A program made the position numbers and the translations under genes. The notes below the pieces were generated by a model, which ran no database searches, was not told the origin of the DNA, and saw nothing but the letters and a program-made list of their open reading frames with translations. A DNA stretch of 64,000 nt, taken from contig NZ_CAJHBU010000001.1 of assembly GCF_904846715.1 (NCBI RefSeq), positions 1 through 64,000 on the forward strand, written 5' to 3'. Below, piece by piece: positions 1-64,000 of this stretch; position 1 is the stretch's first letter; every line of letters starts with the position of its first letter. The DNA is from Psychrobacter vallis. Its GTDB lineage: Bacteria > Pseudomonadota > Gammaproteobacteria > Pseudomonadales > Moraxellaceae.

Positions 1-94
1 AGGCTCAACAATCGGTTCAGGCTCAACAATCGGTTCAGGCTCAACAATCGGTTCAGGCTCAACAATCGGTTCAGGCTCAACAATCGGTTCAGGC
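1..94 (-). repeat. 18-bp tandem repeat coding for EPIVEP hexapeptides in the DnaX linker
   Basis: The 18-bp unit AGGCTCAACAATCGGTTC is repeated five times head to tail with no base difference (1-90), and the array probably continues beyond the edge. Read in the dnaX frame on the minus strand it gives Glu-Pro-Ile-Val-Glu-Pro per unit. It falls in the flexible linker after clamp-loader domain III. Perfect identity between units suggests recent expansion by slippage. Confidence 0.9.
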
Positions 95-1419
95 TTTTGG
101 CTATAAACCTGATCTATGCTTGATTCATTATCATCATAGTTGGCATTTTTCAACGCCTCATTGCTTTGGGCTTGATAATCGATATCATAAGGCTGTAATG
201 GTGGCACTGAAGCCAGATGCGTCTGAACGTTTGAAGGCTGCGGCGCAGAAGGCGTATGTTCTATCGCTGGTGTTTTTTCAGATGAACCAGAATGCTCATA
301 GGTAGGGCTAAGTATTTCGTCTACAGGTAACGGACGAAAGGCCAATAAACGCAAAATACACATTTCGAGCGCTTGCATTGGCGTACTGGCAAGCTTTACG
401 CCTTCTCGGGCTTGCACAACAATCTCATAATAGAGCTGTAATACATCAGGGCTGATATGCTGTGCAAGCGCATTGATATCTTGTGCCTGTGCCTCATTCA
501 CATTGAGGGCAACGTCAGGCAATAATTGAGTCAAAGCCAATTGATGTAATAGCTCAGCGAGTCCATCAAACATACTGGTGGCATCGACCATCTGCGCCCG
601 CATTTGCTCAATATGAGCGGCGACGGCAGATTTGTCATGGTTATAGATATCTGTAATTAAACGCACCAAATCCGCGGCATCAATCAGACCAAGCATCGCA
701 TTGACAGTAGCATCATCCAGCGCTCCTTGGCCAAAAGCAATGGCTTGATCGGTCAATGACAAGGCATCCCGTACCGAGCCTTTTGCTGCACTGGCTAACT
801 GCCAAAGCGCAGGCTGTGTGTACGCGACGTGCTCTTGGGTAAGGATGTTTGCCAAATGCTCGCTAAGTAGCGTTTGCGGCAGCGGGCGCAGCACAAATTG
901 CAAACAGCGAGATATAATGGTAATTGGTAATTTTTGTGGATCAGTCGTCGCAAGCAGAAACTTCACATGCTCCGGCGGCTCTTCTAGCGTTTTTAGTAGC
1001 GCATTAAAGCTATGAGTCGACAGCATATGCACTTCATCAATGAGATATACTTTATAACGCCCTTGGCTGGGCGCATAAGGCACATTGTCGAGCAGCTCGC
1101 GTGTGTCTTCAACTTTGGTACGAGAGGCCGCATCAATCTCGATGAGATCGATAAAACGCCCTTGATCGATGGCTACGCAGTTATCACACACACCGCAAGG
1201 CGTGCTGGTGATACCCGTATCACAATTCAAACATTTAGATAAAATACGCGCAATCGTCGTCTTGCCCACACCGCGCGTCCCAGTAAAAAGGTAGGCATGA
1301 TGCAAACGATTATAATCAATCGCATTAATCAACGCTTGCGAGACATGCGTTTGCCCAATCAACTCATGAAAGTTTTTGGGACGATATTTGCGAGCCAAAA
1401 CCTGATATTGCTGCGACAT
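1..1419 (-). CDS. dnaX: DNA polymerase III subunit gamma/tau, N-terminal part (runs off left edge)
   Basis: This is the clamp-loader ATPase that opens and loads the beta clamp and, as tau, couples polymerase cores to the DnaB helicase. Reading leftwards from ATG at 1419, the protein begins MSQQYQVLARKYRPKNF, the typical DnaX start. The Walker A motif GTRGVGKTT follows near residue 45, then a zinc module with four Cys (CLNC...CGVCDNC, about residues 65-80), Walker B LIDEVHML near 127 and the arginine-finger region SRC near 170. Domain III ends near residue 370. A Pro/Ser/Gln-rich linker then leads into tandem EPIVEP hexapeptides at the window edge. The tau C-terminal domains lie outside the window, so the gene is partial only because of the window boundary. 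No other gene lies between it and the MITE-like element just upstream. Confidence 0.95.
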   Translation of the reverse strand, partial: MSQQYQVLARKYRPKNFHELIGQTHVSQALINAIDYNRLHHAYLFTGTRGVGKTTIARILSKCLNCDTGITSTPCGVCDNCVAIDQGRFIDLIEIDAASRTKVEDTRELLDNVPYAPSQGRYKVYLIDEVHMLSTHSFNALLKTLEEPPEHVKFLLATTDPQKLPITIISRCLQFVLRPLPQTLLSEHLANILTQEHVAYTQPALWQLASAAKGSVRDALSLTDQAIAFGQGALDDATVNAMLGLIDAADLVRLITDIYNHDKSAVAAHIEQMRAQMVDATSMFDGLAELLHQLALTQLLPDVALNVNEAQAQDINALAQHISPDVLQLYYEIVVQAREGVKLASTPMQALEMCILRLLAFRPLPVDEILSPTYEHSGSSEKTPAIEHTPSAPQPSNVQTHLASVPPLQPYDIDYQAQSNEALKNANYDDNESSIDQVYSQKPEPIVEPEPIVEPEPIVEPEPIVEPEPIVEP

Positions 1420-1480
1420 AGCGATCCATTGTGCCAAGTAGTTAAAGTGCGTATTTTAAGTATATTTTTCGAATGCTTAT

Positions 1481-1765
1481 TATAGGGGCTGTATAGAATT
1501 CAACCATGGCACTGACAGAGACTATTTTTTAGGCGGTTCGAAGGTAAAAATAGTAAGTATAGTCATTCTATACGGCTATTTTTAACACAGAAGCGGCAAA
1601 AAAGAGTCCTGTCCCCTGTTTTTATGAGTGGGGCTGATGCTAAAACTGTCCCATACGGTGTTGTAAGTCTCGCTAAGGTATTAACATTATCATCGACTTA
1701 CGCCTTGTCTGGAACAGTCTTAGCGATCAGCAGTGCCTATTTGTGAATTCTATACAGCCCCTAAC
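1481..1765. mobile_element. MITE-like non-coding element with 20-bp terminal inverted repeats
   Basis: Perfect 20-bp inverted repeats (TAGGGGCTGTATAGAATTCA at 1483-1502 and its reverse complement at 1744-1763) bound about 280 bp with no credible coding frame. The TA at each outer end fits a TA target duplication. Inside is a second, imperfect inverted repeat (about 1633-1669 against 1693-1730), so the right half can fold into a long hairpin. Short length, terminal repeats and lack of a transposase are what define MITEs. The parent IS family is not visible here; IS5-type elements with TA targets are a guess. It fills most of the gap between the starts of dnaX and the end of lysS. Confidence 0.75.
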
Positions 1766-1857
1766 AAAAAGCCAGCGCATTCGTCTGACTTCTTACTGAT
1801 TCTATAATAGCTTATCTCACGAACAACAAGCCATTTTGATTAAAGACTGACTAATTA

Positions 1858-3390
1858 TCAGTCATGTTTACGGCGCATATGTGGGAATAAAATTACATCA
1901 CGAATACTAGCAGAGTCGGTTAATAGCATCACTAGACGATCAATACCAATACCTTCACCAGCCGTCGGCGGTAAACCATAAGACAATGCTTCAATGTACT
2001 CTTCATCAAAATGCATGGCTTCATCATCGCCCGCGTCTTTTTCAGCAACTTGCCCGCGGAAGCGTTCTGCTTGATCTGCTGGATCATTAAGCTCGCTAAA
2101 GCCATTAGCCAATTCACGACCGCCGACAAACAGCTCGAAGCGATCGGTAATCTCAGGGTTGTCATCACTACGGCGTGCCAATGGTGACGTTTCTGCTGGA
2201 TATTCAGTAATAAAAGTTGGCTGGCGTAATTGATGCTCAGCGGTTTCTTCAAAAATAATGGTCTGTAATTTGCCCACACCAAAGACATCTTTGACTTGTT
2301 GCTTAAGGGTTGTTGCTGCGTACTTTGCTAGATACTCTCGATCGTTGATACGCGCCATATCAAAGTTTTCTGCATAGGTTGCAATCGCATCCGACATAGA
2401 CAGGCGGGCAAATGGTGCTTTTAGGCTAATGGCTTCTTCTTGATAAGTGATCTCAGTGGTTCCCAAGATATCCATCGCCAACTCGTTAAATAAGCGCTCG
2501 GTCAAGTCCATTAAATCATGATAATCAGCATACGCTTGATAAAACTCAATCATGGTAAATTCAGGGTTATGACGGGTCGATACGCCTTCATTACGGAAAC
2601 TACGGTTAATCTCGAATACTTTTTCAAAACCACCAACGACCAAGCGTTTGAGATAAAGCTCAGGTGCAATACGTAAATAAAGCGGCATATCTAAGGCATT
2701 ATGATGGGTCACAAACGGACGTGCTACCGCGCCACCTGGGATAGGATGCATCATGGGCGTTTCGACTTCCATGAAGCGCTCGTTCAACATAAACTTGCGA
2801 ATACCGCTGATGACTTGACTGCGAATCATAAACGTATCACGCGTCGTCTCATTGGTCATCAAATCAAGATGACGGTTGCGGTACCGAGCTTCCACATCAG
2901 CCAAACCATGAAACTTATTCGGCATGGGACGTAAGGATTTGGTCAGAAGACTGATCTCTTCGATGTGCACATACAAATCGCCTTTGCCCGAGCGACCGAT
3001 ATAACCTGACACCCCAACGATGTCACCCAAATCTAGTGACTTAATACTCGCACGCGTCTCGTCATCAAGCTCTTTGCGTGCCACATATAGCTGAATACGG
3101 CCCGTCATGTCTTGAATCACAATAAATGATCCACGGTTGAGCATGACGCGACCCGCTACGTTTACTTGTGTTTTTTCGCCATTAGCAGCCTTTTCTTCGA
3201 TTTCTTGTTTTGAGACGCCATCAAAAGCCGTTTGTAAATCTTGCGCATAATCCGTACGTTTAAATGTATTCGGATACGGCTGTTTACCTGACGCGCTGAT
3301 ATCGTCTAGCTTGGCTTGCAGCTGTGCAATCAGCTCATTGGTATCTTGTACTGGAGTTTGGTCTTGATTTTGATTATTGGCTTTTGACAT
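1858..3390 (-). CDS. lysS: Lysine--tRNA ligase, class II
   Basis: This enzyme charges tRNA-Lys with lysine in the cytoplasm using ATP. The 510-residue length is normal for bacterial class II LysRS. An N-terminal OB-fold anticodon-binding domain (about residues 75-185, with [17 protein letters not shown]) precedes the catalytic core. Class II motif 2 is [20 protein letters not shown] near 270 and motif 3 is [14 protein letters not shown] near 482. The start [11 protein letters not shown] begins a short Gln/Asp-rich leader that precedes the conserved [11 protein letters not shown] helix, so the first ATG is accepted. The next gene on the same strand is a lipoprotein upstream (52-bp gap). Confidence 0.97.
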
Positions 3391-3441
3391 AACGCTCTCA
3401 AATTTTGATAAGTTAGTTTTTATATTTAAAAATTTATAAGA

Positions 3442-3843
3442 TTAATCTACACACAAAAATCCTTTAGCAACGCCACCTTCAATGGTTTGACTGCAACCAA
3501 AAGGGCTATCATTGGCCGCGCACGTTCCTTTTACGTTTGCCGTGCCAGCCTCAATAGCAGTATCCGAATTGGTACATTTGCCTTGACATTCAGAACTATC
3601 ACTACAAGATTTTCCGGCATCTGAAAACTGCTGTACACAGCGATATGCTTGTAGTCTACCTTCTTTGGTGTACTTACCACCTTTTGCAAGGCATTCTTTT
3701 GCCAGCATCTCTACGCTTTTGGAGGGATAGGTGGCGTCGCTTTGTTCACTAGTCATTGCTGGTGTCTGACAGGCAGATATAAACAATAAAGAAAACAAAC
3801 CCATAAAAAATAAAGCTAGACGATTATTCATAATAGTGCTCAC
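3442..3843 (-). CDS. Cys-rich small lipoprotein of unknown function
   Basis: This 133-residue protein has an N-terminal hydrophobic segment ending in the lipobox ISAC (Cys near residue 25), so it should be processed by signal peptidase II and anchored in the outer or inner membrane. The mature part is small and polar with about ten further Cys. Spacings such as CLAKGG, CSDSSECQGKC, FGCSQT and a C-terminal LCVD suggest several disulfides in the periplasm. I recognise this as a conserved gammaproteobacterial hypothetical pattern but cannot give it a function. It lies between prfA and lysS in the same direction with short gaps of 63 and 51 bp. Confidence 0.8.
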   Translation of the reverse strand: MSTIMNNRLALFFMGLFSLLFISACQTPAMTSEQSDATYPSKSVEMLAKECLAKGGKYTKEGRLQAYRCVQQFSDAGKSCSDSSECQGKCTNSDTAIEAGTANVKGTCAANDSPFGCSQTIEGGVAKGFLCVD

Positions 3844-3906
3844 AGGTAAAATATGGATCGATTTAGGACAATACTGGTTTTTGCTGCTGCACTCACTAAT
3901 AACATA

Positions 3907-4998
3907 TTACTGGTCACCGCCGATACTGGCCATCAAGTCAGCCTGATGCTCACGCAATAGCGCATCAAGGATCTCATCCAAGTCGCCTTCCATAATAGCA
4001 TCGAGCTTGTACAACGTTAGGTTAATTCGATGATCGGTCATACGCCCTTGCGGGAAATTGTAAGTGCGAATACGCTCACTACGATCGCCGCTACCTACCA
4101 AATCACGACGTATGGTGTCGGCGGCATCAACCTGCGCTTGCACCTTAACTTGCTGAATTTTGGATACCAGCATTTTCATGGCTTGGGCGCGGTTTTTGTG
4201 TTGGCTGCGTTCTTGTTGACACTCTACCACGGTACCGGTGGGAATGTGCGTCAAACGTACAGCTGAGTCCGTGGTGTTGACGTGCTGACCACCCGCACCT
4301 GATGAGCGAAAGGTATCAAAACGAATGTCTGCTGGGTTAAGATCAACCGTATCATCAATCTCAACTTCAGGCATGACAGCGACGGTACAGGCTGACGTAT
4401 GAACTCGGCCTTGGCTTTCAGTTTCAGGCACACGCTGGACACGGTGCACACCAGATTCGAACTTGAGACGACCATAGACGCTATTACCCGAGACGCGAGT
4501 AATAATTTCTTTATAACCACCGTGCTCACCCTCACTGGCTGACAGCACTTCCACCGTCCAGCCCTGAGTCTGTGCGTACTTTTGATACATACGGAACAAA
4601 TCACCAGAGAAGATTGCCGCTTCGTCACCGCCTGTACCAGCACGAATCTCCAAAAATGCAGGGACTTTATCATTGGGGTCTTTTGGTAGCATCATGAGAT
4701 TGAGCGCTTCTTCCATCTCTACGATGGTATCACGTGCGTTATCAATCTCCTCGATCATCATCTCTTTCATGTCAGGATCTGAGGCTTCTTTTAGCATGGC
4801 CTCTGCATCGGCCTGATCCGTTTCTGCACGCACATAGTTCTGCCATAAAGTAGTGATGTCCATCAAGTCGCTGTGTTCGACAGACAGTTCACGGAATTTA
4901 TTATTATCACTGATGACGCTAGGATCTGATAATAAGGCGGTGACCTCTTCATAACGGTCTACCATCTGGTCTAAACGCAGGCGTAAGGATTCTTTCAT
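3907..4998 (-). CDS. prfA: Peptide chain release factor 1
   Basis: RF1 recognises UAA and UAG stop codons and triggers peptidyl-tRNA hydrolysis on the ribosome. The 363 residues match the family. The stop-codon anticodon tripeptide region reads [12 protein letters not shown] (PxT form, as expected for RF1 rather than the SPF of RF2). The catalytic GGQ loop is [16 protein letters not shown] near residue 235. Translation starts [12 protein letters not shown]. No prmC (hemK) follows, unlike in many enterics. A -10 TATAAT lies 40 bp upstream of the start. Confidence 0.97.
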
Positions 4999-5036
4999 AA
5001 AAGGACTTTTAATTAGATAAGAGGAATAAGAGCGTG

Positions 5037-5042
5037 ATTATA
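5037..5042 (-). promoter_or_regulatory. Probable -10 box of prfA
   Basis: On the minus strand the hexamer TATAAT lies about 40 bases upstream of the prfA ATG, within the sequence TTGCTATAATCACGC. A weak TTTAAT-like -35 can be placed about 18 bases further upstream. This is a visual match to the sigma-70 consensus only. Confidence 0.5.
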
Positions 5043-5201
5043 GCAAATTTTTCGGGGTAAATTAAAACCTCTGAGCAATCTTGTCGTTATTGTGGGTAAT
5101 CGGGCTAGCATAAACCTCGCACCTCTCTTTGTACCGACATATTGTTATCCCTATCATCTTATGTTTATAACACGCTACTCATCAAAAAATACTGGCACAA
5201 A

Positions 5202-5231
5202 AAAATAGCTAAGAACATTCTTAGCTATTTT
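5202..5231 (-). terminator. Intrinsic terminator after the FabH-like gene
   Basis: A perfect hairpin (AAAATAGCTAAGAA, 2-nt centre, TTCTTAGCTATTTT) is followed on the minus strand by a U-run. It lies 29 bp beyond the stop codon of the KAS III gene. The stem is AT-rich. Confidence 0.75.
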
Positions 5232-5259
5232 GGTTACTACAAAAAATTTAGGATAAAAA

Positions 5260-6405
5260 TTAAACTTTACGAACCAGTACCGAGCCGATTGAGTAACCAG
5301 CGCCAAACGAGCAAATAACACCCAAATCACCTGATGCCAACTCATCTTTATAGCGGTGGAAAACAATCATCGGGCTGGCTGAGCTGGTATTGGCAAACTC
5401 AGCAATAACGCTTGGCGCAATTGATTTATCTGCGTCTTTGCCAACTACTGTACGCAATATCAGATCAAGCATGTTGGCATTGGCTTGGTGTAGCCACATC
5501 ATCTTCACATCGCTGGCTTGCAGTTCATTCTCATGCAAATGCTCGGTGATAATCTCTGATACTTTTGGACAGACTTCGCGGAAGACTTTACGGCCATTTT
5601 GCAAAAATAACTTAGGTGTAACAGGTTCATTGATATCAGCATACATCTCAGTCTGCGCTGCCAAATACTCTGATCGATCCATAAACCCATATTCATTGGT
5701 GATATTTGTCGAAAATTCTGTAAATAGCTTAGCATTAAGGATTTCATAGCCTCTTGGCGTATCTAAATCTTCAACAATAGAAGCCGTCGCTGCATCACCA
5801 AAAATGAAATGGCTATCACGATTGCGCCAGTTTAGATGCGCTGAGGTAATCTCAACGTTGACCACAGCGACACGTTTGGCAAGACCAGACACGATAGAAC
5901 CATGCGCTTGTGATAGACCAAAAGTTGCCGCACTACAGGCGACGTTCATATCGTAAGCAAAACCGCCGACCATACCAATCTCATTTTGAATTTCGATGGC
6001 AACGGCAGGATAAGTGCGCTGAAAGCTTGAACAAGCAAGAATAATACCATCTAAATCATTGGCCTCAAGCCCTGCGTCAGCCAGTGCGTCTTTCAACGCT
6101 GCAGCACCCATTTCTGCCATGACAGACAGCTCTTCGCCCAAATTACGGTAAGCAATAACGGGTGCCATAATCTCAGGGTTTAAAATACCGTCTTTTTCCA
6201 TCACATAACGTGATTTGATACCAGATACCTTTTCGATAAAGGCTGCTGATGAAGGTTGAAGTGCCGTAACAGTCTCTGCTGCTATCTCATCAGCATGCTT
6301 TTCATTATAATTTTCAACATACTGGTTAAATGACTCTACCAATTCTTCATTACTAATGCTGTAAGGCGGAATATACAGGCCAGTGCCTGTGATACAAGTC
6401 GTCAT
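5260..6405 (-). CDS. Beta-ketoacyl-ACP synthase III (FabH-like, long form)
   Basis: Thiolase-fold condensing enzyme of the KAS III family, which joins an acyl-CoA to malonyl-ACP at the start of fatty acid (or related acyl) synthesis. The catalytic triad is visible: Cys in MNVACSAATFGL (near residue 155), His in WLHQANANM (near 305) and Asn in EFANTSSASP (near 338). The C-terminal glycine motif is CSFGAGYSIGSVL. At 381 residues it is longer than classical FabH (about 317), because of an expanded N-terminal half with the segment YVENYNEKHADE. It resembles the alternative FabH-like proteins of pseudomonads. It stands alone, not in a fab cluster, so a specialised substrate is possible. The exact substrate cannot be read from sequence. 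Confidence 0.85.
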   Translation of the reverse strand: MTTCITGTGLYIPPYSISNEELVESFNQYVENYNEKHADEIAAETVTALQPSSAAFIEKVSGIKSRYVMEKDGILNPEIMAPVIAYRNLGEELSVMAEMGAAALKDALADAGLEANDLDGIILACSSFQRTYPAVAIEIQNEIGMVGGFAYDMNVACSAATFGLSQAHGSIVSGLAKRVAVVNVEITSAHLNWRNRDSHFIFGDAATASIVEDLDTPRGYEILNAKLFTEFSTNITNEYGFMDRSEYLAAQTEMYADINEPVTPKLFLQNGRKVFREVCPKVSEIITEHLHENELQASDVKMMWLHQANANMLDLILRTVVGKDADKSIAPSVIAEFANTSSASPMIVFHRYKDELASGDLGVICSFGAGYSIGSVLVRKV

Positions 6406-6613
6406 GATAAGCTTCCTTGTCTACTACTATAGGGCTTGGGATAAGCATAAATATGGGAAAATAACAGTCGTTTGATTTCAGTGAATAACTGTAAACTAAA
6501 AATCAGTGCCTTTATTATGCCTGAATATTATTATTTTTCTAATAGTTTGTTACAAATAATCTGTTTGCTGTGAAAAATAAGCAAAGAATGTCTTCATTTT
6601 GGGACAGCTACGT

Positions 6614-6619
6614 TATAAT
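6614..6619 (+). promoter_or_regulatory. Probable -10 box of pnuC
   Basis: TATAAT lies about 90 bases upstream of the pnuC start, in GCTACGTTATAATTAGTACGG. A poor -35 (TTCATT, spacer about 15) is all that can be offered upstream. The gap 6406-6688 between fabH-like and pnuC otherwise holds AT-rich sequence with no recognised riboswitch. Confidence 0.45.
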
Positions 6620-6708
6620 TAGTACGGTTCGGTGACCATCAACTCGCCTGATTTCTGCTAAATACTATTTTCTACTAAATACAATCGATGCTCACATTTG
6701 GGAATGTA

Positions 6709-7470
6709 ATGATAGAACTTGTTCACTGGTTATTTGGTCAATATGCTGATTATTCTACCCTATTCATAGTGCTTGAGTTAATTGCGGTCATATTCGGTGT
6801 GGCAAGCGTCCTGCTTGCAAGCAAAACCAATATTTTGGTCTTTCCTATTGGCCTAGTCAGCACCGCTATTTTTGTTTATCTGTTATGGAAATGGCAGCTG
6901 TTTGGTGACATGTTTATCAATGCCTATTACACCGTCATGAGCATTTATGGCTGGGTGAATTGGTCGAAAAGTCAAAAAGATAAAGAATGTGAGCAATATC
7001 AAGATCATATCAATCCAACTGGACAACAGAAAAACCAGCCAGCAACAGGCGTGGAGACCCAACCTACTATTGAGGTGGCTCACCTAAATGCAAAAGACAT
7101 ACCGATATTAGCAGCTCTAGCCACGGCGACTATCGCCTTTGTCGCGGGCGTTTATTACTTTCGGCCAGTGATTAATAATGGTTTTAGCTTCGATGGTGCG
7201 ACCCTTGGTCTGCATTTATTTACATGGGTTGACTATACCGATATGCTAACTACTGCCTTATTCCTAATGGCGATGTGGCTCATGGCGCGGCGTAAAATTG
7301 AGCATTGGATACTTTGGATAATTGCCGATGCTATCTCCGTCCCTTTGTACTTTTATAAAGGCCTCACCTTTACCGCGCTACAATATATCGTTTTTACTTT
7401 TATCGCAATCTGGGCTTATTATGAATGGCAACGTCGCTATCGCCTCCAATCTCATCCAGCATACGCCTAA
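6709..7470 (+). CDS. pnuC: Nicotinamide riboside transporter PnuC
   Basis: Inner-membrane facilitator of the PnuC/SWEET-like fold that brings in nicotinamide riboside for NAD synthesis. Hydrophobic helices run throughout. The family signatures are FPIGLVSTAIFVYLLW and NAYYTVMSIYGWVNW, where the Asn and aromatic residues line the substrate path. A hydrophilic stretch of about 45 residues follows this motif (from about residue 97), longer than usual, before the next helix. I place the start at ATG 6709 (MIELVHWLFGQY) because GGGAATG precedes it; an in-frame ATG at 6688 is seven codons upstream. The gene overlaps the following kinase, pointing to one transcript dedicated to riboside uptake and trapping. 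Confidence 0.92.
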   Translation: MIELVHWLFGQYADYSTLFIVLELIAVIFGVASVLLASKTNILVFPIGLVSTAIFVYLLWKWQLFGDMFINAYYTVMSIYGWVNWSKSQKDKECEQYQDHINPTGQQKNQPATGVETQPTIEVAHLNAKDIPILAALATATIAFVAGVYYFRPVINNGFSFDGATLGLHLFTWVDYTDMLTTALFLMAMWLMARRKIEHWILWIIADAISVPLYFYKGLTFTALQYIVFTFIAIWAYYEWQRRYRLQSHPAYA

Positions 7471-8029
7471 ATCTGTCGTCAATGTGGCGATATTAGGGGC
7501 AGAAAGTACTGGCAAGACCACGCTGTGCCGTGATTTGGCGAGCCATTTCGGCAGCCCTTGGGTTTCAGAATACATGCGTACTTACCTACAAACGAAATGG
7601 GATAACGAGCAATTGACCTGTACGTGGGAAGATTTACTTCCTATTGCGCAAGGTCAAATTGATTTAGAAAACAAACTCGCTGAGCAAGCAGCTAAAACCG
7701 ATCACAACCATTATTTGTTTTGTGATACCAGTCTGTTTGAGCTGATGGTTTACGCCAACTGGTATTATGGCGACTGCCCAAAAGCGTTAACTCATGCAGC
7801 ATTGGCGCATCATTATGATCTGATACTATTGACTCACGTTGATGTCCCATGGGTGGCAGATGACCTGCGTGACAGTCCCCATCAACGTGATGAAATCAGT
7901 GCTTATTTTGAAAATCAGCTGACCCGTCACCAAAAGCCGTTTCATCGCATAGGTGGTGATAGAGACGAGCGCGTACAACAAGTGATTGAATGGCTTGCTG
8001 AAATGGCTAATATATCATCTGTGAAGTAG
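7421..8029 (+). CDS. NadR-type nicotinamide riboside kinase (P-loop, stand-alone)
   Basis: Predicted ATP-dependent kinase that turns imported nicotinamide riboside into NMN and traps it in the cell. The P-loop GAESTGKTTL sits near residue 25, followed by WVSEYMRTYL, the PIAQGQ segment and the Walker B-like LFCDTSLFEL, all typical of the C-terminal kinase domain of NadR. The NMN adenylyltransferase and DNA-binding parts of enterobacterial NadR are absent, so this is a kinase-only protein of about 202 residues. ATG 7421 overlaps the end of pnuC by 50 bases. No clear ribosome binding site is seen there, so the true start may be slightly different (the conserved domain begins near 7475). Confidence 0.85.
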   Translation: MNGNVAIASNLIQHTPKSVVNVAILGAESTGKTTLCRDLASHFGSPWVSEYMRTYLQTKWDNEQLTCTWEDLLPIAQGQIDLENKLAEQAAKTDHNHYLFCDTSLFELMVYANWYYGDCPKALTHAALAHHYDLILLTHVDVPWVADDLRDSPHQRDEISAYFENQLTRHQKPFHRIGGDRDERVQQVIEWLAEMANISSVK

Positions 8030-8070
8030 ACAATTTATCCTTTTATTTTTAGAAATCTTAAGAGATATCC

Positions 8071-8595
8071 ATGCTAAAAAACCTTGAACGCTACTTAGAA
8101 AAAACCATCTTTAACAGCCGCTGGATATTAGCACCTTTTTATTTAGGGCTGGTCTTAGGAATTATTTTATTATTTATAAAGTTCGTTCAAAAAACATTCA
8201 TGATGTTCACTACTGTAGTGAACGCTTCTGTATCAGATGTTATTGTTAATATACTGGTATTAGTCGATCTCTCCTTAGTAGCCAGTTTATTATTAATAAT
8301 CATATTTAGTGGCTATGAAATATTTGTCTCAAAAATTGACACGGGCGATCACGTTGATCGACCTAGCTGGATGGGCAAAGTAGATTTTTCTGGTCTCAAA
8401 TTAAAAGTCATTGGTGCCATCGTCGCTATTTCTGCTATTGATCTTTTAAAATCATTTATGGATATTCCTGATGAATTGAGCGATGCAGAAGCGGACAAAC
8501 TAATGTGGAAGGTGATTATCCATATGACTTTTGTCTTATCTGGTTTACTGTTTGCAATAATGGATAAAGTGGTTGGCGATACTAAAAAGCACTGA
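8071..8595 (+). CDS. YqhA/UPF0114 family inner-membrane protein
   Basis: This 174-residue protein begins MLKNLERYLEKTIFNSRWIL, the typical opening of the UPF0114 (YqhA, TIGR00645) family. Four predicted membrane helices are centred near residues 22-40, 58-85, 112-127 and 147-163, with the family motif SGYEIFVSKID and a conserved polar loop RPSWMGKVDFSGLKLK. The molecular role is not known. It lies 41 bp after the riboside kinase on the same strand and could be cotranscribed, but nothing ties it to NAD metabolism. Confidence 0.85.
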   Translation: MLKNLERYLEKTIFNSRWILAPFYLGLVLGIILLFIKFVQKTFMMFTTVVNASVSDVIVNILVLVDLSLVASLLLIIIFSGYEIFVSKIDTGDHVDRPSWMGKVDFSGLKLKVIGAIVAISAIDLLKSFMDIPDELSDAEADKLMWKVIIHMTFVLSGLLFAIMDKVVGDTKKH

Positions 8596-8755
8596 TGCTA
8601 AAAATACTAATATCAGAAAATACTAAGGCTTATTTTTCCACATACTCTCCATCGTTCTTACATATTTTTTCTTCATTCCTCCTCTATGCTCTTCTTTGAA
8701 CCTACTGACTGTTATATACACAGTTTTGGACTAAAGATTCATATGAGGAGCTTTC

Positions 8756-10348
8756 ATGCAAAAAACACTATTGACTAAATTGTCCATCATCGCCGGGCTT
8801 TGTATTATTTTTGCCATCGGTCTCGGTATGATTGGCTCGGTCATCTACGAACGACAAAATTATGCTGCGTCGGTGGTCAAAGAAATTGCCCAGCAGCACG
8901 TCAATCCGCAAGAAGTCATCACTCCATTTATCATCATTCCTACCACAATTACGCCTGAATGCCAGATTGCAGCATTAGAAACAACCAATAAATGTGCACC
9001 ATCCTACTCAAAAAATGAAATTGTCTTTGCCAGTCAGACCCAAGCCATACAAGATCTTGAAGTCAGCACTGATACCTACAAACGTGGCATCTATCATGCG
9101 ACCAGTTATGATGGTGCGTTGACATTTGACCAACGCTATACATTTGATCAAGCCATCAGCAGCTTATATGACAATACGAGCACGACTAGTGACACACAAG
9201 GTTCTGTCAGTACACCCGCTAATAAAAATAACACAAAGCCAGAAAAAACCATCATTCACTGGAATGCAGCAAAATTGATTATTCCAGTATCAGATCTGCG
9301 CGGCGTTGCGACTCTGCCAACGGTGACCATTGATAAAAAACCGATAAAAGCGACCTACCCTCAGACAGCACTGCTGAAAAATCTGACCTATGTAGAAGTA
9401 GCTATTCCGCAAGATATATTACAGCGTTCAGTAAAAAACATAACGAGCCAGCAGAATGGCAATGACACCCTTGCTACGAACAGTGCTAGCGAGTCACTAA
9501 CCAGTACAGAAATCGTCATTGATTTACCGTTAGCTGGTATTAGCAATGTAAACACCGTGCCGACTGGACAAAACTTTAACTTAACGATGCACAGTAATTG
9601 GCATGCGCCAAACTTTATTGGTAAGGCGCTTCCTACTGCCAAAAAACTCACTGCTAAAGGTTTTGAAGCCAGTTGGCAAAATCAGTATTTAACAATAGCC
9701 AACAATCAAGATTTGTCGCAGTGTGTCAGGCTCGCTAACAACCGATGTATTGTCACCAGTCAAGCCACTCTCGATAGCAACAGCCAGTCAATGGCTTCTG
9801 ATGATGCGATTACAGCAATAGAAGGCGCTTCCACAGCAGAAGGTAATGCCATACCTGATAGCTATAGAAACGTGCGCCTGAACAGCTTTGGTGTGAGTTT
9901 TGCTGAGCCTAATGACGTGTATTTACAAACTGAACGAACGATGAAATATGCCTTATTATTAATCTTAGTATCATTTGGCACTTTCTTCTTATTCGAAGTC
10001 ATTAAATCTAGCCGCATCCACCCTATTCAATATCTGTTGGTCGGTTGTGCGCTGTTTGTTTTCTATGTCTTACTATTACCACTTGCTGAGCAAATTGTCT
10101 TTTGGAAAGCATATGCCATTGCTGCCAGCGCGTGTGTTGGGCTCATTGGTTGGTATGCTTATTATGTACTGGGCGGCGTCAAGCGAGCGGCGATTTTTAC
10201 TTTCACACTGGCAGGATTGTATGCGTCGTTTTTCGGTATATTAACCACCGAAGATATGAATTTATTGCTTGGTGCTGTCTTCTGTTTTGTCCTACTCGCT
10301 TGCGTGATGGTCATGACTCGTAAAATTGATTGGTATAAAATTGCCTAA
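8756..10348 (+). CDS. creD: CreD-family inner-membrane protein
   Basis: This 530-residue protein has one N-terminal membrane helix (about residues 9-28), a large periplasmic region and a C-terminal block of five or six helices (from about residue 395). Diagnostic stretches are LPTAKKLTAKGFEASWQ and NSFGVSFAEPNDVYLQTER, followed by the membrane block ending in LACVMVMTRKIDWYKI. In enterobacteria CreD is induced by CreBC and affects envelope integrity and beta-lactam and colicin response. No creBC genes are next to it here. A strong ribosome binding site GAGGAG precedes the ATG. The periplasmic region has a Ser/Thr/Asn-rich insertion near residues 140-165, which makes it longer than the E. coli protein. 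Confidence 0.88.
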   Translation: MQKTLLTKLSIIAGLCIIFAIGLGMIGSVIYERQNYAASVVKEIAQQHVNPQEVITPFIIIPTTITPECQIAALETTNKCAPSYSKNEIVFASQTQAIQDLEVSTDTYKRGIYHATSYDGALTFDQRYTFDQAISSLYDNTSTTSDTQGSVSTPANKNNTKPEKTIIHWNAAKLIIPVSDLRGVATLPTVTIDKKPIKATYPQTALLKNLTYVEVAIPQDILQRSVKNITSQQNGNDTLATNSASESLTSTEIVIDLPLAGISNVNTVPTGQNFNLTMHSNWHAPNFIGKALPTAKKLTAKGFEASWQNQYLTIANNQDLSQCVRLANNRCIVTSQATLDSNSQSMASDDAITAIEGASTAEGNAIPDSYRNVRLNSFGVSFAEPNDVYLQTERTMKYALLLILVSFGTFFLFEVIKSSRIHPIQYLLVGCALFVFYVLLLPLAEQIVFWKAYAIAASACVGLIGWYAYYVLGGVKRAAIFTFTLAGLYASFFGILTTEDMNLLLGAVFCFVLLACVMVMTRKIDWYKIA

Positions 10349-10386
10349 CTCAGTTAGGGTATGTTAAAGACGTTTAGTCTAGGGCT

Positions 10387-10428
10387 GTCTTACGTTGGTA
10401 TAATTGGCTAAAACTGCCAACATAAGAC
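10387..10428. terminator. Inverted repeat between convergent creD and DUF421 genes
   Basis: GTCTTACGTTGGTA and TGCCAACATAAGAC form a 14-bp stem with two mismatches around a 14-nt loop. It lies 39 bp after the creD stop, between two convergent genes. There is no strong U-run, so termination is a guess from position. Confidence 0.4.
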
Positions 10429-10478
10429 CGCTCGATCTACTCATAGATAATTCAATATAGCTATCATCTCATTCATTA

Positions 10479-11162
10479 TCATCTAACAATCTGACTATTT
10501 AACGCCTTCGCCCATTCTTTACAGTTGTTCTCACAACGTTCACAGAGCTGGTCGGGCTCAGAGATATGATCCACATAGCCACAATGCATACACGCGTAAT
10601 AAACCCCTGACTCTATCTTTTCGACTGGCTGATATTGTTTGGGGAAAAGCGGCATGCCATAGCGAGTTTTTTCAGGTGCATATAACAAGACACTAAAGTT
10701 ACCATCTGTCTCTAACAGTCCAGTACGCACTTGCCCCAGATGCTCAACACCTTGTTGGCGCATTTCAGCAAAAAATTCATCATGTGACATTTTGCCTTTT
10801 TTAATCTTATCAAGTACCAGCTTACCTTCCTCTACAATATAAAGCGATTGACCCTCCAAAAGATTTTCAAACGCCTGAAAACTCGTCATAGCCCAAGTGC
10901 ACAAACGATAAAGGAAGATAACGATACTCATAATAAGCACTGCCTGAATAATCGGCAAGTCCTCAGTAAACATAGGATCACCAGCGATAGATCCTAGAGA
11001 TAAAATAATCGTCAGCTCAAAGATAGACAGTTGACGGACACCGCGCTTGCCTGTGAACCGTAAACACGTAATAATCAGCACGAACATCACTATGACACGT
11101 ATTAAAATTTCAACGGCAAACGCCCAAGTCGTGTCGTAAATAAAAATACTTGCCCAATCCAT
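10479..11162 (-). CDS. DUF421 (YetF-like) membrane protein with C-terminal zinc-ribbon tail
   Basis: The 227-residue protein has an N-terminal membrane part with about three helices (residues 12-35, 46-62 and 70-90). The cytoplasmic DUF421 domain follows, with the family segment EGKLVLDKIKKGKMSHDEF and LGQVRTGLLETDGNFSVL. Beyond the usual domain end lies a Cys-rich tail near residues 188-216, with CMHC, then CERC and a further Cys, which looks like a zinc ribbon or rubredoxin-like knuckle. YetF-type proteins are linked to spore or membrane functions in Bacillus, but their role in Gram-negatives is unknown. It stands alone, convergent with creD and divergent from the EamA gene. Confidence 0.85.
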   Translation of the reverse strand: MDWASIFIYDTTWAFAVEILIRVIVMFVLIITCLRFTGKRGVRQLSIFELTIILSLGSIAGDPMFTEDLPIIQAVLIMSIVIFLYRLCTWAMTSFQAFENLLEGQSLYIVEEGKLVLDKIKKGKMSHDEFFAEMRQQGVEHLGQVRTGLLETDGNFSVLLYAPEKTRYGMPLFPKQYQPVEKIESGVYYACMHCGYVDHISEPDQLCERCENNCKEWAKALNSQIVR

Positions 11163-11242
11163 ATTTTTGTTTCCTATGTATCATTTAAGAAAAAGTTCGC
11201 GTATTTTATGCGAAAAATCACTTACCAATTGTAGGAATTATT

Positions 11243-12181
11243 TTGAAAGCCACGCTTTATACCGTCATTGCATTGGTTGCATTTGCCGCGAACTCTTTGT
11301 TTTGTAGAATGGCATTGGCAGAGGGGTATATAGATGCATGGAGCTTTACCATCATTCGGCTCTTAAGTGCTGCCGCCTGTCTGGGTATTATCATGACAAT
11401 CCATACTTACCACTTACGGCGTCAAGCAGCAGAGCTTGGTAGTATCATCTCGACGGAGGCCATTTTAAACGATAAAGGCAGCTGGTTGAGCAGCATCAGC
11501 TTGGTAGTTTATGCATTGTGCTTTTCGATTGCTTATGTGGCACTTGACACTGGCACAGGCGCGTTGATTCTATTTTCAGCTGTTCAGCTCACTATGATTG
11601 GTTGGGGTATCTACAAAAAAGAGCAATTAAGCCCTTTGCAATGGATGGCATTTATCGTAGCAGTAATAGGATTTATTTATTTAATGCTACCTTCAGCCGC
11701 TGTCCCTTCACTGATGGCTGCGACACTCATGGTCATGAGTGGTGTGGCTTGGGGCGTGTACAGTATACGCGGTAAATCGTGCGTGTCACCGCTACGAGCC
11801 ACAGGTTTTAATTTTATTAGAAGTCTAACAGCGATTCCGATACTGGCATTTGTAGGAATTTATCTGGGTGATGTAGCCATCAATAATTTCAGTTTAGACC
11901 ATATAACAACCAAGGGAATAGTACTAGCATCTGTGTCAGGGGCGATCGCCTCTGGCATGGGCTACAGTATTTGGTATACCGCAATGCCTTTATTAAAAAC
12001 CACACAAGCTGCCGTTGTACAACTGTGCGTGCCCGTGCTTGCAGCGACACTCGGCGTGGTATTTCTATCTGAGCCATTAACGATGCGGTTCGTTGTAGCA
12101 AGCGCAGTCATCTTAGGCGCTGTTTTGGTATTTATTTTAAATAAAAAAGTACCGATAGCATCAACTAAAAAAATAATGTAG
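11243..12181 (+). CDS. EamA/DMT-superfamily transporter
   Basis: This 312-residue membrane protein carries about ten helices and two EamA repeats (residues about 5-150 and 155-303). Repeat signatures are FAANSLFCRMAL with SFTIIRLLSAAACL in the first half and SGVAWGVYSIRGK with GAIASGMGYSIWYTAMPLL in the second. Such proteins usually export or exchange metabolites, but the substrate cannot be inferred. The start is a TTG at 11243 preceded by AGGA seven bases upstream; no ATG is available before the first helix. Confidence 0.88.
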   Translation: MKATLYTVIALVAFAANSLFCRMALAEGYIDAWSFTIIRLLSAAACLGIIMTIHTYHLRRQAAELGSIISTEAILNDKGSWLSSISLVVYALCFSIAYVALDTGTGALILFSAVQLTMIGWGIYKKEQLSPLQWMAFIVAVIGFIYLMLPSAAVPSLMAATLMVMSGVAWGVYSIRGKSCVSPLRATGFNFIRSLTAIPILAFVGIYLGDVAINNFSLDHITTKGIVLASVSGAIASGMGYSIWYTAMPLLKTTQAAVVQLCVPVLAATLGVVFLSEPLTMRFVVASAVILGAVLVFILNKKVPIASTKKIM

Positions 12182-12275
12182 ACCGACTAATACTCGACAA
12201 CAACAGTTTTGTCTATTGCCCTTGCAATAAACGATCAATTCACCCTTATCAACAACATTCAGTCAAACTGCCATA

Positions 12276-12785
12276 TCAAAAACTACGATGTTTTGTTTCA
12301 GACTTATGCTTTTCTTTTTCCTCTTCAATTCTTGATAATATCTCAATAAACTCTATGATTTGTGCGCTATTGATTAGATAAGGATCAAAGTTGGTGCCTA
12401 CCGAAAACTTACGCACGTATTCTCTATCCTGATCGCTGAGACTTAGATGCTTCATTGACCACTTACCCCAGCGTCGCTGTTCAACTTCATTACATTCTAT
12501 AACTTGTAACGAAAAATGCCTTTCATCTTTGAATAACTTTCTCAACAACTCATTAATAACAGGTCTTGGACCTTCAATACTTTGGAGAAAATAATCTTCA
12601 CTGATTACTAAAGCACCGGTAATACCATTGCGCTGATTATTTCTATGTGCTTGTGCAAGGATACGGGTCACTTCAACACTTTTGTTATTCGCGTTATGAC
12701 GGCTAACATAAGTCAAACGTAAAATAATATGCTCGCCTTGAGGCATATTTGAGGCTCCTTTTGTTAAAGGCTCAGACTGCTCCAT
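12276..12785 (-). CDS. Short BLUF-domain blue-light photoreceptor (BlsA-like)
   Basis: BLUF domains bind FAD and sense blue light. The domain occupies about residues 20-115 of 169. The key residues are present: the flavin-bonded Tyr in RLTYVSRH (Y26), Asn N50 before the motif GITGALVI, the switching Gln in YFLQSIEGP (Q68), and Trp and Met in RWGKWSMKHL. There is no output domain, only about 50 residues ending in an EEEKEKHKSE helix. Acinetobacter BlsA is a similar stand-alone BLUF protein that acts by binding transcription regulators. Two in-frame starts each have a good ribosome binding site: ATG 12785 (GGGAG upstream) and ATG 12746 (AGGAG upstream, giving 156 residues). The next gene upstream on the same strand encodes a LysR regulator. 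Confidence 0.9.
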   Translation of the reverse strand: MEQSEPLTKGASNMPQGEHIILRLTYVSRHNANNKSVEVTRILAQAHRNNQRNGITGALVISEDYFLQSIEGPRPVINELLRKLFKDERHFSLQVIECNEVEQRRWGKWSMKHLSLSDQDREYVRKFSVGTNFDPYLINSAQIIEFIEILSRIEEEKEKHKSETKHRSF

Positions 12786-13034
12786 AAAAATCTCCCGTGG
12801 CTTGGCTAAAATTTAATTAAATAACGTATCAAATAGTTGATCACGACAAGGCTAACTCATTCTGCATTTGAGCATTTTATAAAACCTATTTAATAAGTTT
12901 TAACGAATTTTTCTCTTTTTATCAAGTCTATTGCAGTAACACTGCAAACAATGACGACAGACATCGACCAATATACCAATCCTTTTTTTATAAGAATCCA
13001 TCCAAATATTATATGACTGTACCAATGATTATTT

Positions 13035-13970
13035 TTAATGCAGCTGCCAATAAAGCGGATTTCCATACACGTCCGCAAAGTAATCAATCAATGTTCTAAC
13101 ATTTAGTGAAACGTGACGTGTGTTGGGATAGATAGCCGCTATATGTTGGGGTGTTGTTTTCACGGCGGTATTATAATTGGGCAGTAATTTCACTAATGTA
13201 CCGTCCTTTAAATGATCACCAATTAGCCAATCAGGAAACAATACAATCCCCATACCTTTGAGCGCTGACACCAATAAGGCTTCTGCGTTATTCGACATTA
13301 ATAATGCAGGGGCTAAGTAAGATGTCCATTCCTCACCTTTCATCTTAAAGAGCCAACGATTTGCTCCTGACGAGCCCTTATAGACCAAACACTGATGGTC
13401 GATCAAATCCGCAGGCGTTTGTAATTCAGGATGTCTATTGATGTACTCTGCGGTCGCGGCAAGATGATAGGTTTGCTCGCCAAAAATACGTGCATGAAAG
13501 GCCGAGTCATTCAAAGTTCCAATTCTAAAAATAACGTCTGTCGCATCATGATGAGGATCAATAAAGTCATCAGTCAACGTCAAATCTATCTGTAATTTGG
13601 GGTACTGAGCACTAAGCTGTGGTAGCCAAGGTGCAATGTGTCGTTGGCCAAAAAATACGGGAGCATTGATTCTTAGTAACCCACCCGGCTCTAATGTCCT
13701 ATCTTGCAACTCCTTTTTTGCCGCGTCCATGCTTTCGGTCATGGACTGTGCATAGATCATAAACACGCGACCCGCTTCAGTTGGAATGACGGCACGGGTA
13801 TTACGATAAAAAAGCTGTTGCCCCAACGAGTCTTCTAGTTGCTTGATAATACGCGACACTTTGGATGCCGACACCCCTTCTTTTCGAGCCACCACCGAAA
13901 AACTCTGAGCATGAAAAACACTGATGTAAAAAAGTAAGGTTTTTATGCTGATGCTATCTACCGTATTCAT
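13035..13970 (-). CDS. LysR-family transcriptional regulator
   Basis: The N-terminal winged helix-turn-helix (about residues 8-66) includes FHAQSFSVVARKEGVSASKVSR and the recognition helix region IIKQLEDSLGQQLFYRNTR. It is followed by an effector-binding domain with GGLLRINAPVFFGQRHIAPWLP. The 311-residue length is normal. It is divergently transcribed from the YdcZ/DUF606 pair with only 97 bp between the starts, so it probably regulates that pair and itself. The effector is unknown. Confidence 0.9.
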   Translation of the reverse strand: MNTVDSISIKTLLFYISVFHAQSFSVVARKEGVSASKVSRIIKQLEDSLGQQLFYRNTRAVIPTEAGRVFMIYAQSMTESMDAAKKELQDRTLEPGGLLRINAPVFFGQRHIAPWLPQLSAQYPKLQIDLTLTDDFIDPHHDATDVIFRIGTLNDSAFHARIFGEQTYHLAATAEYINRHPELQTPADLIDHQCLVYKGSSGANRWLFKMKGEEWTSYLAPALLMSNNAEALLVSALKGMGIVLFPDWLIGDHLKDGTLVKLLPNYNTAVKTTPQHIAAIYPNTRHVSLNVRTLIDYFADVYGNPLYWQLH

Positions 13971-14067
13971 TTGTGCAACTTATGCAAAGGTCATTTCCAC
14001 ATTATAGCGTTTTTCGTGAGCACAAGCTGCTGTAGACTACGCGCTATTGCTCATTAAGGATTTTTTC

Positions 14068-14502
14068 ATGCAAATATTATTGGTACTTATAGTTGTGTTA
14101 GGCGGCATGGGTCTGTCTGTGGAAGCAGGTCTACTTGGCCCTTTAGGCAGTCAAGTTGGCGAGTTATGGGCGACACTGACTATTTTTGGTGTGGGTGCAG
14201 CTCTGACATTCTTTTTAATGTTGTTTTTTAGTCCACGAGACAGCCCCTCCTTCTTTTCACAGCCGCCTTTATTGCTTGTGGGTGGCATTTTAGGGCCTAT
14301 TTACGTTGTGATATTAACGGTGGTGACGCCTGTCATTGGGGTGGCGATGACCATGATTGGCATACTTGCAGGACAAGTATCTAAGAGTTTGATAATCGAT
14401 CATTACGGTCTATTTGGCACCACAGAAAGAAAGATAGATAAGAGAAGAATTATTGCTTTATGTTTTATTATTGCAGCACTGTTCTTTATGGCAAAGGGGT
14501 AA
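14068..14502 (+). CDS. YdcZ/DUF606 DMT-family membrane protein, first of a pair
   Basis: This protein of about 144 residues has four or five membrane helices and the DUF606 pattern: an N-terminal GGMGLSVEAGLLGPLGSQVGE, a central GGILGPIYVVILTVVTPVIG and a GQVSKSLIIDHYGLFG segment. DUF606 proteins are half-length DMT transporters thought to work as dimers. I chose ATG 14068 over an upstream TTG at 14047 because TAAGGA sits in front of it. The second copy follows after 5 bp, so the two are cotranscribed and may form an antiparallel heterodimer. Confidence 0.85.
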   Translation: MQILLVLIVVLGGMGLSVEAGLLGPLGSQVGELWATLTIFGVGAALTFFLMLFFSPRDSPSFFSQPPLLLVGGILGPIYVVILTVVTPVIGVAMTMIGILAGQVSKSLIIDHYGLFGTTERKIDKRRIIALCFIIAALFFMAKG

Positions 14503-14507
14503 AATAA

Positions 14508-14969
14508 ATGACACTTTTTTTGATGATTGTATTAGCAATAGTTGGCGGCGCTACTTTAAGTGTTCAAGCAGCGTTAAATGGTCGTCTTGGCGGCAACGTG
14601 GGCGTGTTCAAAAGTGCGTTTTTAACCTTTTCTGTAGGCGCTGTCGTAACGGCCTTACTTATTTTCTTCTTTGAACCAAATCATCCTGTTACACTGATGG
14701 ATGTACCGAAATGGCAGCTTTTGGGCGCGTTGTGCGGCGTTCCTTATATTGTCATTATGGTAGTTGCAGTACAACGTATTGGTACTGCTGTCGCAACCGT
14801 GGCCGTTATTTTTGGGCAGCTGAGCATGAGTGTACTCATTGATAACTTTGGTTGGTTGGGAAATGAGGCAATTAGCCTTTCTGGCAGTCGCATCAGTGCT
14901 TTGATTTGTCTGGCGATTGCCCTTTACTTCATTCACTCTAGTAGTAAGTCTAAACCCAAAATTGCGTAG
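14508..14969 (+). CDS. YdcZ/DUF606 DMT-family membrane protein, second of a pair
   Basis: The 153-residue protein is a paralogue of its upstream neighbour, with the same order of motifs: GGATLSVQAALNGRLGGNVG, GALCGVPYIVIMVVAVQRIG and GQLSMSVLIDNFGWLGN. Here the first motif has the canonical QAALNGRLG of the family, whereas the first copy has diverged (VEAGLLGPLG). Five hydrophobic helices are predicted. The substrate is unknown. The pair lies next to a divergent LysR gene, which suggests conditional expression. Confidence 0.87.
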   Translation: MTLFLMIVLAIVGGATLSVQAALNGRLGGNVGVFKSAFLTFSVGAVVTALLIFFFEPNHPVTLMDVPKWQLLGALCGVPYIVIMVVAVQRIGTAVATVAVIFGQLSMSVLIDNFGWLGNEAISLSGSRISALICLAIALYFIHSSSKSKPKIA

Positions 14970-15094
14970 TAATATGGTTAAATATTACGATTTTAGGCCC
15001 TTTATTTACATTAAGATACTGAATAAAAGAAGTGACTGGCTTAGTATCAATTATTGATATATTTCAATGAATAATTTAAAAAGGGTCATAAATC

Positions 15095-15958
15095 ATGTCA
15101 AATAATAACGTAGAAAATGAATCACCAGAAACCCGTAAGAACAGCCCTGTCACGTCTGTAGAAGTTGTAAAGGGTGATGATGTCATTTTGGATGACGATC
15201 ATTCTGATCATAAAGAGGCTAAGTCTGATAAAGAGGCTAAGTCTGAGAAAGACGACAAGTCTGAGAAAGACGACAAGTCTGAGAAAGACGACAAGTCTGA
15301 GAAAGACGACAAGTCTGAGAAAGATGACAAGTCTGAGAAAGACGACAAGTCTGAGAAAGACGACAAGTCTGAGAAAGATGACAAGTCTGAGAAAGACGAC
15401 AAGTCTGATAAAGATGACAAGTCTGAGAAAGATGACAAGTCTGATAAAGATGACAAGTCTGATAAAGATGACAAGTCTGATAAAGATGACAAGTCTGATA
15501 AAGATGACAAGTCTGATAAGAGCGTGACGATAGCCAATATCTATCAATGGGCTACTAAACTCAAAGATGACTTTATGTCTGACAAAAATGATAAGTCAGA
15601 TGACAATAAATCTGACAAGTCATCCGATAGTGATAATGCTAATGATGACAAATCAGACAGCGATAAGTCTGATAAAGATGACAAGTACAGTGCTACGGTA
15701 GCCAATATTTATCAGTGGGCTGCTAAGCTTAAAGACGACCTTAAGTCTGAAGCTTCTGGTATGACTCATGGGGTTTCTGAAAAGGCAGTTGCATTATTAC
15801 TAAACAAACTTTTAGTTGGTGTAGATACTGAATTAGAGGCCTTTGATAAAAAGGTGGAAGATTCTGAAGAATCAGTGCCTAATGCAAAAGAAGAACGCAG
15901 TAAGCTTGTTGAGAAAAAAGAGAAATACCAAGGTATGATCGATCAATTAGAAAGCTAA
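15095..15958 (+). CDS. Acidic/lysine-rich tandem-repeat protein of unknown function
   Basis: The 287-residue soluble protein has three parts. Residues 1-48 are polar. Residues about 49-138 are fifteen KS[E/D]KDD hexapeptides, almost certainly disordered and of balanced charge. The rest holds two copies of a short amphipathic module (IANIYQWATKLKDDFMSD near 150 and VANIYQWAAKLKDDLKSE near 205) separated by another KSD-rich spacer, then a C-terminal helical segment (GVSEKAVALLLNKLLVGVD to EKKEKYQGMIDQLES) that looks coiled-coil. There is no signal peptide or membrane helix. AAAAGG precedes the ATG. A terminator follows. I do not recognise a family. A desiccation-, cold- or polymer-related role is possible for such hydrophilic repeats, but that is a guess. 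Confidence 0.75.
   Translation: MSNNNVENESPETRKNSPVTSVEVVKGDDVILDDDHSDHKEAKSDKEAKSEKDDKSEKDDKSEKDDKSEKDDKSEKDDKSEKDDKSEKDDKSEKDDKSEKDDKSDKDDKSEKDDKSDKDDKSDKDDKSDKDDKSDKDDKSDKSVTIANIYQWATKLKDDFMSDKNDKSDDNKSDKSSDSDNANDDKSDSDKSDKDDKYSATVANIYQWAAKLKDDLKSEASGMTHGVSEKAVALLLNKLLVGVDTELEAFDKKVEDSEESVPNAKEERSKLVEKKEKYQGMIDQLES
15239..15508 (+). repeat. Fifteen 18-bp repeats coding for KS[E/D]KDD
   Basis: The unit AAGTCTGAGAAAGACGAC repeats 15 times without a gap. Units vary only at GAG/GAT (Glu or Asp) and GAC/GAT. The first nine all encode KSEKDD, and later ones mostly KSDKDD, so the array has diverged from one end. The low complexity opens long shadow frames on the other strands. Confidence 0.95.
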
Positions 15959-16006
15959 TCCGCCATTTGCCCAGTGTATTCGTTTTAGGCTAAAGGCACC
16001 ATATAT

Positions 16007-16050
16007 CCAGTGTTAGATGTTTGCATAAAACGTCTAACACTGGATTTTTT
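16007..16050 (+). terminator. Intrinsic terminator after the tandem-repeat protein
   Basis: CCAGTGTTAGATG pairs with CGTCTAACACTGG (one mismatch) around an 11-nt loop, followed by ATTTTTTATT. It lies 49 bp past the stop codon. Confidence 0.85.
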
Positions 16051-16170
16051 ATTGTCTTTTTTTCCTACTTTAGTGCCAGTCACATTTTTATAAATCTTAT
16101 CACTACTGATGTCTCGGTCTTGTTCCATTGATTATCGTTAGCCACAATAAGGATAAAAAGAAAAAAACAG

Positions 16171-16199
16171 TTGACTTAATGCATACATTCATAATATAA
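16171..16199 (+). promoter_or_regulatory. Candidate promoter in AT-rich DNA before the small membrane protein
   Basis: TTGACT followed by 17 bases and ATATAA is a plausible sigma-70 promoter, about 85 bp before the start of the small membrane protein. The surrounding 16160-16240 is strongly AT-rich, with overlapping TATATTATATT runs, so exact boxes are uncertain. Confidence 0.4.
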
Positions 16200-16283
16200 C
16201 ATATATTATATTCGATATTTAGAATATAAAGAGGTACTCTTTTTTCTATGCACGCTCATAAGAAGAATTATGGAGGAACCGAC

Positions 16284-16613
16284 ATGATGTATTTAAGCTA
16301 CACTCTCAAATGCTGGGCTTTAGCGGTCACTTTTTTCTTAGTATTTTACTTTATGGTGGTTATGAGTGATCCAAGCTTTAGCAAGTATCTTTATATGCTG
16401 GCGCTCAGCACTTTATTATTTCCCATCGCTAAACGTGCCATCGATGCGATGACAGATTTTTTTACATCAAAAAATGTATTATTCAATGGCTTATTACTTT
16501 CAATGTTGATTAATATTGTCATTTGGGTATTTACACCATTTATCGTGGCACTCACTGTGATTGGATTTATATTTTATAGCGTGGGCGTGCTGACAGAGCA
16601 TATCAGTCATTAG
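16284..16613 (+). CDS. Small membrane protein of unknown function
   Basis: About 109 residues. Hydrophobic segments near residues 9-25, 32-47 and 68-105 suggest three or four membrane helices, with a positively charged KRAID segment between the second and third. I choose ATG 16284 (MMYLSYTLKCW) because GGAGG stands seven bases upstream; an in-frame ATG at 16248 would add a charged leader MHAHKKNYGGTD. I recognise no family. It is a single gene, followed by a transposon-like remnant and a terminator shared with hrpA. Confidence 0.65.
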   Translation: MMYLSYTLKCWALAVTFFLVFYFMVVMSDPSFSKYLYMLALSTLLFPIAKRAIDAMTDFFTSKNVLFNGLLLSMLINIVIWVFTPFIVALTVIGFIFYSVGVLTEHISH

Positions 16614-16626
16614 AGCAAGTTTGAAC

Positions 16627-16656
16627 ATTCGACCATGACACTGACAGAAACTATTT
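16627..16656. repeat. 30-bp sequence shared with the end of the 1.5-kb MITE-like element
   Basis: Bases 16627-16656 match 1498-1527 at 27 of 30 positions by eye, including the core CACTGACAGA. At 1.5 kb this lies just inside the left terminal repeat of the MITE-like element. Here the terminal repeat itself is missing, so it looks like a decayed end of a related element just after the small membrane protein gene. Confidence 0.6.
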
Positions 16657-16690
16657 ATGAATATCAGACCCATTTTAATCTTTTCAAATA

Positions 16691-16728
16691 AAAAGGCTGG
16701 ATTAGCAATGACCAATCCAGCCTAAAAA
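16691..16728. terminator. Bidirectional terminator between the small membrane protein and hrpA
   Basis: AGGCTGGATT and AATCCAGCCT form a perfect 10-bp stem with a 10-nt loop, flanked by an A-run on the left and AAAAAAT on the right. It serves converging genes: hrpA ends at 16749 on the minus strand. Confidence 0.8.
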
Positions 16729-16748
16729 ATCAAAAATACTTTCTGATT

Positions 16749-19700
16749 TTAACCCACCTTATCCCACATTTTACTGAGACGTTTGGGCGATACTGCCATA
16801 CGGGTTTTCATCGGTTGCGCAAATAGCTGAATACGGTACTCCTCCACCATCCAGCGATATTCACTGATGGCTTCTTTGTCCGCACGCCCTGCCAGCCGCT
16901 CCATATGTAAATCCAGCGCATAAACGCCATCAAGATCAGCATCCAGATTGTGCTCGAGGCGCTCAAGGCGAATCTCTAACGCTTCAAGATAGCGCGGATA
17001 CTGTTGCCAGTGGCTATAATCCATTCGATAAACAAAATCAGCCAAATGCAAATCTTCTAACTGATCTTCAATATCTTCGATAGATTCGCCGAATATCTCA
17101 CGATCAAGCATCAATAACCCTTGGCGGATACGCTGCCAGCGGGTATAGACGTTTTTGAGCGTTTTTATCACGCTTTGTCCCGTCAATAAGAAGTTGCCAG
17201 CCACCACTTCTAAGGTTTGCTGATATTCCTCTGGCGTAAAGGGCAGCTCCTCTGCCAAACCGACTGCCATACTATCGGCACTTTCAGGTAAATCCATACT
17301 ATGATCGAATAACACATAATGTTCTTCAAGCACCGCATCTAATGCCGCATCAATGACGATGGTTTTAAGCTTTTCCATATCACCGAGTGGCGCAAATGCC
17401 AGCTTGAATATGTTGTCAATTTGACTGGTCAGCTGCTTTTTCTTGGCACCAAGCTTGCTTTTGATTAAGGTTAAGACACCAATACGGTGCGCTTGCAATG
17501 CTGCATTGACGTCCGTATATTGATGAATTGATACCGCTGCACCTGCCTCATCAGCAACGAGCGCAGCAAATTGCTTCATCACGACGCCTGCACTATGATG
17601 GTTTTTGCTAAAGGCGAAATGCTCAGGAAATTCTGTATGCACCCCTTGTTGCTCGGTCACAGCTTGACTGGTTTCTGAGGCATGACGAATCTGTAACGTC
17701 TGCAAATCACGACCTTTTTCGATGATACGGTTTTTATCATCGACCACACAGATTTGTGGTTGTAAGTAACGGTCAATCGCCGATGGGTTAAAGCTCTCTG
17801 ACGTCACTGACATAATACCGCGGCGATTTAGCGCTTGGCAAAGCTGCTTCAACAGACCTTGACCACCAGCAGGCTGCAATTCATCAAACAAGCTATCGGC
17901 CGTATCAGGAATCGGTACAATCTGACGGCGAATATCTTTTGGTAATGACTTGAGTAATTGTAATACCAGCTCAAAACGCCAACCGGGCACGCCCCACAGC
18001 AGCTCAATCGCATCTAATTGCGGTAATGCGGCAAGTGGCACACGAATGGTCACCCCATCGTCATCGCTCGCAGGATCAAAGACATAGCGTAGTGGTAATT
18101 TTAGATCACCTAACTTCCACACTTCCGGAAAATCGCCTGTGGTCGGGGCTTGGCTGTTTAAGACGTCCTCATCGGTAAAGAATAGATGCTTGCTATCGGT
18201 TTTTTCAACGTCAGCACGCCAGTCTTCAAAGGCTTTACGGCTAGCAATGTGTTCAGGGACTTTTTTATCATAAAACTGATACAGTGACTCTTCGTCAACC
18301 AACAAATCGCGGCGACGCAACTTATCTTCAATGCGCTCAATATCTGCGATTTTGTCCATATTATGCTGTAAAAATGGCGCTTGCCGACCTAAATTCCCTG
18401 TTACCAAACCATCGCGGATAAAGATTTCCCGTGACTCGCTGAGATTGACTTGCTCATAATTGGTTAACTGCTTACTGATAATAATAAGACCAAACAAGCT
18501 GATCTGAGCATAGGCTTTGACGCGGCCAGTCTTCTTCGACCAATGCGGCTCAAAGTAGTGATACTTTAACAAGTTACCTGCCGCTGAGATAATCCATTCT
18601 GGTTCAATCTTGGCAACGGTACGCATAAATACTTGCGAGGTTTCCACCATCTCAAACGCCATGACCCAAGGTGGTATTTGTTTAAATACCGTACTGGCTG
18701 GGAATATTTTGGCTTTTTGCTGACGAGCTGCCAAGTACTCGCCGCGATTTTCAGTTTTGTGTGCAATGATGGACAGCAACCCTGTTAACAATGCTCGGTG
18801 CAAATTGGCATACTTAACGGCTCGCAATTCTTCATCATCAATCGCAGTAGGATCGCTGGTCATGCTTTCTATGGCCGTGCCTTTATCAGCAATTTTTGTC
18901 TCGTTTACATCGGTCAGATTCAGTTCAGTAACCATCTGCACCAGTTGTCGATGCGTCTGATGCCATTCACGCACCCGCGGAAAGCTCAAATAGTTTTTCT
19001 TCGCAAACTGCTTACGTTGATTACCAGACAGCTTATTACCCTCTTCGTCTTTTTCAAATAAGGCTTTCCATAGGCTCAAATAGAATAAAAAATCAGAGTC
19101 ATCTTGACGGAAGACAGCGTGCTTTTGATCCGCTTGGGTGCGCTTATTGGCTGGACGTTCACGGGGATCTTGTACCGCAAGCGCTGCCACAACGATGAGC
19201 ATTTCACGAATACAATCAAAATCAGAACCCGCAACCAGCATACGTGCTAGCCTTGGATCGATTGGCATGCGTGCCATTTTCTGTCCGGTCGCGGTCAGAC
19301 GCAGGTGATCCAGTCCTTTTTTGGCTTTGGGCTTATTGGCAGGCGCAGATTCGTTATTGGCTGTAATTGCGCCCAATTCATCGAGCAATTTATGTCCATC
19401 AGTTACCAAGCGGCTATCAGGTGGCTCAATGAATGCAAAGTCATCGACACTGCCTAAACGCAAATTTGCCATCTGTAAAATAACCGAGGCCAAATTTGTA
19501 CGCAGAATCTCAGGCTCTGTGAATTCAGGACGACCGCTAAAGTCTTCTTCACTGTATAGACGAATACATACACCGGGTGCGACACGACCACACCGGCCTT
19601 TACGCTGATTGGCCGCAGCTTGTGAAATCGCTTCAATCGGTAAACGCTGCACGCGCGAGCGATACGAATAACGCGAAATTCGTGCAAAACCCAAATCAAT

Positions 19701-21011
19701 CACATAGCGAATGCCCGGCACCGTCAACGCGGTCTCAGCAACGTTGGTCGCAATCACGATACGCCGACCACGACCTGACGGTTGAAAGATACGCTGCTGC
19801 TCTTCGTAAGTCTGCCGTGCAAACAGCGGCAGTACTTCTGTATGCTTGGGGCCATGGCGTTCAAGCACTTCTTGTAGCTCACGAATCTCAGCTTCGGTGG
19901 CAGCAAAGATGAGGATATCCGCTTGGTCGGCATGACCTTTACTTTGGGCATCACCAAAACATTCTTCGACCGCCGCAACCACCGCACGAGGTAGGTTTTC
20001 TTCAAAGTCGTCGTAGCTGTCATCGTCTGAGCTGTTTACGGGCTCATCAGTCAGCGGACGATAACGCACTTCTACCGGAAAGCTACGTCCTTCGACATTA
20101 AAGATAGGTGCAGGAACTTGACGTTTTAGCTTGGTATCGTAGCGACTGAAGTATTCACTAAAGCGTTTGGTATCCAATGTCGCCGAGGTGATAATGACTT
20201 TTAGATCGGGACGTTTGGGCAGTAACTTTTTGAGATAACCCATGATAAAGTCAATGTTTAAACTACGCTCATGAGCTTCATCGATGATAATGGTATCGTA
20301 CTTACTCAAAAAACGATCATGGCCTAACTCGGCAAGCAAGATACCATCAGTCATGAGTTTAACGACAGATTGCGCGGTGCCTTGTTCATTAAAACGAATC
20401 TTAAAACTAACCGTATTACCCAATTGTTCGCCCAATTCTTCTGCAATACGGTTTGCCACACTGCGAGCAGCCAATCTGCGCGGTTGCGTATGCCCTATCT
20501 GCCCTGTGATACCGCGACCTGCCAGCATTGCCAGCTTGGGTAATTGCGTTGTCTTACCAGAGCCTGTCTCACCCGCGACAATGATGACTTGGTTATCAAT
20601 GATGGCTTGTATGAGATCATCGGCACGTTGGCTAACTGGTAGATCCAAATTTAATTTGGCAGGTAAATCATTTGGAATACTATCGATACGTGCTTGTACT
20701 GTTTGCTGAGAGCGGGATTTTATTTTGTCATATTGAGCACGTTTTTTGGCGAGTATGTCATTGGTTTTACCATTGCTATTAGACTTTTTGCTAGCGACAA
20801 CGCCGCGTGCTAACTCTCGCTCAAGACGACTCAGTAAATAGCTGTCTTTGGCAAGCACTGGCAAATCAGCAGTATCATCTATCGAAGATATTCTTTCATT
20901 ATTTGGTTCAATCACTGAATGCTCATAGTCTTGTAGCGCTGACTCATTTGTATCGTGATTATCCGCCATGGTAGATTTTTCTGAAGTGTTATTCTTGGAA
21001 GTATTGGGCAT
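16749..21011 (-). CDS. hrpA: ATP-dependent RNA helicase HrpA
   Basis: Large DEAH-box RNA helicase; E. coli HrpA helps with mRNA processing and rescue of stalled ribosomes. The 1420 residues are somewhat more than the usual 1300 because of a polar N-terminal leader of about 95 residues and Lys/Ala-rich insertions. Walker A is GETGSGKTTQLPK near residue 150, DEAH is IIDEAHERSLNIDF near 245, motif III is ITSATLD, and motif VI includes QRKGRCGRVAPG near 470. The HA2/OB helicase-associated region follows, and the C-terminal half matches the HrpA-specific DUF3418 region (for example EYRWMVEEYRIQLFAQPM). It is a single gene. Confidence 0.96.
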   Translation of the reverse strand: MPNTSKNNTSEKSTMADNHDTNESALQDYEHSVIEPNNERISSIDDTADLPVLAKDSYLLSRLERELARGVVASKKSNSNGKTNDILAKKRAQYDKIKSRSQQTVQARIDSIPNDLPAKLNLDLPVSQRADDLIQAIIDNQVIIVAGETGSGKTTQLPKLAMLAGRGITGQIGHTQPRRLAARSVANRIAEELGEQLGNTVSFKIRFNEQGTAQSVVKLMTDGILLAELGHDRFLSKYDTIIIDEAHERSLNIDFIMGYLKKLLPKRPDLKVIITSATLDTKRFSEYFSRYDTKLKRQVPAPIFNVEGRSFPVEVRYRPLTDEPVNSSDDDSYDDFEENLPRAVVAAVEECFGDAQSKGHADQADILIFAATEAEIRELQEVLERHGPKHTEVLPLFARQTYEEQQRIFQPSGRGRRIVIATNVAETALTVPGIRYVIDLGFARISRYSYRSRVQRLPIEAISQAAANQRKGRCGRVAPGVCIRLYSEEDFSGRPEFTEPEILRTNLASVILQMANLRLGSVDDFAFIEPPDSRLVTDGHKLLDELGAITANNESAPANKPKAKKGLDHLRLTATGQKMARMPIDPRLARMLVAGSDFDCIREMLIVVAALAVQDPRERPANKRTQADQKHAVFRQDDSDFLFYLSLWKALFEKDEEGNKLSGNQRKQFAKKNYLSFPRVREWHQTHRQLVQMVTELNLTDVNETKIADKGTAIESMTSDPTAIDDEELRAVKYANLHRALLTGLLSIIAHKTENRGEYLAARQQKAKIFPASTVFKQIPPWVMAFEMVETSQVFMRTVAKIEPEWIISAAGNLLKYHYFEPHWSKKTGRVKAYAQISLFGLIIISKQLTNYEQVNLSESREIFIRDGLVTGNLGRQAPFLQHNMDKIADIERIEDKLRRRDLLVDEESLYQFYDKKVPEHIASRKAFEDWRADVEKTDSKHLFFTDEDVLNSQAPTTGDFPEVWKLGDLKLPLRYVFDPASDDDGVTIRVPLAALPQLDAIELLWGVPGWRFELVLQLLKSLPKDIRRQIVPIPDTADSLFDELQPAGGQGLLKQLCQALNRRGIMSVTSESFNPSAIDRYLQPQICVVDDKNRIIEKGRDLQTLQIRHASETSQAVTEQQGVHTEFPEHFAFSKNHHSAGVVMKQFAALVADEAGAAVSIHQYTDVNAALQAHRIGVLTLIKSKLGAKKKQLTSQIDNIFKLAFAPLGDMEKLKTIVIDAALDAVLEEHYVLFDHSMDLPESADSMAVGLAEELPFTPEEYQQTLEVVAGNFLLTGQSVIKTLKNVYTRWQRIRQGLLMLDREIFGESIEDIEDQLEDLHLADFVYRMDYSHWQQYPRYLEALEIRLERLEHNLDADLDGVYALDLHMERLAGRADKEAISEYRWMVEEYRIQLFAQPMKTRMAVSPKRLSKMWDKVG

Positions 21012-21234
21012 ATTTACTTAGGCTATTTATTATTTGAAAGTGCTTAGATTATGGGGGTAATTTGAGTGTGATTCAAGCGGGTTATTTTTGGTTGCGAACC
21101 TACATTTTGTTCCACAACCACTGGGCAATAAAATATCTTTCTTAGATTTAATAAATAGTATTAAATGAAGTAGCCTGGTTATTAGCATTGAGTTACATAC
21201 ATTCAAAGCTAAATAAATGGCCTAAACAATAAAG

Positions 21235-21552
21235 TCAGTCACTACTGGTATAAATAACCTGTTGGCTAGTAGCCGCTCCCTCAAAAAAGGTATGTATTTT
21301 CTGTAGTGCCAGCCTAGGAAAAGGAAGATGTAACGAAAGTATTAGTTTTTCAAACGCTACCATCTCATTAGCTAAAGCTCTAGCTGTTTCAGGTTGAATC
21401 TGCGGATTATCATAAAGATTGTCAATTAACCATGTCAATTGTGGAAAGTTAACATTATCGTGAATTTGATAAAAGGTGGGTAATATCTCATCAGAGATTT
21501 GGCAGCGCCTTTTGCGAATCATTCCAATTTTGTAGTACATATCTAGTGACAT
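21235..21552 (-). CDS. Hypothetical protein coupled to the DUF1543 gene
   Basis: The 105-residue soluble, probably alpha-helical protein begins MSLDMYYKIGMIRKRR. It has no Cys pairs or signal peptide and includes the helical stretch ETARALANEMVAFEKLILSL. Its ATG lies one base after the DUF1543 stop codon, so the two genes are very likely translationally coupled. I do not recognise a family. The 223 bp downstream (21012-21234) hold no gene or convincing signal. Confidence 0.6.
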   Translation of the reverse strand: MSLDMYYKIGMIRKRRCQISDEILPTFYQIHDNVNFPQLTWLIDNLYDNPQIQPETARALANEMVAFEKLILSLHLPFPRLALQKIHTFFEGAATSQQVIYTSSD

Positions 21553-21553
21553 A

Positions 21554-22147
21554 TTACGATAACTTCCTTAAATTCTTAATACTCAAGTATCCCACGTATT
21601 CTTTATCTTCACTAGTACTGATACTGTCATTAATTGCATCGCAAATAGGCTCAATCAAAAGCTGAGCGTTCGAGATAAGATCGTTTACGTTGTATATCTC
21701 ATCTATGTCGACCTCAAACTTATCATCGATATGCGAGGCGGCATTGAAGGGTGAGTCTTTATCTTTAAACGTAAACTGCTTATAAAACGCGCTTTGTTTT
21801 GCTTGTTTAATAGCGTCTGCCTGACTGGTGGCAACAATAAGTAATTTGTAATGAAATTCTTCAAAGCTGCCCTGCTGATAGCCACCTAAGTTGATAAAAA
21901 ATAACTTTAGATGTGAATTATTCTCTGTTCGGTTAGTTGACTCAACCAGACGAATAATATAATTATCAACTCTGGTAATCGCTCGGTACGAGTCAATATG
22001 CCACTTATTTTTTACTTCAGGCCAGTGACTATTAATATCCGCTATTAGCCCGCTGACATGATTGGCAACGCCAAAAAAAATATCGTGCTGTTCAATCAAA
22101 CGGCCTTTGGGGCGACCGCCAAGTTGAACCATATATAGCGTTAGCAT
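21554..22147 (-). CDS. DUF1543 domain protein
   Basis: The 197-residue protein matches the DUF1543 pattern: LYMVQLGGRPKGRLIEQHD, then FFGVANHVSGLIADINSHWP and WHIDSYRAITRVDNY. The second half repeats the first in weaker form (LFFINLGGYQQGSFEEFHYK followed by LLIVATSQADAIKQAKQ), so the protein seems to be a tandem duplication of an alpha/beta unit. Function is unknown in the literature I know. It is the first gene of a two-gene unit with the 105-residue protein downstream. Confidence 0.8.
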   Translation of the reverse strand: MLTLYMVQLGGRPKGRLIEQHDIFFGVANHVSGLIADINSHWPEVKNKWHIDSYRAITRVDNYIIRLVESTNRTENNSHLKLFFINLGGYQQGSFEEFHYKLLIVATSQADAIKQAKQSAFYKQFTFKDKDSPFNAASHIDDKFEVDIDEIYNVNDLISNAQLLIEPICDAINDSISTSEDKEYVGYLSIKNLRKLS

Positions 22148-22231
22148 ATTACGCAGTCCTTATTAGAAACCATCATAGATAGTATTTATTTTATGGCCTT
22201 TGTCGCCTTGTCCGAAAATATTTTAACAGTA

Positions 22232-23026
22232 TCATACAGACAATACTCGTCCCGTTCTTAGAGCAAACGCCCAATCTTTACGACCATTTTTTAACGCTAG
22301 TCTAGCCGCTGATTCATGGTCATAGGCTAATTTAATATGTTCAGTTTGCCAGCGTTTTCCCTGCTTGGTCTCTAAACATTTAATAAGCGCATAATTGGCA
22401 TGGGGAGAATAGGTTTGCATTTTATGAACAATCGGCAAATCATCTTCATAAGCCGGATAACCAACGCTACCAGTATTGACGACCATCTGCCCTGATGACA
22501 GTCTAACTGTACGCGGGATATGCGTATGACCACATACAATCACGTCGCTCTCTATACCATTGAGTAATGACAGAATAGTCGCATCGCTACGGACTGCTGG
22601 CTCGCCCGTTTCTATATCCTCTAGTAGATAGACTATGTCATCGGTTGGTGACCCATGGCAAAGGTAAACATCCTCGCTTAATTGATAATCAAATGGCAAA
22701 GAGTGCATCCATTCAACCGCCTCTTGCGGCAAATCTTCGACAATAAATCCCAGCGTTGAATTGTTGGTAATATCTACCGTAGTAGCTTCATAAATTTGCC
22801 TATCTTGATTGCCACGGATGGTAATAATGTGATCTTGATATGCCATTAGCAGCTCATAGGTAGCTTTAGGAGCAATTGGCCCGTATAAAATATCACCAAG
22901 ATTAACAATTTGATCGATTTTACGATGTTTGATATCAGCTAGTACTGCTTCAAGAGCAAAGACATTGCTGTGAATGTCTGAAATGGCAGCGATTGTACTA
23001 AAGTCTTTATTATTAGAGTACGCCAT
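22232..23026 (-). CDS. Calcineurin-like metallophosphoesterase
   Basis: All metal-binding motifs are present: AISDIHSNVFALEAV, VNLGDILYGP, IRGNQDRQ, YLCHGSPTDD and VCGHTHIPR. This is the pattern of single-domain YfcE/MJ0936-type phosphodiesterases that use two metal ions. The natural substrate is unknown. I place the start at ATG 23026 (MAYSNNKDF), where AGGA is ten bases upstream; a GTG three codons earlier directly abuts the ribosome binding site and is less likely. Confidence 0.88.
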   Translation of the reverse strand: MAYSNNKDFSTIAAISDIHSNVFALEAVLADIKHRKIDQIVNLGDILYGPIAPKATYELLMAYQDHIITIRGNQDRQIYEATTVDITNNSTLGFIVEDLPQEAVEWMHSLPFDYQLSEDVYLCHGSPTDDIVYLLEDIETGEPAVRSDATILSLLNGIESDVIVCGHTHIPRTVRLSSGQMVVNTGSVGYPAYEDDLPIVHKMQTYSPHANYALIKCLETKQGKRWQTEHIKLAYDHESAARLALKNGRKDWAFALRTGRVLSV

Positions 23027-23084
23027 ATTTTTCACTTCCTAACAAATAGCTATCTTATACACCGCCTAAGAATAAAAGCAAATA

Positions 23085-23125
23085 AAAAACCCGATCTCTC
23101 AACAGTCGTGAGGAGTCGGGTTTTT
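23085..23125. terminator. Intrinsic terminator of the DASS transporter gene
   Basis: AAAACCCGATCTCTC and GAGGAGTCGGGTTTTT form a GC-cored stem with one mismatch and an 8-nt loop, with A and T runs on both sides. It lies between the transporter stop (minus strand) and the metallophosphoesterase start, so it mainly ends transcription of the latter's downstream neighbour region or insulates it; the T-run on the plus side is the longer. Confidence 0.7.
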
Positions 23126-23157
23126 ATTTAACTGTGAAATTCTAATAAAAAACGTGT

Positions 23158-24579
23158 TTACAATAAGAAAAAGTAAGCCCAAAGCCCAACGACAAACGTA
23201 GAAATGATATTCAGTATCACACCCGTACGTACCATTTCAGATTGCTTGATAAGTCCTGTACCAAACACAATTGCATTTGGCGGCGTTGCTACAGGTAGCA
23301 TGAAGGCACAAGAAGCACCAATACCAATAATCATGACCAATACTTCAGTTGGCAGACCCATTTGTTCAGCAATCGCCGCAAATACTGGTACAAGTAACGC
23401 GGCCGAAGCAGTATTAGAAGCAAACTCAGTCAAAAATATAATAAACGCTGATACTGCAATCATGACAACGATGATCGGTGCAGCAGATAGCGCATTTGCG
23501 ACTGTTTCACCCAATACTAAAGATGCGCCCGACACCTTTAAAATTGTCGATAGCGCAATACCACCACCGAATAACATGAGTACACCCCAGTCGGTATTAT
23601 CGGATACTTGCTTCCACGATACCAAGCCCAGACTAACTACTGCTGCCGCTGCTAATAAAGCAACAATAGCATCAGTGTCATCGATTCCCAGTGCTGCGCC
23701 GATTTGTTTGGAGAGTATCCAGCTCAATGCTGTGACGATAAAGACAATAATGGTCACCACACGCGGCTTATTCCAAGCAATAGGCTCATCATCAATCAGT
23801 ACAATCTTACGATTCAAGTTTGGTTTGAGGAACAAATACATCGCACCCAATAATAGTGGCAGTAGCACCAACATCATGGGGATACCAAACTTCATCCAAT
23901 CGACAAAGGCAATATCCAGTGCTTTTGCCGCGATAGCATTTGGCGGCGAACCAACAATAGTACCTAAACCACCAAGGCTGGCCGAGTACGCAATACCCAA
24001 TAATACAAAGACAAACGTACCACGATCTTTTTCACGGTCAACTTGCGTCAAAATACCGAGCGCCAATGGCAACATCATCGCGGCCGTAGCGGTATTCGAT
24101 ATCCACATCGATAAGAACGCCGTTACCCCAAATATCAGAAATACAGCCGTGCTTAGTTTGCCACCTGACATCGACAAAATCTTTAGCGCAATTTTTTTGT
24201 CCAATTTCTGCACATGTAGCGCGGCAGCCAATGCAAAACCACCAAAGAAGAGATAGATAATGGGGCTGGCAAAGCTTTGCAGACCTACTTCAGCATTAAA
24301 ATCAGGAATGCCAATTAATGTCCCAACCACAACCACTAAGATCGCCGTGATAGTGACGTGTATCGCCTCAGTGAGCCATAGCACACCAATAAAGAACAAC
24401 AATGCTAGCCCTTTGTTGGCACTGACCTCAAATGGCAATACACTATAAATAATAAAACTAATAATTGCCGCAATTGCGACTACGATCAGTCCCTTGCCCG
24501 TTCCCTTTGGGAATGTATCCGTAAATAAATACTCGTTACCATCATCAGGCAGATGGCTATCCAGTTTTTTCTCTGACAT
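23158..24579 (-). CDS. DASS/SLC13-family sodium-coupled anion transporter
   Basis: The 473-residue protein has 11-12 membrane helices. The two pseudo-symmetric Ser-Asn-Thr motifs that bind sodium and substrate carboxylate are present (WISNTATAAMMLPLA near residue 160 and EFASNTASAALLVP near 388). So is the GIGASCAFMLPVATPPNA segment. Members import dicarboxylates such as succinate, citrate or sulfate. The VATPPNA motif favours a dicarboxylate, but the substrate is not certain. AAGGATAATTT precedes the ATG. Confidence 0.9.
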   Translation of the reverse strand: MSEKKLDSHLPDDGNEYLFTDTFPKGTGKGLIVVAIAAIISFIIYSVLPFEVSANKGLALLFFIGVLWLTEAIHVTITAILVVVVGTLIGIPDFNAEVGLQSFASPIIYLFFGGFALAAALHVQKLDKKIALKILSMSGGKLSTAVFLIFGVTAFLSMWISNTATAAMMLPLALGILTQVDREKDRGTFVFVLLGIAYSASLGGLGTIVGSPPNAIAAKALDIAFVDWMKFGIPMMLVLLPLLLGAMYLFLKPNLNRKIVLIDDEPIAWNKPRVVTIIVFIVTALSWILSKQIGAALGIDDTDAIVALLAAAAVVSLGLVSWKQVSDNTDWGVLMLFGGGIALSTILKVSGASLVLGETVANALSAAPIIVVMIAVSAFIIFLTEFASNTASAALLVPVFAAIAEQMGLPTEVLVMIIGIGASCAFMLPVATPPNAIVFGTGLIKQSEMVRTGVILNIISTFVVGLWAYFFLL

Positions 24580-24965
24580 AAATTATCCTTATCGCATTCA
24601 GAGTGAGTATGAAGTCGAAAATTATTGCAACACACACTTGTTATAAGACATCATGATATTCATATAGTGAACATTACGCGCGAAAATATCATATCAGAAT
24701 AACTTATACATGAATACATCTATATGAATACATCTTTATCAGTTTTTTTAAGATATCTGTTTAATTCCTTAACAGTAATCACCTCTAGACTTTGTTTTAT
24801 TTTTCAACAATGGCTCTCTCACCGCTTTGTATGAAGACTCTAATTGATAAAAATTACATAAAGCCTCTAAACATTCATCATTTGGGACTATACAAGCAAA
24901 AACTGATGCCACATAATCGAAAGATCAAATAGAAAATCATCAATAAAAACAAAAGGAATGACTTT
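24580..24965. other. Intergenic region between divergent DASS and small-protein genes
   Basis: These 386 bp of AT-rich DNA lie between divergent starts. They contain a short direct repeat ATGAATACATCT (about 24708 and 24721) and presumably both promoters. I see no RNA gene, inverted repeat of note, or further reading frame. Confidence 0.5.
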
Positions 24966-25130
24966 ATGACAGACGCAAACAAAACAGACTCAACCACTAA
25001 AATGGCACCAAAAGATATCAATCAAGATGGCTTGGCCAAAAAAGACCAGCAGCGTACCGATGACTCTGCGCTTGATATGATGGAAGGTTTGCATGAACAC
25101 GAAGACCATAAAGAGGAAGGCAAAAAGTAA
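24966..25130 (+). CDS. 54-residue hydrophilic small protein
   Basis: ATG 24966 follows AAAAGGAATGACTTT, an excellent ribosome binding site, and opens a 54-codon frame ending TAA at 25130. The peptide is highly charged and rich in Asp, Lys, Thr and Gln (MTDANKTDSTTKMAPKD at the start, EHEDHKEEGKK at the end), with no hydrophobic segment. Codon use looks like that of neighbours, and a terminator-like hairpin follows. The function is unknown; similar tiny hydrophilic proteins are often stress-induced, but that is inference. Confidence 0.65.
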   Translation: MTDANKTDSTTKMAPKDINQDGLAKKDQQRTDDSALDMMEGLHEHEDHKEEGKK

Positions 25131-25188
25131 CGTTTTGCCTCAAACTTAAGGGACAGTCGTCATCAGCGTAATGGTTAAGACAAAATAC

Positions 25189-25221
25189 GAAAGGCGCTTA
25201 TCACTATGATGAGTGCCTTTC
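25189..25221. terminator. Bidirectional hairpin overlapping the DUF1275 stop codon
   Basis: GAAAGGCGCTTATCA and TGATGAGTGCCTTTC form a 15-bp stem with two weak pairs and a 3-nt loop. The minus-strand stop codon of the DUF1275 gene (25204-25206) lies in the hairpin apex. It separates that gene from the convergent small-protein gene. Confidence 0.55.
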
Positions 25222-25908
25222 ACGTTTTGGCACCCTTTTTTCTGGTAAGCGATCTGAAGCATGGTTATATAAAAATGCTGCTGTCAGTACGATAGCAATC
25301 GGTACAAATAAAGCTTCGTAACCGACTTTGGCAAATAAAAATGCTCCTACTGTGCTGCCCCCACAAAAACAATACCAGATAATGGCCTGAAACCCTAGTG
25401 TCGGTTTACTGATAGGTCGACCTGCCAGCCAATTACCAATGGCAGCACCCATATCTGACGTTAGCCCTGTCAAATGAGTGGTACGAATAACGGCCCCACT
25501 ATAAGTCGCCACCATAGCATTCTGTAATCCGCATGCCATCGCTGCTGCTAGCTGTCCCAAATAATCATGCTGCTGATATAACCAATAGCTAATCAACAGC
25601 AGTGCTGCTTCCATATATAGGGCGCGTCCGTAGCGGCTCCCTAATTTCAATGAGACTTGTCCTATGACAAAACCACTCAATACTGCTCCTGCCAAAAAAG
25701 ACAATAACAGCGCACCAATATACAAGATACTGCGGGCATCTAAATAAGCGATAGCCGCTGCAAATAAGCTTACATTACCAGTGACATGCGAGACCGATAA
25801 ATTGGCAAAACCCATTAACGCTGCCGTATTGACACAGCCTGCACTAAAGGCCAGTACTGCACCGCCCCACAATATCCATCTTGGTAATTTGGTTATCACA
25901 TCTGCCAC
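25204..25908 (-). CDS. DUF1275 (YoaK-like) membrane protein
   Basis: The 234-residue membrane protein has about six helices. DUF1275 signatures are AGCVNTAALMGF, VSHVTGNVSLFA and the central GLQNAMVATYSGAVIRTTHLTG. The family is widespread and sometimes annotated as YoaK or as a putative transporter, but the function is not settled. It ends in a basic tail (KRVPKRERH). It precedes fabI on the opposite side of a 100-bp gap and is a single gene. Confidence 0.87.
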   Translation of the reverse strand: MADVITKLPRWILWGGAVLAFSAGCVNTAALMGFANLSVSHVTGNVSLFAAAIAYLDARSILYIGALLLSFLAGAVLSGFVIGQVSLKLGSRYGRALYMEAALLLISYWLYQQHDYLGQLAAAMACGLQNAMVATYSGAVIRTTHLTGLTSDMGAAIGNWLAGRPISKPTLGFQAIIWYCFCGGSTVGAFLFAKVGYEALFVPIAIVLTAAFLYNHASDRLPEKRVPKRERHSS

Positions 25909-26008
25909 CTAAGAGTCGTCTCAAAACAGCAACCAGTATAACCAAAAAAGACAGCCTATTGGCTGCCATCCTTGTGTCTCACGCTAGACGATCAATAGTC
26001 AAGAACCA

Positions 26009-26815
26009 TTATTTCGGCTCATCGAGCATCATTAACTGCTCACTGATGGCAACAGTATTAAAACCTGCATCAACAAACATAATCTCACCTGTGATACCAG
26101 AAGCCCATGGTGACAGTAAGAACAAAGCCGCATTACCTACTTCCATCTGATTAACATTACGCTGTAATGGCGCAATTTTTTCGCTGATATCGAGCATCTT
26201 ACGGAATGATTTGATACCACTAGCAGCAAGCGTACGGATAGGACCTGCCGAGATGGCATTGACACGAATGCCCTCACCGCCCATAGAAGTCGCAAGATAG
26301 CGAACACTGGCTTCAAGACTGGCTTTTGCCATGCCCATGACATTGTAATTTGGCAATACTGAAATACTGCCTTCATAAGTCAATGTCAACATAGAACCAT
26401 GACGCATCGCAAGCAACGCACGCGCTTCTTTTGCCAACGCGACAAAGCTATAACTTGAGATATCATGTGCGATATGACTGCCTTCACGAGTCGTCGCGTT
26501 AACAAAATCGCCATCCAGCTGATCCATTGGTGCAAAGCCAATGGCATGTACCACACCATCAATACCATCACCCCAATGCGCAGTCACTTGCTCAAAGCAA
26601 GCAGCGATAGAATCATCCGATGCGACGTCACACTCTAATACCAAATCCGCTTCAAATTTTTCTGCTGCCATATCCACACGTTTTTTGATTTTATCGTTTG
26701 GATACGTCAGAATCAATGATGCGCCTTCACGGTGTAGCGCTTCAGCGATTGCCCAAGCGATAGAAAGTTTGCTTGCGATGCCAGTTACGACAAACCGTTG
26801 TCCTTGCAGTAGCAT
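26009..26815 (-). CDS. fabI: Enoyl-[ACP] reductase (NADH)
   Basis: FabI carries out the last reduction of the fatty-acid elongation cycle and is the target of triclosan. The 268-residue SDR-type enzyme starts [20 protein letters not shown], with the atypical FabI nucleotide-binding loop. It keeps the Tyr-x6-Lys catalytic pair in [20 protein letters not shown] and the [13 protein letters not shown] segment. I choose ATG 26815 because AGGAA lies seven bases upstream; an upstream in-frame ATG at 26869 would add an unlikely hydrophobic leader. It is a single gene divergent from folE. Confidence 0.96.
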
Positions 26816-27126
26816 AGTGTTTCCTTTTGAATCGAACAAGATTATTTGAATTATAAAATGATCTAGCATGGTCAGATATGATAGATATCACGTAATGACC
26901 AAATACAAATTAAAAAATAACATTATACACGAATTCATTTAAGTAAACAGTCGTAAACTCTATTCACTTACCGTAGCGCTTAATATCGATTAAACACTCA
27001 ACTGCTCGCCACAGCAGTATGAAGTTCAGCAGATTTCAAGTATAATCACAGCCCTTCCAGCTTGCACAATTTTTATAAGAATCCTTATATAATAGGATTT
27101 AGCGTTAAGCTACACCCACATTTTGG

Positions 27127-27738
27127 ATGGCTGCCAAACTTATGAGTAACACCCCAATCATAACATCAGATTACCAAGAAAGCGTCGAATCATATCGTCA
27201 ATTGATTCTCTCAACTGGCGAAGATTTAGAACGTCCTGGTCTTGCAGAGACGCCGCTGCGTGCCGCAAAAGCTTTTGCTCATTTGACCCAAGGCTATCAT
27301 CAAAGCTTGGACGAAGTCGTCAATGATGCCCTCTTTCCATCGAACAATCGCGAGCTAGTATTGGTACAAAATATTGAATTTTATTCGTTGTGCGAACATC
27401 ATATGTTGCCTTTTCATGGTGTCGCGCACGTGGGTTATTTGCCCAACGGTCAAGTATTGGGGTTATCAAAATTTGCCCGTATTGTCGATATGTTCGCCCG
27501 TCGTTTACAAGTTCAAGAAAATTTAAGCGATCAAGTCGCCCAAACCATCATGGATGTGACTGGCTGCCGCGGTGTTGCCATAGTGATGGATGCGGCGCAT
27601 ATGTGTATGATGATGCGCGGTGTGAATAAGCAACACTCCACCACCCGTACGACATCAATGCTGGGCGAGTTTGTCCATGATAATCAGGCGCGCACTGAGT
27701 TTTTGAGCGCGATACCTAGACGTCAACCAGCGTTTTAA
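27127..27738 (+). CDS. folE: GTP cyclohydrolase I
   Basis: First enzyme of tetrahydrofolate (and pterin) synthesis; it converts GTP to 7,8-dihydroneopterin triphosphate. The zinc ligands are present: Cys and His in [11 protein letters not shown] near residue 93 and the second Cys in [10 protein letters not shown] near 162. [17 protein letters not shown] and [20 protein letters not shown] are also typical. The 203-residue length fits the smaller type I enzymes. The start may be ATG 27127 or ATG 27142 (MSNTPII), as neither has a strong ribosome binding site. TATAAT at 27041 is a possible -10 box. A terminator follows. Confidence 0.95.
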
Positions 27739-27762
27739 CGCTTTAAAAAACAATAAATAAAG

Positions 27763-27790
27763 AAAAAAGGATACTTAGGTATCCTTTTTT
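27763..27790. terminator. Intrinsic terminator between folE and msrAB
   Basis: AAAAAGGATAC and GTATCCTTTTTTT form an 11-bp stem with a TTAG loop and poly-U on either side, so it can end transcription in both directions between the converging genes. Confidence 0.85.
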
Positions 27791-27943
27791 TATGCGCATC
27801 GTTCAACGTAGCCGTGATTCATACCAATCCCAAAAATCAGAGTAGCAAGAAAAACCAGCGCCTGTACTACGCAGGTAAGCTACACGAGTTTGACACGGCT
27901 AATCGTATTTTTTGGTTTGATATAACAAGGTTTAATTGGACGA

Positions 27944-29164
27944 CTATACTTCATCAACCCAATTACCGTAGCCTTCTGCCTCCATTTGCGCCAGTGGAAT
28001 GAAACGCATCGCTGCTGAATTCATGCAATAACGCTTGCCAGTCGGTGCTGGCCCATCGTCAAACACATGACCCACGTGTGAATCAGCGTAGCGGCTACGA
28101 ATTTCTGTACGAGTGCCAAATATTCCCCGATCTTCCTTTTCAACCACACTATCAGCGCTCAATGGACGAGTAAAGCTTGGCCAACCAGTTCCGGACTTGT
28201 ATTGATCCCGAGAAGAATATAGTGGCTCCCCCGAGATCACGTCAACATATAAACCAGGCTCTTTATTATCCCAATATTCATTATCGAAAGCGCGCTCAGT
28301 ACCGTCTTTTTGAGTGACCTCGTATTGAATGTCACTGAGTGATTTCTTTAGCTCATCCTGCGTCGGCTTCACAAAAGTATCTGGATTGAATCCTGAGCTA
28401 GCATTAATGATTGGCGCATTGCTCGATGCTACTTGTTCACCAGTGGCCGTAGTAGGCTTGAATTGACTAAAATCCAGCTCGTAGTTTTTGCCATAGACAC
28501 TTTCTATAAACTGATAGCGACCAGAATTGAAAGTATAAGCCTTATAGCGCAGTAGGTTCTTTTTGTAATAATCTTGATGATATTCTTCTGCTGGATAAAA
28601 AGTGCTGGCAGGTACAATCTCAATCACGACTGGCTTATCATAGACACCAGCGTCTTGTAACGATTGCTTAGCAGCTTCCGCTATCTGCTTTTCTTGCGCA
28701 TTGTTATAAAAAATTGCAGGACGATACTGCGTCCCGCGGTCTACAAATTGACCTTGATCATCGGTAGGATCTGCCATTCGCCACAATGCCTGAACGATAC
28801 CATTGTAGGTAATTTTCGTTGGATCATAATATACTTGTGCCGCTTCAGTATGACCCGTACTACCCGCTGACACGGTACTATAAGTTGGATTGGTGGACTG
28901 ACCACCTGTATAGCCTGAAACCACTTCAACAACACCAGGTATTTTTTCATAACTAGCTTCCACACACCAAAAACAACCACCAGCAACCGTAGCTACAGCC
29001 AAATTGGGATCCGTAGGCGCATAAGGATTATCAATGGAAGTATTTTCCACAATAGAAGTACTTTCGGTGGCGGTACAGCCAGCATAAAGAACACTACTCG
29101 CTATGATGACCATACCAACAATTTTGGCCTGTAACTTATAACTCACTGATAATTGGTGTGTCAT
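27944..29164 (-). CDS. msrAB: Lipoprotein methionine sulfoxide reductase MsrA-MsrB fusion
   Basis: A two-domain repair enzyme that reduces both epimers of methionine sulfoxide in proteins. A signal peptide ends in the lipobox LYAGC (Cys 30), so it should be anchored in the periplasm. MsrA covers about residues 55-210 with the active site GGCFWCVEA (C64) and [10 protein letters not shown]-type motifs. MsrB covers about 270-395 with [17 protein letters not shown] and the catalytic Cys in [11 protein letters not shown]. The MsrB part lacks the CxxC pairs of zinc-binding forms. An export-linked thioredoxin-like domain, as in Neisseria PilB, is missing, so the electron donor must be a separate protein. 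Confidence 0.93.
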
Positions 29165-29257
29165 AAAAAGCTCCTAAAAGTAATGTCATGTAGTCATCGT
29201 AACCGTTAGGTGTCACCGAAATATTCCTAAATTGTTATATATTGAACGGTTCAAAAA

Positions 29258-29294
29258 AATAAAGCCAATTATCCTTTGGATAATAGACTTTATT
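29258..29294 (-). terminator. Intrinsic terminator after the alcohol dehydrogenase gene
   Basis: AATAAAG, then ATTATCC, a TTT loop, GGATAAT and CTTTATT form a two-part stem with a small internal loop, followed on the minus strand by a T-run. It lies 34 bp past the stop codon. Confidence 0.7.
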
Positions 29295-29327
29295 TTGTAT
29301 GTTGCATAATGTAATTCGATAAAACAG

Positions 29328-30644
29328 TTATGCGACCTTATCGCTATTTTTAGCTTGATCTACCTGCTCGTCACTTGCCTGCTTAATTTTTATTAAAATC
29401 TCTTTTATCTCAGATGCTGATAAATAAGTTGGCACCGCATAAGTATCACTGACTTCTTTGGCAGCGGCTTTGGCAATGCTATCAAAATCACTAGTTTTCA
29501 TACCTTTGACAGTCGGATTAATATTTAGAGTTTTAATCAAATAACGTACTTGAGTGATAAAATCGTCGGTTATGTTACTGTCACTACCAATAGTTTGACC
29601 CTCTTTTATCATGCCAGTTTTTTTGGCCAAGGACGCCAATCTTTTTTTGCTGGCGTCACGGTTTACATCAAGTACATAAGGCAACACAATAGCGTTAGCG
29701 CGACCATGCGGAATACTATAATACGCGCCCAATTGGTGAGCAATCGCATGTACATAGCCAAGACCAGCTTTGTTAAAGGCGATACCACCATAATGTGCTG
29801 CAATACCCATCTCTTCTCTAGCTTTTAGATCACCGCCATCTTTATAAGCCAATGGTAAATAGTGCATGACAGATTTGACCGCAGAGGCTGCATAATAATC
29901 TGTCTCGACGCTAGCGTTTACACTCATCCACGCTTCTAATGCATGTGTCAATACATCAATACCAGTGTCTGCCGTAATATGCGCCGGCATTCCTTTCATA
30001 ATGACAGGGTCGATAGCCGCTGCTAGTGGTACCATTCGTGGGTCGATAGACAGAGATTTTTGATGGGTTGTATCATCTGATACGACCGCGCCCAGCGTGG
30101 CTTCTGAGCCAGTCCCTGCAGTGGTAGGAACGCAATATAAAGGTACTGAAGGCTTTCTTGCTTTCAGAATACCAATGAGCTGTTTAGGTTGACAGTTATT
30201 GCCTTGTGACATAGCAATCATCTTAGCGGCATCAATCACCGAGCCGCCGCCAATAGCGATTATCGAATCGCACTCAGCCTCTAAAGATTGGCGCAGTCCT
30301 TCTTCGATTACCTTAAAAGTAGGGTCTGGCATCACACCATCATAGAGTTTGTAGCTGATATTTTTTGTGTCTAGATAATCAGTGACTTTGGCAGGTATAC
30401 CCAGCTTATTTAGTACCGCGTCAGTGACGATAAACACATTGGTATTGCCTTCACTAATGAGCATGTCGCATAGCTCTTCACAAGAAGTCTCGCCGACAAA
30501 TAACATAGGTCTTCTAATAGGTATCACGTAAGAAAATACTTTTAGCACTTTGGCACGAGTTTTGGCAACGGCCAAATAACCTGCGTGCTGCAATCCATCT
30601 GTACTCATCAATTTAGCAATGCTTGTTTGTTTTTTCATGGGCAT
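29328..30644 (-). CDS. Iron-containing (type III) alcohol dehydrogenase
   Basis: NAD(P)-dependent dehydrogenase of the Fe-ADH family, about 438 residues. The nucleotide loop is IIAIGGGSVIDAAKMIAM. Metal ligands fall in DTGIDVLTHALEAWMS and in GYVHAIAHQLGAYYSIPHG, where two His are expected to bind iron. The N-terminal 60 residues are longer than usual for the family. I choose ATG 30644 (MPMKKQTSIAK) because AAGGA is five bases upstream; the frame is open further but without a better start. Short-chain alcohols or aldehydes are likely substrates; the exact one is not evident. Confidence 0.9.
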   Translation of the reverse strand: MPMKKQTSIAKLMSTDGLQHAGYLAVAKTRAKVLKVFSYVIPIRRPMLFVGETSCEELCDMLISEGNTNVFIVTDAVLNKLGIPAKVTDYLDTKNISYKLYDGVMPDPTFKVIEEGLRQSLEAECDSIIAIGGGSVIDAAKMIAMSQGNNCQPKQLIGILKARKPSVPLYCVPTTAGTGSEATLGAVVSDDTTHQKSLSIDPRMVPLAAAIDPVIMKGMPAHITADTGIDVLTHALEAWMSVNASVETDYYAASAVKSVMHYLPLAYKDGGDLKAREEMGIAAHYGGIAFNKAGLGYVHAIAHQLGAYYSIPHGRANAIVLPYVLDVNRDASKKRLASLAKKTGMIKEGQTIGSDSNITDDFITQVRYLIKTLNINPTVKGMKTSDFDSIAKAAAKEVSDTYAVPTYLSASEIKEILIKIKQASDEQVDQAKNSDKVA

Positions 30645-30794
30645 AAAATCCTTTTTAGTGATGTGAATAACAGCAATGACGATCATTTTAATGAGCAAAT
30701 GATGACTGCCCAAACTTATTGTACCACTGCCATTTTTAGTATGTCGCTATTATTATGAACGGCTATGGTTTGACATTTTTTATGGTGAATAAAC

Positions 30795-30968
30795 TAGGGC
30801 GTGTCCTCATTTTGAAAATGGTTATAAAAATGAGGTAAATTGAAGCCAAACAAGGAAAATAGTACTAATAATATCGGGGTATTATCCAGCTATTTGACGC
30901 AGTTTGGCGAATATTTAGCCATTTTTAACCCATTTAGTCGCTATCGTTCAGATTGAAGACACGCCCTA
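30795..30968. mobile_element. MITE-like element with TAGGGCGTGTC ends, abutting the yejF stop codon
   Basis: TAGGGCGTGTCCTCA at the left end (30795) and the reverse complement of TAGGGCGTGTCTTCA at the right end (to 30968) are inverted repeats with one mismatch, enclosing 174 bp in all with no coding frame. Outer TA dinucleotides fit TA target duplication. The right-hand CTA is at the same time the stop codon of the ABC transporter gene. The rest of the gap 30645-30794 holds no other feature. Confidence 0.75.
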
Positions 30969-32636
30969 AACCATACTCGCTTGCAATAACTGCTTGGCAT
31001 ACGGATGTTGTGAGTTATTGAAAATATCTTCGGTACGTCCTGACTCTACGCACATGCCGTCTTTGAGCACCATAATATGCTGACATAATGCTCGTACTAC
31101 TTTTAAATCATGACTGATAAAGACATAACTGACGTGCAGTTTTTCTTGAATTTCACGGAGTAAGTTGACCACGGTTACCTGCGTGGTACTGTCAAGCGCA
31201 GAGGTAGGCTCATCCAATATTAAGAGACTTGGCTTCATGATAAGTGCGCGCGCCAATGCCACACGTTGACGCTGCCCACCTGACAACTCATGCGGATAAC
31301 GCTGCGCAAACTCAGCTGGCAAATGCACGGTGGCCAAACTGTCTATCACTGCTCGCTGACGGGCTGCTTTATCGACGCCTTGTACCAGTAGCCCTTCTTC
31401 AATGGTCTGCATAACGGTCATACGCGGATTGATACTGGCAAATGGATCTTGAAAAACCATTTGTATCTGCGAGCGGAACTGGCGTAACTCGCTTTTTGAC
31501 AATGCAGATATCTCTTGGTCATTGACTACTATCTGACCACTCACCTGTGCTTGATTACTGAGTAACTGACTGAGCGCAAGCGCAATTGTCGTTTTCCCAG
31601 AGCCTGACTCACCAACAATACCCAATGCCTGCCCTTTTTGTAACGTCATATTGACGTCTTTGACCGCATCGAACCAACGTTTGGTGCTACCAAATAAGCT
31701 TTTTTCAATCGGAAACTGTACTTTAAGATGATTTACTTGCAATACGCTTGTTTGTTTATCTTCATTATTGTCTGGTCGGTTTAATGCTTGACCAAACTCT
31801 TGCTTGATAAGCGTACGCGTGTATTCCGCTTTAGGCTGACTAAATATAGCGGATGTTTGTCCCTGTTCGATCGTCTGTCCTTGACGCATCACGATGACCT
31901 CATTACTATAACGCCTGACCAGATTCAGGTCATGACTGATTAGTATCATCGCCATATTATGCTGGCGTTTGAGATCCTCTAATAGTTCAAGTATTTCATG
32001 CTGCAAAGTGACATCAAGCGCAGTCGTTGGTTCATCAGCGATTAATATATCAGGCTGCTGTGCCAATGCCATGGCAATCATCACGCGTTGGCGCTGACCA
32101 CCAGATAGCTCATGAGGATAGCGTTTTAGCTTATCAGCAGGATCCGTGATGTTGACATCTGTTAGCAAAGCGATACTTTTATCTCGCCATTGCTTTTTGG
32201 GTACACCACTGAGGCGCAGTGATTCAGCGATTTGCTTGGCAACCGTATGTAATGGGTTGAGTGCGGTCATCGGTTCTTGAAACACCATGCCAATGCGCTG
32301 CCCGCGAATCGGACGTAATGCAGCATTACGCAGCCTATCATTTGCTATTGGTAGTGCCGCCATTCCTGCTGAGCTTGCCAGCTGCACATCACCATTAATA
32401 AGCAAACTATCTGGCAGCAAACCTAACAGCGCCAGACTTGCAATTGATTTGCCGGAGCCTGATTCACCAACGATGGCCAAGGTTTGTCCTTGTCTGAGTT
32501 CATAAGACAGCTCATCAACCAGTTGGGCGCCTGTGACAGTAGTGATGCTGAGCTTATCCACGGTCAGCATGAGCTTATGTGATGCCTTGCTATGGCTTTC
32601 TTTTAGACTGTTATCTTGTACCATAATCTTGGTCAT
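30966..32636 (-). CDS. yejF: Peptide ABC transporter, fused ATPase (YejF-like)
   Basis: Two ABC ATPase domains in one chain of about 556 residues power the peptide importer formed with YejB and YejE at the inner membrane. Each half has Walker A (GESGSGKSIASLAL near 65 and GESGSGKTTIALAL near 375), the signature LSGGQRQRV, Walker B and the H-loop (ISHDL). ATG 32636 is one base after the yejE stop, so translation is coupled. The TAG stop is contributed by the end of the MITE-like element, leaving the C-terminus LLQASMV; whether the last residues are original is unclear. Confidence 0.93.
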   Translation of the reverse strand: MTKIMVQDNSLKESHSKASHKLMLTVDKLSITTVTGAQLVDELSYELRQGQTLAIVGESGSGKSIASLALLGLLPDSLLINGDVQLASSAGMAALPIANDRLRNAALRPIRGQRIGMVFQEPMTALNPLHTVAKQIAESLRLSGVPKKQWRDKSIALLTDVNITDPADKLKRYPHELSGGQRQRVMIAMALAQQPDILIADEPTTALDVTLQHEILELLEDLKRQHNMAMILISHDLNLVRRYSNEVIVMRQGQTIEQGQTSAIFSQPKAEYTRTLIKQEFGQALNRPDNNEDKQTSVLQVNHLKVQFPIEKSLFGSTKRWFDAVKDVNMTLQKGQALGIVGESGSGKTTIALALSQLLSNQAQVSGQIVVNDQEISALSKSELRQFRSQIQMVFQDPFASINPRMTVMQTIEEGLLVQGVDKAARQRAVIDSLATVHLPAEFAQRYPHELSGGQRQRVALARALIMKPSLLILDEPTSALDSTTQVTVVNLLREIQEKLHVSYVFISHDLKVVRALCQHIMVLKDGMCVESGRTEDIFNNSQHPYAKQLLQASMV

Positions 32637-32637
32637 A

Positions 32638-33711
32638 TTAAGAGCGCCTCGGATCAAACGCATCACGTAGTGCTTCGCCAACGAAGATAAGCAATGACAA
32701 AATAAAAGTTAAACTAAAGAACCCTGATAATGCCAACCAAGGGGCATCAAGGTTGTTTTTTCCTTGTACCATCAGCTCGCCCAGCGACGGTGAGCCAGGC
32801 GGCAAGCCATACCCCAAAAAGTCTAACGCCGTTAAGGCTATAATGTTAGCAGTGAGAATAAATGGCAGTTGCGACAAACTGGAGGCCAGCGCATTGGGCA
32901 AAATATGTCTAAGCATAATTTGACTGTCCGACACTCCTAGATTACGTGCTGCACGGACATAATCAAAATTACGGGCACGCAAAAACTCCGCCCTCACTAA
33001 ACCGACCAATCCCATCCAACCGAACAACAGCATCATGGCAAATAGCATGGTGATACTAGGGCTAAATAAGCTCACCAAGATAATAATCATAAATAGCTGC
33101 GGCATACCGCCCCACACTTCCATAAAGCGTTGTCCGGCTAAATCTACCCAACCACCATAGTAACCTTGTATCGCCCCAATGATAATACCAATCAAAGCAC
33201 CCGCCAGCGTCAAGGCCAGACCAAACAATAATGATACCCGCATGCCATAAAGTATTCGCGCCAGCACATCGCGACCCAAATCATCCGTACCCAGCCAATT
33301 CTGACTATTGGGCGGCGCTGGATAAGGCATACCCAGCTCAACATTGGGCGTTTGATCGGCAAACGGAATGGGCGGCATCACATAATAGCCCTGATCATTG
33401 ATTAAGGCTTGCACCGCAGGGTCTTTGTAATTGGTTTCAGTCTCAAAGACGCCCCCAAAAGTCGTTTCAGGATAAGCTTTTAAGATAGGAAAGTAATAAT
33501 CATCTTGATACTGCACCAACAGGGGTTTGTCATTGGCAATCACATTGGCGGCCATACAAATGATAAATATCACCACAAACACAAACAGCGATATCACCCC
33601 GAGCCGATTTTGGCGAAAGCGCTGTAAACGTGCCTGCCAAATAGGATTTAAACGACGCTTTTTCTGTACAGAAACGGCAGGTGACGTTGAGGATAATGGA
33701 TGACTTGACAT
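32638..33711 (-). CDS. yejE: Peptide ABC transporter permease (YejE-like)
   Basis: Inner-membrane permease of 357 residues with an N-terminal helix (about 33-53), a periplasmic segment (residues 60-140, with NWLGTDDLGRDVLARILYG) and five further helices. The ABC coupling motif is VRAARNLGVSDSQIMLRHIL near 250. The long periplasmic loop and the DLGRD motif match YejE/OppC-type proteins. Start and yejB stop overlap by one base (TAATG), so the genes are coupled. Confidence 0.93.
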   Translation of the reverse strand: MSSHPLSSTSPAVSVQKKRRLNPIWQARLQRFRQNRLGVISLFVFVVIFIICMAANVIANDKPLLVQYQDDYYFPILKAYPETTFGGVFETETNYKDPAVQALINDQGYYVMPPIPFADQTPNVELGMPYPAPPNSQNWLGTDDLGRDVLARILYGMRVSLLFGLALTLAGALIGIIIGAIQGYYGGWVDLAGQRFMEVWGGMPQLFMIIILVSLFSPSITMLFAMMLLFGWMGLVGLVRAEFLRARNFDYVRAARNLGVSDSQIMLRHILPNALASSLSQLPFILTANIIALTALDFLGYGLPPGSPSLGELMVQGKNNLDAPWLALSGFFSLTFILSLLIFVGEALRDAFDPRRS

Positions 33712-34778
33712 TAGCGTCCCTCAAAATCAATACGGGGGTCAATTAAGTGATAGCTTAAATCACTGATTAACTGTAATAGCAGTCCTACCAATGTAAAAAT
33801 AAATAGCGTGCCAAATATCACTGGATAATCACGTTGCTGAATGGCCTCAAAGCCAAGCAATCCCAAGCCGTCTAATTTAAAGATAATCTCAATCAGAAAG
33901 TTCCCAGCAAAGAAAATTCCGACGATAGCTGCTGGAATACCCGCGATAATAATCAACATCGCATTACGAAACACATGCCCGTACAAAACCTGACGCTCAC
34001 CCAACCCTTTGGCGCGCGCAGTGAGCACGTACTGCTTACCCAATTCTTCTAAAAAACTAAATTTGGTCAAATACGTCAAACCAGCAAAGCCACCAACTGT
34101 ACTCGCTAAGAGCGGCAAGGCCAAATGCCAAAAATAATCTTTGACCTTACCAATGGCACTTAATTGATCAAAATTCTCAGAGGTCAATCCTTGCAGTGGG
34201 AAAATATTCCAGTAGCTGCCACCAGCAAAAAATACCAATAATATGACCGCAAAGACAAATACTGGTATCGCATGGCCAATAGCGAGGAGCATAGCGGTGA
34301 CTTTATCGATGCCTGAGCCATGATGCATGGCTTTATACACCCCAAGTGGAATGGCGATTATATAAATAAGCAGCGTACTCCACAGTCCAAGTGAGATGGA
34401 AACCGGGAGTTTTTCTATAATCAGATCTGTCACCGATTGCCCTTTAAAAAACGACTCACCAAAATCCAGCTGAGCATAGTTTTTTAACATGAGCCAAAAA
34501 CGCTCAGGCGCAGACTTATCAAAACCGTACTGGGCATTGATCGCGGCGACCATCTCCTCCGATAAGCCGCGCGTTCCTTGATAGGTGCTATTGCTGCCAG
34601 CACTACCTGCACCAATATTACCGGCAAGCGCATTGTCTTTTGCCCCTTGCTCGATAAGTGCCAGCTGCTGTTCAACTGGGCCGCCGGGGGCTGCTTGTAC
34701 GATCACAAAGTTTGCCAGCAATATCAAAAAAAGCGTCGGTAATATCAGCAATAACCTTTTTAAGATATAACGACCCAT
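33711..34778 (-). CDS. yejB: Peptide ABC transporter permease (YejB-like)
   Basis: Second permease of the importer, 355 residues, six membrane helices. MGRYILKRLLLILPTLFLI is the usual start, LDFGESFFKGQSVTDLI the OppB/YejB segment and TARAKGLGERQVLYGHVFRN the ABC coupling motif. A Gly/Ala/Ser insertion near residues 50-65 is characteristic of YejB rather than DppB. It lies 54 bp after gloB and continues directly into yejE. Confidence 0.93.
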   Translation of the reverse strand: MGRYILKRLLLILPTLFLILLANFVIVQAAPGGPVEQQLALIEQGAKDNALAGNIGAGSAGSNSTYQGTRGLSEEMVAAINAQYGFDKSAPERFWLMLKNYAQLDFGESFFKGQSVTDLIIEKLPVSISLGLWSTLLIYIIAIPLGVYKAMHHGSGIDKVTAMLLAIGHAIPVFVFAVILLVFFAGGSYWNIFPLQGLTSENFDQLSAIGKVKDYFWHLALPLLASTVGGFAGLTYLTKFSFLEELGKQYVLTARAKGLGERQVLYGHVFRNAMLIIIAGIPAAIVGIFFAGNFLIEIIFKLDGLGLLGFEAIQQRDYPVIFGTLFIFTLVGLLLQLISDLSYHLIDPRIDFEGR

Positions 34779-34832
34779 AATGGCGGTTTCCTAAAATAAA
34801 GACATTTGACAAAGAAAGGTATAATTGACCAC

Positions 34833-35612
34833 TTAAAAGTTGTTTTTAAGCTCACGTAGGGCTGTAAACACCGTCAATGGCTGATCGTCGACGATATTCA
34901 TTTTAGACTTAACACCAGCTATCACACTCGGCTGTTGCGTACGCAAAAATACATTTATCATGCGCTCATGCTCTAAGGTAACAGGCAGTGTCGGTATGCC
35001 TTGTGCTGTTTTTTCTGCTGCTTGTAGTAATGCCTGCTGCATTTCCTCATTGTCAGGCTCAATAGACAAACCAAAACGTAAATTACTGGCGGTATATTCG
35101 TGCGCTGGATACAGTAAGCTCTCAGCTGGCAAGCTGTTTAAACGCTTAAAGCTTTCATGCAATTGCTCAATCGTACCCGTAAACACACGGCCACAGCCTG
35201 CACTAAATAAAGTATCGCCACAAAAGCAATGTTTTTGCCCATCGATATCTAACACATAGGCCATATGACTGGCGGTATGACCCGACACATCCCACACTTG
35301 TGCCGCACAGCCCCATGCACTTACCGTGCTACCGTCCTTTATCGCTTGATCTTCATCCACATTATGCTCAGCATGTGCAACCAGATGCGTCATGGGATAA
35401 GATTCTTGTAACTCCGCAACACCGCCAATATGATCATGATGATGATGAGTGGTCCAAATCGAGGTCAGCTCTAATTCATTCTCTTCTAAATAAGCAATGA
35501 CAGGCTCAGCTTGACCTGGATCAATGACAATCGCTTGTTTATTATTTTCGTTAATCAATGTCCAAATGTAATTGTCATTAAATGCCTTAATCGGGTGAAT
35601 ACGAATAGTCAT
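34833..35612 (-). CDS. gloB: Hydroxyacylglutathione hydrolase (glyoxalase II)
   Basis: Second enzyme of the glutathione-dependent methylglyoxal pathway; it hydrolyses S-D-lactoylglutathione. The metallo-beta-lactamase core is clear: TTHHHHDHIGG, the GHTASHMAYVL segment, FCGDTLFSAGCGR and PAHEYT provide two-metal ligands. The C-terminal glyoxalase-II substrate-binding helix region (from about residue 170) is also present, and the 259-residue length fits. It lies inside the yej transporter cluster, between yejA and yejB, on the same strand. Confidence 0.95.
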   Translation of the reverse strand: MTIRIHPIKAFNDNYIWTLINENNKQAIVIDPGQAEPVIAYLEENELELTSIWTTHHHHDHIGGVAELQESYPMTHLVAHAEHNVDEDQAIKDGSTVSAWGCAAQVWDVSGHTASHMAYVLDIDGQKHCFCGDTLFSAGCGRVFTGTIEQLHESFKRLNSLPAESLLYPAHEYTASNLRFGLSIEPDNEEMQQALLQAAEKTAQGIPTLPVTLEHERMINVFLRTQQPSVIAGVKSKMNIVDDQPLTVFTALRELKNNF

Positions 35613-35689
35613 ATAAAATCCTTACCGGTAGTTGTCTTTATTGCTCGTGCTTTTTATGCAAATGTTTATAGATTACAAATGATGCTTAC

Positions 35690-37738
35690 TTACTTTTTTA
35701 AGTACTGATTGACACGTGCTTCTGCTTCTTTATCTGTCCACCAATAGTCAATACCGACAGCGTTGGTAGGCAAGGTTTCGGTATGACGATATTGATCCCA
35801 GTAAGCGACATTGGTGCCAGATTTACCGTATAGCGGCACCAAATAATGGCCTGCGCGCAACAAGCGATCTAGCACCTGAGTATAAAGAACAATCTCTTGG
35901 CGGTTTTTGGCACTACCCAGCTTTTCTATTACCCTGTCAATCACCACATTTTTGATACCGACCGTATTTCTATTGCCAACTTGGTCAGCGGCGTCGCTGC
36001 CCCAAAATCCGAACTGTTCTGCGCCCGGTGATAGGCTCTGGGCAAACACATCGACCACCATATCATAATCAAAAGTGCGCATCCGCTCATAGTATTGCGG
36101 GCCATCCACTTGCCGCAGTGTCGCATCAAAGCCCAAACGCTTGAGATTGCGGATATAAGGCAGCAATACGCGACCGACGGTTTCGCCTGTCATCAGAATC
36201 TCAATGTGCGCACGCTTGCCATTCGGTTGATACAGCTTCATAGCTTCATAATAAAACCCAGCATCTAGCAATAACTGCCGCGCTTTTAACAACCCTTGAC
36301 GATTAAATCCACTGCCATCACTGGTTGGCAATTGCCATTTGGCCAATACCGCCTGACGTTGAATCGGCTCAAGCTGAGAGAGCAATGGACTGAGCACCTT
36401 CATCTCGGCAGCAGATGGCGTCCCTGTTGCCGCAAGCTCCGAGCCATGAAAAAAACTTTGCAAGCGCTCATACTGACCATGAAATAATGTCTTATTCATC
36501 CACTCAAAGTCATAAGCCGCCGTTAATGCTTGGCGAACCCGAATGTCTTGAAAGATGGGCTGGCGCATATTCATAACCAAACCTTGCATCGGCACTGGGT
36601 TTTTACTGCTTATTGCTTCTTTCCGAATCATGCCAGCCTTGACGGCTGGGAAATTATAGCCCGTCGCCCAATTAGAGGCTTTATTTTCGGGGCGAAAACG
36701 ATATTGACCAGATTTAAACCCTTCAAAAGCAATCTCATCACTTTGATAATACACAAACTTAATCATATCAAAGTTATAACGACCGCGATTGACCATCAAA
36801 TTGCGTCCCCAATAGTTGGGATCACGCACGTAGCTGACGGCACGACCTGCATCGACGCGGCCAAGCTTATAAGGCCCACTGCCCATCAGTGGCGTCAGGG
36901 TTATTTTTTCAAAATCGGCATCGATAGACGACTTGGCAAATATTGGAAACTGCCCGACAGTTAGTAAGATCTCTTTATTGTCATCGGATGCAAAAACAAA
37001 CTTTACTTGTTGCTTGTTAATAATTTGTACTTTTTGGATACCCCCCAAATAACTGCGAATGTACATCGGCCCTTTGGTTAATATCGCGTCATATGTCGCT
37101 TTGACATCACTACTGGTCACGGGCGATCCATCCCAAAAACGGGCAGCAGGATTTATATGATAAACAATCCAGCTGGTGTCATCCGGATCGTAGGTGACCT
37201 TACTTGCCAACTGCGGATACATGGTAAATGCTTCGTTTAATGAGCCAGTCATCAAAGTATCATACAAATAGTCAGTGCCAACCATCGCCACGCCAGTCGT
37301 CATCCATTTGTTGGCGCTATTGAAGGTGCCGCGTGCATCTAATGAGAGTGTGCCACCTTTTGGTGCATTTGGATTGGCGTAAGGCATATAAGGCGCACTT
37401 ATATACTCAGTAGGACTGTTATGACCAAGCGCAGTCGTTGTAATGGGCGCGGCTATAACAGCTGACATGCCAGCCATGCTGATACCCGTCCATAAAACGA
37501 TAGATAATATAAGCTGGTGCTGTGCAGGCTTAGACAGCGTTAATATAGATGGTGCGGGTGTAAGTACTGTTGATATGAACCACTTGTTCTGAGAGCAGAT
37601 TGGTTTGTTGTACAAGGTATGCAGCTGAGGCTGGGGAACTCCGGCTTCTAAAGGCGTTACAGTACTACGCTCTACACGCTTTGAAGGTGAGCGTAGTACA
37701 AAACGTGAGCCATAGGACAAAAGCGTTTTTATCATCAT
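35690..37738 (-). CDS. yejA: Peptide ABC transporter substrate-binding protein (YejA-like)
   Basis: Periplasmic binding protein of the SBP family 5, for peptides such as microcin C-type nucleotide-peptides. Motifs include PNAPKGGTLSLDARGTFNS, the domain-I start NPAARFWDGSPVTSSDVKATYDAI and AYDFEWMNKTLFHGQY. Length 682 is more than usual, because the signal-like helix (ILSIVLWTGISMAGMSAVIAA) only begins near residue 77 and is preceded by a basic, Pro-rich leader. No Met, and no obvious alternative start, falls between the leader and the helix. It is the first gene of the yejA-gloB-yejB-yejE-yejF series. Confidence 0.9.
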   Translation of the reverse strand: MMIKTLLSYGSRFVLRSPSKRVERSTVTPLEAGVPQPQLHTLYNKPICSQNKWFISTVLTPAPSILTLSKPAQHQLILSIVLWTGISMAGMSAVIAAPITTTALGHNSPTEYISAPYMPYANPNAPKGGTLSLDARGTFNSANKWMTTGVAMVGTDYLYDTLMTGSLNEAFTMYPQLASKVTYDPDDTSWIVYHINPAARFWDGSPVTSSDVKATYDAILTKGPMYIRSYLGGIQKVQIINKQQVKFVFASDDNKEILLTVGQFPIFAKSSIDADFEKITLTPLMGSGPYKLGRVDAGRAVSYVRDPNYWGRNLMVNRGRYNFDMIKFVYYQSDEIAFEGFKSGQYRFRPENKASNWATGYNFPAVKAGMIRKEAISSKNPVPMQGLVMNMRQPIFQDIRVRQALTAAYDFEWMNKTLFHGQYERLQSFFHGSELAATGTPSAAEMKVLSPLLSQLEPIQRQAVLAKWQLPTSDGSGFNRQGLLKARQLLLDAGFYYEAMKLYQPNGKRAHIEILMTGETVGRVLLPYIRNLKRLGFDATLRQVDGPQYYERMRTFDYDMVVDVFAQSLSPGAEQFGFWGSDAADQVGNRNTVGIKNVVIDRVIEKLGSAKNRQEIVLYTQVLDRLLRAGHYLVPLYGKSGTNVAYWDQYRHTETLPTNAVGIDYWWTDKEAEARVNQYLKK

Positions 37739-37922
37739 TGTCGTTATAATAACCTTGCATACAGACCAACATGGTCTTATGACAAATTTTTATCATAACA
37801 AATTTCGCTTTTTTAACCTAGTCATTTACTAGGGCGTGTCATCAATTAGATTATGAGATCAGGCTTTCAAAGTGACTTGACTACGATCATACGTATGAGA
37901 CAACGTGTCTATGTGTTATAGA

Positions 37923-38840
37923 TTAATAACCTTCACTTTCTGCCCTTATGTTTGCCCCTTTTGGCAGCGTAAGTTTCTGACCTATCGCCAACGCATCATA
38001 GGGTGATATGCCAGTGAGCTTAGCAATTTGCATAAAGTCCGTATTGTATCTATTAGCAATACCCATTAGTGTATTGCCGGGTTGTACTGTATACGTACTG
38101 GGCGTTGCTACTGGTTTGGTCGTGTTATTGTTACTGATGACACGGCGCGTGTTCGCTCTTTCAGTAGTGGGTATGACTAAATATTTGCCAAAATATAACG
38201 TGTCATTGATCCCTATATTATTGGCGCGCGCCAAGCTTTGCACGTCCACCTTATACTTATTGGCAACGATGGAAAGGGTTTCGCCGTACTTAATCTGGTG
38301 TCTGACAGGCTTTTGGTAATTTGTAGTAGTAGAGGACATCGCGATTTGTTTTGCAGGTTTAGACTGCACGACATTACTGGTTTGAAGTTTGGTTGTTATA
38401 TTCGCTGTTTTGGCGGTATTATTGACGGCAAACAATTTAGACGGAATAATAAGCGTGCTGTCAATCAACAGTCCTGAATCTGGACTCAACTTATTCACAC
38501 GTGCCAGCTCAGTAATGTCGATCTGATATTTCTTGGCAAGATAGCTTAAGTTATCACCTGCTTTTACTTTATATATATTATGATGCGTTCCTTTTTCTGG
38601 TATATCAATAACCTGTCCTATCTTTATCATACTGGCTGTTAAACCATTAGCATCTATCAATGCAGTTTTCGAAACACCATAGCGCTTGGCAATACCACTG
38701 AGCGTTTCACCCGATTCCACTACATGGTGAGTTGAGGCATGGGATTGACTAAAGCATAACACTCCTATTAATAGCGCCCCATACTTATGACACCAAGCCC
38801 AATTTGTCTTATTCATCTTAGTCGTCTTCGATGTTTTCAA
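37923..38840 (-). CDS. Exported protein with four LysM domains
   Basis: A signal peptide (YGALLIGVLCFSQSHA, after a basic start) is followed by four LysM modules near residues 37-77, 88-132, 180-222 and 250-294. Each has the pattern V-G-x-L-x-I-A-Y and ends in a V-I-P motif (for example VESGETLSGIAKRYGVS and VQPGNTLMGIANRYNT). LysM binds peptidoglycan glycan chains. No catalytic domain is present, so it is probably a cell-wall binding or scaffold protein. Its 305 residues end in GANIRAESEGY. It is separate from the yej cluster. Confidence 0.88.
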   Translation of the reverse strand: MKTSKTTKMNKTNWAWCHKYGALLIGVLCFSQSHASTHHVVESGETLSGIAKRYGVSKTALIDANGLTASMIKIGQVIDIPEKGTHHNIYKVKAGDNLSYLAKKYQIDITELARVNKLSPDSGLLIDSTLIIPSKLFAVNNTAKTANITTKLQTSNVVQSKPAKQIAMSSTTTNYQKPVRHQIKYGETLSIVANKYKVDVQSLARANNIGINDTLYFGKYLVIPTTERANTRRVISNNNTTKPVATPSTYTVQPGNTLMGIANRYNTDFMQIAKLTGISPYDALAIGQKLTLPKGANIRAESEGY

Positions 38841-38934
38841 AGCCTTCTCCTGATCATTACTATCCTTGCCATATCTAATAAAAATAATTTTTAGTAAAAA
38901 TTTAATAAACAGTTAAGTAGTGTTTTTTAGTCAA

Positions 38935-38972
38935 AAAATTAAGACAAATACGGCTGTATTTGTCTTAATTTT
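38935..38972 (-). terminator. Intrinsic terminator after serC
   Basis: AAAATTAAGACAAATAC and GTATTTGTCTTAATTTT form a perfect 17-bp stem around GGCT, followed by a U-run on the minus strand. It lies about 90 bp past the serC stop, with the 26-bp duplication in between. Confidence 0.85.
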
Positions 38973-39023
38973 AAAAGTTAACTGTAAAAGGCCAGATAAG
39001 ATACTTTGAGTCAATAACTGTTT

Positions 39024-39075
39024 AAAACAGCAACGCCCTTAGCCATATTAAAACAGCAACGCCCTTAGCCATATT
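39024..39075. repeat. 26-bp tandem duplication spanning the serC stop codon
   Basis: AAAACAGCAACGCCCTTAGC plus CATATT occurs twice in direct tandem (39024-39049 and 39050-39075), without a mismatch. The right-hand copy holds the last codons and stop of serC. The left-hand copy is a non-coding duplicate of that end. Confidence 0.9.
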
Positions 39076-40210
39076 TCTTTTCAAACGCTATCATGAAGTC
39101 AACCAATTGCTGTACCCACTCAAGAGGCACGGCATTATAAATACTAGCACGCATACCGCCAACATCACGGTGGCCTTTTAGGTTCATCAAACCTGCCGCG
39201 GCTGACTCTTCTAAGAATACTTTATCAAGGCTACTATCTGCTAAAGTAAATGGTACGTTCATGATAGAGCGGTACTGAGTGGCAACAGGATTACTATAAA
39301 AACTGCTATCATCAATGGTCTTATAAAGAAGATCTGCTTTTTGCTGGTTAATTTTTCCAAGAGCAGCGACACCGCCCTGCTCTTCTATCCAATCAAAAAC
39401 CAATCCTGCTAGATACCAAGAATAAGTGGCTGGTGTATTCGACATGGATTCTTTTTCGGCCTGATGCTTATAATTCAGCAGCAGTGGACACCACTCGCTC
39501 GCTCGCCCCAATAGGTCCTCACGGACAACCACAATAACCAGTCCAGCAGGGCCAATGTTCTTCTGTGCGCCTGCATAAATCATACCAAATTTAGAAACAT
39601 TAATCGACTGTGATAGGATGGACGATGACATATCGACGATGAGCGGTACATTGACCTGTGGTAGCTCAAAAATTTGTAGACCATGAATGGTCTCGTTGGC
39701 ACAGTAATGGAAGTACGCCGCATCATCGCTCAGGTTCCAATCGCTTTGCGCCGGCACATCGGTAAAGTTACTGTCTTTACCAGTTGCGACCATATTAATC
39801 TCACCAAGGCCTAGATTGGCATAACGCTTCGCTTCCTTGATGGCTTTATCCGACCAAGTCCCAGTCGTCAAATAATCTGCGCGCCCACCATTTAATAAGT
39901 TTAACGGAATCGCGGAAAACTGTAGGCTAGCACCGCCTTGTAAGAACAACACTTTATAATTGTCTGGAATTTCTATCAATGAGCGCAGTTTGGCTTCGGC
40001 TTTTTCAGTAATTGCTAGGTACTCTTTACTACGGTGACTCACTTCCATCACCGACATACCGCTCCCTTGCCAGTCAAGTAACTCTTCTTGAGCACGTGAT
40101 AATACCGCAGTCGGTATCGTAGCAGGTCCCGCTGAAAAATTGGGTAAGCGATTGGGCGCTGAAGTATTGAAAGTTGGTGTTGTTTTTATGGATACTGGGT
40201 TTGTAGACAT
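39065..40210 (-). CDS. serC: Phosphoserine aminotransferase
   Basis: PLP enzyme of serine and pyridoxal phosphate synthesis that moves the amino group from glutamate to 3-phosphohydroxypyruvate. The protein starts with a 20-residue polar leader, then LPNFSAGPATIPTAVLSRAQEE. The PLP lysine is in YAGAQKNIGPAGLVIV near residue 215, and LFLQGGASLQFSAIPLNLL is the phosphate-binding part. The C-terminus is RASIYNAVPLEWVQQLVDFM, followed by AFEKKYG. The 381-residue length is normal allowing for the leader. It is followed by the psi-like gene upstream on the same strand. Confidence 0.95.
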   Translation of the reverse strand: MSTNPVSIKTTPTFNTSAPNRLPNFSAGPATIPTAVLSRAQEELLDWQGSGMSVMEVSHRSKEYLAITEKAEAKLRSLIEIPDNYKVLFLQGGASLQFSAIPLNLLNGGRADYLTTGTWSDKAIKEAKRYANLGLGEINMVATGKDSNFTDVPAQSDWNLSDDAAYFHYCANETIHGLQIFELPQVNVPLIVDMSSSILSQSINVSKFGMIYAGAQKNIGPAGLVIVVVREDLLGRASEWCPLLLNYKHQAEKESMSNTPATYSWYLAGLVFDWIEEQGGVAALGKINQQKADLLYKTIDDSSFYSNPVATQYRSIMNVPFTLADSSLDKVFLEESAAAGLMNLKGHRDVGGMRASIYNAVPLEWVQQLVDFMIAFEKKYG

Positions 40211-40325
40211 GGCTATTATCCTAGATGTGACGGGGTCATCGTTGTGAATTGATACTGAAAAATTAATTATTGAAACAGGTTAAATCAGGTATTACTATTC
40301 TTCTTATATTTAATGAGTGCGACTT

Positions 40326-41234
40326 TTAATCAGAGAGCTGCGTCCAAAACTGACGCTTTATACTACTATCTGTGAGCATCTCGTCTAATGTGGGCACAGT
40401 CGTAAGATTAGGATGCTCAAGTCCGGCAGGCAGCGTCGTCAATGCAGCGACTTTTATCTCTTCACTTCTCCCTATTTTGAACACATAACCGGCAAGGCTG
40501 GCATTGGCAAGTTCAGCTGTGTCCATACCTTCACAGATGGGGAACGACGTTGTCTCACAGGTTATTGATAGTGCTTGCGTGATATTTTGCCATAACTTTT
40601 GACTGTCATGGTTGAGTGCTTGGATATCAACAAAAACCACCCAATCGTCATAGCGGCCGCCTTGCAAATCAAAAGGGGTTACTTTGAGGGTATGGTCATA
40701 GTGACTTTCGGCAGCATGAATTTGTTCAACAGAGGCCGTTGCTTGCTGTAATCCTATATCTGCGTTTAGTACAGGCGCGGCAGCAGAAGTACTCGTATCA
40801 AAATGATAGCTTACTGGACTTGGTTGATTGTGATGCTGTAGGTCAATATTATTGACATCAATATCATTATTATCGCTGTCATTAGCTTCATTCTCATAAG
40901 CGCTATCAATTTCATCATCCATTGTGCCCGATACCAAGTCCATAGACTGAATATTTGACATATCATTGTTTGAGACATCACTATTTTCGAAAACCCTGTT
41001 TAGAGCGTCAACACTTGGTTGTTCGGCGCTCATATCAGAGGAGATAGGCTGAGTTGTCATATGGGTCGCGACAGGAGCCGCGATGTCTGCGATATTCATG
41101 GTTTCTGAGTGTGGCTGTACCCACTGATTAATACCCATCAACGCTAAAATTTGACGCTGCTGCATACGCTGCTGTAATACCATTAGTGGGTCTTTAATAT
41201 CACTCATGCGTGTCTGCTGTCCTACTTGTTTCAA
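40326..41234 (-). CDS. Probable divergent DNA polymerase III psi subunit (HolD-like)
   Basis: This 302-residue protein is acidic and low-complexity in the middle (residues about 70-190), with more conserved ends. The N-terminal ILALMGINQWVQP resembles the HolD opening QLGITQW, the segment that binds the clamp loader. The C-terminal end, PTLDEMLTDSSIKRQFWTQL, resembles the HolD pattern P-x-L-x-(D/N)-x-x-A-R-A-x-L-W-x-x-L. Psi of pseudomonads is known to be divergent and longer. If right, it links SSB-chi to the tau/gamma subunit made by dnaX at the left of this window. The match is by eye, and the central insert is unlike E. coli psi. Confidence 0.5.
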   Translation of the reverse strand: MKQVGQQTRMSDIKDPLMVLQQRMQQRQILALMGINQWVQPHSETMNIADIAAPVATHMTTQPISSDMSAEQPSVDALNRVFENSDVSNNDMSNIQSMDLVSGTMDDEIDSAYENEANDSDNNDIDVNNIDLQHHNQPSPVSYHFDTSTSAAAPVLNADIGLQQATASVEQIHAAESHYDHTLKVTPFDLQGGRYDDWVVFVDIQALNHDSQKLWQNITQALSITCETTSFPICEGMDTAELANASLAGYVFKIGRSEEIKVAALTTLPAGLEHPNLTTVPTLDEMLTDSSIKRQFWTQLSD

Positions 41235-41292
41235 AGGGGTTTACAAATTTCTATAGGCGATACTATCGTCAATCTACTATAATATGAGTATA

Positions 41293-41369
41293 GCGCTGCT
41301 AGAATAATATCTTCTTGCGTGCTGTGCCTGCGCAGCTCGATGCTACGAAAATTTATTCTAGCAGCACTT
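41293..41369. repeat. Short dispersed palindromic repeat, copy 1
   Basis: Arms GCTGCTAGAATAA and TTATTCTAGCAGC flank a centre with TCTTGCGTGCTGTGCCTGCG. The centre is shared, with few differences, with a second copy near 46471. It lies between the divergent ends/starts of the psi-like gene and the M48 gene and may also act as a terminator-like structure. Confidence 0.65.
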
Positions 41370-41447
41370 CACAATGGTTATACTTTTTATTTAGTATCCA
41401 CTATAAAAAAGTGACTATGCGACATTATAATGCGGCAATCCAGTCGA

Positions 41448-44360
41448 TCAAAAAAGCTGCCGAATGCCTAGCCAACGCTCTGACAATAAAAGCAGGCAAT
41501 CGTATTCATCTTGACTGACTATCGTATCGTGTAACATCATCGTATGCAATGTGCTCAGCCACTGCCGATAGTTATTATAAGCATAAGAATTATTAATAGT
41601 GACATTATCAACATGGCTACTGTTTACGCAGTCATTATAATCTATTTGACAACTGCTCTGTTGCCTCTCTCGATAATTATCCTTACGCTTGCTCTCTGTT
41701 CTAAACGGTTGCAAGATAGGCACAGCGTTAATCACCGCCAATAGCTGCACGCTATTTAAGCTTTGCGCTGTCAATAGCAGCCATTGTAAATTGGCATCGC
41801 TAACTGCTGTCAATTCAATATCAATCAAACGCGCATGGCGTCTCAAGTCGACGATGTAGTGCGTCATACTAATATCATTGTAGCTGAGTACCGAGCTGTC
41901 AAGCGCAGATACCATCTGACCTTTTCTATCTTTTGCCAAACGATAGGCCAATAGTATGAGCATCGACTTTTTAGCATTATCGAGACTCATGAATACCTGA
42001 TTTGAAGGATCAAGCTGGGCGTAGATAGTATCCCTATCAGCTTGCAATGCTTGCTGCCATGGCGCTGGCATAATTGAATGTTTGTCATTTAATACGGTAG
42101 ATAGTATGGGTAATAATTGCTGTAAATGCACTGCTTGCCATAATGATAAGATCGAAGGTATGTGAGATGCCTTATCCTCTGAATGAGTGAACACTGGCTT
42201 TTGATTGTCAGTACAACTTCGTTCCCTTATCACCTCATCAGCAAAATATTTGCTTAAATCAGCATTTAACTGCCTCTGAAACAACTCAATTATGCCTTGC
42301 TGATAGCGCATGAGCATCTGACGACATTTTTCTTGCTGGCTATAGTGCTGATGACTTTGGTTGCTATGATCTTTTTCATGTTTTGAGCGTAATTCATTGA
42401 TAGTGCTTTCGGAGAGATCATGTTGGCTTAGTTGCTTTACTGCCAACGCAAACAGAGCACTGTCCAAGCGACGATCCATATTAGCTACCATCTCTAATAA
42501 TTGAGAGTCTATGGTATGCGGTAAAATTTTCTCATGGCTGACGACGATATTGGTCGGCTGAATATCAGCATCAGTATGATTATCAATGCTGTCAGTGAGC
42601 ATTCCATGCCAAATATCTGCCAAATCATAACTCACTGCCGTTGATAGCGTGTGTCCTTGATGACATAGCATCACTGCCTCAATCAAGGCTTGTGCCCCTA
42701 GCGGATGATGACTGTGATTGAGCACATAATGTGGTAATGAAACTGTCTGAATATCCTTGGTATCTATTAAGGTTGCGGACGGCAAATCCTTATCAAGCTG
42801 GGCTTGCCACGGCTGTAGCCGTTTACGAGTGCCTTGCTCTTTCGGCTTTATTTGCAAACGCCCTTCTATAATGATGTCTTCTTCTATGACAAACTCAAGC
42901 CCTGTTTCTGAGTGATTGTTTTTATCAATATTGGATGATGATTTGTGAAGTGGTTTTTCACTTTTTGTAATATTACTTAGGCTATTTTCTTTTACCTTTC
43001 CCCAATCACCCAGTCGGCGCTGCTCATATATCTCTTTGATTTTTTGTTGATTCAAACGCTTCTCTTTAGCGACTTGTACTGCAAATCTCTGGTAAGCGTG
43101 AGCATTAATGGCACTCATACGCTCAGCCAAGCTGGGATGAGTGGCGAACCATGACACATCGCCCAAATCCGCTCCACTGCTGGCAAAAAAGAAATGACTG
43201 AGCCCATTGATATCAGCGATATTGGTTAAACGCGAGCCAAGAGAATCTTGATGAATCGCTTGTAACGTCTTCATAATGGCAGGCGAGCGCGTAAGCTGCA
43301 CACTGGTCGCATCGGCCAGCAACTCACGCTCACGGTTAAAGCTGTGTTTAATCAGTTGAGCACTTGCCATACTTGAGAAACTTAACCCATGTAAAAGCAA
43401 TGTCCAAATACTACGAGGCGCTTGTCGATCAATGACGGGGCTATTCTGTAGCCACATTGACTGGCTTTTGGCTTGTGACTCTGACTTTTGCGATTGCGTC
43501 TGCCAGTAGTTTACCCACTCGCTATATGTCGTAAAGCTTGCTGTTTGCGCTTCAATATGACGTGCTTGACTGTCAACAGTGTGCTGTGACAAAGGCATCT
43601 GTCGTTTGACTGATTTATCTAAATAAAGGTTTTGATTGTCTTGATGGCTAACGCCGATGTTATTGATAGGATCGCTCCAGTCATACAGCAACTGCAAGCC
43701 TGCTAGCACCACCATCAGCTGTAGATTGAACGCCGCATCACCATGCAAAATATGACCATATTCATGACCAATAAGCCCATAAAGCGCTTCATCAGAAAGT
43801 TTATCAAGTGCACCCTGCGTTACCACCAGCACCATATCTTGGCTATGACGTCCCGCCACAAAAGCATTAATCCCTTGCTCATCCGGCAGTACATACAAGA
43901 TTGGCATACTCAAACCCGAAGCAATGGCTAACTGCTGGGCAATCTCATGATAACGACGATAAACAGGCGGAAAATCACGCTCATCACGTACCGCTATATG
44001 ACGTGAACTATAATGAACCTTTTGTATAGGCTCATGCTGATGGGCAATCCCGCGGCTTTGCTCCCAAGCCTCTTGACTGCGATCAATAAATAATCTCACT
44101 GCCCCGACTCGCTGGGCAATAGCACGACCGCCTGCCTTTAAACGACGATATTCTAAAAAGCTACCAGCGACAAAGCTAGCCACCGTCCATACCATGACCA
44201 GTATCAATACCCAATGATAAATGCCGCCAGTAAATAGTGTCAGCAGCAGCGCCATGACAGCGAGCGCCACCGCCATATGGGCAAAGACAATGAAAAAAAA
44301 CAACCCATAAAGCAACAAGCTGCGTTGAGTACGGGTTCGCTGTTCACCAAAAAAATCCAT
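41448..44360 (-). CDS. M48-family zinc metallopeptidase with long C-terminal region
   Basis: The 970-residue protein starts with two membrane helices (about 13-41 and 46-67). The HtpX/M48-like protease domain (about residues 120-440) has the zinc site HEYGHILHG (H199, E200, H203) and the third-ligand motif RERELLADATSVQLT near 350. The C-terminal 530 residues are polar and helical, with no known motif visible. M48 proteases such as HtpX degrade misfolded membrane proteins, but the long tail and the presence of LemA upstream suggest a specific envelope role. The gene follows lemA after 40 bp on the same strand. Confidence 0.85.
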   Translation of the reverse strand: MDFFGEQRTRTQRSLLLYGLFFFIVFAHMAVALAVMALLLTLFTGGIYHWVLILVMVWTVASFVAGSFLEYRRLKAGGRAIAQRVGAVRLFIDRSQEAWEQSRGIAHQHEPIQKVHYSSRHIAVRDERDFPPVYRRYHEIAQQLAIASGLSMPILYVLPDEQGINAFVAGRHSQDMVLVVTQGALDKLSDEALYGLIGHEYGHILHGDAAFNLQLMVVLAGLQLLYDWSDPINNIGVSHQDNQNLYLDKSVKRQMPLSQHTVDSQARHIEAQTASFTTYSEWVNYWQTQSQKSESQAKSQSMWLQNSPVIDRQAPRSIWTLLLHGLSFSSMASAQLIKHSFNRERELLADATSVQLTRSPAIMKTLQAIHQDSLGSRLTNIADINGLSHFFFASSGADLGDVSWFATHPSLAERMSAINAHAYQRFAVQVAKEKRLNQQKIKEIYEQRRLGDWGKVKENSLSNITKSEKPLHKSSSNIDKNNHSETGLEFVIEEDIIIEGRLQIKPKEQGTRKRLQPWQAQLDKDLPSATLIDTKDIQTVSLPHYVLNHSHHPLGAQALIEAVMLCHQGHTLSTAVSYDLADIWHGMLTDSIDNHTDADIQPTNIVVSHEKILPHTIDSQLLEMVANMDRRLDSALFALAVKQLSQHDLSESTINELRSKHEKDHSNQSHQHYSQQEKCRQMLMRYQQGIIELFQRQLNADLSKYFADEVIRERSCTDNQKPVFTHSEDKASHIPSILSLWQAVHLQQLLPILSTVLNDKHSIMPAPWQQALQADRDTIYAQLDPSNQVFMSLDNAKKSMLILLAYRLAKDRKGQMVSALDSSVLSYNDISMTHYIVDLRRHARLIDIELTAVSDANLQWLLLTAQSLNSVQLLAVINAVPILQPFRTESKRKDNYRERQQSSCQIDYNDCVNSSHVDNVTINNSYAYNNYRQWLSTLHTMMLHDTIVSQDEYDCLLLLSERWLGIRQLF

Positions 44361-44400
44361 CTAATTTTCTGACCCAAAAATAACCACATACATATAAGTA

Positions 44401-44997
44401 TCAGCTCATATCGACGATGGGAGCTTGAGCAATCACCTTTCTATCTTCAAAAACCAAGGGACTTAAAGGACGAAACCCAAAAGTGCTGCTAATGAGATTG
44501 TTGGGAAATACTTCGCGACCATTATTGTAAAACATGACACTGTCATTATAATGCTGACGCGCAAAGCCAATGCGGTTCTCTGCATTGGTCAGCTCATCCA
44601 TCAGATCTTTGATCATGCTGTCTGCTTTTAGCTCAGGATACGCTTCCACGACAGCTGAGAACTGCCCTAAGGCTTTGGACAACATGCCTTCTGCCTTGGC
44701 AAATAGCGCCATATGCTCAAGCGAATCTGGCTGATGTGAACTTGAATCTTGTAAGCTTTGGGCATGATTACGTGCGCCAATCACCCGTGTCAACGTCTCT
44801 TGTTCATGCGTCAAATAACGCTTGGCCGTCTCAACCAAATTAGGAATCAAATCATGACGACGTTTAAGCTGTACATCTATCTGTGCAAAGCCGTTTTTTG
44901 CCTGATTGCGAGCGCGTACCAGTTTATTAAATATCGATACCCCAAACACAACGGCTAGTATGACAAATATAATAAACAGCCAAACGAAAATTTTCAT
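44401..44997 (-). CDS. lemA: LemA-family membrane protein
   Basis: About 198 residues. One N-terminal helix (FVWLFIIFVILAVVFGVSI) is followed by the LemA helical bundle: NKLVRARNQAKNGFAQIDVQ, LKRRHDLIPNLVETAKRYL and AENRIGFARQHYNDSVMFYN. I choose ATG 44997 (MKIFVW) because GGAATGG lies upstream; an in-frame ATG at 45015 starts at a transposon-end-like sequence and has no ribosome binding site. LemA proteins are often paired with M48 peptidases or TPM-domain proteins, as here. The exact function is unknown. Confidence 0.92.
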   Translation of the reverse strand: MKIFVWLFIIFVILAVVFGVSIFNKLVRARNQAKNGFAQIDVQLKRRHDLIPNLVETAKRYLTHEQETLTRVIGARNHAQSLQDSSSHQPDSLEHMALFAKAEGMLSKALGQFSAVVEAYPELKADSMIKDLMDELTNAENRIGFARQHYNDSVMFYNNGREVFPNNLISSTFGFRPLSPLVFEDRKVIAQAPIVDMS

Positions 44998-45111
44998 AAT
45001 ACCATTCCAAAGCATTTAGGGCGTGTTGAGGTTAGATTTCATAAAGATAATTACATTGTATTTTAACCGATATTAATCGATAAAATATCAGAATTGGATA
45101 AAATATTAGAC

Positions 45112-45140
45112 AAAAAAAAGCCCTTTACAATGAAGGGCTT
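45112..45140 (-). terminator. Intrinsic terminator downstream of 4.5S RNA
   Basis: AAGCCCTT and AAGGGCTT form an 8-bp stem with a 7-nt loop, followed on the minus strand by a run of eight T. It lies about 60 bp beyond the 3' end of the SRP RNA gene and protects the lemA region. Confidence 0.7.
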
Positions 45141-45202
45141 AATACAATACGCAAGCGTTTTTAATTATTTGTTGAGACAGTTGTCAAATTTTAGGCAAAA
45201 AA

Positions 45203-45314
<112 letters not shown>

Positions 45315-45321
45315 GTTGCAA

Positions 45322-45349
45322 ATTATACAAGAATTTCTCAGTATTACAA
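45322..45349 (-). promoter_or_regulatory. Promoter of the 4.5S RNA gene
   Basis: On the minus strand TTGTAA (45344-45349) and TATAAT (45322-45327) are 16 bases apart, placing the start site at about 45314-45316. Confidence 0.7.
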
Positions 45350-45566
45350 CCCCTTTTATAAAAGCATTTGTTTTAGAACACAAAACAAATAGTAACCTAA
45401 GTGACAAAATTCTCACAGCAACGCTTTTAAATTTTGCTATTTTAGTGAGTGAAGCTGGGCACACAACAAATAAAATGACCAGCTTCTAGGGTTTGTCTCC
45501 ATATAAAGAGATGTTTTATTTGGAGACAACTCATTTAAAACTATAAATATTCACTGAGGAAACAAC

Positions 45567-46280
45567 ATGAAAACGACATTACTTAATAAAGTAGCGCTAG
45601 CGACAGGCACAGCCCTTTTATTGACAGCCGTCATGGGCAGTGCGCATGCAGAGACAACAGGGTATGACCAACTTACTTTTCAAACAGAAGTAAAAGAAGA
45701 CATTCAAAACGATGAGGTACGAGCCAGCTTGTATAAAAAAGCACAGGCCACGGATTCGAAAACCCTAGCCACAACTCTTAACACTACCATCAACAATGCG
45801 ATGAAAATTGCTAAACGCTACCCTAGCGTCACAGTCAGCACCGGACAGCAGAGCACCTACCCCCGCTATGACAAAAATGACAAAATCATTGGCTGGACGG
45901 GACAGGCAAATATAGATCTGAAAAGTACAGATTTTGCTGCAACCAGCCAGCTCATTGCAGATTTACAATCAACCTTAGTCATGGACAATCTAACTTTTGG
46001 TGTCTCAGAAGCCAAAAAAGACGCGATCGAACAAAAACTGATGACCGACGCTTCTCGCGCCTTTCAGCAGCAAGCTAAAAATCTCACTCGTGCTTGGGAT
46101 GCTCGCAGTTATCGTGTAGTTAATGTCAACTTAAACACAGGCAGTAACTATCCACGTCCTATGTATAGCGCCATGAGTATGAAAGCGGAATCTGCTGATG
46201 CTGTGCCAAGTCAAAATTTTCAGTCAGGTGACAGCACCATTTCAGTAACGGCCAATGGCACCATTGAGCTGACCAAATAA
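45567..46280 (+). CDS. SIMPL (DUF541) domain periplasmic protein
   Basis: The 237-residue protein has a signal peptide (ATGTALLLTAVMGSAHA) followed by the SIMPL/DUF541 fold: LTFQTEVKEDIQNDEVRASL at the start, the VSTGQQSTYPRYDKNDKI region and LVMDNLTFGVSEAKKDAIEQ. Members are exported oligomeric proteins of Gram-negatives with disputed roles (surface or stress). The ATG is preceded by GAGGAAAC, a good ribosome binding site. It is a single gene with its own terminator. Confidence 0.9.
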   Translation: MKTTLLNKVALATGTALLLTAVMGSAHAETTGYDQLTFQTEVKEDIQNDEVRASLYKKAQATDSKTLATTLNTTINNAMKIAKRYPSVTVSTGQQSTYPRYDKNDKIIGWTGQANIDLKSTDFAATSQLIADLQSTLVMDNLTFGVSEAKKDAIEQKLMTDASRAFQQQAKNLTRAWDARSYRVVNVNLNTGSNYPRPMYSAMSMKAESADAVPSQNFQSGDSTISVTANGTIELTK

Positions 46281-46373
46281 CATTGTTTAGATGATATTGT
46301 TTATATCTAAAAAACGACATTATTTAAAAATTGATGTGTGTAGACAAAAATTAGTCTATTCGTATCAAAAAAG

Positions 46374-46402
46374 GCAAGCACCATATTGGTGCTTGCATTT
46401 TT
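46374..46402 (+). terminator. Intrinsic terminator after the SIMPL gene
   Basis: GCAAGCACCA and TGGTGCTTGC form a 10-bp stem around TAT, followed by ATTTTTATTT. Confidence 0.85.
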
Positions 46403-46454
46403 ATTTGGATATACAGCCGATGCTAAATAAAACAGAACCATTATATTGGAACGC

Positions 46455-46530
46455 GAAACTGGTATAAATTTTTCTTGCTTGCTGTGCCTTCGCAGATAGA
46501 GGCGGCAAAAAATTTACTCCAGTCCCGCTG
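46455..46530. repeat. Short dispersed palindromic repeat, copy 2
   Basis: Arms ACTGGTATAAATTTTT and AAAAAATTTACTCCAGT (approximate inverted repeats) flank the centre CTTGCTTGCTGTGCCTTCGC, which differs in a few positions from copy 1 at 41293-41369. It lies between the SIMPL and DUF4124 genes. Confidence 0.65.
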
Positions 46531-46557
46531 ACTTATTTTTATACCAAACTCACTGTA

Positions 46558-47292
46558 CTAGGGCGTGGCAGTTTGTTTTTGCCGCAATTTCAACAGAACT
46601 TTTTGATGCCATGGCAGATTTTGATAAGCCAAAAGCTGCTTAGCAATTTTCTTGTTATTTTGTATCGTTGTATTATTTTGAATCACATAAATAGTACGTG
46701 CCACTTGCTGCAACACTTGACCTTTCTCATTTTTAATTACTGCTTTTACAGTATGCTCACCCGGTAAGATATCAACCGTTGCAATCGAGGCGCTTAGACT
46801 TTGCGCAACTTCATTCTCATCAAGATAAATACCAATACTATCGCCTGCTTGCAAAGCCGGTTTTACCTGCACGCTTACATTGATATTTTGTGCTGGACGG
46901 CGATAAGCACGTTCTTCGCTAGGCTCAATGATAGCCAGTTGATAATTCACTGCTGTCCGAGATTCAGTGCTTGTAACAGCCACAGCGGCAGTTTGCGACA
47001 TATTTGATGACGAGCTGCTTGTACCGTTGCTACGGGTATTATTGCTACTCGATCTATTTGCTTCATTGCCTGTGGTAATAGCCAACTGACTCACTTGCTT
47101 ATCAGCTTGTTGCTCATAGCTTTGTGGCCGATCCGTAAAAGTTACTTGACCTGTTTTTTCATCAACGACTTTATAAATAGGCGCAGCGTTTGCAGTAACC
47201 GTATAAAAGCTAGCTGTGCTAACAATCGCAGCAAACAATAAGCTTACTTTTATATTGGTTTTTGAAAAACTTGATTTCGATAATACAGTCAT
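46558..47292 (-). CDS. Exported DUF4124 domain protein
   Basis: The 244-residue protein has a signal peptide (LLFAAIVSTASFYTVTANA) and a short DUF4124 domain (residues about 37-60, IYKVVDEKTGQVTFTDRP). It is followed by a Ser/Asn-rich linker and a C-terminal beta-type region (INVSVQVKPALQAGDSIGIY, then LPGEHTVKAVIKNEKGQV). DUF4124 proteins are periplasmic and of unknown function. The end of the coding region reads TATP and its stop codon TAG falls in a copy of the TAGGGCGTG sequence. Confidence 0.88.
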   Translation of the reverse strand: MTVLSKSSFSKTNIKVSLLFAAIVSTASFYTVTANAAPIYKVVDEKTGQVTFTDRPQSYEQQADKQVSQLAITTGNEANRSSSNNTRSNGTSSSSSNMSQTAAVAVTSTESRTAVNYQLAIIEPSEERAYRRPAQNINVSVQVKPALQAGDSIGIYLDENEVAQSLSASIATVDILPGEHTVKAVIKNEKGQVLQQVARTIYVIQNNTTIQNNKKIAKQLLAYQNLPWHQKVLLKLRQKQTATP

Positions 47293-47426
47293 GTGCAGTC
47301 AATCCATTCATTGTCTAGCGTTGATGTGTTTTTATATCAATCATTATGCGACAATTTTGCTCTGAAAGCAGTAATGATTGTACAAAAAACGTTTTCAACC
47401 ACTTTAAATAAGTGATTGTTAACCAT

Positions 47427-47456
47427 AAAAAAACCAGCCAAGTTTACTTGGCTGGT
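47427..47456 (-). terminator. Intrinsic terminator after glnA
   Basis: ACCAGCCAAG and CTTGGCTGGT form a perfect 10-bp stem with a TTTA loop; on the minus strand a T-run follows. It lies 45 bp past the glnA stop. Confidence 0.85.
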
Positions 47457-47500
47457 CTTGATTCATCACAGTACTTTTTATGCTAAATAGCAATTAGCAA

Positions 47501-48910
47501 TTAGCAACTATAGTACATGTCAAATTCAACTGGATGTACCGTCACGTTCAGACGTTGTACTTCTTCTTCTTTCAATGCGATAAATGCTTCTAGCATGTCT
47601 TTAGTGAACACATCGCCTTTTAACAAGAACTCATGGTCGTCACGTAGAGCCTGTAGCGCCACATCTAAGCTTTCAGCAACTGTTGGGATTTGTGCTTCTT
47701 CTTCTGGTGGTAAGTCATACAAGTTTTTGTCTGCGGCTTCGCCCGGATGCATTTTGTTCTGAATACCGTCAAGACCTGCCATCAATAGCGCAGCAAAAGC
47801 CAAATATGGGTTCGCCGTTGGATCAGGGAAACGTGCTTCAACACGTACAGCTTTAGGGCTGCTCACATGTGGAATACGGATAGACGCTGAACGGTTAGAC
47901 GCTGAATAAGCCAGTTTGATTGGCGCTTCATAATGTGGCACCAAACGCTTGTAGCTGTTGGTCGATGGATTGGTAATCGCATTCAAGGCACGAGCATGCT
48001 TGATAATACCACCAATGAAGTACAATGCAGTTTCAGACAGGCCAGCATACTCATCACCAGAGAACGTGTTTACGCCATCTTTTGAGATAGACATGTGCAC
48101 ATGCATACCTGAACCATTGTCACCAACGATTGGCTTAGGCATAAAGGTCGCGGTTTTGCCAAACTGATGCGCCACGTTATGAACCACATATTTTAGTTGC
48201 TGAACTTCATCGGCTTTACGTACCATGGTATTGAACGCCACACCGATTTCAGACTGGCAAGAAGCCACTTCATGATGATGTACTTCCACACTGCCTGCAC
48301 CGACGATCTCTTCAATACGCTCACACATCACAGCACGCATATCATGCGAGCTATCGATTGGTGGTACTGGGAAATAGCCGCCTTTGACACGTGGACGATG
48401 TGCCATGTTGCCCCACTCGTAAGTTTCGCCTGTTGACCAAGCCGCTTCTTCCGCCGTGATTTTATGACTGACGCCTGACATGTCAATTGACCATTTTACA
48501 TCATCAAATACAAAAAACTCAGGCTCAGGACCGAAGTAGGCAGTATCACCAATACCAGTAGACTTCAAATACTCTTCGGCACGGCGCGCGATAGAACGTG
48601 GGTCACGATCATAACCTTGCAAAGTTGATGGCTCGATAATATCGCAAGTCACTACCACTGTTACCGCATCAAAGAATGGGTCGAGAAAAGCAGTCTCTGG
48701 ATCAGGACGTAAAATCATGTCTGACGCTTCGATACCTTTCCAGCCTGCAATAGAAGAACCATCAAACATTTTACCGTCTTCCATGACTTCTTCGTCAACG
48801 CTATGCGCTGGGAAACTGATGTGCTGCTCTTTACCGCGTGTGTCGGTAAAGCGGAAGTCGACCCATTTAGCATTAGAGGATTTGATAAGGTCTAGTAGTT
48901 TGTTCGACAT
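47501..48910 (-). CDS. glnA: Glutamine synthetase, type I
   Basis: GSI makes glutamine from glutamate and ammonium using ATP, as a dodecamer controlled by adenylylation in proteobacteria. The 469-residue protein has the beta-grasp domain with [20 protein letters not shown], the metal sites in [12 protein letters not shown] and [17 protein letters not shown], the [19 protein letters not shown] segment, and the adenylylation loop [15 protein letters not shown] with its Tyr. Start [19 protein letters not shown] is typical. No ntrBC is next to it. Confidence 0.98.
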
Positions 48911-49017
48911 AAATAGTCTCCGTTGTGTTGATCAGGTTATTGCGATTTAAAGTTATTGATGCAATTTTCTGGTTATAAGAATGTGAGATGTGCTTATGAA
49001 GCCAAATAGCGCATTCA

Positions 49018-49045
49018 ATATCATACTTATTATTAGCACTGTCAA
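49018..49045 (-). promoter_or_regulatory. Candidate sigma-70 promoter of glnA
   Basis: On the minus strand TTGACA (49040-49045) is followed after 16 bases by TGATAT (49018-49023), about 110 bases before the glnA ATG. The -35 box is a perfect match to consensus. Confidence 0.45.
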
Positions 49046-49506
49046 TGCTATTGTTCAAGATGCTCTACTAAAGCATAGCGGTAATTGAACCAATAGTCAT
49101 CTTATTAATTCTAACAATATATAACGCTTGATGTTGAACTCTTCAGCCATTTATTAACAATTATTTTTGAATCATGTTACAGCGGTAAGCACACTTGGAT
49201 GCAATGCTGCAAAGCCTATGCCAATCTTTTAGAAATGACATTTTATAAAACCGCTATCGTATTAATCGTTAATATTTTCAATTATTTATAAGACAATCAC
49301 CTATATGGTTGAATGATTTTAAAATGCTTAGCTGTTCATTTATTGCTCATCAACAGTGATGTTCTATAATAAATATGCACTAAATAAGTGCATCAATATC
49401 AGAATTTGTATTTTTTTAGTGCATTACTAGCGTTTATACCGTTAGTTCAATATAAAAGAAAATGTATTTTTGTTTCACCCTTATCTATATAGCCTACCCT
49501 CTACAT

Positions 49507-49546
49507 TTGATAGATAGCAGAATAGTGGTAAGATAACGGCGTTATC
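49507..49546 (+). promoter_or_regulatory. trpG promoter overlapped by a palindrome (candidate operator)
   Basis: TTGATA (49507-49512) and TAAGAT (49529-49534) are 16 bases apart and could be a promoter. The perfect palindrome GATAACGGCGTTATC (49532-49546) overlaps the -10 box and expected start site, 27 bp before the trpG ATG, which is a good position for a repressor. The binding protein is unknown. Confidence 0.4.
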
Positions 49547-49572
49547 CAATCGCCTCAATAAGTAGACCACCA

Positions 49573-50196
49573 ATGATTTTGATGATCGATAATTACGACA
49601 GCTTTACGTACAATATCGTACAGTACTTCGGTGAATTACAGCAAGACATCACCGTCTGGCGTAACGATCAAGCCACCATCGAACAAATCAAAACATTGGC
49701 CCCCGACGTGATCGTCATTGGCCCCGGCCCTTGCAATCCTGATCGTGCTGGAATCTCGCTAGCAGTTATTGACACCTTTAAGGGCGTGATTCCAATATTA
49801 GGAATTTGTTTGGGTCATCAGGCGATTGGACAAGCATTTGGTGGACAAGTGGTCAAAGCTAGTGAAATCATGCACGGGCGCTTATCAGCCGTTTATCATA
49901 AGAATATTGGTGCCTTTGCCGGACTACCCAACCCTTCGCAAGTCACGCGCTATCATTCGCTTGTCATTGATAAGACCACTCTGCCCGACTGTCTGGAGCT
50001 GACCGCATGGACTCAAGATATTGATGGCAGTATCGGAGAAATCATGGGCATTCGTCACAATACGTTTGCCATTGAAGGGGTGCAATTTCATCCTGAATCT
50101 ATTTTAAGTGAAGCCGGTTATCAGCTGCTCAATAATTTTCTGCAGACTCATCATTTGGCAGTACTAACTTCAGACAAGTTACCGCAAGTAGGTTAA
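49573..50196 (+). CDS. trpG: Anthranilate synthase glutamine amidotransferase subunit (TrpG/PabA)
   Basis: Provides ammonia from glutamine for anthranilate (and often p-aminobenzoate) synthesis. The class I triad is Cys in [15 protein letters not shown] (near residue 79) with His and Glu in [11 protein letters not shown] (near 175). The N-terminal [20 protein letters not shown] and [11 protein letters not shown] are standard. The 207-residue length fits. Its partner trpE is not in this window. It is the first of three trp genes here, and in such organisms may also serve folate synthesis. Confidence 0.95.
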
Positions 50197-50285
50197 TGGT
50201 TTACGAAAATACATCGTTAAGCATAAGAGCAACTTAAAAGCCAATCTATTTAAAACCCATACAACACATAAAAATATAAAGCGAG

Positions 50286-51413
50286 ATGATAATGAATGCC
50301 GTCACTATAAAAACAACTGAAACCCCAGACAACATAGCGCAACTGTCTGATGAAGACATTCATCAGTTACTAACAACCGCCTTGGGTAGAATTTTTCAAC
50401 ACATTGATCTCACCTTTGATGAGATGTACCAAGTCATGCTTATTATCATGCAAGGCCGGTGTAGCGATGCCATGATGGGCGCTATTTTGACGGGATTACG
50501 CATGAAAGGCGAATCTATCGATGAAATCACTGCATCAGCCAGTGCCATGCGCGCTTTAGCAGCTAATATCACGCCTAATAATTGCGATCATCTGGTGGAT
50601 ATCGTTGGTACGGGCGGTGATGGCGCCAATTTATTTAACGTCTCTACTGCCTCGGCTTTCGTTGCGGCAGCAGCTGGTGCGCAAGTTGCCAAACATGGCA
50701 ACCGCGGTGTCTCTACCAAATCTGGTAGCTCAGACTTACTGGAGCAAGCGGGTATTAGTCTTGCGCTCACACCCGAACAAGCGAAAGACTGTATCGAAAA
50801 TCAAGGCGTTGGCTTTTTGTTCGCACCCAATCATCACAGCGCGATGCGTTATGCCAATCCTGTACGCCGTGAGTTAAAAGCACGTACAATTTTTAATATT
50901 TTAGGGCCATTAACCAACCCTGCTGGCACACCCAACTTAGTTATTGGCGTTTTTACCGCTCAGCTTTGCGAGCCTATCGCTAAAGTGATGAAAAACTTGG
51001 GCGCACGTCATGTCATGGTCGTTGGCGCAAAAGACGGCTTAGATGAAATCAGCCTTGCCACGTCTACCACGGTCGCTGAGCTAAAAGACGGCGAAATCTC
51101 CGTTTATGAAATAATGCCAGAAGATGCGGGGATCGAATCTCAAACACTCATCGGTCTCGATGTCGATTCTCCAGCGCAAAGTCTTGAGCTAATTCGTGCG
51201 GCTTTATCAGGATCAGAGACCACTGACCGCTCGGTCCTCAAAGCGCGTGACATGATTGCATTAAATGCAGGTGCTGCGATATATACCGCAGGACTTGCCA
51301 GCAATTATCCTAATGGCGTGAGCCGCGCACAACAAATTATTCAAAATGGCGATGCTTTAAGCAAACTTGAGTCTTTAGCGACATATACGCAACAGCTATC
51401 AGCCAAAGGTTAA
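50286..51413 (+). CDS. trpD: Anthranilate phosphoribosyltransferase
   Basis: Joins anthranilate to PRPP in tryptophan synthesis. The PRPP/Mg site VDIVGTGGDGANLFNVSTAS (near residue 100), KHGNRGVSTKSGSSDLLEQAG and the anthranilate tunnel region FLFAPNHHSAMRYANPVRREL are complete. The N-terminal leader of about 20 residues is longer than in E. coli. The start may be ATG 50286 or ATG 50292 (MNAVTIKTT), the latter having GCGAG upstream. It lies 89 bp after trpG. Confidence 0.96.
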   Translation: MIMNAVTIKTTETPDNIAQLSDEDIHQLLTTALGRIFQHIDLTFDEMYQVMLIIMQGRCSDAMMGAILTGLRMKGESIDEITASASAMRALAANITPNNCDHLVDIVGTGGDGANLFNVSTASAFVAAAAGAQVAKHGNRGVSTKSGSSDLLEQAGISLALTPEQAKDCIENQGVGFLFAPNHHSAMRYANPVRRELKARTIFNILGPLTNPAGTPNLVIGVFTAQLCEPIAKVMKNLGARHVMVVGAKDGLDEISLATSTTVAELKDGEISVYEIMPEDAGIESQTLIGLDVDSPAQSLELIRAALSGSETTDRSVLKARDMIALNAGAAIYTAGLASNYPNGVSRAQQIIQNGDALSKLESLATYTQQLSAKG

Positions 51414-51485
51414 TAAATAACCACTATTAATGCGTAAATCTAGCCATTGTTATCTATTGATATTTAACCATATTCGGATACCCTC

Positions 51486-52361
51486 ATGACCATGACCAAT
51501 ACAGCGATTCCTACCGTGTTACAACGCATTGTCGCAACCAAAATACAAGAAGTAAAAGCGGCTCGTGACATAGTGTCTCTCAAAGACTTGCAAGCGCAAG
51601 TAGCGGCTGACAACAACCCTCGTCGCGGTTTTGCTGCTGCCCTACGAGCTGCCAATTCTTACAAAAACGGTATCGGCATCATTGCTGAGATCAAAAAAGC
51701 CTCGCCTTCTAAGGGCGTTATCAATCACAATTTTGCGCCTGCCTTATTCGCACTGCAATACGAGAAAGCCGGTGCCAGTTGCCTATCCGTATTGACGGAT
51801 CGTGAGTATTTTCAGGGTGATGACAGCTATCTTATTCAGGCCGCCAATGCCGCGAGTCTGCCGATATTGCGTAAAGATTTTATGATTGATGAGTATCAAA
51901 TTTATCAATCTTATCTGATGGGTGCCGATTGTATATTGTTAATCATGGCTTGCTTGGATGACACGCAAGTACAAGTATTGCATGCGCTCAGTATCGAATT
52001 AGGAATGGATGTGCTGATAGAAGTACATACCAAAACTGAGCTTGAGCGCGCTCTACAACTGCCCCGCTCAGAGCATAATATTTATGGTATCAATAATCGT
52101 GATTTAAATACCTTTGATGTCGATCTACAAACCACACTTGATCTAAAAAATACGCTCATTGCAGCATTAATGACTGATGCCGACAATACCGCACCACAGC
52201 CCCTTATCGTCACCGAAAGCGGTATTCATAGCAGCGATGATATTCGTCTGATGTTAAATCACGATATTCGGCACTTTTTGATCGGTGAGCAGTTTATGAA
52301 GACCGATCACCCTGGACAAGCGTTACAATCCTTACTTGCGGGCGTCGCAGCAGACGAGTAA
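51486..52361 (+). CDS. trpC: Indole-3-glycerol phosphate synthase
   Basis: TIM-barrel enzyme that closes the indole ring. IIAEIKKASPSKGVI near residue 60, the LSVLTDREYFQGD region, PILRKDFMIDEYQIYQSYLM and GINNRDLNTFDVDLQT are all diagnostic, with the catalytic Lys and Glu residues in these stretches. The C-terminal TrpF domain of enteric TrpCF is absent, as usual in this group. The 291-residue length has a short insertion near residue 225. It follows trpD after 72 bp. Confidence 0.96.
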   Translation: MTMTNTAIPTVLQRIVATKIQEVKAARDIVSLKDLQAQVAADNNPRRGFAAALRAANSYKNGIGIIAEIKKASPSKGVINHNFAPALFALQYEKAGASCLSVLTDREYFQGDDSYLIQAANAASLPILRKDFMIDEYQIYQSYLMGADCILLIMACLDDTQVQVLHALSIELGMDVLIEVHTKTELERALQLPRSEHNIYGINNRDLNTFDVDLQTTLDLKNTLIAALMTDADNTAPQPLIVTESGIHSSDDIRLMLNHDIRHFLIGEQFMKTDHPGQALQSLLAGVAADE

Positions 52362-52430
52362 AGTATATGACATAGCACAGGCTTCAAGTATAAAATCATT
52401 CATTCATCAACCAACGATACGTTAACTTTT

Positions 52431-53162
52431 ATGTCAAACTCTCTATTTTCAAAAGAAATGCAAGACCAGCTCAAAGAGCTAAAAGGCCAACTGAGCAAAG
52501 GACGTGACACCATCTCACCGGAAGGCGACAATCAAAAGCCCACCGAGCCTGTCTCACTACCGACCCAAAAACAAGTCAAAAAAACAGTGAAACAGTTAGA
52601 CAGTGAACATGTTGATGATGATAAAGTGCTGTTTATGCAAGCGATGCACGGTGTCAATCAACTTGAAGACAAAAACGTCCGCTCTCCTGCCAGCGCTGCA
52701 AAAGCACGCAAACCTGATGCAGCGACGTTATCGAAACGCGCGTCGGCTCAAGGCAGTGAGGCCAGCAATTTGGGCGCAGGCTTGTCAGATATGCAAGCGC
52801 TACTGAATCCTGTCGCTAGCGAAGCATATTTGTCCTACAAACAGCCAACCTTACAAAACAAGATTTTCGATCAACTCAAAAAAGGCAATCTACGTTGGTA
52901 TGATGCGGTAGATATTCATGGCTGCACTATCGAAGAAGCGCGCGATGCCATGACGCAATTACTGAGCCAAGCGAAACAAAACAATGAAACCATGGTAAAA
53001 ATTGTTCACGGTAAAGGTAGCGAAGCCATTCTAAAAACGTGTGTCAATGGTTGGTTACGTCAATTACCAGAAGTACTGGCGTTCTGCTCTGCACCGCCAA
53101 AAGACGGTGGCAATGGTGCCGTACTGGTACTGCTTAAAAAGCCTAAAACTGATGGCGAATAG
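52431..53162 (+). CDS. Smr-domain protein
   Basis: The 243-residue protein has a polar, low-complexity N-terminal half and a C-terminal Smr domain (about residues 155-240). The Smr motifs are VDIHGCTIEEARDAM, KIVHGKGSEAIL and the GGNGAVLVLL end. Smr domains bind or nick branched nucleic acid, and some act in ribosome rescue (SmrB). No MutS domain is present. It lies 69 bp after trpC and could be read from the trp transcript; a terminator follows. Confidence 0.9.
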   Translation: MSNSLFSKEMQDQLKELKGQLSKGRDTISPEGDNQKPTEPVSLPTQKQVKKTVKQLDSEHVDDDKVLFMQAMHGVNQLEDKNVRSPASAAKARKPDAATLSKRASAQGSEASNLGAGLSDMQALLNPVASEAYLSYKQPTLQNKIFDQLKKGNLRWYDAVDIHGCTIEEARDAMTQLLSQAKQNNETMVKIVHGKGSEAILKTCVNGWLRQLPEVLAFCSAPPKDGGNGAVLVLLKKPKTDGE

Positions 53163-53180
53163 TTATTACTGTTTTAAACT

Positions 53181-53212
53181 AAAAAAGGACTGCACATAAG
53201 CAGTCCTTTTTT
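53181..53212 (+). terminator. Intrinsic terminator after the Smr gene
   Basis: AAAAAAGGACTGC and GCAGTCCTTTTTT form a perfect 13-bp stem with a 6-nt loop and a T-run. It ends the trpGDC-smr unit. Confidence 0.9.
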
Positions 53213-53282
53213 ATGCAAGTATTTATCTGATTACTAACACGAATAAATGACGCGAATAAATAATAAATAAGGCAACTCTATC

Positions 53283-53915
53283 ATGAGCATACACACCATA
53301 GAAAACTCTCAAGAGTTAGAGGCGCACATTACAGCATTAATTGCTATTGAGCCAAGATTTGCTGCTGTCTACAGTCAAGTTGGCATGCCCAGTCTCAGAC
53401 ATAATATTGGTGGCTTTGAGCAATTAATGAGAGCGATGGTTGGTCAACAGCTGTCTGTGGCCGCCGCCGCCAGTATTTGGCAGCGCTTGGTGGATGCAAA
53501 GTTAACAACTCCGCAGGCAATGCGCAAAGCGACAGATGAGACTTTGCGGGCACAAGGGTTGTCTAAACAAAAAACGCGTTATGTTCGCTCATTGGTGGAG
53601 CATGATATCGACTTTGTCGCCCTAGAATCCATGCCAGACGAAGAGGTAATAAAAACACTAACCGCCGTCATTGGTATTGGCCGCTGGACAGCTGAGATGT
53701 ATATATTGTTTTCATTAAAACGAGCAGATGTACTGGCTGTCGATGATTTAGCGATTAAAGTTGCAGCGATGAATTTGCTAGATTTGGCTGAGCGACCAAC
53801 ACCCAAACAACTAAAGCACCTCACCCAAGACTGGTCACCACATCGTAGCGCTGCCAGCCTGTTGCTATGGTCATACTATGGCTTATTACGCAATAAGACC
53901 GCAGTACCTTTATAG
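53283..53915 (+). CDS. AlkA-like DNA-3-methyladenine glycosylase (HhH-GPD)
   Basis: Removes alkylated purines in base-excision repair. In 210 residues it has the HhH-GPD core: FEQLMRAMVGQQLSVAAAAS, the helix-hairpin-helix VIGIGRWTAEMYILFSLKR and the catalytic Asp in LAVDDLAIKVAAM. The N-terminal AlkA extension and Ada domain are absent, so it is of the short MagIII/yeast Mag1-like type. It is a single gene. Confidence 0.9.
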   Translation: MSIHTIENSQELEAHITALIAIEPRFAAVYSQVGMPSLRHNIGGFEQLMRAMVGQQLSVAAAASIWQRLVDAKLTTPQAMRKATDETLRAQGLSKQKTRYVRSLVEHDIDFVALESMPDEEVIKTLTAVIGIGRWTAEMYILFSLKRADVLAVDDLAIKVAAMNLLDLAERPTPKQLKHLTQDWSPHRSAASLLLWSYYGLLRNKTAVPL

Positions 53916-53966
53916 AATTAGGGCTTGGTGTTTATCTAAATATTCTACTTAATCTGCCCTATTCTA

Positions 53967-55928
53967 TTAAGGCTGATTCCATATAGAAAAACCTAACTTC
54001 TTTTTTGTGTGCTTAAAAGTGCTTTTCTTTAACATACGGCTTTTATTCCTTAGCTTTGTGAAGGTATTACTCTTTTTACGCTTGTCTGAGCCAGCTATTG
54101 ATTGGTTAACGTTGTTATCATCTTCAGTGCTGTCACTCTCTTTGTTTAAATTTACAGTATTCTGACTGGCATTATCAGCGCTGTCAGCGGTATCAAGATC
54201 GTCAGCATTTGACGTATCCGCTACCGATTCATCAGTAGCTGTATCTTCGACATCGTTTTCCATATGATGCTCATCTCGGTTGAGAATAAGCTGCTGCGTT
54301 GGTAGCGCGTGCTCGACCTTGTATTTTGCCACTTCATTTAACAGATCAACAAATAAAACGTTCTGTTTATCATAAAACTCAGTAATACCATTGGCATTAA
54401 TATAGGCCTGCAACTGAATGACATAGCAGTCTTGTCGCAGCTCTAAGATATTGACCTGATTCCATTCTTGATTGGTCAAATAGTGCTCACCGATAAATTC
54501 ATCTAAGTCTTTTACCATCTTAAAGACCACGTCAATATCAGCAGTACGCTTAATGTATAACTGATGAAAAAAGCGGAACATATCACGCGAGGTGAAGTTT
54601 TCAATTTGCATCGATGAAAAATCGCCATTTGGTACCGTGACAATAGTTCGTGACAAAGTGCGCACACGTGATGAGCGGATACCAATATCAATGACGGTGC
54701 CTTCGTACGTGCCAAATTTACAATAGTCCCCTATTCGTACTGGCGAATCGGCGACCACAACGACACTCCCGACAAGGTTTTCAATGGTTTTTTGCGCACC
54801 AAGTGCTAATGCCAAACCACCCACACCCAAAGCTGCAATACCTGTGGTTAAATCAAAACCCAGATTACCAAAGATAACAATGACGGCAAATATCAATAGC
54901 AGCGCTTTGACGACCTTGCGCATGAGTCCCAAAATTGAGACGCGTTCAGTGTAGTTTTTCTTATAACTGAGGTTTACCGCTCGAGTAAATACGGCATCGA
55001 TGACTCGTAACAGTAGCCACGTTGTCGCCACCCAAGAGGCAATATCTGTAAAACGATTGATCGGTTCACGCAGCGTGACAGACACACCAGCATAAACCAT
55101 CACCTCAGACAGTATTAATGCCATAGTGACCACAGCCATTGGCAGTATCACCTTGTCAGGCAGCGGCAATGGTACACCCCGTACGCGAGGATACACAATT
55201 CGTAATAGATGATACAGCAGCCATACCATGATATAAGTGAGCACAAGACTACTAACCATCATAATCAATGCAGCGACCAAGTCGACCATTTCATAGCCAA
55301 AAATCTTTTTGCCTTCTAACGATTCAAACGTATAACGAGAAACCAAAGTTGGCTCGGTGTTTTCGATCACTTCTGGTATTGAGCTGAGTGTGTCACTCGA
55401 AAACTGCCAGTACTGCTCACCTGAATCTGATACGACCCTTTCTAGTATCAATGACACGTTTTTTTCGCCAACATTGATTACACCGACATTTTCTTGACTG
55501 GGTGGTAATTGGTCGGTCAGATTGCCCTCAGGATTATTACTGATTTGCAAATCAGGCTGAAAACGTCCGCCCGCATCCAGCGCTTGTTTAAACTGCCGTA
55601 CAATAGTCGTTGGGTTATCAGACTTTGTTAAGTTTAAATAATTACTCGCCAGCAGATAATCATTTTCACCCAGCGCGCTGATAAATCCTTGTACCGTATG
55701 CCGCGGCGTATCTCGCCCAAACGAATCAGGTATTGGTGTACTTGCTGATTCTTCATTATTACTGTCACCCCCACCAAGTGCACCCACTTCAGCAGCAAAG
55801 GCATGATTGGGCAATAATAGGCTCAACATCATCGCCAGCAAAAATACCACTATCGTTAATGGTATTTTGCGGCTTGGATATGATAAGGATGATTTAGTAT
55901 TGGAAATCAGATTACGCTCAATAGACAA
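53967..55928 (-). CDS. MscS-family mechanosensitive channel, long form
   Basis: The 653-residue protein has a signal peptide ending near NHAFAAEVG, then a soluble periplasmic domain (about 60-190). About five membrane helices follow (from 215), and the MscS pore helix VGGLALALGAQKTIENLVGS lies near 372. The cytoplasmic MscS domain then continues with GTYEGTVIDIGIRSSRVRTL and VTVPNGDFSSMQIENF. The C-terminal tail (after about 560) is first Asp/Ser/Asn-rich, then strongly basic (KRKKSNTFTKLRNKSRM). It relieves hypo-osmotic pressure, probably. The tail is unusual for the family. Confidence 0.9.
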   Translation of the reverse strand: MSIERNLISNTKSSLSYPSRKIPLTIVVFLLAMMLSLLLPNHAFAAEVGALGGGDSNNEESASTPIPDSFGRDTPRHTVQGFISALGENDYLLASNYLNLTKSDNPTTIVRQFKQALDAGGRFQPDLQISNNPEGNLTDQLPPSQENVGVINVGEKNVSLILERVVSDSGEQYWQFSSDTLSSIPEVIENTEPTLVSRYTFESLEGKKIFGYEMVDLVAALIMMVSSLVLTYIMVWLLYHLLRIVYPRVRGVPLPLPDKVILPMAVVTMALILSEVMVYAGVSVTLREPINRFTDIASWVATTWLLLRVIDAVFTRAVNLSYKKNYTERVSILGLMRKVVKALLLIFAVIVIFGNLGFDLTTGIAALGVGGLALALGAQKTIENLVGSVVVVADSPVRIGDYCKFGTYEGTVIDIGIRSSRVRTLSRTIVTVPNGDFSSMQIENFTSRDMFRFFHQLYIKRTADIDVVFKMVKDLDEFIGEHYLTNQEWNQVNILELRQDCYVIQLQAYINANGITEFYDKQNVLFVDLLNEVAKYKVEHALPTQQLILNRDEHHMENDVEDTATDESVADTSNADDLDTADSADNASQNTVNLNKESDSTEDDNNVNQSIAGSDKRKKSNTFTKLRNKSRMLKKSTFKHTKKKLGFSIWNQP

Positions 55929-56297
55929 AACAAACCTCTTAGCTCTATGAATAGTACAACCAAATATGAATAAAACTTGGCACTATAATAGCAATTATTT
56001 ATCACCGCAGTGCTTTTGATTATGGGTTTTTATCATCGTCTGTTTTAGCCGTTTGTGTCTCAAATTTTTACTATCATGATGTCAGCATAGGTAACAGATT
56101 ATTCACCTAAATCACCTTAAAAGCTTTTGAGCGTTTAAAAGACGTTCATCATGAAAACCACTCAGCTTATCGTGAAGAAACATTAGGTTAAATTGGTTTA
56201 TAAGTAAGGCGCTTTTGTAGATAATAGCGACGTGTTATTCAGTTATTATTTTTTGTAATTTTTAGCGTCATAACTTTCGCCTTTGTAACTTTTTTAT
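55929..56297. other. Intergenic region upstream of the TonB-dependent receptor
   Basis: About 370 bp of AT-rich DNA between divergent genes. I see no cobalamin riboswitch (no B12-box), no clear Fur box, and no coding frame. Promoters of both genes should be here but none stands out. Confidence 0.5.
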
Positions 56298-56318
56298 TTG
56301 ATTAATTTGGAATTCAAT

Positions 56319-58259
56319 ATGGTTTTATCACGTTCATCTTCGGCCGCCTATCTTCGATTGTGTATTTTAAGCGCGCTTGGTATGGTTGCCGTTAGCGCGA
56401 CAGCAGCCACCAATGATTTAACGGTGGCCGGCGATAATGCGCTACCAAAAGTCGAGCTTGATGAAATTGTCGTCACCGCTACGCGTACGCCAACTAAAAC
56501 CAGTAATGTTATCGCACAAACGCGTGTAATCGATAAAGAAGAGTTACAGCGTTATCAGGGTCAGACAGTGGTTGATGTATTAAAGAATCAATCTGGTATT
56601 AATATCAGTCAAAGTGGCGGCATGGGAACTATTAGTAACTTTTATATGCGTGGTTATGATAGCAAACAAGTCCTTGTAATAATTGATGGCATTCGCTACA
56701 GCTCTATTTCTACAGGAACGCCGTCATTAAATCTCTTATCTGCAGACCAAATTGACCGTATTGAAATTTTATACGGCGCTTCAGGCTCTAGTATTTATGG
56801 ATCTGACGCCATGGGCGGTGTCATTCAGATTTTCACTAAAGGCAGCAATGTAGAACAATCTAATGTTTCTACTACAATCGGTTACGGTAGCCACAATCAT
56901 TACCAAGTAGGTGTAACCGGTCAGCTTAAAAACGATACTTCGTCACTGAGCTTAGGTGTCAGTCGCAACAAAACAGACGGTTTTAACGCGATTGCCAATA
57001 GTAATTCTTTTGATTACAACGCTGACGATGATGGCTTTAAATCTACCAATGCCAGTTTAGGGTTGCAGCATAAGCTTTCAAACTCTTTAAGCGCAGGGCT
57101 AAGTGCCTTATATTCTGACTCTACAACTGATATTGACTCTGCCGGTAATACATTTCCAAATGCGTATTCAGATCAGAAAAATGGCAGTGCCAATGCTTTT
57201 ATTCAACATCAAACGCCATTGACCGTTACGAAGCTTAGTTATGGTCAGAGTATTGATAAACTGACTTCTCATGATAATAACTCTATTAATTATCAAGATG
57301 GTAGCCAATTTGATACGACTCAAGAACAGGCACGTTTAGAGAGTCAGATTAATGCGCAACCGGGTACTGTTACTGTCGGTGCTGAATGGTTATCTCAAAA
57401 ACTAGATGCTTCAGACGTTTTAGATTTTTCAGGCTTTCCTGCTCCTGCAGTTCAAACCGCTTATGATCCTGACGACAGAACGGTCAAAAGTGCTTTTGTT
57501 GGCTATCAACTATCAGAATCTTATTACGACTTACAAGCCAATTACCGCGTCGATGATAACTCCCAATATGGTAACGAAAGTACCTATAACGTAGGCGCTG
57601 CTGTGCGCCCATTGGATGGTGTGCGAATCGGCGCCAGCTATGCTACAGGCTTTCGCGCACCAACCTTTAACGATTTATACTATCCTGGTTATAACAACCC
57701 AGATTTGAAGCCTGAAACCAGTAAAAACACTGAAGTGTTCGTAGAGTACAATAAAGGAAAGCAAATTTCACGCCTTACTGGCTATCATACAGATGTAGAA
57801 GACTTGATTGGTGGCAACACTAATACAGGTGAGGCACAAATAAAAGGAATAAGCCTTACGTCAGACTGGCTTGTCGATTCATTTTTATTTGGTTTAGGGT
57901 ATGATTATTTAGACGCTAAAAACAAAACAGCCAATAGCACCAACTATAATAATGACCTTGTCTATCGTCCTCAAAATAGCGGTTTAATTTATGTTGGTTA
58001 TCAGCAACCTACCTTTGATGTACGCCTTGAGGCTAAACATACTGACGATAGATTCTCTGACGCAACCAACCAAACCAAGTTAGACAGTTATACGTTAGTT
58101 AATTTAAGTGGCAGTATTTACATTCAACCTAATCTTCGTGCTAACTTACGTGTCGATAACCTGACTGATGAAGACTATACTTTGTCTAATCAGTTCGGTA
58201 CAGAGTACGCTACTGACGGTATCAACTACTTTACCTCACTAACCTATAACTGGTTCTAG
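56319..58259 (+). CDS. TonB-dependent outer-membrane receptor (BtuB/CirA-like)
   Basis: About 646 residues: signal peptide (LCILSALGMVAVSATAA), TonB box-like DEIVVTATRTPT near residue 45, plug domain (about 50-165, with VLKNQSGINISQSGGMGT and IEILYGASGSSIYGSDAMGG), and a 22-strand barrel ending in the C-terminal Phe (LTYNWF). Layout and length are closest to vitamin B12 or small-siderophore receptors, but no B12 riboswitch or cob genes are near, so the substrate is open. I choose ATG 56319 (GGA seven bases upstream) rather than the upstream TTG. Confidence 0.9.
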   Translation: MVLSRSSSAAYLRLCILSALGMVAVSATAATNDLTVAGDNALPKVELDEIVVTATRTPTKTSNVIAQTRVIDKEELQRYQGQTVVDVLKNQSGINISQSGGMGTISNFYMRGYDSKQVLVIIDGIRYSSISTGTPSLNLLSADQIDRIEILYGASGSSIYGSDAMGGVIQIFTKGSNVEQSNVSTTIGYGSHNHYQVGVTGQLKNDTSSLSLGVSRNKTDGFNAIANSNSFDYNADDDGFKSTNASLGLQHKLSNSLSAGLSALYSDSTTDIDSAGNTFPNAYSDQKNGSANAFIQHQTPLTVTKLSYGQSIDKLTSHDNNSINYQDGSQFDTTQEQARLESQINAQPGTVTVGAEWLSQKLDASDVLDFSGFPAPAVQTAYDPDDRTVKSAFVGYQLSESYYDLQANYRVDDNSQYGNESTYNVGAAVRPLDGVRIGASYATGFRAPTFNDLYYPGYNNPDLKPETSKNTEVFVEYNKGKQISRLTGYHTDVEDLIGGNTNTGEAQIKGISLTSDWLVDSFLFGLGYDYLDAKNKTANSTNYNNDLVYRPQNSGLIYVGYQQPTFDVRLEAKHTDDRFSDATNQTKLDSYTLVNLSGSIYIQPNLRANLRVDNLTDEDYTLSNQFGTEYATDGINYFTSLTYNWF

Positions 58260-58291
58260 AATTATAGAAACAAGTATTTATCATTAATAAT

Positions 58292-58318
58292 AAAAGGTCA
58301 TCAATCGATGGCCTTTTT
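58292..58318 (+). terminator. Intrinsic terminator after the TonB receptor gene
   Basis: AAAAGGTCATC and GATGGCCTTTTT form an 11-bp stem (one GU pair) with an AATC loop, followed by a T-run. Confidence 0.85.
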
Positions 58319-58404
58319 AATGCCTGTCAAAGCTGCAAACTACATATGCTATCATTGACATAATCCAATAGGTGACAAGCTAGGCTCCATCTATTACAAT
58401 AACG

Positions 58405-58540
58405 ACCTCCGAGAGGTGTTGCGCCATAAGTATGAATCATGGATTGTGTATTCAAAACTCCACTATTCAACCCTTATGTTAGGCTCGGTTAACTGTTGGC
58501 TGCCCTTATAGGTCGTCAACAGCGCAAATAACGGCACCTG
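58405..58540 (+). promoter_or_regulatory. S-adenosylhomocysteine (SAH) riboswitch upstream of ahcY-metF
   Basis: The leader has the pieces of the SAH riboswitch consensus in the right order. CTCCGAGAGGTGTTGCGCC lies at 58408. AGGCTCGGTT lies at 58481, and its CTCGG can pair with CCGAG. AACGGCACCTGCG starts at 58530, and its GGCACCT can pair with AGGTG(T) to make the pseudoknot-type long-range helix. The region between is variable, as in the family. SAH riboswitches turn on ahcY when SAH builds up. The conserved core ends 48 bp before the ahcY start, and the AGGAG ribosome binding site lies just beyond it. Confidence 0.85.
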
Positions 58541-58587
58541 CGTTTTTATTCTTTTTATCATAAATTAACCACTGATAGGAGCATATT

Positions 58588-60012
58588 ATGGACGCAGTGT
58601 CTAACACCCCATCTGCCCATACGATCGACCCCTCTTTCACTGACTATAAAGTTGCTGACATCAGCCTCGCTGATTACGGCCGCCGTGAAATCACCCTTGC
58701 TGAAGCTGAAATGCCTGCCCTCATGGGTTTGCGTCGTCGCTACGAAGCCGACCAACCGCTAAAAGGCGCAAAAATCGCTGGCTGTATTCATATGACGATT
58801 CAGACTGCGGTTCTTATCGAGACACTAGTCGCGCTAGGTGCTGAAGTACGCTGGACGTCATGTAATATCTTCTCAACCCAAGATCACGCTGCTGCGGCTA
58901 TTGCTGCTGCTGGTATCTCTGTTTATGCTTGGAAAGGCGAAACCGAAGAAGAGTACGAGTGGTGTCTGCGCCAGCAAGTACATGTGGGCGGCGAAGCATC
59001 AGGACAGCTTTGGGACGCAAACTTAATCTTGGATGATGGCGGCGATTTAACCGCATTGATTCATGATGAATATGCTGAATTGCTTGATAACATTCATGGT
59101 ATCTCAGAAGAGACCACCACTGGTGTACACCGTTTGGTTGAGATGTTAAATAAAGGAACGCTAAAAGTTCCTGCCATTAACGTCAATGATGCTGTTACCA
59201 AATCTAAAAACGACAACAAATATGGCTGCCGTCATAGCTTAAACGATGCTATCAAGCGTGCCACTGACATGTTCCTTGCAGGTCGCCGTGCTTTAGTTAT
59301 CGGTTATGGCGATGTAGGTAAAGGCTCTACTCAGAGCTTACGTCAAGAGGGCATGATCGTACGAGTTTCAGAAGTTGATCCAATCTGTGCCATGCAGGCT
59401 TGTATGGACGGATTTGAAGTACTGTCACCTTACATCAATGGCGACAATACGGGCGGCGCAGACAACATCAATACTCGCTTGCTTGAAGATACAGATATGA
59501 TTGTTACCACGACGGGCAACTATCATGTTTGCGACAAACACATGCTAGCGGCGTTGAAGCCTGGTGCAGTGGTCTGTAACATTGGTCACTTCGATACCGA
59601 AATCGACACTCAGTTTATGCGTGACAACTGGCGCTGGGTTGAAATCAAGCCACAAGTTCATCAAATTTTCCGCTCAGACGATGAAAACGACTATCTGATT
59701 TTGCTTGCTGAAGGTCGCCTAGTTAACCTAGGTAATGCTACTGGTCACCCATCACGCGTGATGGATGGCTCATTTGCCAACCAAGTATTGGCTCAAATGT
59801 ATCTGTTCGAAGAAAAATTCGCCGACTTGCCAGCTGACACACGTACTGACAACTTGTACGTCAAAGTATTACCGAAGAAACTAGACGAAGAAGTCGCTGC
59901 CGCTATGGTTGCAGGCTTTAACGGTACTTTGACCAAGCTGACCGAAAAACAAGCTGAATATTTGGGCGTGCCTGTCGAAGGGCCATTCAAACCTGACGCT
60001 TATAAATACTAA
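58588..60012 (+). CDS. ahcY: Adenosylhomocysteinase (SAH hydrolase)
   Basis: NAD-bound enzyme that splits S-adenosylhomocysteine into adenosine and homocysteine, removing the inhibitor of methyltransferases. The 474 residues include [13 protein letters not shown], the [20 protein letters not shown] region, the NAD motif [15 protein letters not shown] near residue 235 and the C-terminal [10 protein letters not shown] that completes the active site. A strong TAGGAG ribosome binding site precedes the ATG. Control by the SAH riboswitch is evident, and metF follows after 13 bp. Confidence 0.98.
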
Positions 60013-60025
60013 AAGGAGTCAGACT

Positions 60026-60874
60026 GTGACTAAGCCGGCTTTCTCCTTTGAGTTTTTCCCTGCAAAAACTGAGCAAGGGCACGATAAGTTACTGAGCACT
60101 TATGATGAGTTAAATAAGCTATCACCGGCTTATTTTTCGGTAACCTATGGTGCTGGTGGCTCAACCCGTAGCCGCACTTTGGATATCGTACAAGCCTTAT
60201 GCGCACGCGGGGATACTGACATTGCGCCGCACATGTCTTGTATTGGTGATGACAAAAGTGAAATCGCCGAATTGCTCGATCTTTATAAAGGTTTGGGTAT
60301 CAAGCGTTTGGTAGCACTGCGTGGTGACTTACCATCAGGTCAGGTTGGCATGGGTGAGCTACCGTTTGCCGTAGACTTGGTTAAGTTCATTCGTGAACAC
60401 TCAGGCGATCATTTTCATATCGAAGTGGCTGCCTATCCTGAGATGCATCCACAAGCGCGTAGCTTTGCGTTTGATGTCGATAATTTGGTCAATAAGTATC
60501 AAGCTGGGGCGAATGCTTCGATTACGCAGTTTTTTTATAATGCCGATAGCTATCTGTATTTGCGCGACACTTTAGAGAAACGTGGTATCGATACCGTCGC
60601 TAAGCCTTTGGTCGCTGGTATCATGCCAATCACCAATTCTAGCAATCTTATACGCTTTGCTGATAGCTGTGGCGCTGATATACCTCGCTATGTACGTAAG
60701 CAGCTATCTGATTTTGGTGATGACCGTAAAGCCATCCGTGAGTTCGGTTTTGACATTGTCTATCGTCTGTGTGAGCGTCTCATTAGTGAGGGCGTCCCTG
60801 CCATGCATTTTTATAGCATGAATAAAGTGGAGCCAAATAAACGCTTGGTTGAGGCTTTGGGATTGACGGCTTAA
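60026..60874 (+). CDS. metF: Methylenetetrahydrofolate reductase
   Basis: FAD enzyme that makes 5-methyl-THF for methionine synthesis, so it recycles the homocysteine freed by AhcY. The 282 residues have FSFEFFPAKTEQGHDKL, the catalytic-Glu strand, VTYGAGGSTRSRTLD, ALRGDLPSG, ITQFFYNADSY and VAGIMPITN. The start is GTG 60026, with AAGGAG eight bases upstream. The 13-bp gap to ahcY shows one operon under the SAH riboswitch. Confidence 0.96.
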   Translation: MTKPAFSFEFFPAKTEQGHDKLLSTYDELNKLSPAYFSVTYGAGGSTRSRTLDIVQALCARGDTDIAPHMSCIGDDKSEIAELLDLYKGLGIKRLVALRGDLPSGQVGMGELPFAVDLVKFIREHSGDHFHIEVAAYPEMHPQARSFAFDVDNLVNKYQAGANASITQFFYNADSYLYLRDTLEKRGIDTVAKPLVAGIMPITNSSNLIRFADSCGADIPRYVRKQLSDFGDDRKAIREFGFDIVYRLCERLISEGVPAMHFYSMNKVEPNKRLVEALGLTA

Positions 60875-60900
60875 ACCAGTAACATTCTGACTATTCAATG

Positions 60901-60930
60901 ACTGGCGTTCTTAGGAGCGCCAGTTTTTTA
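60901..60930 (+). terminator. Intrinsic terminator after metF
   Basis: ACTGGCGTTC and GAGCGCCAGT form a 10-bp stem (one GU pair) around TTAG, followed by TTTTTTATT. It ends the ahcY-metF operon. Confidence 0.9.
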
Positions 60931-61083
60931 TTGCTACCATTATTTATTATTTATCAGTCATGTAAAAATAATAGTAATAAATGTGACGCACGGTCTATCA
61001 ACGATAATACCTTTACCCTCTCAAACGATATTCTGCTAAGATATTTAAACATATTGTTATTTAAAATATAGGACTAAGCGACT

Positions 61084-61959
61084 GTGCGACGTTTCTTTTA
61101 TAACACCAGTAGTAATGACATAAATGATGGAAAACACGCCATCTACCCTCAACTTAACACCTTGTCTGTCGGTGCCAGTCTGGAATTGACAGAGAATATC
61201 GTCCATCATTGGTGCCGTGTATTACGAGCCAATATTGGCGATAAAGGTGTATTATTTGATGGATTCGGCGGTGAGTATCAAGTACAACTACAAACCATCA
61301 GTAAAAAACACGCCACTGCGACTTTACTTGCACATGTAGCTGATGATCGTACTACTACTGTCTTTACTAAGATTGGCCTAGTGATGAGTCGTGGTGAGCG
61401 AATGGACTACGCCATCCAAAAATCGACCGAGCTTGGCGTTACTGCAATCCAACTGCTGAGTAGTCATCATGGCGAAGTCAACCTAAAGCCAGCACAAGTC
61501 GAAAAAAAGCTGGCGCATTGGCAACAAGTGGCAATTGCCGCCTGTGAGCAATGCGGACTGAATCGCCCACCACTTATTATTGCGCCTTTATCGATCCATG
61601 ATTGGTTAAGCAATGTAGACAATAAGCCATCGAACAGAGAAATGGCTGTGAACCCTATTGTATCCATGCTCAGTCTAGATTCTTATTATCAAATATTACA
61701 GCAGACAGCCGACTTACGTATGCAATTGAGCGTACCAGCCGCAGGACAACCTGCTATGCCTAAGTCGCTACCAGCAGTCCTAAGACAAAAAACCGCTTAT
61801 ATTGAGCTATTAATTGGCCCAGAAGGAGGACTTAGCGTCGATGAATGCCAACAAGCAGCAGAGGTTGGTTTTGAGCCGTGGCAAATTGGCACAAGAGTTT
61901 TACGTACCGAGACTGCACCAGTGGTCGCATTGGCGACACTCCATGCTTTGAGTAATTAG
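61084..61959 (+). CDS. rsmE: 16S rRNA m3U1498 methyltransferase
   Basis: SPOUT-fold methyltransferase that modifies U1498 of 16S rRNA. The N-terminal PUA-like region (HHWCRVLRANIGDKGVLFDG) precedes the SPOUT domain: QKSTELGVTAIQLL, the knot motif IELLIGPEGGLSVDECQQA near residue 245 and LRTETAPVVALATLHAL. Starts at GTG 61084 with MRRFF, typical of RsmE. The 291-residue length has an insertion near 180-215 compared with E. coli (243 residues). It is a single gene. Confidence 0.95.
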   Translation: MRRFFYNTSSNDINDGKHAIYPQLNTLSVGASLELTENIVHHWCRVLRANIGDKGVLFDGFGGEYQVQLQTISKKHATATLLAHVADDRTTTVFTKIGLVMSRGERMDYAIQKSTELGVTAIQLLSSHHGEVNLKPAQVEKKLAHWQQVAIAACEQCGLNRPPLIIAPLSIHDWLSNVDNKPSNREMAVNPIVSMLSLDSYYQILQQTADLRMQLSVPAAGQPAMPKSLPAVLRQKTAYIELLIGPEGGLSVDECQQAAEVGFEPWQIGTRVLRTETAPVVALATLHALSN

Positions 61960-62005
61960 TTGTCCAAACGCCACAGACGTAATTTTACTGTTTTATTCTG
62001 ATGTT

Positions 62006-63730
62006 GTGAGTCTCATCATGCCTAATTTTGCTCCTATTTCAGTCGCAGCCAAGCAGCAACTACTGGCCAAATTGTGCGAGCAACTGGATGATGCCATTTT
62101 TATCTTAGACGCCAATTTACGCTATCTGTCGGTAAATGCCAGTTATGAGATGATGATTGGCTACCGCGAGTCATTTATACTTGGGCGACCACTTGGTATA
62201 TATGCAGCAGAGTTTTTATCAGAAGAAGAAAGGGCTATTTTAGCGGATATCATCAATCACTTAGATAACCGTGGTTTTTATGAAAATAATTTTTCTATGC
62301 CCAATCGCTACGGACAGATACTTGAATGTCATATGACGTATCGCAAGATTTGTATCGAGAATGCTACTTATTACGTCGGCATGATACGTGATGTGTCTTC
62401 GGCCATCAAAGACCAAAAAAAGGTGACGCACCTGCTCAACTATGATCAATTGACCGGCTTACCCAATCGTAAAGTATTCTTGAGTCAAACCAGTGACTTA
62501 CTATTAGACAGCTACCTAGACGTCATTATAGTGCGCTTCAATATTGATCGTTATCGCCACCTCGCAAGCCTACTGGGCTCTGATGGCATCGATACTTTAA
62601 TAGAAAAGTTTGTCACACGCATCAAAAACCTCGAGCTCAATAATTTACAGTGTTTTTCTCACTTTGGTGGCAATGATTTTGCCTTATCATTTGAGTGTAA
62701 CGATGCCAATATGATACGTCATCAGCTAGATAGCTTAATGCAAATGTGTGAACGCCCTTTCTCTTTGGACGAAAACGCGGCGACAAAAGCCAATATTTAT
62801 TGCCGTATTTCCGTCGGTGTTAGTTATTTTCCTGACAATGATAACGCGTTGAATGGCTTACTAATCAAAGCCGAAAAAGCGCTACATTATGTCAACCAGC
62901 AAGGTGGTGACGATATCTGCTGGTATCATACAGATATTGACGAAGCCACCGCTGGCAGCTTAAAGTTAGAGGCTGAGCTTAGAGTCGCGGCAACTGAAGG
63001 CCAGTTTATACCGTATTACCAACCTAAATTTGAACTGGCTACTGGCATTATCACTGGTTTTGAAGCTCTAGTACGCTGGCAGCATCCAACACGCGGGCTG
63101 CTAAAACCGATAGATTTTATCGATGCTATTCTCACTCACAAGCTATCGTTTGAGCTGTTCTCACAAATGGCTGTTCAAATTACCCAGCAGTTATCTATTT
63201 GGCTACAACAAGGCTTTTGTCAGCACATCTGTATCAATGCTGACGCCGCTGAATTTAGTCATCCTGACTTTTTTAAAATGGTGAAAAGTCTGCTAGTACA
63301 GCATAATATTTACGCGCAGCAATTACATATCGAAGTGACTGAATCTTCTTTAATTCAGCGCCACGCTAACGTCAAAAAACAACTTGATTCGCTCAAAGAG
63401 CTAGGTGTTTTTCTGGCTTTAGATGATTTTGGTACGGGTTATGCGTCCTTAAGTTACCTGCAAGAATATCCGTTTGATTTTATTAAAATCGATAAAAGCT
63501 TTATCACTAATATCGAGACTGACCGTACCCAGCATGCCATTGTAAAAGCCATTTTAGACTTGGCCGTTGCCCTCGACATGCAAGTAATCGCTGAAGGTAT
63601 CGAGACCCAGCAGCAGCGCGACCTGCTATTGGCGATGGGTTGTCAGCATGGTCAAGGCTATTGGCTGGGCAAACCTGTGCCTGTCGATATTGCCACTGAG
63701 ATGCTGATTCAGCAGTACGCTCCCAAATAA
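62006..63730 (+). CDS. PAS-GGDEF-EAL protein, probable c-di-GMP phosphodiesterase
   Basis: Residues about 20-135 form a PAS sensor with PAC-like end (GQILECHMTYRKI). The GGDEF domain (about 145-310) starts YDQLTGLPNRKVFL but its signature is GGNDF instead of GGDEF, so cyclase activity is doubtful. The EAL domain (about 320-570) is intact: FEALVRWQHP, EVTESSLI, LDDFGTGYASLSYLQ, FIKIDKSFI and IAEGIETQQQ. The protein probably degrades c-di-GMP in response to the PAS ligand. It lacks membrane helices. Start at GTG 62006 or ATG 62018 (MPNFAPIS). Confidence 0.92.
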   Translation: MSLIMPNFAPISVAAKQQLLAKLCEQLDDAIFILDANLRYLSVNASYEMMIGYRESFILGRPLGIYAAEFLSEEERAILADIINHLDNRGFYENNFSMPNRYGQILECHMTYRKICIENATYYVGMIRDVSSAIKDQKKVTHLLNYDQLTGLPNRKVFLSQTSDLLLDSYLDVIIVRFNIDRYRHLASLLGSDGIDTLIEKFVTRIKNLELNNLQCFSHFGGNDFALSFECNDANMIRHQLDSLMQMCERPFSLDENAATKANIYCRISVGVSYFPDNDNALNGLLIKAEKALHYVNQQGGDDICWYHTDIDEATAGSLKLEAELRVAATEGQFIPYYQPKFELATGIITGFEALVRWQHPTRGLLKPIDFIDAILTHKLSFELFSQMAVQITQQLSIWLQQGFCQHICINADAAEFSHPDFFKMVKSLLVQHNIYAQQLHIEVTESSLIQRHANVKKQLDSLKELGVFLALDDFGTGYASLSYLQEYPFDFIKIDKSFITNIETDRTQHAIVKAILDLAVALDMQVIAEGIETQQQRDLLLAMGCQHGQGYWLGKPVPVDIATEMLIQQYAPK

Positions 63731-64000
63731 ACCCCGCTTAACTGACACCTACTAACCCATATCGTTTGTGTTTTCATAGCGTTATTTGCAGTCGCGTTAA
63801 GCGCCTAACGTTGATTGTATAGCCGATGCAAGATGGGTTCATGACTTATCAGTGCTGTCACCAAACTTGTATAATCGCCTACGAAAGCCTATCTTTTATA
63901 GTGAATTTGTTAGAGCTTATCAAGCCTCAAGCCGACTCTGACAATCGCCATTTATTTCAATACTATTTTATGTAATCAATCATTTGGTCAATCGGCGTTA
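63731..64000. other. Right-end region without a clear gene
   Basis: About 270 bp after the PAS-GGDEF-EAL gene. A TATAAT at 63870-63875 looks like a -10 box pointing right, so a gene outside the window may begin here. No RNA gene or credible full reading frame is visible. Confidence 0.4.

Follow-up and report, generated by a model that had tools for sequence, protein, structure and literature searches.

Two groups of described proteins come nearest to the one considered here. For PopZ of Caulobacter, one study (PMC9512792) describes a helical C-terminus that drives condensation and a charged linker that loosens the condensates, with linker length and helix number tuning them. The hydrophilins form the second group: DtpA and DtpB are reported to support desiccation tolerance in Acinetobacter (PMC13232832), and PMC4190154 gives a glycine content above 6% as a hydrophilin criterion.

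The window, i.e. the whole 64,000-nt stretch of Psychrobacter vallis DNA that was analysed, contains an open reading frame of 287 aa at 15095-15958 on the plus strand, starting with ATG and with its stop at 15958, as first delimited. The protein is laid out as an N-terminal motif, a polyampholyte linker, an extra helix A and a C-terminal three-helix domain. We tentatively conclude that it is most likely a genus-restricted accessory cytosolic scaffold or tether, with a probability of about 0.38.

Organization of the protein and its variation

The linker carries the KS[E/D]KDD array, which comprises 15 tandem 18-nt units at 15239-15508 (plus strand), corresponding to residues 49-138. The initial annotation, made from the letters alone, had described 15 nearly identical hexapeptides, and this count is confirmed, with an isolated 16th copy lying outside the array at residue 191. 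Three different 18-mers, differing by GAG/GAT and GAC/GAT, account for all 16 DNA units, and Tandem Repeats Finder yields a period of 18 with 16.4 copies, 95% matches and a score of 480 over 15221-15516. Residues 43-143 have a charged fraction of 0.81 and a net charge per residue of -0.14, with the charges mixed nearly evenly. In the prediction for the full protein, residues 1-139 are without secondary structure (pLDDT mostly at or below about 50) and helices appear at 140-165, 192-220, 229-256 and 264-286, the last two making up the helical end that had been proposed.

Both IYQWA modules noted earlier are present, as TIANIYQWATKLKDDF at 15527-15574 (plus strand, residues 145-160) and as TVANIYQWAAKLKDDL at residues 201-216. 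According to the helix predictions, IYQWA is helix A of the C-terminal domain, an 87-residue unit (residues 201-287; 15695-15955, plus strand) consisting of helix A, helix B and helix C, and the first IYQWA of the window protein is therefore an extra helix A. This extra copy matches positions 1-26 of the C-terminal domain profile that served as our search query (profile A2) with an E-value of 5.8e-7, and it falls within the low-confidence helix at 140-165; the complete domain, itself a row of the profile, matches at 7.8e-47. The earlier picture of modules strung on a disordered linker thus stands as to the linker, which is predicted to be disordered, and fails as to the free beads, because the two segments are not equivalent: the second is the first helix of a conserved domain, and the other is an additional copy of that helix, found in 27 of 39 tree rows.

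We collected 40 rows, namely the window protein, 34 named genome loci and five copies on four plasmid records. All 17 full-length proteins that were aligned have the three-part layout of N-terminal motif, linker and C-terminal domain, which suggests a scaffold or tether; the domain is present in every row partly by construction, since it was the search query. The N-terminal motif, VTSVEVVKGDDVI in the window (15149-15187, plus strand, residues 19-31), is conserved and follows approximately V-T-x-V-E-V-x-K-x-D. The corresponding regular expression matches 37 of the 40 rows and the motif is kept in 39, two of the exceptions having one I or L for V and the third, L090, being truncated. V22, E23, V24, K26 and D28 are invariant among the 17 aligned rows, and in other clades the motif continues as (V/I)YEDGDFEDYN. 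With L090 left out, the linkers of 39 rows range from 16 to 201 residues (median 76) and are always charged and net acidic (charged fraction 0.44-0.81, net charge per residue between -0.35 and -0.04), and the sequence of their units varies from clade to clade. The repeats are the part of the protein that changes fast, and the N-terminal motif and the C-terminal domain are the conserved parts.

The C-terminal domain has a median dN/dS of 0.18 and a highest value of 0.39 over 375 of 741 row pairs, only pairs with dS of 0.2-1.5 having been kept and 366 dropped. The domain is under purifying selection across Psychrobacter, and 15095-15958 is therefore no chance reading frame. AlphaFold models of 36 rows show all three helices, of which only B and C are predicted with good confidence (pLDDT about 74-88). 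For helix A the block means are about 58-72 in the domain's own copy and 41-56 in the extra copy, and this low confidence counts against a scaffold. The helix is amphipathic (moment about 0.46) with conserved Y, W, K and L residues. None of the 40 rows contains a transmembrane-like stretch (highest Kyte-Doolittle 19-mer, 1.33) or a Cys. The absence of both, together with the variable yet charged linker, the constrained helical domain and the retained extra helix A, counts for the scaffold reading.

The strongest competing reading is a protectant against desiccation or freezing, i.e. an abundant disordered chain that would shield proteins and membranes during freezing, drying or salt stress, its amphipathic helices folding onto surfaces as water is lost. 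The GRAVY of the window protein is -1.79, below the hydrophilin limit of -1 that 39 of the 40 members likewise respect, and its mean hydrophilicity of 1.35 exceeds the criterion of 1, although only 13 of the 40 members do so (Hopp-Woods values). The amphipathic helix A also fits. However, glycine makes up 1.7% of the window protein against the 6% expected, a level exceeded in only one of 40 members, Pfam gives no LEA match at E-values up to 1, and helices B and C have the look of a folded domain under constraint. DtpA and DtpB provide a precedent in a sister genus (PMC13232832); the present protein is similarly very hydrophilic and largely disordered, Acinetobacter and Psychrobacter both being Moraxellaceae, and differs from hydrophilins in its low glycine and its constrained helical domain. 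The record of one plasmid is Antarctic, and the names of many strains and species, read from titles, point to cold sites; against this, P. pasteurii and P. piechaudii, which are host-associated species, also carry the family. Four of the 40 rows lie four genes downstream of trehalose-phosphatase and OtsA-like genes (OtsA score below the NCBIfam cut-off), yet this neighbourhood is one among many sites. We regard a protectant as possible, though doubtful.

As to the extra helix A of the scaffold candidate, 27 of the rows in a tree of 39 domain rows have two IYQWA segments, and the other 12 have a single one. The one- or two-segment label changes twice on this tree, compared with 10.4 times in shuffles, and the branch of the 27 two-segment rows has support of 88/83, under the starred level of the tool. 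The branch also contains L047, a copy without its N-terminal part; all other rows keep the extra helix. A single origin of the second IYQWA copy is thus likely, and the direction of the change, i.e. that the helix was gained, is one we infer from a tree without an outgroup.

The expectation that repeat number should vary between strains is borne out by the range of linker lengths and by plasmid NZ_CP012707.1, on which two copies of a 7.65-kb segment show no substitution and a single 18-nt gap, giving 16 versus 17 KSD[T/A]ED units, where an assembly error is possible. Close relatives have six units of this type in plasmid L032, in addition to KSGTED variants, and 11 in L068 (a 9.5-kb contig of strain GP33). 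In genome G022 the gene is divided between contig ends (loci L010 and L025), and one of these ends adjoins an IS3-type transposase fragment, which is consistent with an insertion sequence having broken the linker.

Taxonomic range and searches for relatives

Psychrobacter species are cold-tolerant bacteria. A search with the full protein matched 17 of 57 genomes, that of P. vallis included, all of them in one of 22 genera. Profile A2 matched 50 of 105 Psychrobacter genomes (48 of the 97 that are at least 90% complete) and, across Moraxellaceae, 50 of 299 genomes, all in one of 16 genera, Psychrobacter; none of the 15 other Moraxellaceae genera sampled has the family. The 34 named loci and the four plasmid records all belong to Psychrobacter, the phage records and viral contigs searched gave no match, and the closest named relative is in P. 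aquaticus CMS 56 (L064). Since 49 of the 97 genomes of at least 90% completeness are without a match, the family is dispensable for Psychrobacter, and this absence also counts against the scaffold reading. The protein is real but unnamed, and so far found only in Psychrobacter. The titles and abstract openings of the literature searched, mostly non-subscription papers, held no description of it, nor is it mentioned in the accessible parts of two Psychrobacter plasmid papers (PMC10457243 and PMC3346939).

The initial annotation knew of no named family, and no convincing match has been obtained from Pfam, NCBIfam, PHROG, PADLOC or fold comparison. For the window protein, Pfam returns no family at E-values up to 1, LEA and PopZ included, and the one NCBIfam match (E 0.68) is meaningless; PADLOC-DB gives no family for the three members scanned. 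When 18 domain members were searched singly, the best Pfam match was Phage_Mu_Gp48 (2.7e-4, two of 18 members) among 25 of 32 families listed, PopZ being absent among these 25, and the best PHROG match was 2658 (2e-4, five of 18) among 25 of 49 families listed. Two one-segment members match CDC45 at 5e-4 and 2e-3, under its cut-off. We read these weak matches as coiled-coil or charge composition. The best E-value of a PDB sequence search is 0.03. Foldseek against PDB and BFVD gives no match at E-values up to 0.001, and its top rows are generic helical bundles with TM-scores on the query of about 0.2-0.5 among the matches listed. Rfam yields nothing near a gathering score.

Some other proteins and repeats were noticed during the searches. 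Four genomes (L098-L101) encode a protein that may contain an HTH (its MerR match is weak and does not reach the cut-off) and that has a tail like helices B-C. This tail is similar to the latter half of the C-terminal domain (E 5e-7 to 4e-6), a reverse search having also been run; the protein differs in having another N-terminal part, no repeat linker and no IYQWA, and the likeness may be one of shared coiled-coil composition only. Urease genes are close to it at L098, L100 and L101, as checked for L098 and L101. A second relative, which seems to be broken, is found in genome G012 at L102:1471-2350; it has KSDKKD and KEQKKQDKID repeats and retains a remnant of the C-terminal tail. L028 (G030) encodes a different protein of 592 aa with a long array of EIS tripeptides between two similar stretches. 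In the window itself, positions 1-95 hold five perfect copies of an 18-nt unit that reads as EPIVEP repeats on the minus strand and may belong to a further repeat-bearing gene that is truncated by the window edge. A perfect 26-nt tandem duplication is located at 39022-39075, and long reading frames overlap on both strands at 23158-24579 (473 aa minus, 350 aa plus).

Expression signals and genomic sites

Besides the N-terminal motif, the features that go beyond the initial annotation are a promoter element, a terminator and the plasmid copies. The conserved upstream element TTTACATTAA at 15005-15014 (plus strand) lies 90 nt before the ATG and is a possible activator site or UP element. A loose pattern of it occurs between -81 and -98 in the upstream sequences of 27 of the 40 family rows, compared with 0.8% of base-shuffled sequences, the related rows not being independent, and 10 of the 13 rows lacking it are one-segment rows beside oligopeptidase A, most of them with the TTTATATC form. 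The element resembles a 10-nt direct repeat, which makes the BfmR regulator a lead. A regulon sharing the element was considered and rejected in the P. vallis genome, where the extended 19-mer pattern is matched exactly once and its 20 other matches, all with three mismatches, equal the control. A putative -35 box (CTGAAT, 15019-15024) and a putative -10 box (TAGTAT, 15042-15047), together spanning 15019-15047 on the plus strand with a 17-nt spacer, are assigned from their conservation in an alignment of 37 upstreams; a consensus scanner failed to pick this pair. Downstream, an intrinsic terminator with an 18-bp stem (ATCCAGTGTTAGATGTTT / AAACGTCTAACACTGGAT) is found at 16005-16045 (plus strand). 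Its stem sequence occurs nowhere else in the P. vallis genome with up to three mismatches; stems of similar sequence lie 3' of 11 of 40 members in a scan, and at none of the plasmid copies.

The gene, with its promoter element and partly its terminator, occupies many chromosomal sites as well as plasmids. Seven of the 40 rows lie in the neighbourhood seen in the window, ten beyond oligopeptidase A (six with pnp on the far side), four downstream of the trehalose genes, three after porphobilinogen synthase and carboxypeptidase-like genes, and 16 elsewhere, including the five plasmid copies. In at least seven of 105 genomes the gene is within about 3 kb of hrpA, as judged by coordinates, and contig ends may hide more. 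We found no clean empty site at hrpA; genomes without the gene match the hrpA side and not the other side of the window locus within 1.5 kb. When rows of the clade of the window protein are compared with those of neighbouring clades, DNA similarity often starts 87-95 nt before the ATG, as in 11 of the 16 different-site pairs of groups 3 and 4 that give a value, and in some pairs it stops 73-100 nt after the stop codon; in another clade, 113-395 nt of upstream sequence are common to different-site pairs. The limit at about 90 nt, taken as a candidate edge of a mobile unit, is weakened because members at the same site lose similarity there too, and such limits may therefore show constraint instead. 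L084 (a 791-kb contig) and plasmid L033 have the upstream gene in common, which suggests that chromosome and plasmid have exchanged DNA.

The many sites, the lack of an essential role and the broken copies in some genomes might also be those of a selfish or neutral gene with mobility as its only trait. We hold this to be very unlikely, as the domain and the motif are constrained over deep divergence and no neighbouring gene accompanies the family at all sites. It is unlikely, too, that the protein acts as an adaptor to some component of the membrane, the nucleoid or a plasmid, with helix A binding lipid or a fixed receptor and the N-terminal motif carrying a client. The amphipathic helix with its conserved Y, W, K and L and the copies on four plasmid records would agree with such a role, and the lipid-binding score decides nothing, as it runs from 0.4 to 1.0 depending on the frame. 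However, the majority of the 40 rows lie on contigs that are chromosome-sized or unplaced, and no gene or neighbour cluster is common to all sites.

The small membrane protein encoded next to the gene at 16248-16613 raises the idea of a toxin, bacteriocin or anti-phage factor with this neighbour as its immunity protein. It is weakly like colicin E1 immunity (Pfam E 0.0038; 17.5 bits versus a cut-off of 25), and the distribution of the family is patchy. Among 30 hrpA loci examined, however, 22 belong to genomes that have no family match, and the neighbour is nevertheless present at 20 of these; its cluster occurs only at window-type loci (six of 40 rows, flanks up to 8 kb); moreover, PADLOC has no match for the three members, and none occurs in phages or viral contigs. 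Because the gene and its neighbour are uncoupled, this reading is largely refuted and hardly credible.

Proposed mode of action and comparison with PopZ

In the scaffold or tether that we prefer, the N-terminal motif would bind a partner, and the charged disordered spacer, whose length drifts through gain and loss of 18-nt units, would hold the two ends apart. The predicted three-helix domain may assemble with itself or with a partner. The second helix A copied in one lineage would add valency; alternatively, it might compete with the domain's own helix A, leading to chain swapping and cross-linking. The gene, found at different sites, would have travelled, promoter included, between chromosomal sites and plasmids. 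The analysis defines an unnamed family at many sites in one genus, with its own promoter, and provides a natural series in which linker length (16 to 201 residues) and the number of IYQWA copies (one or two) vary on one conserved domain. This series is useful for asking how spacer length and valency govern the behaviour of disordered proteins of the scaffold or stress type, perhaps also at low temperature.

The comparison with PopZ is one of analogy only, as the searches revealed no kinship with PopZ or another scaffold in sequence or in fold. The linker here is a Lys/Asp polyampholyte, in contrast to the proline-rich acidic linker of PopZ: proline amounts to three of 287 residues in the window protein, whose linker is built of Lys, Asp, Glu and Ser, and to at most 1.9% of the whole protein in the 40 members, versus 23-29% of the PopZ linker. 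The N-terminal motif is predicted to be without structure, whereas the client-binding part of PopZ is helical; the family is confined to Psychrobacter, and its duplicated helix is helix A. It is quite unlikely, in our estimate, that the protein is an independently evolved PopZ-like condensate scaffold in which nature has varied both spacer length, through the unstable 18-nt array, and sticker number, through helix duplication. If it were, the unstable array could allow a condensate property to switch from cell to cell, and plasmids would distribute versions of the scaffold that are already tuned. The likeness itself lies in the architecture. The C-terminal region of PopZ is helical and oligomerises, and the three C-terminal helices predicted here may or may not do so; by comparison with the published description of PopZ (PMC9512792), both proteins arrange a short N-terminal interaction region, a charged disordered linker of variable length and a helical C-terminal region in the same order, with linker length and helix number as the adjustable features in both.
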